DNA from: a virus
Direction: 5' to 3' (one strand)
IMG/VR virus record: IMGVR_UViG_3300042988_000227
Coordinates: 1 to 20,256 of that record
Length of the DNA stretch: 20,256 nt
Shown here: one piece after another, positions 1 through 20,256 of the stretch
How the letters are laid out: each line of letters opens with the position of its first letter
Position numbering within the stretch: position 1 is the first letter of the stretch
Position numbers and translations under genes: made by a program
Notes under the pieces: model-generated
Databases searched by the model: none
What the model saw: the letters and a program-made list of their open reading frames with translations, nothing else
What the model was told of the DNA's origin: nothing

Positions 1-11
1 CGGAGCCAACA

Positions 12-1934
12 ATGCCTGATCGCAATCAACTGCCGATGCTCTCGACCCGGGCCGCGCTGCAGCCGAAGACCTTCGACGCCGAGCGCCGAACGGTCGAACT
101 GACCTGGAGCACGGGCGCGACCGTCCGCCGGTTCGACTGGCTCGATGGTCCGTACCTGGAAGAGCTGAGCATGGACCCGGCCCATGTCCGCATGGACCGC
201 CTCAACACCGGGGCGCCGCTGCTGGGTAACCACAACGCGTCCGACCTGTCCGGCGTCATCGGCGTGGTCGAACGCGCCTGGCTGGATGACGGCAAGGGCC
301 GCGCCATCGTGCGCTTTTCGGAGCGCGCCGATGTCGAACCGATCCTGGCCGACGTGAAGGCAGGTATTCTCAGGAATATTTCGGTCGGTTATCAGGTCCA
401 CGAATACGAAGTTGAAAAACCCACGGAGCGCGGCGGCATGCCGTTGTATCGCGCCACCGACTGGGAACCGATGGAAGTCTCCATCGTTACCGTCCCTGCG
501 GATGCGTCCGCGCAAGTCCGCGGCTCGCAAGAGTTGCACCCTGTCACTATCACTTTGAGGAACCCGGCCATGTCCGACCCCAACGAAAAATCCCCGGTGG
601 AAGACGCGCCGGAAACCCCGATCGAAGAGCCCACCGAAGCACCGGCTGACGAATCCGCCATCAGCGCACGCGCGCTGAAAATCGAGCGCACTCGGGTCGC
701 CGGCATCCTGGATGCTGTCCGCACGGCGCGGCTGGATCAGTCGATGGCCGACAAGCTGATCGCATCCGGAAAGGCGCTGGACGAATGCCGGGCCGACGTG
801 ATCCGCGCCTGGTCCGCATCCGTCGACAAGACCGCGACCCCGTCGCGTGTCGAATCCGGAATGGCGGCGGAAGACAAGGCGCTGCGTGGCGCCGAGCAGG
901 CGATGTTGTATCGCGCCGGATTCTGCAAGGACGACCTGACCAACAACGAGTACCGCGGCTTGCGCCTGACCGATCTCGTCCGCATGAGCCTGGAGCGCTC
1001 CGGGGTCCGCACCGTCGGCATGTCGTATGACCAGATGGCGCAGACGATCCTGCGCCAGCAGACGACCAGCGACTTCCCGGTGCTGCTCGAAAACACCATG
1101 CACAAGATGTTGCTCGCATCCTACGCGGCAGCACCTGATCAATGGCGTGCCATTGCCAAGGTCGGCAGCGTGTCCGACTTCCGCGCGTGGAAGCGGCTGC
1201 GTACCGGCACCATCGGCAACCTCGACGTCGTGCTGGAAGGCGGCGAACTGACCAACAAGACCATCGGTGATGCGGTGGCCGAGTCGGTGCAGGCGGCCCG
1301 CTACGGCAACATCATCTCGGTCACTCCCGAGACGATCGTCAACGACGACCTGGACTACATCGCATCGCAAACCTCCGCGCTGGGCCGAGCCGCAGCACGC
1401 ACGGTCGAAGCGGCCGTGTTCGCCAAGATCGTCGCCAATCCGACGATGGGTGATGGCGAAGCGCTGTTCTCGGCGGCACATGCCAACCTGCAAGGGTCCG
1501 GTGGCGCCATCAGCGTGGCAACCCTGGAAGCTGGCCGCGTGGCCATGGCTTCGCAGATGGATGTGGACGGGAACGATTACCTCAACATCCGGCCGGCAGT
1601 GCTGGTCACCACGATCGCCGAGGGCGGTTCCGCTCGCGTCGTCGTCAACGCGGTCTATGACCCCGACACGGCGAGCAAGCTGCAGCGGCCGAACATGGTC
1701 AACGGCCTGGTCGGGACGATTGTCGATACGCCGCGGGTTCCGGTTGGCTTTTACCTGTTCGCCAATCCGGCCGACGCGCCCGTCATCGAGGTCGTGTTCC
1801 TCGACGGCAACCAGACGCCACGGATCGCGCAGGAAGAGAACTTCCGCACGAAGGGTCTGTCGTGGTCGGTCGAGCTGCCATTCGGCGTGGGCGTCATCGA
1901 CTACCGCGGCGCCTACTTCAACGACGGCGCATAA
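12..1934 (+). CDS. Prohead protease - major capsid protein fusion
   Basis: This 640-residue protein joins a capsid-maturation protease to the major head subunit, so one gene supplies both shell and processing enzyme. Residues 1-180 look like the HK97/U35 prohead protease fold. A His in LLGNHN (H74), a Ser in RNISVGY (S124) and a Glu in WEPMEVSIVTVPAD (E155) sit where the family's catalytic residues are expected. Residues 187-290 are acidic, proline-rich and then helical, as expected of a scaffold or delta region. Residues 290-640 resemble the major capsid domain found in such fusions (Mu gpT-like/Phage_capsid family), ending in a beta-rich segment. The start follows a GGAG motif 6 bases upstream. 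Family assignment comes from remembered motifs; catalytic roles are inferred by position. An internal start at residue 187 has its own ribosome binding site and is listed separately. Confidence 0.9.
   Translation: MPDRNQLPMLSTRAALQPKTFDAERRTVELTWSTGATVRRFDWLDGPYLEELSMDPAHVRMDRLNTGAPLLGNHNASDLSGVIGVVERAWLDDGKGRAIVRFSERADVEPILADVKAGILRNISVGYQVHEYEVEKPTERGGMPLYRATDWEPMEVSIVTVPADASAQVRGSQELHPVTITLRNPAMSDPNEKSPVEDAPETPIEEPTEAPADESAISARALKIERTRVAGILDAVRTARLDQSMADKLIASGKALDECRADVIRAWSASVDKTATPSRVESGMAAEDKALRGAEQAMLYRAGFCKDDLTNNEYRGLRLTDLVRMSLERSGVRTVGMSYDQMAQTILRQQTTSDFPVLLENTMHKMLLASYAAAPDQWRAIAKVGSVSDFRAWKRLRTGTIGNLDVVLEGGELTNKTIGDAVAESVQAARYGNIISVTPETIVNDDLDYIASQTSALGRAAARTVEAAVFAKIVANPTMGDGEALFSAAHANLQGSGGAISVATLEAGRVAMASQMDVDGNDYLNIRPAVLVTTIAEGGSARVVVNAVYDPDTASKLQRPNMVNGLVGTIVDTPRVPVGFYLFANPADAPVIEVVFLDGNQTPRIAQEENFRTKGLSWSVELPFGVGVIDYRGAYFNDGA
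557..572 (+). promoter_or_regulatory. Internal ribosome binding site and start inside the protease-capsid fusion
   Basis: GAGG at 557-560 lies nine bases before an in-frame ATG at 570 (Met187 of the fusion). The ATG falls exactly between the protease domain and the acidic scaffold-like linker. Initiation here would give a 454-residue scaffold plus capsid protein without protease, running to the same stop at 1934. Lambda (C/Nu3) uses the same logic, a nested in-frame start, to make scaffold in excess over protease. The site is seen in the sequence; its use is inferred. Confidence 0.5.
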
Positions 1935-1944
1935 CCATGGTTCA

Positions 1945-1968
1945 AGGCCGGGGCACCCGCCCCGGCTT
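1945..1968 (+). terminator. GC-rich intercistronic hairpin after the capsid gene
   Basis: Between the capsid stop and the next gene, an 8-bp perfect stem (1947-1954 with 1959-1966) closes a four-base loop, and A-T and G-T pairs extend it at the base. Only TT follows, so it lacks the U tract of a strong intrinsic terminator. It may partly terminate transcription or protect the 3' end of the capsid message. The next gene has its own AGGA site after the hairpin. Structure was derived by hand pairing. Confidence 0.55.
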
Positions 1969-1990
1969 AACCTGACACAGAGGAACAACC

Positions 1991-2755
1991 ATGGCGACCA
2001 ATCAAGTTTACGAAGGCGAGGTGCTGAGCCTTCTGGAATCGGCACTCACTCACCCGGCGCGCACTGGCAATCTGGTCGAATCCGGCGACCCGGTCTTCGT
2101 CGGATCGCTGGTCGGGGTTGCTCTTGACTCGGCCGATGCGGACACCGACACCGTCCGCGTGGCGACCGAAGGCGTCTGGGAACTGGCTGTGACGGCGACC
2201 ACCGCAACGGCGGACAGCGCCATCGCGGTCGGCGACAAGCTCTACTTTCAGGGCACTGAAACCAAGGCCACCGGCACCATCACCTCCGATGCGACGGCAC
2301 CCTCCGATGGCGACACCGTGACGATCGGAACGACCGTCTACACCTACAAGACGGCGCTGACCACCAGCCCGGCGGCGGTGCCCTACGAGGTGCTGATCGG
2401 CGTGTCGGCTGCGGTTGCGCTGGACAATCTGAAGCTGGCCATCAACGCCACCGAAGGCGGCGCCGGCAGCACTTACGGCACCGGCACCGTGGCGCACCCG
2501 ACCGTCGAGGCCACGACCAACGCCAACACTACGCAGGTAGTGCAGGCGCTGACCGCAGGCCAGGCCGGCAACGATATCGCCACCACCGAAACCTCGTCGC
2601 ACCTCGCCTGGGGCGCCACGACCATGTCCGGCGGCAGTGCGGCGTCAACCCTCACCAAAACATCCACCGATCTGGGATTCGGCGTGGCACTGGGCACGGT
2701 TGCAGCCGGCCAGGCCGACACGATCCCGGTCAAGCTCAAGAGGAAGCAAATCTGA
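1991..2755 (+). CDS. DUF2190-type capsid decoration protein with an inserted domain
   Basis: This 254-residue protein follows the major capsid gene, the usual place for a decoration or head-stabilising protein. It starts with MATNQVYEGEVLSL, close to the next gene's MATNYVQEGEVLPL, so the two are paralogs. DUF2190-like sequence covers residues 1-93 (including VRVATEGVWEL and GDKLYF) and resumes at about 218-254. Between them, residues about 94-217 form a separate module with GDTVTIGTTVYTYK, YEVLIGVSA, LDNLKLAIN, YGTGTVAHP and GNDIATTE. I recognise this as a mobile beta-rich module seen in many phage virion proteins, here inserted near the end of the core fold. It would probably project from the capsid surface. 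The start has AGAGGA upstream; the stop overlaps the next start (TGATG). Confidence 0.8.
   Translation: MATNQVYEGEVLSLLESALTHPARTGNLVESGDPVFVGSLVGVALDSADADTDTVRVATEGVWELAVTATTATADSAIAVGDKLYFQGTETKATGTITSDATAPSDGDTVTIGTTVYTYKTALTTSPAAVPYEVLIGVSAAVALDNLKLAINATEGGAGSTYGTGTVAHPTVEATTNANTTQVVQALTAGQAGNDIATTETSSHLAWGATTMSGGSAASTLTKTSTDLGFGVALGTVAAGQADTIPVKLKRKQI
2270..2641 (+). other. Inserted virion beta-domain within the first DUF2190 gene
   Basis: These bases encode residues about 94-217. Flanking residues align with both ends of the 113-residue paralog encoded immediately downstream, which lacks this stretch; that defines it as an insertion. Motifs GDTVTIG, VLIGVSA, LDNLKLAIN, TGTVAHP and TAGQAGNDIATTE mark a module that I recall recurring in phage structural proteins. 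Boundaries are good to about ten residues. Confidence 0.7.
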
Positions 2756-3096
2756 TGGCCACGAATTACGTTCAAGAAGGCGAAGTGTTGCCGCTCGTTG
2801 CGCCATACACCCGCACCGCCGGCCAGGGCGCCAAGGTCGGCTCGATCTTCGGCGTGGCATTGGTCGATGTGACCAGCGCGGCGACGGCATCGTTCGCCAC
2901 CGAAGGCACCTGGGATCTCACCAAGGCCGGGTCCGAAGCCTGGGCGACCGTCGGTCTTCCGATCTACTGGGACGACTCGGCCAAGGCCTGCACGACCACG
3001 TCCGGTGCGAACTTGCTGATCGGCGTCAACGTTGCGACGGTTGCCGGTGGTGCGGGTGATACCACCGGCCGGGTCCGACTGAACGGCGTGTTCTGA
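2755..3096 (+). CDS. DUF2190-type capsid decoration protein
   Basis: At 113 residues this has the normal size of a DUF2190 protein, thought to decorate or stabilise HK97-fold capsids. Family-like features are MATNYVQEGEVLPL at the start, FATEGTWDLTKA in the middle, and IYWDDSAKACTT then LIG and GRVRLNG near the end. It is the uninterrupted paralog of the gene just upstream and also matches the first 105 residues of the protein encoded at 8976-9947. The start overlaps the upstream stop (TGATG), with AGGA at 2741-2744 in a suitable place. The decoration role is inferred from family and position. Confidence 0.82.
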   Translation: MATNYVQEGEVLPLVAPYTRTAGQGAKVGSIFGVALVDVTSAATASFATEGTWDLTKAGSEAWATVGLPIYWDDSAKACTTTSGANLLIGVNVATVAGGAGDTTGRVRLNGVF

Positions 3097-3097
3097 C

Positions 3098-3406
3098 ATG
3101 TTCGATCTCGCCGCCGCCGCCTGCAACGCCTCCGTGCTGTCCACCATGGGCCGCACGGTGACGGTGTCGGTTGGCGGCGTCGAAACGGTGCTGACCGGGG
3201 TCTACACGGCGCCGTTCGCTTCCGGCATCGACCAGGGCACGTCCTACCAGCGGCCGGACCACTCGGTGCTGTTCCTATCCGACGAGTTCGCGGATACCGG
3301 CGCGGCCGAGGGTGATCTGGTTTCGATCGGAGACCGGGATTTCTACATCGCCGACATCGCCGTCGATGATGGCGGCATGACCAACGTGACGCTGAGGGCC
3401 ACCTGA
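3098..3406 (+). CDS. Head-tail joining protein, lambda FII-like
   Basis: This 102-residue protein lies one base after the decoration gene and before the protein Z-like and terminator genes, the normal slot of the head completion protein that joins capsid to tail. The second half has the pattern of the FII/Phage_attach group: a PDHSVLFL strand, DEFADTGAAEGDLVSI, DRDFYIADI and a final VTLRAT strand. The N-terminal helix MFDLAAAACNASVLS also fits. Similarity is by pattern only, so another small neck protein cannot be excluded. The stop overlaps the next start (TGATG). Confidence 0.65.
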   Translation: MFDLAAAACNASVLSTMGRTVTVSVGGVETVLTGVYTAPFASGIDQGTSYQRPDHSVLFLSDEFADTGAAEGDLVSIGDRDFYIADIAVDDGGMTNVTLRAT

Positions 3407-3972
3407 TGGCTGTCGCCGCGACCATCGATGTCAACGGACTCGAAAAGCTGCGCGCTGCGCTGGCCGAGATGCCGCTGCAGGCGATGCGGGCCGCCAAGCG
3501 GGCCAACCGCAAGGCCGCGACCTATGCCGAGGGACGGTTCGCGAAGCATCTGTCCGCGAAGTCCGGCATCCCGCAGAACATCCTGCGATCGCATGAAGAG
3601 CGAGGCCGGAAGGTCGGGCGCGTGCGGACCTACCTCTCCGACGACGGTCCGGGCGCCTACAAGGTTTGGCTCGGTTACAACCCGCTGAAGGCCGCCTACA
3701 TCGGCAACCTTAAGGCGGACGAGTCCGGCGCCTGGGCGCGCGAATACTACTGGGCGGGCGCGTTCATCGCGCAGTTTGCGAGCGGTCACCGCGGAATTTT
3801 CAAGCGGGGCACCACGCGCACCGCCTCGGGCCGGCTGGCACTGGTCGAGCAGGTGGTGATGTTCCCGTATGGCACCGAGATCGCTGACGCCGTTGCCACC
3901 GAGACGCTGGACCGGCTCGGCACGCTGATCGATCAGGAGCTCAAGTACGAGATGAGCAAGGCCAATGGCTAG
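3406..3972 (+). CDS. Minor tail protein Z-like (GPZ family)
   Basis: At 188 residues this has the size and order of lambda gpZ-type proteins, which act at the neck when tail meets head. Visible features are an N-terminal region starting DVNGLEKLRAAL, then a basic helix (MRAAKRANRKAATYAEGRFAK) like the 'all tail-completion' helix AxxRAxNrtA of the family. A central WLGYNPLKAAYIG strand pair follows, then GIFKR, a pattern I associate with prophage minor tail protein Z. The C-terminal helix is acidic. It overlaps the terminator gene by 8 bases, implying coupled translation. Confidence 0.75.
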   Translation: MAVAATIDVNGLEKLRAALAEMPLQAMRAAKRANRKAATYAEGRFAKHLSAKSGIPQNILRSHEERGRKVGRVRTYLSDDGPGAYKVWLGYNPLKAAYIGNLKADESGAWAREYYWAGAFIAQFASGHRGIFKRGTTRTASGRLALVEQVVMFPYGTEIADAVATETLDRLGTLIDQELKYEMSKANG

Positions 3973-4444
3973 TGGCTCGCTCACGCTTAGCGAACTCTGG
4001 GAACTGGAAGTGGGGCACACGAATTTCTTCGGCGCCGAGCGATCGATCATCGCGCGCATTCAGGATCAGGTGCCGACGCTGACGACCGTCGCGTCCTCGT
4101 CGCTGATCGCCGGGTCGAAGGACATCACCGATCTACTGCCGGCCGCGTTTGTCGAGCCTGGACCTGGATCGGTCGGAGACGGCAGCGGGTACGGGGTCGC
4201 CGGCATCGTGCAGGCGTGGATCGTGATTGTTGCGGTCAAGCACTGGCTGACGGCGCGCGGCGATAGTTCCGCGGCGCAACTGGCGGGCGGCTACATGTAC
4301 CAGATCGTCACCGCTCTGGAGGGTTGGTCACCCGGCGAACTCTACGAGCCGATGGTGTTTGGCGGCTACGCCGAGCCGATCAGCAATGCAGGTTTCGCGG
4401 CGTTTGAATTGAGTTTCTCGGTCAACTTTGCGCTGCCTGAGTAG
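3965..4444 (+). CDS. Tail terminator-like protein
   Basis: This 159-residue protein lies directly before the tail tube gene, where siphophages encode the protein that caps the finished tube and fixes its end. A typical terminator pattern is visible: an IIARIQDQVP helix near residue 28, TTVASSSLI, LLPAAFVEPG, then an AWIVIVAVKHW strand. A helix (AAQLAGGYMYQIVTALEGW) and a closing FELSFSVNFAL strand complete it. The first 25 residues precede the conserved core, so a later start is possible. The chosen ATG overlaps the upstream stop by eight bases, as elsewhere in the operon. Confidence 0.72.
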   Translation: MASGSLTLSELWELEVGHTNFFGAERSIIARIQDQVPTLTTVASSSLIAGSKDITDLLPAAFVEPGPGSVGDGSGYGVAGIVQAWIVIVAVKHWLTARGDSSAAQLAGGYMYQIVTALEGWSPGELYEPMVFGGYAEPISNAGFAAFELSFSVNFALPE

Positions 4445-4468
4445 CAGCATCACATTGAGGGTATAGCG

Positions 4469-5452
4469 ATGGCAATCAGCAGCAACGCACAAATAGAATT
4501 CGAGGCCGGCCAGGTGCTGGTCAACCTCGCCGCACTCACCGACAGCGGCGACCATACCGTCTACGAAGGCGCGTCCGCGCCTTGGTCGCAAGCCAGCGGG
4601 TTCACCCCGACTATCCGGCCGAATGGGCTGGCAACCGGCGGCGCCGTGGCGCCTGCTGTTTCCGGCACCAACGACCTGGTCGATGTTTCCGCGCTGACCT
4701 GCTACCTCGCCGGCGTGCTGACCACCGTCGCCGAGGACACCGATGTTTCGTGCTCGCGCGGCGCCGATGCCGACACCCACCGGATCACCAGCATCACCGT
4801 CACCAACGCGGGCGCAGTCGCTGCCGTCGCGGGCGCGGATGGCGCGGCGTTTTCCGAGACTCGCGGCGCGAACGGCGGGCCACCGCTGATCCCGACCGGG
4901 TCGATCGAACTCGCGCAGGTGCGACTCACCAGCACGGCCGCCGCGGCCATCTCGTCGGACGAGATCTTCGACGTGATTGGCCAGCACTGCGAGCGCTACG
5001 ACTACCCGGCGTGGACGATCGACGCCTTCGACGGCGCGATCGAGTTCAGCGCCGAGTTGCCGCTGATCCACACCGGACCCGTCACCAAGGCGGTCTATGC
5101 CTCGTACTACACGCCGATCTTTCAGGTCGTGGCCAAGGCGATCGACTTCAAGCCGATCGAGTCGAGCTACAGCGTCACCTCTCAGGAATACTACGGCGGC
5201 GTGATCGGCGGGTCTTCGTCCAGCCTCGGCCAAGGCGGCTTCACCGCGATGCTCGAGGACGGTCACACCGACTCGCTGCTGGCGCAGGCCGGCAACAACA
5301 TCCTGATCCGGTTCAAGCAGGACCGGAACCGCACGCCGTACTCGCTGACTCAAGGCATCCTGGGCATCACCCGGACGTTCCCAAAAACGCAGCAAGTGCA
5401 GGCCTCCTGCACGGTCACCGGGGAGCATGTGACGGTGGACTATACGGGCTAA
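4469..5452 (+). CDS. Major tail tube protein
   Basis: A 327-residue beta-rich protein placed between the terminator and the frameshifted chaperone, the canonical position of the tail tube subunit. The second half has long polar beta strands (TKAVYASYYTPIFQVVAKA, NNILIRFKQDRNRTPYSLTQGILGIT) and ends VTVDYTG. The Ala/Thr/Val-rich N-terminal part (residues 30-150) may be an added surface domain. TTGAGGG lies about eight bases before the ATG. The call rests mainly on gene order, size and fold-like composition; I recognise no signature motif. Confidence 0.72.
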   Translation: MAISSNAQIEFEAGQVLVNLAALTDSGDHTVYEGASAPWSQASGFTPTIRPNGLATGGAVAPAVSGTNDLVDVSALTCYLAGVLTTVAEDTDVSCSRGADADTHRITSITVTNAGAVAAVAGADGAAFSETRGANGGPPLIPTGSIELAQVRLTSTAAAAISSDEIFDVIGQHCERYDYPAWTIDAFDGAIEFSAELPLIHTGPVTKAVYASYYTPIFQVVAKAIDFKPIESSYSVTSQEYYGGVIGGSSSSLGQGGFTAMLEDGHTDSLLAQAGNNILIRFKQDRNRTPYSLTQGILGITRTFPKTQQVQASCTVTGEHVTVDYTG

Positions 5453-5456
5453 TCCC

Positions 5457-5969
5457 ATGGCGTTCGACGCAGCCAAATTTTCCAGGCTGTCCTTGTCCCC
5501 TAGAACCGCGAGGGTTTCCTTACCTGCTCTCGCGGGCTTTTTCGAGGAGGGCGAGAAGCCTGAGTTCGAGGTCCGTGGCCTGGAGGGCGTCGAGCTGTCG
5601 CGCTGTCATGATGCCGTCCGAACGAACCGCGACATCGCCGAGCTGGCCGGGCAGATCCTGGCCGGCGATTCCGCCGACAAGGTCACCGCGATTCGCGAGG
5701 CGATGGGCATCGGCGACCGCGTGCCGGACGAGATCGCCAAACGGGTGGAGATGCTGGTGATCGGGTCGGTCGAGCCAAAACTCGACAGGGAAAGCGCGCT
5801 GAAGCTGTGCAAGGCGCTGCCGATCGAGTTCTACCAGCTGACCAACGAGATTACCCGCCTGACCGGGGAGGGCGCCCGGTTGGGGGAGTCGACCGGCTCT
5901 GGGGCGAGCCGACCGTCAAAGCAGCCTGCAGCCTCGGCTGGAAGCAAGGCCGCTGCCTCTACGAATTGA
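5457..5969 (+). CDS. Tail assembly chaperone, short (G-like) form
   Basis: This 170-residue product is the unshifted form of the tail assembly chaperone, a non-virion protein expected to coat the tape measure while the tube polymerises. It lies right after the tail tube gene. The core is helical and charged (VELSRCHDAVRTNRDIAELAGQ, RVPDEIAKRVEML, LDRESALKLCKALPIEFYQLTNEI). The last 30 residues are low-complexity Ser/Ala/Lys, as expected when they overlap a shifted reading frame. A slippery heptamer at 5882-5888 sits in its 3' portion. The start has no strong ribosome binding site and probably depends on coupling, four bases after the tube stop. Confidence 0.82.
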   Translation: MAFDAAKFSRLSLSPRTARVSLPALAGFFEEGEKPEFEVRGLEGVELSRCHDAVRTNRDIAELAGQILAGDSADKVTAIREAMGIGDRVPDEIAKRVEMLVIGSVEPKLDRESALKLCKALPIEFYQLTNEITRLTGEGARLGESTGSGASRPSKQPAASAGSKAAASTN

Positions 5970-6052
5970 TCCCGCAATGGTTCCCTTATGGGTTCCTGAG
6001 TGACTTAGAAACCGCAGTCTGGGGGCGTTACATCGACACGCTCTCAAAATAG
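5457..6052 (+). CDS. Tail assembly chaperone, -1 frameshift extended (GT-like) form
   Basis: A -1 shift at the slippery site joins residues 1-144 of the short form to 54 residues read from 5888 to the stop at 6050-6052, giving about 198 residues. The -1 tail starts VDRLWGEPTVKAACSLGW and ends RYIDTLSK. It is tryptophan- and aromatic-rich with a Pro-Gln-Trp turn, resembling T-domain extensions, and has no initiation site of its own. In lambda the equivalent gpGT bridges tape measure and tube subunits. The reading frame is open from well before the slip site. Product seen by translation; use of the shift inferred from the signal. Confidence 0.8.
5882..5911 (+). promoter_or_regulatory. Programmed -1 ribosomal frameshift signal
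   Basis: The heptamer GGGGGAG at 5882-5888 is read as G GGG GAG in the short-form frame. The P-site tRNA can slip from GGG to GGG, and the shifted A-site codon becomes GGA. A five-base spacer (5889-5893) leads to a six-bp GC-rich stem, 5894-5899 with 5906-5911, closing a six-base loop. Slippery site, spacer and stem are all of the kind found in siphophage tail chaperone genes. Pairing was checked base by base. Confidence 0.82.
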
Positions 6053-6061
6053 GAGAACACG

Positions 6062-6712
6062 ATGAGTGCGCTGATCCACTTCCTAAAATCCGGTTCGTGG
6101 GTTCCCGCCTCATCGGCGGACCCGATCCCGGTCTCTCTCGCGGCCGGCGACATCAACGTCGGCAACGTCGACGTGCTGAGCCTGCCGGCGACGGCAGCCG
6201 GCGAGAACTACATCGGCCGTGTCGGCCTGACGACCGCCGAGATTGCGGTCGAGATCACCCGGCCGGCGACGACGCCGACCTACACCGCGCGGGATGTGAT
6301 CTCCGCAGACCCGGCAGCGGTCATCACCTTCGCCGGCTGCGCACGCGTCAACGGTGGCTGCGGCTACATCGTCAAGGCACGGCTATTCACCAACAGCGTC
6401 ACCGCCATGCTCGGGGCCGTGATCCGGCTGCACCTCTACCACACCGCACCGACTGCTATTGCCGACGACTCGCCGATGGCGCTGCTGTATGCCAACGCGG
6501 CGAAGCGCATCGGATTCATCGACTTTCCGGCATTGGCAACCGAAGGCACCGGCTCCGACAGTAGCGCATCGCTATGGGTCGACATGCCGCTCAAATTCAA
6601 GTGTGCGGCGGCGTCGAAGAATCTCTATGGCCTCGCCGAACTCACGACCGTCGGCGCGGCGCCGGCATCGGGGCAGAAGCTCTACCTGTTCCTCGACGTC
6701 GAGCAGTATTGA
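6062..6712 (+). CDS. Phage virion structural protein, beta-rich (unassigned)
   Basis: A 216-residue protein that starts the cassette between chaperone and tape measure, with GGAG seven bases before the ATG. The predicted sequence is strand-rich: EIAVEITRPATTPTYTARDVI, VITFAGCARVNG, GYIVKARLFTN, VIRLHLYHTAP, KRIGFIDFPAL and KLYLFLDVEQY. This layout suggests a jelly-roll virion protein of a type often seen next to fibre and head-decoration genes. I cannot name the family. Role as a decoration or fibre-attachment protein is inferred from the neighbours (fibre at 6727, DUF2190 fusion at 8976). Confidence 0.6.
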   Translation: MSALIHFLKSGSWVPASSADPIPVSLAAGDINVGNVDVLSLPATAAGENYIGRVGLTTAEIAVEITRPATTPTYTARDVISADPAAVITFAGCARVNGGCGYIVKARLFTNSVTAMLGAVIRLHLYHTAPTAIADDSPMALLYANAAKRIGFIDFPALATEGTGSDSSASLWVDMPLKFKCAAASKNLYGLAELTTVGAAPASGQKLYLFLDVEQY

Positions 6713-6726
6713 TCCGGTGAACCGAG

Positions 6727-8262
6727 ATGGCACTTTTTAGAAGAATCAAGCCACCGTTCAGCCTCAAGACGCTGCAGAAAGATCCATCCTGCGTCCTGAT
6801 CCAAGACCCGTCCGCCATCTGGGGCGGGGCGGATCATTTACCGAGGCGGAATCTTCTGATCGCGACCGATACTCTTGCCACGCAGAATGTGACGGTGACA
6901 GCGGAAAGCCACACGCTCCATATCCAAGGAACCGGATCGGTAACGCTATCAGGTACTGGTAGCGGTACTTTATCCGGTACGGGCGCGAATGATCGGGTTT
7001 CGTTGGTATTCACTCCGACGGCCGGCACGTTGACCTTGACAGTGAGCGGAACGGTCACGTTCGGCATGCTCTGCAAATCGTCTGTGCTTGATCGCGGCTA
7101 CCAAAAAATCACCGACTGGACGACAGAGCAATACGCCCACGCCGCGACGAATCCTAAGCCGTGGCTGAGGCGTAATCGGTTGCTCAATACCGCAACGCTC
7201 TCGACGCAGACGGTGACAGCAGTCACGGCGAATCCCATGACCGTGAGCTTTACAGGGACCGGGACGATTACTTTCTCGACCGCCTACAGCGGTTCTCTCG
7301 TCGGCACAGGAGCAAGCGACCGGGTAACCGCGACATTCACCCCTGCGGCTGGCAATCTCGTCTGTACGGTCACGGGAACCGTAACGCTGGCGCAGGTTGA
7401 AGTAGGCAGCGCGGCGACGCCTTATCAAGAAGTCGGAGCATCATGGGCCGCAACCTACACCTCCCTCGCCATCGCCGCAGGCTACCCGATCTCACTCTAC
7501 AGCGACCGCGCCGGGACCGTGGCGACGTATGGGCCGGATGATCCGGTTGGTGTGTTGCTGGATGGCAGCGAAGGGTATGCGATGGGTCCAGAGTTGGTGA
7601 CGAATGGGACGTTAGCAACAGATACCGGGTGGACCAAAGGAACCGGATGGACCATAGACGGTGTTGGCAACTGCTCAAATGCGTCTGCCGCGAGCCTTGC
7701 TCAAAGCATTTCGATAACAACTGGCAAGCGGTATCTGGTATCTGGATCAGTGCTGACTTGCACATCAGGCATGGTAAGACTGTTGGCAGACGGTACGGAT
7801 ATCGTTGCGGCTCAGTCTGCATCAACTGGATATCGACAAACGATTGTAGTTGCAACATCGACTGGCGCAAGCGACTTTGGATTTCGATCTAACTCATCCG
7901 GTTTTGCTGGTACGGTTGATAATTTCTCCGTTCGCGAAATCCCCGGCTACCACGCTACCTCACCATCAGACGCCGCGCGCCCGGTCCTGAGACTCGACGG
8001 CAACGGTCGGTGGTATCTGGATCGGGACACGACGGATGACGCATTAGCCGTCACCTGGCCCGCGAACTTCACCACGACTGCCGCGCAGTATGTTGCCGAC
8101 CAGACAACAACCACAGAAACGACCGGCATCACGCTCAACGGTGCGACCAGTTACACCACGCCGCAGCGACCAACCGGTGATTACGGCAGAGTGATATTCA
8201 AGACGCCAACGTCGAACGCGGCCAAAGTGAACAAGTATCTCGACAAGAAGGCGGGGAGATAG
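6727..8262 (+). CDS. Fibre-like protein with repeated carbohydrate-binding-type modules
   Basis: A 511-residue protein that looks like a modular receptor-binding fibre or adhesin. Residues 41-115 and 149-234 are two copies of a Thr/Gly beta module (LATQNVTVTA / LSTQTVTAVT; TGANDRVSLVFTPTAGTL / TGASDRVTATFTPAAGNL). Residues about 289-405 look like a CBM_4_9-type sandwich beginning GPELVTNGTL and ending GTVDNFSVREIPG. Residues 418-435 (RPVLRLDGNGRWYLDRDT) look like the start of a lectin-like domain that is then cut short, followed by a Thr-rich tail. Base composition is lower than the rest of the window (about 50% G+C over 7681-7920 by hand count), suggesting recent acquisition. The ribosome binding site is weak. 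The receptor is unknown. Confidence 0.68.
   Translation: MALFRRIKPPFSLKTLQKDPSCVLIQDPSAIWGGADHLPRRNLLIATDTLATQNVTVTAESHTLHIQGTGSVTLSGTGSGTLSGTGANDRVSLVFTPTAGTLTLTVSGTVTFGMLCKSSVLDRGYQKITDWTTEQYAHAATNPKPWLRRNRLLNTATLSTQTVTAVTANPMTVSFTGTGTITFSTAYSGSLVGTGASDRVTATFTPAAGNLVCTVTGTVTLAQVEVGSAATPYQEVGASWAATYTSLAIAAGYPISLYSDRAGTVATYGPDDPVGVLLDGSEGYAMGPELVTNGTLATDTGWTKGTGWTIDGVGNCSNASAASLAQSISITTGKRYLVSGSVLTCTSGMVRLLADGTDIVAAQSASTGYRQTIVVATSTGASDFGFRSNSSGFAGTVDNFSVREIPGYHATSPSDAARPVLRLDGNGRWYLDRDTTDDALAVTWPANFTTTAAQYVADQTTTTETTGITLNGATSYTTPQRPTGDYGRVIFKTPTSNAAKVNKYLDKKAGR
6847..7071 (+). repeat. Carbohydrate-binding-like module, copy A
   Basis: Encodes residues 41-115 of the 511-residue fibre-like protein. 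It matches copy B (7171-7428) through RN.L...DTLATQ, GTG.GTLSGTGANDRV, FTPTAG and SGTVT. The similarity is at protein level; the DNA copies have diverged, so the duplication is not recent. Confidence 0.7.
7171..7428 (+). repeat. Carbohydrate-binding-like module, copy B
   Basis: Encodes residues 149-234, the second copy of the Thr/Gly beta module. It carries RNRLLNTATLSTQ, GTGASDRVTATFTP and TGTVTLAQVEVGSAA. The last part (AQVEVGSAATPYQ) extends beyond copy A, which breaks off at FGML, so copy A may be shortened. Confidence 0.7.
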
Positions 8263-8264
8263 TC

Positions 8265-8618
8265 ATGGCATACACCTACTCTGCCGTTCTAGTTACCCCC
8301 GCCGACCAACTGGAAGCCGCCAACAAAGTCGGCCTCGCGCTCGGGTATTCCAACAACGAGTTTACCGTTCCTGCATCGAGCGACGGCACGACCATCACGC
8401 ACTATTACTGCCACACATGGGCCAATGAAGTCTTCGACGCGATGGTTAAATGCTTGGGCGAAGGCACGCCACCGGCAGCGGACTACGAAGCCGCAGGACT
8501 TACTGTTGAGCAATACTTCACCGCACTCTTGCGTCTTATCGTCTCGTGTCGCGATGGCGCAGATCCAGCGCAGCATGTGGGTGAGGTGCTGACCGCCAAT
8601 GGACTGGTGCCGCTGTGA
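8265..8618 (+). CDS. Small phage protein, fibre-associated (unassigned)
   Basis: A 117-residue protein two bases after the fibre stop, with a good GGGGAGA site eight bases before the ATG. Residues 1-45 include VTPADQLEAANKVGLALGYSN and NEFTVPAS, and the middle has THYYCHTWANEVF. I recall short proteins with such VPAS...THY segments downstream of phage fibre genes but know no function. It is probably cytoplasmic or a virion accessory; no signal peptide or membrane segment is seen. The stop TGA overlaps a GTG (8615) that begins a tiny membrane ORF. Confidence 0.6.
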   Translation: MAYTYSAVLVTPADQLEAANKVGLALGYSNNEFTVPASSDGTTITHYYCHTWANEVFDAMVKCLGEGTPPAADYEAAGLTVEQYFTALLRLIVSCRDGADPAQHVGEVLTANGLVPL

Positions 8619-8623
8619 CCGCC

Positions 8624-8713
8624 ATGGCCTGGGCCCTCGTCGGTATCGCCTGTGCAATGGTCGGTGCAGCGCGATGGATGCACCTCATCAAGCGGAGGAT
8701 TCTGGGTCTATGA
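8624..8713 (+). CDS. Very small single-span membrane protein
   Basis: A 29-codon ORF whose product begins MAWALVGIACAMVGAARWMH and ends with a basic KRR cluster: one hydrophobic span (residues 2-16) followed by positive charge. An in-frame GTG at 8615 would add three residues and overlap the upstream stop (GTGA), which suggests coupled translation. The stop overlaps the next gene's ATG (ATGA at 8710-8713). Without it a 91-base gap would remain in an otherwise gapless operon. Function unknown; chance cannot be excluded at this length. Confidence 0.5.
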   Translation: MAWALVGIACAMVGAARWMHLIKRRILGL

Positions 8714-8976
8714 CCACCTTCAAGTATCAGTTGACTCCCGACCAATACGCTAGGTTCCAGCACGAATCCAACACCCGCGAGATCCAGGTGTTAGGCAAGC
8801 CGCTCGGGGTGCTGGTGCAGGATGGACCGTCACCGCAGTCCTGGACATTCAGCGGCAAGATGGAAGGCGGCGCGTGGATCGACAAGTCGTTGCTGCTGAC
8901 CATCGTCATCCGCCGGAGACCCTGGTGGGCGTTCGGTTGGCTTCTCGACTCGGCATTCAAGGCGGCACTCAAATAA
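8710..8976 (+). CDS. Small protein of unknown function
   Basis: An 88-residue product starting MTTFKYQLTPDQYARF. The ATG at 8710 is preferred over an upstream in-frame ATG at 8599 because GGAGG lies 11 bases before it, it overlaps the preceding stop (ATGA), and the residues coded upstream look like frame shadow. Residues 57-88 contain LLLTIVIRRRPWWAFGWLLDSAFKAALK-like hydrophobic and aromatic sequence that could lie on a membrane, but it is interrupted by RRR. No family recognised. It overlaps the next start by one base (TAATG). Confidence 0.6.
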   Translation: MTTFKYQLTPDQYARFQHESNTREIQVLGKPLGVLVQDGPSPQSWTFSGKMEGGAWIDKSLLLTIVIRRRPWWAFGWLLDSAFKAALK

Positions 8977-9947
8977 TGGAAACGCAGACCGGCAATATCC
9001 TCGCATTCACCGCACCGTATGCCGTCACGCCAGGCGATGGCGCGCTGGTTGGGGCGTCCTTCGGTGTGTCGACCGGCACGTTCGCCCTCGGTGCGCGTGG
9101 CACGTTCGACCTGTCCGGCGTGTTCGAGTTGGCAAAGGCATCCGCGCAGGCCTGGGCCGAGGGCGCGGCGATCTACTGGGACAATAGCGCCAAGAAATGT
9201 ACCACCGTCTCGACGGCGAACACCCTGATCGGTGCGGCTGCCGCTGCTGCCGCCAACCCGTCGAGCACCGGATCGGTGCGGTTGAATGGCGGGGCGGTGC
9301 CAATCACCTCGCTGCTGGACGGAAAGGCCGACGCTGACCACGACCACGATGCAGCGTATGCGGCGATCGATCACGACCACGATTCGGCGTATCTGGCGAT
9401 CGGCGCGCCTCCGGTCCTGACTGGCGCGAATACCGTGTGGGAGGATCTGCGCTTCCCCGCACAGGCCATCAACCCACCGGGAAACGTCGACGATGCGGAC
9501 ATCGAGCCCGCCACCGGCTGTCTTCTGTTCGACGCGAGCGCCACGGAAGTGTGCATGGGTGTCGCTCAGCTGCCGCATGCCTGGAAGCAAGGATCCGCGA
9601 TTCGCGCGCATCTTCACTGGACACCGACCAGCACCAACACCGGGAACGTCTACTGGCGGCTCGACTACCAGGTGAAGAACATCGGCGAGACGTTCGACTT
9701 CTCGGCCGGCTGGACGACGGCGAACACACTGGACGCCGCGGATGGGGTGTCAGGGAAGCATCAGATTCATCAGCTCGCCGAGATCACGATGACTGACAAG
9801 ACGGTGAGCTGCATGATTCACTGGAAACTCTCCCGCATCGGCGGCGACGGGACGGACACCTACACGGCGGACGCCCGGTTGTTGGAGTTCGACATTCACT
9901 ACGAGGTCGACTCGATGGGCTCCGATGAAGAGCTGACGAAGGCCTGA
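8976..9947 (+). CDS. DUF2190 domain fused to a fibre domain (candidate head fibre)
   Basis: A 323-residue chimera. Residues 1-105 are a third copy of the DUF2190 fold: ARGTFDLSGVFELAKA, IYWDNSAKKCTT, LIG and TGSVRLNG match the decoration protein at 2755-3096. Residues 121-142 are two exact-length 11-residue units, DHDHDAAYAAI and DHDHDSAYLAI, the His/Asp type found in phage fibres, sometimes metal-binding. Residues 150-323 form a beta-rich terminal domain with IRAHLHWTPTST, VYWRLDYQVKN and DARLLEFDIHYEVDS, a pattern I recall from phage fibre tips. A capsid-binding domain plus a fibre suggests a fibre attached to the head, though a tail location is possible. The ATG at 8976 overlaps the upstream stop and begins the recognisable domain. 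Confidence 0.72.
   Translation: METQTGNILAFTAPYAVTPGDGALVGASFGVSTGTFALGARGTFDLSGVFELAKASAQAWAEGAAIYWDNSAKKCTTVSTANTLIGAAAAAAANPSSTGSVRLNGGAVPITSLLDGKADADHDHDAAYAAIDHDHDSAYLAIGAPPVLTGANTVWEDLRFPAQAINPPGNVDDADIEPATGCLLFDASATEVCMGVAQLPHAWKQGSAIRAHLHWTPTSTNTGNVYWRLDYQVKNIGETFDFSAGWTTANTLDAADGVSGKHQIHQLAEITMTDKTVSCMIHWKLSRIGGDGTDTYTADARLLEFDIHYEVDSMGSDEELTKA
9336..9401 (+). repeat. Tandem 11-residue His/Asp repeat in the head-fibre candidate
   Basis: Two adjacent units, DHDHDAAYAAI and DHDHDSAYLAI, differ at two of eleven positions. They link the DUF2190 domain to the fibre domain. Alternating His and Asp could coordinate a metal along a trimer axis, as in known phage fibre stalks; this is inferred. 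Confidence 0.8.
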
Positions 9948-9949
9948 CG

Positions 9950-12661
9950 ATGGCTGACCAGAAACTCGCCGTCGAGATCATCTTTGACGCGGTCGACAAC
10001 GCGTCCAAGCAGATCAGTTCGATCTCAAGCCAGTTTGGCGAACTGGATCAGAAGGCGCGCGGCATGGCGCAGCCGTTCGCTGAGTTCGCCTCGGGCTTGC
10101 TGAAAACCGAGGCGGCGCTCCTCGCTGTCGGCGCTGCGCTGGTGGGCGTGGCCGTCGACAAGGCCGGCAAGTTCGGCGACCAGATTGCCGAGATCGGCAC
10201 CCTGTTCGGTGGCACGACAGAGCAGATGGCCGGCTTCTCCGCTGGCGTGCTGGAATACGGCGAAAGCTCGACCCAATCGCTCGAGTCTGTCAACAACGCC
10301 GTCTACTCGGCCATTTCGGCGGGCGTCAAATACGACGACGCGCTCGGCCTGGTCGCCGAATCCGAGAAGCTCTCGGTCGCCGGCCGCGCGGAACTGGGCG
10401 AAGTCACGAAAGTCCTGACCGGATCGCTCAACGCCTACGGCGCCGCAACCTCCGACGCCGGCAAGTTTTCCGACATCCTGTTCGCGACCGTGAAGGGTGG
10501 CCAAACGACGCTGCCGGAATTGTCCGCATCGCTCGGCCAGGTCACGTCCATTGCCGCGACAGCCGGCGTGCCGTTCGGCACCCTCGGCGCCGCAATCTCG
10601 ACGCTGACCGCCTCTGGTGTCGGCACCTCGGAAGCCATCACCGGCATCAAGTCCGCGCTGTCGAACATCATCCAGCCGACCAGCGAGGCGGAAAAAGCCG
10701 CGGCCGCGCTCGGCGTCAACTTCGGCGTGGCTGCGCTGAAGTCTGAAGGCCTGGACGGCATGCTCAAGCAGCTGATGGCGGCGACCGGCGGCAACGTCGA
10801 CCAGATGGCGCAGTTCTTCGGCAGCGTCGAGGCGCTCAATTCCGTGATGGCGCTCGGCCAAGATGGGGCCGGAAAGTTCTCCGGCGCAATCGCCGACATG
10901 GCCAACTCGACCGGCGCGACTGAGAAAGCATTTGCCGCGATGGCCGAGAATTACTCGCTCAGCATGCAGAAGATGGCCAACGCGGCGGACGTTGCGCTGA
11001 TCAAGATGGGCAAGCCGCTGATGGATGAGTTCGGCGGTGTGGCCGACGCCATCGCCGGCATCTTCAAGGGCTTGGGCACCGGCCTGGATGCTGGCGCATT
11101 CGACCCGATCATCAACCTGCTGGAGCGATTCGGCCAACAAGCCGCGGACACCCTCAACGCGATCGGGAAAAACCTGCCCGAGGCGCTGGAGTCGCTGGAT
11201 TTTTCCGACTTGGTTCGGAGCCTGGAGGATCTGGGCACGACCGTCGGCGACCTGTTCGAGAAGATGTTCGGCGAGGTTGATCTCTCGACGCCCGAAGGCT
11301 TATCGGAAGCGCTGCAGAAGGTCGTCAACATCATCACCGGCCTGGTCGACGTGACGCGCGGGATCGCGACCCAGTTCGGCCCGTTCTTCGATGTGCTGGG
11401 CGGCCTTGCGGAGAACGCCGGCAAGCTCGGCGAAGAGTCATCGGTGTCTTTCGGCAAGTTCCTGGGCGCGATGGAGATGCTGTCCAGCTTCGGTGCAGGC
11501 ATCGCCACCGTCAACGCCATCATCGTGGAGCTCGGCGCCGACATCAGCGGCATCGCGGACGTGGTCATCGGGCTGTCAAAGGCCATCGTCAACGGCTTTC
11601 AGGTCGCGTTCGATACGGTCGTTGGCACGTTGGTCAGCTTCGCCAAGGACTTTGTCGACGTGATGGAGGGCATCACGCCTGACGTGCTCGGCGATCCCTG
11701 GAAGGACATGTCCAAGGAGTTGGGCTACGTACTCGACGGCGTGTCGGCGAACTGGGAGAAGAACAACGGCGAGTTCGTGGCCGGCATCAACCAGATCGGC
11801 GCCGGCCTCGGCTTCGTCGGTGACAGCGCCAGCGATGCGGCCAAGGGCGCCGAGGAATTGAAGACCCCGATCACCGAAGCGGCGACCGCCTCGAAGGGAT
11901 TCGAGCCGATCGACCTGGGTGATGTCGATTTCGTCGCCGAAGCGGCGAAGCGGCTGGGCGTGAATCTGACCGAGGCCAAGGTGGCGACCGAAGCGCTCAC
12001 CGGATCCGCGGACCTGATCGCACCTGAATGGGCCAGCGCCGAGGACAAGGCGCGCGGCTACAAGATCGTGATGGACGAGCTGGGCCAGGTCTCGTACAAG
12101 CAGGTCGGCGCGGCGGCGAAGGATGCCGGCGGCGCGGTGACCGAGTCGATGAAGGAGCAGCAAGACCAGATCGACAAGGCCGCGAAAGCCGCCCAGGACT
12201 GGGCGCTCAAGATGGAAGAGATCGCCAGTAACGAGCGTATCAAGACTATCGAGGCGGTCATCTCGCTCAACGTCGCCGAACTGGAGGCGCAGACGGCGAT
12301 GGTCGAGGCCTCGTTCGATTCGATCAACACCACCATCGAGTCGACCGGCAGCCTCATCGGCGACCTGTTCGGCCAGATGGACGGCAAGACGCTCGGCGAG
12401 AAGTTCGATATCCAGGCGCAGATCTCCCTGGAAAACAAACGCCGGCAGGATGCGCTTGATCTGCAGAAGAAGCTGGTCGAGGCGCAGGTGGACTACCTGA
12501 CCAAGCGCGCGTCCGCACTCGATCGTGGCGATGCGCTGATCCGCGTCGAGGCGGATGGACTGCAGCCGGCACTGGAACAAATCTGGTACGAGATCATGCG
12601 ATCGATCCAGGTGAAGGCGGCCGACGAAGGCCTTGAACTACTGCTCGGGGTGATGTCCTGA
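9950..12661 (+). CDS. Tail tape measure protein (TP901 type)
   Basis: A 903-residue protein that sets tail length and passes through the tube. Residues about 70-290 match the TP901-type core: IAEIGTLFGGTTEQM, SLESVNNAVYSAISAGVKYDDAL, VAGRAELGEVTKVLTGSLNAYG, GQTTLPELSASLGQVTSIA and ALGVNFGVAALKSEGLDGML. Residues 49-68 and about 500-560 are hydrophobic helices. The C-terminal third is charged and helical (from about 740: KEQQDQIDKAAKAAQDWALKMEE), suited to chaperone binding. No lysozyme or peptidase motif is seen. At roughly 0.15 nm per residue the tail would be about 135 nm, an inference from the known rule. The start follows the upstream stop by two bases; the stop overlaps the next start (TGATG). 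Confidence 0.93.
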   Translation: MADQKLAVEIIFDAVDNASKQISSISSQFGELDQKARGMAQPFAEFASGLLKTEAALLAVGAALVGVAVDKAGKFGDQIAEIGTLFGGTTEQMAGFSAGVLEYGESSTQSLESVNNAVYSAISAGVKYDDALGLVAESEKLSVAGRAELGEVTKVLTGSLNAYGAATSDAGKFSDILFATVKGGQTTLPELSASLGQVTSIAATAGVPFGTLGAAISTLTASGVGTSEAITGIKSALSNIIQPTSEAEKAAAALGVNFGVAALKSEGLDGMLKQLMAATGGNVDQMAQFFGSVEALNSVMALGQDGAGKFSGAIADMANSTGATEKAFAAMAENYSLSMQKMANAADVALIKMGKPLMDEFGGVADAIAGIFKGLGTGLDAGAFDPIINLLERFGQQAADTLNAIGKNLPEALESLDFSDLVRSLEDLGTTVGDLFEKMFGEVDLSTPEGLSEALQKVVNIITGLVDVTRGIATQFGPFFDVLGGLAENAGKLGEESSVSFGKFLGAMEMLSSFGAGIATVNAIIVELGADISGIADVVIGLSKAIVNGFQVAFDTVVGTLVSFAKDFVDVMEGITPDVLGDPWKDMSKELGYVLDGVSANWEKNNGEFVAGINQIGAGLGFVGDSASDAAKGAEELKTPITEAATASKGFEPIDLGDVDFVAEAAKRLGVNLTEAKVATEALTGSADLIAPEWASAEDKARGYKIVMDELGQVSYKQVGAAAKDAGGAVTESMKEQQDQIDKAAKAAQDWALKMEEIASNERIKTIEAVISLNVAELEAQTAMVEASFDSINTTIESTGSLIGDLFGQMDGKTLGEKFDIQAQISLENKRRQDALDLQKKLVEAQVDYLTKRASALDRGDALIRVEADGLQPALEQIWYEIMRSIQVKAADEGLELLLGVMS

Positions 12662-13014
12662 TGTTTTCCGTATCGCTCTGCGCCGCCGTGTTCGATCCCG
12701 ATGGTGATGTGCTGATCCCGGCCACCGCCGACTCCGAACTATCCGCCGCGCAACGGCGGGTCAGCCGCACGGCAACCCTGGACGGTGCCGCCACGCTGGA
12801 GGATCTGGGGTACACCGCATCCGATTCGACCATCAAGGTCGCGTTCAAGCTGGCGGATGCCGACTTTGAGGCGCGCATCCTTCGGCTGATACAGATTTAC
12901 CCGTTGCTGACGATTTCGACCCGCTACGGCTGCTTTCTGGGCGTGGCGGACAAGTACCAGCCCACGGCGCAGGGTGCGACCCTGCAGTTCCTGGTTCAAC
13001 AACAGATTTCATAG
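12661..13014 (+). CDS. Small distal tail protein (unassigned)
   Basis: A 117-residue protein coupled to the tape measure by a TGATG overlap. It is mostly beta: an N-terminal MFSVSLCAAVFDPDGDVLI, a Ser/Ala/Thr-rich centre, then LIQIYPLLTISTRYGCFLGVADKY and a closing TLQFLVQQQIS. It occupies the slot where siphophages encode a distal tail or tail-tip adaptor. No family motif is recognised, so the role rests on position alone. Confidence 0.55.
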   Translation: MFSVSLCAAVFDPDGDVLIPATADSELSAAQRRVSRTATLDGAATLEDLGYTASDSTIKVAFKLADADFEARILRLIQIYPLLTISTRYGCFLGVADKYQPTAQGATLQFLVQQQIS

Positions 13015-13023
13015 GACGCCATC

Positions 13024-13806
13024 ATGGCCAACAATCTCGCCTACCTTGAACTGCGGCTTTCCGGTGGCGCCAGCAACACCGATCCCGATGCCAGCCTCGG
13101 CGGCATCAAGTCGTCGGAGCGGATCTACTCCAAGAGCGGCACCGGCATCAGCAACATCACCGGGGTGGTCGTGGACGATGCACCCGGCAGTGCCGATGGC
13201 GCCGGGACTCTGGCGTTCACGGCATCCGGCCAGACGCTCACCTGGACACCCAACGGCGGCACGGCTGGCGCGGCCACTGCGGTCGGCGCCAACGGACGCT
13301 ACGCGATCCCCGGCAGCATCGGCTATTTATTTGTGACGGTGACCGCAGCCAGCCTCCCGGGCAGCAACCAGTCCGACACCATCACCGTCGCGCAGTTGGC
13401 CAACGAGTTGTTCGACGACATCGGCAAGGCCGAAAGCTACGACGGCGACACCGAGTACCGCGCGATGTACGTACACAACGGACACGCGACCGACCCGTTC
13501 GTCGGCATCAAGGTCTACATCGGCTCCGATGCCTCCGGGGCCGACTCGCTGGCCATCGCGCTCGACCTGGCCGGAACCGGCGACGGCGCCTCGACGGGCG
13601 TGGCGGACACCATCGCGGACGAATCCACCGCACCGAGTCCGGCCTTGACGTTCACGGCTCCGGCCGCCATCGGCACGGCGTTGAGCATCGGGCAGTTGGA
13701 TGCCGGTGAGAGTGCTGCCGTCTGGATGCGTCGGACGGTGCCAGCGGCAACGGTGACGAGCACGGCCAGCGACCTGTCGTCGCTGACCATCAACGCCGGA
13801 TACTGA
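13024..13806 (+). CDS. Phage tail/virion structural protein with inserted Ig-like module
   Basis: A 260-residue protein. Residues 1-33 (LELRLSGGASNTDPDASLGG) and 128-260 (LFDDIGKAESYDGDTEYRAM, YVHNGHAT, ADESTAPSPALTFTAPA, AAVWMRRTVPA) belong to a phage virion family I recognise by pattern but cannot assign a function. Residues about 40-123 (ISNITGVVVDDAPG, TLTWTPNGG, NGRYAIPG, LFVTVTAASLPGSNQSDTI) look like an Ig-like module set into a loop of that fold, also a recurrent phage arrangement. GGAC lies upstream of the start, nine bases after the previous stop. Likely a decoration or adhesion role at the tail tip. Confidence 0.65.
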   Translation: MANNLAYLELRLSGGASNTDPDASLGGIKSSERIYSKSGTGISNITGVVVDDAPGSADGAGTLAFTASGQTLTWTPNGGTAGAATAVGANGRYAIPGSIGYLFVTVTAASLPGSNQSDTITVAQLANELFDDIGKAESYDGDTEYRAMYVHNGHATDPFVGIKVYIGSDASGADSLAIALDLAGTGDGASTGVADTIADESTAPSPALTFTAPAAIGTALSIGQLDAGESAAVWMRRTVPAATVTSTASDLSSLTINAGY

Positions 13807-13813
13807 TCCGGCC

Positions 13814-14914
13814 ATGGCCGCCAACGACCCGAGCTTCGCCAGCGTCAAGCTCTTGTTGCATTGCGACGGGGCCAACGATGGCACGACCTTCACGGACGTG
13901 AAGGCGCACACGCTCACCCGCGGCGGGAATACCGTCACCAAGACCGGCGAGAAGAAGTACGGGACGGCGTCGGTTTATTTCGACGGGACGGGCGACTACC
14001 TGTCGTGCACCAGTTCCGACTTCAACCTCGGCACGGGCGACTTCACCATCGAATTCTGGTTTTTCCCGGTCGATGGCGGGCATGGTGGCGCGTATGCGCG
14101 GATCCTGGCGATCGGCGCGGACGCCACCTCTGGCGGTCTCTACATCGTCGCCAATAATACCGACAACCCCTTGACCTTCCTGATCCAGGGACACAACGGA
14201 TCGGCCTACGTCAACTTGCTGGATTACGTGGCGACTGGGGTTACGGACGACACTTGGCACCATTTCGCGCTGGTCCGGGCCTCTGGCGTGTACACCGCCT
14301 ACGTCGATGGCGTGCAGTACGCGACCAAGACCTACAGCTACACCCACACCACCACCGCGCTGGTACTCGGTTCCGGAACGACCGGGGCGAACGCATTCAA
14401 AGGCTACCTGGACGACGTCCGCATCACGGTCGGCGTGGCACGTTACACCGACACGTTCACGCCACCAACCGCAGCGCATCCCGAATACGATCGATACCTA
14501 GCCGGCACGATCACCGAGGACACCGATCACACCGACTTTGTCGTCCGCGCGCATCGGCTGGACACCGGAGCACTAGCCGGCGAACTGGCATCGACTGGCG
14601 GCGCCTACGAGATCCCGGTCATGATCTCCGGGTCCGGGTATGCCGGGCCTGTCATGCTCTCGGCGTATCAGAAGCTCGGCACGGTGTGGGCTGCCAACAC
14701 CGCCTACGCATCCGGCGCCTACGTGTTCCCGCCTGATCCGGTCGCCGCGCCGCATGTCTTCAAATGCACCGGTGCCGGCACCTCGCACTCGACGACCGAA
14801 CCGACCTGGGACACCACGCCCGGCAACACCACGTCTGACGGCGGCGTGACCTGGGCCTGCCAGGGCCGCATGGTGCAGCCAATCCTGCAAGGTCCGCTGA
14901 TCCCGAGCCTCTGA
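13814..14914 (+). CDS. LamG/concanavalin-like adhesin with C-terminal chitin-binding-like segment
   Basis: A 366-residue protein for probable surface binding. Residues 10-218 form a laminin-G/concanavalin A-like domain: VKLLLHCDGANDGTTFTD, GTASVYFDGTGDYLS, FTIEFWFFP, TWHHFALVR, YVDGVQYAT and KGYLDDVRITVGVARYT are all in family order. Residues 228-285 form a short beta domain (AGTITEDTDHTDFVVRAHRLDTG). Residues 290-350 (VWAANTAYASGAYVFP, HVFKCTGAGTSH, TEPTWDTTPG, DGGVTWAC) resemble a CBM5/12-like module with aromatic ligand platforms (W292, W332). The ribosome binding site is weak. The ligand is unknown; a glycan is the natural guess. Confidence 0.8.
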   Translation: MAANDPSFASVKLLLHCDGANDGTTFTDVKAHTLTRGGNTVTKTGEKKYGTASVYFDGTGDYLSCTSSDFNLGTGDFTIEFWFFPVDGGHGGAYARILAIGADATSGGLYIVANNTDNPLTFLIQGHNGSAYVNLLDYVATGVTDDTWHHFALVRASGVYTAYVDGVQYATKTYSYTHTTTALVLGSGTTGANAFKGYLDDVRITVGVARYTDTFTPPTAAHPEYDRYLAGTITEDTDHTDFVVRAHRLDTGALAGELASTGGAYEIPVMISGSGYAGPVMLSAYQKLGTVWAANTAYASGAYVFPPDPVAAPHVFKCTGAGTSHSTTEPTWDTTPGNTTSDGGVTWACQGRMVQPILQGPLIPSL

Positions 14915-14915
14915 C

Positions 14916-15929
14916 GTGGCCGAGTACACGCCGACCGTCGATCTCGACTTCACCTCGGCGACCTACACGCCGTCCGCCGATTTCGACTTCGTCACCGCCG
15001 TCACCTACAACCTGGCGTTCGGCCAGGCATGGGAACTCTCGGCGCCGGCCATCGGCGATGTCGCACTGACGCAGCAATGGCTGCTGGATGCGCTGCAGAC
15101 CGCGAACCTGTCGGCATCGATGCGCTGGGCGCTGCTGACTACCACCGTGCGCGATGTGTCGCCCGGGTTCGTCTGGGCTCAGTCCGCCGCGACCTTCGGC
15201 AACCGCACGGCCAACTTTGCCTACGGCCTGGAGGTTCCAGCGTTCGCGGATGTGTCGCCGAGCCAGTCCTGGGCGCTGACGATCTACGACTACTCCGACA
15301 TGCCGTCTGACTTCGGCTGGGCGCTGGATGCGATCGAGGCCGTCGATGAGTTGTCGTTCCGGCAGGCCTGGAGGCTGCAAGCGACGGCGGTCTGGACGCG
15401 CGTCGTCAGCGCGACGACCTACACGCTGACGCTGACCGGCGAGGCCGACAGCACGACCGACCTGACGCTGCCGATGGGGTCCTTCTCCTCCCGGCTGCGG
15501 TCGGGAAACACCAGCTACCTGCAGGTGTCGGTTCCCAACGCGCGCGCCTACGCCGCCGAGATTGCCGCACGGCCGAATGGCGAACTGGTTGTCGAGCGCG
15601 GTCTACGCTGGTCCGACGGCACGGTCGAGGTTTCCGAGATCGCCCGCGGTACGCTGTCGCGGATCGACATCGACACCGGATCCCGATCGTCCACGGCCTC
15701 ACTTCAAGCCGGCGGCACGACCACCAACAGCACACCGAAGACCGTGGCACTGGCCGGCGTGTCCTACAAGGCAAACTCGAACGGCTCGCGGCGGGTCCGG
15801 TCCAGCATCGACAACACCCTCCGGCCCGGCGATACCGCGACCTATGACGGCGAGACGATGGTGGTCGGCGACCTGGTGCATGTCGTCTCATCGCGTCAAG
15901 GTTACATGGAGCTGACGGAGGCGACCTGA
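14916..15929 (+). CDS. Tail hub-like protein with a 16-residue tryptophan repeat
   Basis: Starts at GTG one base after the previous stop; 337 residues. Residues 4-29 are two 13-residue units (YTPTVDLDFTSAT, YTPSADFDFVTAV). Residues 33-161 are eight units of about 16 residues centred on an aromatic: W39, W55, W71, W87, Y103, W119, W135 and W152, spaced 16 six times and 17 once, usually with Leu or Ala two to four residues later and Asp or Asn closing the unit. Residues about 165-337 (TLTLTGEADSTTDLTLPMGSF, YLQVSVPNARAYAAEIAARP, SRRVRSSIDNTLRPGDTA) match a domain I recall in phage minor tail proteins near the central hub. The stop overlaps the next start (TGATG). Role inferred from that domain and from the neighbouring central tail protein. 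Confidence 0.65.
   Translation: MAEYTPTVDLDFTSATYTPSADFDFVTAVTYNLAFGQAWELSAPAIGDVALTQQWLLDALQTANLSASMRWALLTTTVRDVSPGFVWAQSAATFGNRTANFAYGLEVPAFADVSPSQSWALTIYDYSDMPSDFGWALDAIEAVDELSFRQAWRLQATAVWTRVVSATTYTLTLTGEADSTTDLTLPMGSFSSRLRSGNTSYLQVSVPNARAYAAEIAARPNGELVVERGLRWSDGTVEVSEIARGTLSRIDIDTGSRSSTASLQAGGTTTNSTPKTVALAGVSYKANSNGSRRVRSSIDNTLRPGDTATYDGETMVVGDLVHVVSSRQGYMELTEAT
14925..15002 (+). repeat. Tandem 13-residue YTP repeat
   Basis: Residues 4-29 of the hub-like protein are two units, YTPTVDLDFTSAT and YTPSADFDFVTAV, sharing YTP and D.DF. Similar YTPP...F units recur in phage virion proteins and may be short beta strands binding another tail component. Confidence 0.7.
15012..15398 (+). repeat. 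Eight-unit 16-residue aromatic repeat
   Basis: Units begin near residues 33, 49, 65, 81, 97, 113, 129 and 146, with the aromatic at the seventh position (Trp in seven units, Tyr in the fifth). Examples are LAFGQAWELSAPAIGD, VALTQQWLLDALQTAN and VSPSQSWALTIYDYSD. DNA identity between units is low, so the period is held at protein level. A two-strand beta unit is likely; a solenoid or strand-rich spike is possible. Confidence 0.85.
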
Positions 15930-18900
15930 TGGGCCGCGCGACGGTTGTCTCACACCTCGGTGATGGCGAGTACCTGATCACACCGGATCCCGACCAGACC
16001 TACCTGGACGAGGAGATCCAGCGGCTCACCGAGCAACTCGCGACCGATTCCCCGCGGCTTGAGGCGGCGATCACCTCCGAAACTACCGCGCGCGCCGCGC
16101 TCGATGACGCGCAGGCCGGCATCGACACGATCATCCGCGAGGCTCAGGCCGCGAACAATGCGCTGCTGCTCGCGCTCCAGGCGGCGATGGACGATCTGGA
16201 CGACGCGACCACCGCGGAGCAGAACCAGCAGACCGCGATCAACGGCATGGTCGCCGACCAGACCGCGCAGCTGGCGGTCTACGACCAGGCGATCGAGGAT
16301 CTGAAGGCGCAACTGGCCGAGGCGACGACCCCGGAGCAACGGGCCGCGATCCAGTTGCAGATCGATGAAACCGAGACGGCCAAGACCGCCTACGAGCTCA
16401 ACACCAACACCGCCATCACCGCTGCCTATAACGACCTGATGGCGCTGAAGGCGACCACAAAGGCCAAGCTCGGCGTCGTCAATGGCGCGCAGCAGACCTG
16501 GAACGATCGCGACCAGAAACTGGCCGAGATCCGCACGGCGATGGATGGGGCGGAGCCGCTTAAGGTTGCCTGGTACAAGGCGCGCGATGATCGGGCCGCG
16601 CTGCAACTCAAGCTGGCGGCGATGGCGCATGATATCAAGTGGCTGGAGGCCAAGCGCAAGACGCCCGCTGACACGTCAGCATGGTGCGCGGATCTAACCG
16701 AAACCCTCACGGGTGCCGTGGCCACTGTCGAGATCCCGGGCGAAACGGTCGGCGTGCCGGTGCTGATCCGGCCGGGGTATGAAGGCCGCGCGGTTTGGCA
16801 GGCGCAGGAGCAGCACGCCGCGTTGGTCGATGCCGTGCTGGCCGCACAGGACGGTTGCCTGTCGGCGCAATCGCTGGCGGACCTCGCGCGTCTCAACCTC
16901 GATGCCGCCAAGCAGCGCCGAGACGGGGCGGCTGCAACGCTCGCGCTGCTGCAGGCCGATCCCGATGCACTGCCGGCGCTGATCGTCTCCGCGCAAGCAC
17001 TGCTGGAGGCTGCCGAAACAACGGTGACGACCGCCGAGGCGTCGGTTACAACCGCCGAGCAACGCATCGTCACGACACGCGCTACGGCAACCGCAGCACG
17101 GGCCGCGCTACAGGCCGCGCGGGATGCCGCCGTGGCCGATGGTGCGACACCCGATCCGCGCATGGCAGACGGCCGCATGCAGCCGGTGGCGTCGTCTTCA
17201 CCCTGGGCCAGTTTCTGGAATCGCGCCGTGCTGCCGGCCTGGCAGAAATGGCGACCGATGTACCGTCTCGGCGAGATCGCCGAGTTGGCCGGCGATACCT
17301 GCACGGTCATGCTCGATGCCGCCTTCTCCAGCCAGCAGGCGATCGACATCAATCGCGAAACCGAGCTGACCGGCGTGCCGATCGTCTACATGGAATGCAA
17401 CGGCGACGCGTTCGAGGCCGGCGACCGGGTCGTCGTGGAGTTTGCCTACCACGACCAGACCAAGCCGCGTGTGGTGGGGTTCGAGTCACATCCGCGCGCG
17501 TGCCAGGCGGGCCACGGCATCTTCGTCACGCCCGCGTCGGAGCGTTCACCGATCGGATTCGGCTATCCATTCACCGCCAACGAAGGCTGGGGCAAGCCGG
17601 GCGTCACGGCGGCGTCACTCATCAAGGCCTCGGAACTGCCGGCGCCATCTGAAATGGGCGGGCTCGGCTTCCAGGTGCTGATAGCGCCATCCGGCAGCAC
17701 AAGCAAGTACCTGTACGGCGAGCAGCGGCGGGAGTTGGTGCTCCGTGATACAACCATCCTCGGCGGGGCAGTGGCGGTCACTGGTCCGCTCGATGCCTCC
17801 TGCTACGACCAGTCCGGCCGGCTCAAGCCGTCGGCTCGATTCGATGTCTATTCGATTGCGAACAACTACCTGGGTCCGCTCGGGACGTGGCACTCGAACT
17901 ACCGCATCCGACAATTCGACAAGGCGCTGCAGTCCGAAGGCATCGCCGCGATGGATGGCGATACCAGCGTGATGCTCACACATCCGCGTCGGTTCGGGAT
18001 GAACGAAGCCTCTCCGATCTACAAGAACGGCGCCGCGATGGATTACACGATCTCCGATCCGAATCACGTCGGCGCTCACTCGGACGGGTACACCTATGCG
18101 CCGGTCACGGCGCGCCATGCGGTCGGGCTTGCCATTCGGAATGTGACGGCAGGGTCGGAGACGGTGCGGCGGATGGTGGCGCTGTTCGTGGCCGGCCGGC
18201 AGCAGTTTGAGGGCACGATCTTCTATCACCACTACCTGCTTGCGTGGGCCGACCCGCCGTATTCATCGTTCACCTGCTCACAACTGATCGATATCAACTA
18301 CCCGAACTTCCCGTCAAATAGGACGGATGACAACCAGGCGTTTCCGTATCAGACGAGAATCTTTTTCCAAAGCAACGAATCGGGGACACGCATGTCGGCC
18401 GTTGCGGGCGGGTTTCCACCCGACTTCGACAGTGCATACATCGACCACCCTGGCACGCAGCCGGTCTACTTGCGCGTGATCCATCTGGACATCGCAGCCG
18501 ATGGCAAATCGTGCGCGATCGTTACGGAGCCTCGCAATGTTGTGCCGGAGCTGGCATCGATCGTGGACCCTTGGGATGGAAGCGATGGGCTGCCTCCTCC
18601 CGGATATTCTGGATCAAGCGAGATTCAGACGGTGCCGATCACCTACGCGATTGCCTACGACCGCGACACCGAAAAACGCCTGACGGTCGCTTTTTCTGAG
18701 ACCCGGACAGCCTCCCGGACCGGCGCCGGTTGGAACTACACGGAAGCCTACGAGGGCAGCACTCTCGTCACCTTCCAGATCGGAGGGGCAGTGGTGCAGG
18801 GCTCCGTCACATACCAGACGGTGACGCAATACGTAGGCGACGGGGGCACTGCTCCGACGACCGACACCAGCGAGGATGTCGCGCTGCTGTTGGGTGTCGA

Positions 18901-19495
18901 CTTCGTGCACGACAAGATCTACTTCGAGCGATTGAAGGCGGACTACCATGTCGTTGGTGAGCCGGGCTGGCACGACTACGCCTACACGGCGACTCATACC
19001 TATCAGCTATGCAGCAGCGATGCTGTGATCTGGTCCGGCAGCGGATCGCTGGTCTACCCGGATCTACCGCCGGTCACCGACCTGTCCAAAACGCTCGGAC
19101 TGGGCCTGAAGGCGGGCTACTCCTACCTCTGGTCGATGGTGCTGGACGGGTACAGCACCACCATGCCGATCCGATCCGGCGCGACGGACTCGGGACTGTA
19201 TGCGGGCGCGTATTTCCCGAGGTCGTGGTATGCCTCGGACGCCTACGGCAACACCCTGTTCGTGTGCTACGTCCCGCGCGTCATCCTGCCCGGCGACCCG
19301 GAAAGTTCCGGCGGGATCAATTTCAGCTATCGCGGGTTTCCCAACGATTGGAACGGGCAGATGCACATGGATCAGTTCCCGGACGGCATCCAGATCGCCA
19401 GGCTGATCCGCAATGATGGCACGGTCGTGGAGCTTTCCGAGGTGTTCACCGTGCCAGGCGTCAACAAGGGCTGGAAATTCGCGGGAGTCTTCTGA
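15929..19495 (+). CDS. Central tail / baseplate protein with two long coiled coils
   Basis: This 1188-residue protein is the largest in the window. Residues 1-20 (MGRATVVSHLGDGEYLITPD) start a small beta domain. Residues 24-245 are a continuous heptad-like helix region rich in Ala, Gln and Glu. Residues 251-285 (AWCADLTETLTGAVATVEIP, then VLIRPGYEG) return to the beta domain, residues 286-403 form a second coiled coil, and residues 425-522 resume a beta domain (AVLPAWQKWRPMYRLGEI, GDTCTVMLDA, GVPIVYMECNG, AFEAGDRVVVEF). I recognise this interrupted core from phage central tail proteins. Residues 525-1188 are beta-rich and unassigned, a plausible receptor-binding part. GGAGG precedes the ATG, which overlaps the upstream stop. 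No lambda J, NlpC/P60 or peptidase signature is seen. Confidence 0.7.
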   Translation: MGRATVVSHLGDGEYLITPDPDQTYLDEEIQRLTEQLATDSPRLEAAITSETTARAALDDAQAGIDTIIREAQAANNALLLALQAAMDDLDDATTAEQNQQTAINGMVADQTAQLAVYDQAIEDLKAQLAEATTPEQRAAIQLQIDETETAKTAYELNTNTAITAAYNDLMALKATTKAKLGVVNGAQQTWNDRDQKLAEIRTAMDGAEPLKVAWYKARDDRAALQLKLAAMAHDIKWLEAKRKTPADTSAWCADLTETLTGAVATVEIPGETVGVPVLIRPGYEGRAVWQAQEQHAALVDAVLAAQDGCLSAQSLADLARLNLDAAKQRRDGAAATLALLQADPDALPALIVSAQALLEAAETTVTTAEASVTTAEQRIVTTRATATAARAALQAARDAAVADGATPDPRMADGRMQPVASSSPWASFWNRAVLPAWQKWRPMYRLGEIAELAGDTCTVMLDAAFSSQQAIDINRETELTGVPIVYMECNGDAFEAGDRVVVEFAYHDQTKPRVVGFESHPRACQAGHGIFVTPASERSPIGFGYPFTANEGWGKPGVTAASLIKASELPAPSEMGGLGFQVLIAPSGSTSKYLYGEQRRELVLRDTTILGGAVAVTGPLDASCYDQSGRLKPSARFDVYSIANNYLGPLGTWHSNYRIRQFDKALQSEGIAAMDGDTSVMLTHPRRFGMNEASPIYKNGAAMDYTISDPNHVGAHSDGYTYAPVTARHAVGLAIRNVTAGSETVRRMVALFVAGRQQFEGTIFYHHYLLAWADPPYSSFTCSQLIDINYPNFPSNRTDDNQAFPYQTRIFFQSNESGTRMSAVAGGFPPDFDSAYIDHPGTQPVYLRVIHLDIAADGKSCAIVTEPRNVVPELASIVDPWDGSDGLPPPGYSGSSEIQTVPITYAIAYDRDTEKRLTVAFSETRTASRTGAGWNYTEAYEGSTLVTFQIGGAVVQGSVTYQTVTQYVGDGGTAPTTDTSEDVALLLGVDFVHDKIYFERLKADYHVVGEPGWHDYAYTATHTYQLCSSDAVIWSGSGSLVYPDLPPVTDLSKTLGLGLKAGYSYLWSMVLDGYSTTMPIRSGATDSGLYAGAYFPRSWYASDAYGNTLFVCYVPRVILPGDPESSGGINFSYRGFPNDWNGQMHMDQFPDGIQIARLIRNDGTVVELSEVFTVPGVNKGWKFAGVF

Positions 19496-19725
19496 TGAAC
19501 GTCGACCACTTGATCGAACACCTGACCGAACCCAGCACCATCCGGGGCATCATCTGGACAGCAGGCGCCTCGCTTGCGCTGCTGTGGATACACAAGGGTG
19601 ACTACGAAGGCGCGCTGCAAGTTATCACCCAGACCGGACTTGCAGTCGGCGCGGTCGGCATGCTGACGCGGGACAAGCCCTGCGACAACGCACCGGACGA
19701 CGGGAGCGACGACGATGACGGATGA
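19495..19725 (+). CDS. Small two-span membrane protein, holin-like
   Basis: A 76-residue protein with two hydrophobic segments, residues about 14-33 (STIRGIIWTAGASLALLWIH) and 39-58 (GALQVITQTGLAVGAVGMLT), joined by a short polar turn (KGDYE). It ends in an acidic tail (DDGSDDDDG). Such short phage proteins with STIRG near the start are commonly annotated as holin-like and would form the membrane lesion that starts lysis. It follows the last tail gene with a TGATG overlap and a GGGAG site. Position supports lysis, but no endolysin is in the window to confirm it. Confidence 0.6.
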   Translation: MNVDHLIEHLTEPSTIRGIIWTAGASLALLWIHKGDYEGALQVITQTGLAVGAVGMLTRDKPCDNAPDDGSDDDDG

Positions 19726-20146
19726 CTGGGATGGGCGCGACCGGCGCCGGACGGGCGAACGACGCAGCGGCTACGACAGAAGGGGGAATGTCTTGATTGA
19801 AGAAGAGAAAGCCGCGCCAGGGTTCACCATAAACAGCTGGCAGCAGGTGCAGTCGATCCTCTACGTGCTGGTGATGCTAGTGGCCGGCATCGCCTGGGGC
19901 TTGAAGCTGGAATCGCGGATCGACCGGGCCGACGACGGCATCAAGAACGCAGAGCAGCAGCTGGCGCACGGCATTCTCCCGATCACCGAGGAGCGAATGT
20001 CGCGGATGGACACCGAAAACCGGAGACTACTCGCAGACCTTGAAGGCCTGCGCGCACAAGTCCAGAAGCTGGAACTGGAGTTCGCTGGGCATCGCAGCAA
20101 CAACGGCGGGAAAATGGCCGCGCCAGCGACCGGACGAAGGCTTTGA
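19715..20146 (+). CDS. Single-span coiled-coil membrane protein (spanin- or accessory-like)
   Basis: A 143-residue protein overlapping the holin-like gene by 11 bases, with GGGAG nine bases before the ATG. Residues 8-24 are Arg-rich (RDRRRTGERRSGYDRRG) and should stay in the cytoplasm. Residues 46-63 (QSILYVLVMLVAGIAWGL) form one membrane span, and residues 65-120 are helical and charged, consistent with a coiled coil in the periplasm. This is the layout of inner-membrane spanins, but their cytoplasmic head is usually short, so another lysis or membrane-anchored role is possible. No Rz1-like lipoprotein frame was seen inside it. Confidence 0.55.
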   Translation: MTDDWDGRDRRRTGERRSGYDRRGNVLIEEEKAAPGFTINSWQQVQSILYVLVMLVAGIAWGLKLESRIDRADDGIKNAEQQLAHGILPITEERMSRMDTENRRLLADLEGLRAQVQKLELEFAGHRSNNGGKMAAPATGRRL

Positions 20147-20170
20147 CGCGTCCGCGCGTGCTGGTATAAT
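20143..20170 (+). promoter_or_regulatory. Strong sigma70-type promoter with extended -10
   Basis: TTGACG (20143-20148) and TATAAT (20165-20170) are separated by 16 bases. The -10 is fully consensus, the -35 matches five of six, and TGG at 20162-20164 makes an extended -10. It begins inside the last codons of the spanin-like gene and points rightward. It is the only near-consensus promoter I see in the window and would start transcription near 20177, uncoupling downstream sequence from the late operon. Confidence 0.75.
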
Positions 20171-20176
20171 TCACGC

Positions 20177-20256
20177 ACCTATCGGATGGCTCGCCATGCG
20201 AGATGGTCCCCGCGGCTAACCCCGCGGCCAGGGGGAGGACCCTGGGTCTCTGGGCC
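20177..20256 (+). ncRNA. Candidate structured RNA, cut by the window edge
   Basis: Directly after the promoter, three consecutive hairpins can form: 20190-20194 with 20198-20202 (5 bp, loop CAT), 20210-20215 with 20222-20227 (CCGCGG self-complement, 6 bp, loop CTAACC), and 20228-20233 with 20240-20245 (6 bp, loop GGAGGA). The start site is estimated at seven bases past the -10. The only closed ORF is a seven-codon ATG at 20196 (MRDGPRG, stop at 20217), so a leader peptide is an alternative. I do not recognise the RNA; a 5' leader of a downstream gene is equally possible. Confidence 0.35.

What the first reader, a model, noticed from the sequence alone, without database searches (positions are those of the whole stretch)
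15012..15398. Eight-unit 16-residue tryptophan repeat in a tail hub-like protein
Aromatics fall at residues 39, 55, 71, 87, 103, 119, 135 and 152, a period of 16 kept for seven units and 17 once. I do not know this repeat by name. It could be a new beta-solenoid or a row of aromatic ligand sites at the tail tip, next to two glycan-binding-like proteins.
Basis: partly seen in the sequence, partly recalled or inferred. Interest (0 to 1): 0.75.

Follow-up and report, generated by a model that had tools for sequence, protein, structure and literature searches.

The report
Repeat-built arm on phage tail hub
The tail-tip hub protein of this uncultured phage carries in front of its conserved hub domain a chain of eight 16-residue repeats, each marked by a tryptophan or tyrosine; related phages carry different repeat chains at the same spot, often with a sugar-binding-like head on the end, so the chain is probably a spacer arm that holds out the part that finds the host.

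Summary
ORF 14916-15929 has aromatics at exactly residues 39, 55, 71, 87, 103, 119, 135 and 152, and lag-16 self-similarity is far above chance (z = 6.9; lag 32, z = 6.0). Residues 164-337 form a confidently modelled tail-hub fold (T4 gp27 / Mu gp44 / VgrG type), so 'tail hub-like' is right. The repeats match no Pfam, PHROG, NCBIfam or PDB entry. AlphaFold2 gave no confident structure for them, nor for in-register repeats of relatives, so a monomeric beta-solenoid is not supported, and nothing shows that the tryptophans bind ligands. About 80 hub-domain relatives show what the array is: a tandem array of 16-23-residue units recurs immediately before the hub domain (29 of 73 testable proteins, versus 2/85 and 0/41 controls). 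It often lies between the hub and a LamG or SPRY head, is absent in some phages, differs by one unit in two close pairs, and evolves far faster than the hub. Best reading: a variable-length spacer or shaft arm carrying receptor-binding heads on the trimeric tail hub, with this phage's lectin head encoded by the gene upstream. The fold and the function are inferred.

The parts
14916..15929 (+). Tail-hub protein, 337 aa (GTG start): leader, repeat arm, hub domain
   Evidence: ORF; kept in L002 with dN/dS of about 0.05 over the hub domain and 0.45 over the repeats
14925..15009 (+). Leader with duplicated Y-T-P-(x)n-D-F/L-D-F motif (39-bp DNA repeat, 2.1 copies)
   Evidence: TRF; a similar YTPP-type leader begins relatives that lack a fused LamG head (0 of 10 such proteins have one)
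15012..15398 (+). Eight-unit 16-residue array, aromatic codons at 15030, 15078, 15126, 15174, 15222 (Tyr), 15270, 15318 and 15369
   Evidence: lag-16 z = 6.9; unit consensus x-D/N-V/L-S-x-x-F/Q-x-W-A-L-x-A-x-x-V/F
15405..15926 (+). Conserved hub domain, residues 164-337
   Evidence: AlphaFold2 pLDDT about 90; Foldseek hits to phiTE, Pa193 and E217 baseplates, Mu gp44, T4 gp27, VgrG; profile A4 with about 80 relatives
13814..14914 (+). LamG / concanavalin-A-like ORF directly upstream (stop one base before the GTG); probable head of the arm, encoded separately here
   Evidence: PF13385 E = 1e-19; LamG lies fused N-terminal to the array and hub domain in 28 relatives
15929..19495 (+). Downstream tail-tip protein: coiled coil, conserved region at about 17168-17503 (OB-like by inspection), variable C-terminal half
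   Evidence: A3 region found adjacent in relatives; first 540 codons 93% identical to L002, the rest 32%
9950..12661 (+). Tape-measure protein, places the locus in a siphovirus-type tail module
   Evidence: PF10145 2e-30; PHROG tape-measure families

Best explanation
The ORF is a tail hub protein whose N-terminal repeat array is a spacer or shaft arm. The C-terminal domain (164-337) sits, presumably as a trimer, at the end of the tail tube (fold predicted here; trimer inferred from known hubs). The eight units project from it and place a receptor-binding head away from the tube. In many relatives that head (LamG, SPRY) is fused to the array; here the LamG head is a separate protein encoded directly upstream that probably docks on the N-terminal leader. 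Each unit is probably a beta strand plus turn, with the W/L/V positions packing against each other or against the same units of the partner chains; this is inferred from alternating hydrophobicity and the failure of monomer models. Losing or gaining one unit changes the arm length by a step.
For: Hub fold and its neighbours (lambda tip with trimeric hub gpL, PMC10721106). Tandem arrays of 16-23 residues directly before the hub domain in 29/73 relatives versus 2/85 (hub) and 0/41 (first 130 residues). Heads fused N-terminal to arrays: LamG in 28 proteins, SPRY in L053. Armless hubs with a pre-hub part of only 25-40 aa, so the arm is dispensable for the hub fold. One-unit length differences: window versus L002, L053 versus L054 (exactly 19 aa, otherwise identical). 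Against L002, tape measure, hub and the first half of the next protein are 93-97% identical, while the LamG ORF (39%), the repeats (64%) and the end of the next protein (32%) diverge together, as expected of exposed host-contact parts. Unit-averaged hydrophobicity has beta-like (170 degrees, p = 0.02) and not alpha-like (100 degrees, p = 0.90) periodicity.
Against: No structure of the array was obtained (pLDDT about 30), so it could be disordered. Residues 134-159 were drawn as a low-confidence helix. Docking of the separate LamG protein is not tested. Fast divergence could partly be recombination: dS is also raised in the repeats (0.54 versus 0.35). Many relatives show no significant periodicity.
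Confidence: 0.55

Rival explanations
1. The array is an intrinsically disordered, low-charge, hydrophobic linker (elastin-like in the P-L-G-rich relatives) that only tethers the head or spaces the hub; the period reflects old duplications and stickers, not a fold.
For: AlphaFold2 confidence about 30 in both runs; low charge (median 0.136 versus 0.202 in hubs); P/G-rich units in many relatives.
Against: Strict 16-residue register and all seven aromatics are kept in L002 while 36% of residues changed (Fisher p = 0.044); beta-type alternation in the unit average.
Confidence: 0.22
2. The repeats themselves are receptor-binding elements: a row of exposed tryptophans binds surface glycans.
For: High aromatic content (13.7%), position at the tail tip, fast divergence.
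Against: W is specific to this pair; corresponding positions in relatives hold other hydrophobics or P-L-G; a dedicated lectin-like head exists next door; the aromatics are the best conserved positions, which fits a core rather than an adapting ligand site.
Confidence: 0.1
3. A monomeric beta-solenoid.
For: The 16-residue period and beta-like alternation would fit a two-strand coil.
Against: No solenoid predicted for the window array or for the in-register repeats of relatives; no profile match to a known solenoid repeat.
Confidence: 0.08
4. The array acts inside the particle or in the envelope: amphipathic strands that bind the tape measure or insert in the outer membrane during DNA delivery.
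For: Alternating hydrophobicity and low charge.
Against: Lectin-type heads are fused to the distal end in 28 relatives; the array diverges quickly while the tape measure is 97% conserved; armless hubs exist.
Confidence: 0.05

Closest known systems
Tail/baseplate hub proteins (T4 gp27, Mu gp44, VgrG N-terminal part, lambda gpL, E217/Pa193/phiTE hubs)
   Same: Predicted fold of residues 164-337; gene lies after the tape measure; conserved core
   Different: No detectable sequence family (absent from Pfam, PHROGs and NCBIfam); carries an N-terminal tandem-repeat arm, not a feature of these hubs to my knowledge
Marinobacter siphophage PS3 protein ATN93332 (and ctUtU524 UOF79460)
   Same: Same hub domain (about 30% and 19% identity) and same neighbour; PS3 has LamG plus a short repeat-like region, ctUtU524 has a 21-residue array (z = 8.8)
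   Different: No tryptophan 16-mers; both annotated only as hypothetical protein
Tail-associated tandem repeats such as the crAssphage BACON array (PMC6949934)
   Same: Tandem array in a tail gene, thought to serve host contact, expanding by unit duplication
   Different: BACON units are whole Ig-like domains; the units here are 16-23 residues with no independent fold predicted
Trimeric fibre shafts with short repeats (triple beta-spiral; T4 gp5 triple-stranded beta-helix, PMC4576200)
   Same: Short repeats with alternating hydrophobics, attached to a trimeric hub; would explain failure of monomer models
   Different: No sequence match; no trimer model or structure; resemblance only

Membership tests
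Phage tail hub (gp27/gp44/HDI type) | Tube-like hub fold | tested here: met
   pLDDT about 90; Foldseek E 1e-6 to 1e-4, probability 1.0, to many hubs
Phage tail hub (gp27/gp44/HDI type) | Gene in tail-tip module after the tape measure | tested here: met
   same place in PS3 and ctUtU524
Phage tail hub (gp27/gp44/HDI type) | Sequence match to a described hub family | tested here: not met
   no Pfam/PHROG/NCBIfam hub match; one relative has a weak phrog_196 match (E 0.017)
Phage tail hub (gp27/gp44/HDI type) | Trimer at the tube end | not testable with these tools
   no complex prediction or map available
Beta-solenoid repeat | Regular coils in the predicted structure | tested here: not met
   pLDDT about 30; monomers with shallow alignments only
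Beta-solenoid repeat | Profile match to a described solenoid repeat | tested here: not met
Triple beta-spiral / trimeric fibre shaft | Alternating hydrophobics with a turn (P/G) per short unit | tested here: inconclusive
   beta-type alternation p = 0.02-0.07 in the window, stronger in some relatives; P-L-G turn motif in many relatives, not in the window
Triple beta-spiral / trimeric fibre shaft | Three chains wound together | not testable with these tools
   no complex prediction
Carbohydrate-binding aromatic array | Exposed aromatics that bind glycans | not tested
   needs a structure or a binding assay

The most novel reading that the evidence does not exclude
A so far undescribed class of siphovirus hub proteins carries, on the N-terminus of each hub chain, an extendable trimeric shaft made of short (16-23 residue) repeats of a new type. 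The repeat number acts as a ruler that sets the reach of swappable lectin heads, a way to attach receptor-binding heads that differs from a central fibre (gpJ-like) and from separate side fibres.
Probability: 0.2. Interest if true: 0.7.

Novelty: new variant of a known kind. Interest (0 to 1): 0.48.

Why it matters
Tail tips are the most variable part of siphoviruses, and how receptor-binding heads are attached and exchanged is open for most uncultured phages. Here a conserved hub domain missing from the family libraries comes with a modular arm whose sequence, length and head change while the rest of the tail stays the same. That gives a sequence handle for finding the host-contact parts of many unannotated tail genes, and a testable idea (repeat number sets reach). 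One isolate with a relative exists (Marinobacter phage PS3).

Tried and rejected
Beta-solenoid: not supported by two AlphaFold2 runs. Known repeat family: none in Pfam, PHROGs, NCBIfam or PDB sequences. NCBIfam SDR and SMC hits and PDB oxidoreductase, SEL1 and TPR hits are far below cut-offs or biologically implausible, taken as chance. Recent DNA-level tandem duplication of the W units: rejected (TRF silent; 47% DNA identity between units). Frameshift fusion of the LamG ORF to the hub ORF: the relation is +1 in the window and -1 in L002 (positions), so not a conserved frameshift; coupled translation is likelier. Close relatives in bacterial genomes or plasmids (neighbour protein): none. Search by repeat region alone in isolated phages: none.

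Full report
What is there. The window is a 20,256-base virus record with capsid, neck and tail genes. ORF 14916-15929 (337 aa) contains the pattern as described: W or Y at residues 39, 55, 71, 87, 103, 119, 135 and 152. Shuffling shows it is not chance: similarity at lag 16 is 6.9 SD and at lag 32 is 6.0 SD above expectation, and no shuffle reaches it at any lag tested. Around each aromatic the consensus is D/N-V/L-S at -7 to -5, F/Q at -2, A-L at +1/+2, A at +4 and V/F at +7. Units are 24% identical to one another in protein and 47% in DNA, and no DNA tandem array is called there. The repeat is therefore old and kept by selection on protein.

The protein. AlphaFold2 with 20 aligned relatives gives pLDDT of about 90 for residues 164-337 and about 30 for most of the arm. 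Foldseek matches are phage baseplate hubs (phiTE, Pa193, E217), Mu gp44, T4 gp27, R2 pyocin hub, VgrG and the lambda tube protein. The gene lies between the tape-measure module and a large tail-tip protein, so 'tail hub' is well supported. Hubs of this kind are trimers in lambda (gpL, PMC10721106); trimerisation here is inferred.

Relatives. One close relative (L002, IMG/VR) and about 80 distant ones were collected by profile, with hosts where known in Halomonas, Marinobacter, Dechloromonas, Desulfobulbales and others. The only isolated phage with the domain in 50,697 records is Marinobacter siphophage PS3; one further record is an uncultured assembly. The hub domain is absent from Pfam, PHROGs and NCBIfam. 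Directly before the hub domain, 29 of 73 testable proteins have a significant tandem period, nearly all 16-23 residues, while the same test finds 2 of 85 hub domains and 0 of 41 distal regions. The unit sequences differ by lineage: W-A-L 16-mers here, S-P-L-G 20/21-mers in many, V-P-Y-S-A-E-F 20-mers in L007, a near-perfect 21-mer in L043 (z = 13.5). Members are not independent, so the counts describe a tendency.

Architecture. In 28 proteins a LamG domain is fused in front of the array, in L053 a SPRY domain. Ten proteins begin instead with a duplicated Y-T-P-P-type leader, and none of these has a fused LamG; in the window and in L002 a separate LamG ORF ends at the start of the hub gene. Some hubs have almost no arm (pre-hub part 25-40 aa). 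The common pattern is head, array, hub, with exchangeable head and array.

Evolution. Between the window and L002 the tape measure, the next two ORFs, the hub domain and the first half of the downstream protein are 93-97% identical, while the LamG ORF (39%), the array (64%) and the second half of the downstream protein (32%) diverge. dN/dS is about 0.05 in the hub and 0.45 in the array; dS is also somewhat raised, so part may be recombination. L002 lacks one unit, the first, by an 18-residue gap. Independently, L053 and L054 differ only by one 19-residue unit. All seven shared aromatics are kept (7/7 against 60% elsewhere, Fisher p = 0.044), which is modest because tryptophan is generally conserved.

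Structure of the array. A second AlphaFold2 run on a relative with six S-P-L-G units and 16 aligned sequences also gave pLDDT of about 30 for the array. The unit-averaged hydrophobicity of the window has a beta-like period (p = 0.02 at 170 degrees, 0.07 at 180) and no alpha-like period (p = 0.90); several relatives show the beta pattern more strongly, others not at all. This fits strands that need partner chains, as in trimeric shafts, but also a sticky disordered linker.

Interpretation. Shown: the repeat, the hub fold prediction, the family-wide position of short-unit arrays, fused heads, unit-number change, and joint divergence with the LamG ORF. Inferred: trimer, outward projection, head presentation, packing role of tryptophan, docking of the separate LamG protein. 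The best-supported reading is a length-variable spacer or shaft arm on the tail hub (0.55). A disordered linker (0.22), a glycan-binding array (0.10), a monomeric solenoid (0.08) and an internal or membrane role (0.05) remain.

Novelty. Hubs, LamG heads and tandem repeats in tail proteins are known kinds (for example BACON arrays, PMC6949934). This hub family with short-repeat arms, and this 16-residue aromatic repeat, were not found described in the libraries and open papers searched. I file it as a new variant of a known kind.

Noticed in passing
window 12-1934: Prohead protease (Peptidase_S78) and major capsid protein (Phage_capsid_4) are encoded as one fused ORF.
   Followed up: no
window 1991-2755, 2755-3096, 8976-9947: Three PF09956 cement-protein paralogues; the third lies in the tail region just before the tape measure and has a long extra C-terminal part.
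   Followed up: no
window 13814-14914 versus L002:3952-5001: The LamG domain is N-terminal in the window ORF but inserted in the middle of the homologous ORF in L002, flanked by the same small modules: domain shuffling within the head gene.
   Followed up: partly
window 15929-19495: Downstream tip protein: first 540 codons 93% identical to L002 (coiled coil plus conserved region), the rest 32%: probably a second exposed, exchanged segment.
   Followed up: partly
L121 / L032 (Halomonas olivaria prophage), hub gene: Hub domain split in two frames (profile 12-100 and 102-165): broken gene or frameshift.
   Followed up: no
L146 / L148 (genome G720, contig 166): Two hub-domain genes side by side in one proteobacterial genome.
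   Followed up: no
L014, L016, L030, L072 and relatives: Halomonas-type armless hubs begin with a short L-N-S-x-x-L-N-S repeat instead of an arm.
   Followed up: no
window 6727-8262: 511-aa ORF with an internal duplication of a T/S/G-rich module (about 70-110 aa); no Pfam or PHROG match.
   Followed up: no

What the first reader, a model, noticed from the sequence alone, without database searches (positions are those of the whole stretch)
20143..20256. Near-consensus promoter driving a hairpin-rich transcript at the right end
TTGACG-16-TATAAT with TGG before the -10 should be strong even without phage factors, unlike the late operon it follows. The transcript begins with three adjacent GC hairpins, the third showing GGAGGA in its loop. 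It may be a small RNA expressed from the prophage, a regulatory leader hiding a ribosome binding site, or the promoter of a lysogenic-conversion gene.
Basis: partly seen in the sequence, partly recalled or inferred. Interest (0 to 1): 0.7.

Follow-up and report, generated by a model that had tools for sequence, protein, structure and literature searches.

The report
Phage small-RNA gene beside integration site
The right end of this phage fragment carries a very strong promoter for a short structured RNA, and a sister phage shows that it stops about 177 bases later, just before the site where the phage inserts into its host; it is probably an untested small regulatory RNA made while the phage is dormant.

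Summary
TTGACG-16-TATAAT with an extended -10 TGG lies at 20143-20170 and is the only 11/12 promoter match in the window; none arose in 1 Mb of Markov sequence. Three adjacent hairpins follow, the third with GGAGGA in its loop. They are only modestly unusual for such GC-rich DNA.

The window is a whole IMG/VR record and is cut 80 nt into the transcript. A sister contig (L002) carries the same late genes and runs on. There the transcript is about 177 nt and ends at a strong U7 terminator. The 3' part of a tRNA-Arg(CCU) gene follows (likely attP), then integrase on the opposite strand, then excisionase; DnaN and a CI/Cro-like pair lie further on.

No credible ORF lies in the unit, and no start codon lies within 31 nt after GGAGGA, so a leader hiding an RBS or a conversion gene is not supported. 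Promoter plus RNA differ at 1 of 110 positions between the two phages, against 28 of 144 third codon positions next door. No Rfam family and no third homologue were found. Best reading: a prophage-borne small RNA gene in the late operon's 3' end, with its own promoter. Its target and mechanism are unknown.

The parts
20143..20148 (+). -35 element TTGACG, overlapping the TGA stop codon of the last late gene
   Evidence: identical in L002 4429-4434
20162..20170 (+). extended -10 TGG-TATAAT
   Evidence: identical in L002
20177..20256 (+). 5' 80 nt of the predicted small RNA (cut by the end of the record; the unit runs to about 177 nt in sister L002 4463-4639)
   Evidence: predicted start, not measured
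20190..20202 (+). hairpin 1, CTCGC-CAT-GCGAG
20204..20209 (+). 5' arm (TGGTCC) of a stem predicted to enclose hairpins 2 and 3; partner GGGCC(A) at 20252-20256 plus one base beyond the record
   Evidence: predicted on L002
20210..20227 (+). hairpin 2, CCGCGG-CTAACC-CCGCGG
20228..20245 (+). hairpin 3, CCAGGG-GGAGGA-CCCTGG (GGAGGA loop at 20234-20239)
19715..20146 (+). last late gene, 143 aa, no family match; its stop codon lies inside the -35 and no terminator separates it from the RNA
19495..19725 (+). 76-aa gene before it (holin-like in size and position; no family match)

Best explanation
It is an independent small-RNA gene of a temperate phage. It sits between the end of the late operon and attP, so it would lie at one edge of the integrated prophage. 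A near-consensus host sigma-70 promoter starts an RNA of about 177 nt at about 20177. The RNA folds into hairpins and ends at a strong intrinsic terminator (stem CCCGC/GCGGG, U7), as seen in the sister. Because no terminator precedes the promoter, that terminator should also end the late operon, so the RNA can be made alone in the lysogen and as the 3' end of late mRNA during lytic growth. Most likely it acts in trans by base pairing of its unpaired loops (CUAACC, GGAGGA, AUCUCU) with host or phage mRNAs, possibly with Hfq, since an AAGAGAA stretch precedes the U7 terminator. Shown by sequence: promoter match, unit boundaries in the sister, absence of a credible ORF, conservation between two phages, position next to a tRNA-derived site and integrase. 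Inferred: transcription, activity in the lysogen, use of Hfq, and pairing in trans.
For: Promoter far beyond chance. Complete promoter-to-terminator unit in L002 4429-4639. Promoter plus RNA differ at 1/110 positions against 28/144 third codon positions of the adjacent gene (Fisher p 6e-7) and 60/652 over the two adjacent genes (p 0.001); the 110-nt identical run is the second longest in 12.7 kb of aligned DNA. Temperate context: integrase, excisionase-like HTH, CI/Cro-like HTH proteins; attP-like tRNA-Arg(CCU) segment at L002 4727-4782, also present at the edge of another phage contig, L036. The phage's putative pR has the same -35 TTTGACG, and its palindromic operator TTCACGATTCGTGGA is not in the sRNA promoter. 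Prophage sRNAs beside late or tail genes and near tRNAs are a known pattern (PMC13192938; PMC4104026).
Against: No transcript was observed. Only two copies are known, so there is no covariation. Apart from the terminator the RNA folds no better than shuffles. Two other places in the 12 kb alignment, both in or around coding sequence, are as well conserved, so the conservation could reflect recent exchange. No pairing with this phage's own start regions exceeds shuffled controls.
Confidence: 0.6

Rival explanations
1. A transcriptional boundary element: promoter and terminator matter (ending the late operon, or keeping the attP/prophage edge transcribed or insulated), and the RNA between them has no function of its own; its 3' part may instead belong to an attP arm.
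For: The terminator is the first one after the late operon. attP lies about 90 nt further on. The RNA body folds no better than shuffles.
Against: A boundary needs no near-consensus promoter. The RNA body, not only promoter and terminator, is conserved in its first 80 nt.
Confidence: 0.2
2. An mRNA for a very small protein: a 35-codon frame starting at AUG L002 4489 (window 20203) ends in TAG before the terminator.
For: The frame is complete within the unit.
Against: The AUG lies between two stems with no Shine-Dalgarno in front of it; GGAGGA lies inside the frame, not before it. The single difference between the phages changes an amino acid (Asp to Gly). The residues are low-complexity, as expected of GC-rich DNA.
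Confidence: 0.08
3. The promoter of a lysogenic-conversion or defence gene in the window's own phage, beyond 20256, unlike the sister.
For: The place after the tail genes carries cargo in a distant relative: L035 has HsdM, an Abi_2 protein and HsdS there. The window ends at 20256.
Against: The sister, with the same promoter and 79 of the same 80 RNA bases, ends at a terminator with no gene.
Confidence: 0.1

Closest known systems
AgvB / AsxR (EcOnc01, EcOnc02) anti-sRNAs of E. coli O157 lambdoid prophages
   Same: Prophage-borne sRNA genes at a fixed intergenic spot of the phage genome (PMC4104026).
   Different: Those are 51-60 nt, lie at the moron site after PR', bind Hfq in experiments and share a conserved 3' part; this one is about 177 nt, lies beside attP, and is untested.
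IpeX of cryptic prophage DLP12 (167 nt)
   Same: Prophage sRNA of similar length (PMC12197685, Table 1).
   Different: Listed there as regulating ompC in E. coli; no sequence relation was found (the Rfam scans gave no match at gathering score).
Pas sRNAs of pathogenic E. coli prophages
   Same: sRNA genes next to tail or capsid genes and near tRNA genes (PMC13192938).
   Different: A different host group; no sequence relation was established.
RsmX/CsrB-type protein-sequestering RNAs
   Same: One hairpin shows GGA motifs in its loop; a sub-threshold Rfam match to rsmX (22.4 bits, gathering 56).
   Different: Only one GGA-loop hairpin, not a series; the strong part of that match is the generic terminator.

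Membership tests
Prophage-encoded small RNA gene (general kind) | own promoter and terminator enclosing a short unit without a credible ORF | tested here: met
   L002 4429-4639; in the window only the first 80 nt of RNA are visible
Prophage-encoded small RNA gene (general kind) | located in a temperate phage | tested here: met
   integrase, excisionase-like and CI/Cro-like proteins, tRNA-derived attP
Prophage-encoded small RNA gene (general kind) | a discrete transcript is made | not testable with these tools
   needs RNA sequencing
Any Rfam family (release 15) | score at or above the gathering threshold | tested here: not met
   none; the sub-threshold istR, rsmX and isrK matches on L002 rest mainly on the generic terminator
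CsrB/RsmX-type sequestering RNA | multiple hairpins with GGA in the loop | tested here: not met
   only hairpin 3 of the predicted fold has GGA in its loop
Translational leader with a sequestered ribosome binding site | start codon 5-12 nt after the Shine-Dalgarno-like GGAGGA | tested here: not met
   next ATG/GTG/TTG begins 32 nt after GGAGGA in L002
Hfq-dependent sRNA | terminator with a long U tail and a nearby A-R-N stretch | tested here: met
   U7 and AAGAGAA in L002 4611-4639; compatible sequence only, binding untested

The most novel reading that the evidence does not exclude
A new family of phage regulatory RNA, unrelated to any described one, carried at the prophage edge. Its multi-hairpin domain with a GGAGGA loop binds a host RNA or RNA-binding protein and changes host physiology during lysogeny.
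Probability: 0.2. Interest if true: 0.6.

Novelty: new member of a known kind. Interest (0 to 1): 0.38.

Why it matters
Small RNAs of phages outside the well-studied enteric hosts are mostly found by RNA sequencing of lysogens, which is impossible for uncultured phages. Here a strong promoter, a terminator and conservation between two metagenomic phages define such a gene from DNA alone, and its place beside attP suggests lysogen-time expression. Its target is unknown, so the importance is modest until it is tested.

Tried and rejected
Exact-pattern scans for four segments of the locus (hairpin 2 in viral and genome collections, hairpin 3 and a 3' segment in viral contigs, the tRNA segment in genome and viral contigs) gave no further sRNA copy. 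The second hairpin-3 match, L030, is a proline-rich coding sequence and was rejected. blastn at low stringency in phages and plasmids matched only the generic terminator or short chance stretches. A covariance model from the two copies found only weak hits inside or across long open frames of the same phages, judged chance. Protein queries for the 76-aa and 143-aa genes returned only the sister contig. Complementarity to start regions of the phage's own ORFs was no better than shuffled RNA once the antisense self-match was set aside. The host could not be named: the tRNA-Arg segment has no exact match in genome contigs, and species genomes could not be searched from a virus record. The GGAGGA loop as a hidden ribosome binding site was rejected. 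An exact copy of the putative CI operator in the promoter was sought and not found.

Full report
What is there. The window is a complete IMG/VR record of 20,256 bases, so its right end is a contig end and not a biological end. It holds the late genes of a tailed phage: head/protease (Pfam Phage_capsid_4, Peptidase_S78), tape measure, a 1188-aa tail-region protein, then a 76-aa and a 143-aa gene without family matches. The stop codon of the 143-aa gene (TGA, 20144-20146) lies inside the -35 hexamer TTGACG. It is the only site with at least 10 of 12 matches on either strand, and 1 Mb of first-order Markov sequence of the same composition held no 11/12 site.

The hairpins. Three perfect stems follow in the 80 nt that remain. 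For DNA of 71% G+C this is only mildly unusual: 18 of 3000 dinucleotide shuffles and 16 of 4020 overlapping 80-mers of the window have three such stems in tandem. The folding energy has z -0.67. The hairpins alone are therefore weak evidence of a structured RNA.

The sister phage. One contig in IMG/VR, IMGVR_UViG_3300042988_000477 (25,577 bases; L002, L028, L029), encodes relatives of both last genes (93% and 91% identity) and carries the same promoter and RNA. It shows what the window cannot. The RNA runs on to AAGAGAACCCGCTCCGGCGGGTTTTTTT, an intrinsic terminator with seven T, ending about 177 nt after the predicted start. This terminator is of a common phage type: its sequence alone matches those of phage T1 and others. 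About 90 nt further lies the 3' part of a tRNA-Arg(CCU) gene (identified by eye; ARAGORN finds no complete tRNA), and then, on the opposite strand, a tyrosine integrase and an excisionase-like protein, a DnaN clamp, a dNMP kinase and, at the contig's end, a CI/Cro-like pair. The same tRNA segment sits at the edge of another phage contig, L036, with different genes beside it, which supports its reading as an attachment site. Pseudomonas phage PMG1, whose integrase is about 42% identical, has the same order of late genes, attP and integrase on the opposite strand.

Conservation. From 20147 to the end the two phages differ at 1 of 110 positions. The adjacent 143-aa gene differs at 28 of 144 third codon positions (Fisher p 6e-7), and the two last genes together at 60 of 652 positions (p 0.001). 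The 110-base identical run starts at 20136, just before the -35; it is the second longest in 12.7 kb of aligned DNA. Only three places in that alignment have a 110-nt stretch with at most one difference. This favours constraint on promoter and RNA, but recent exchange of a short segment is not excluded, since one other 111-nt identical run exists. The single difference, A to G at 20246, lies at an unpaired position, so there is no covariation evidence for or against the stems.

No coding or leader function visible. In the sister no credible ORF lies between promoter and terminator. The longest frame that closes before the terminator has 35 codons and starts without a Shine-Dalgarno; a longer frame (65 codons) starts 9 nt from the predicted 5' end without one and runs through the terminator. 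After GGAGGA the first ATG, GTG or TTG begins 32 nt downstream. A hidden ribosome binding site is thus not supported.

How it most likely works. No terminator lies between the late genes and the promoter, so the RNA should be made in two ways: alone, from its own promoter, in the lysogen, and as the 3' end of late mRNA in lytic growth. The putative pR of this phage uses the same TTTGACG -35. The palindrome in front of cro (TTCACGATTCGTGGA), the likely repressor site, does not occur in the sRNA promoter, which shares only the half-site-like TTCACG. Expression in the lysogen is therefore expected but inferred. Action in trans by pairing is the commonest mode of such RNAs and is the working hypothesis. 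Pairing with this phage's own start regions is no better than chance, which points, weakly, to host targets.

Relation to known kinds. No Rfam family matches at gathering score (none near threshold). Prophage sRNAs at fixed places near tail genes, tRNAs or moron sites are known (AgvB/AsxR, PMC4104026; Pas RNAs, PMC13192938; table of phage sRNAs, PMC12197685). This locus works like those as far as anatomy shows, with no sequence relation to any of them. It is best called a new member of a known kind, with function inferred.

Limits. Two copies only; no transcript data; the host is unknown; the window's own sequence after 20256 is unseen and is taken from the sister.

Noticed in passing
L002 6549-7658 (-): The sister phage encodes its own complete DNA polymerase III beta clamp (all three Pfam domains) between integrase and repressor.
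   Followed up: partly
L035 8858-12912 (+): In a distant relative the place after the tail gene carries a type I HsdM, an Abi_2 protein and an HsdS-like protein, so this end of the phage looks like a cargo site for defence genes.
   Followed up: partly
L036 8078-8126: Another phage contig ends in the same tRNA-Arg(CCU) 3' segment, apparently the same attachment site used by a different phage.
   Followed up: partly
L002 6027-6347 (-): Weak match to restriction alleviation protein Lar (26 bits, cut-off 28.6) next to the excisionase-like gene.
   Followed up: no
window 3364-3474: The longest identical run (111 nt) between the two phages lies in the 3' end of the 102-aa frame at 3098-3406 and the start of the 188-aa frame after it, perhaps a patch of recent exchange.
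   Followed up: no
L029 11205-11265: Putative pR/operator region between CI-like and Cro-like genes, with ATTCGTGGAT repeated and TTTGACG as -35.
   Followed up: partly
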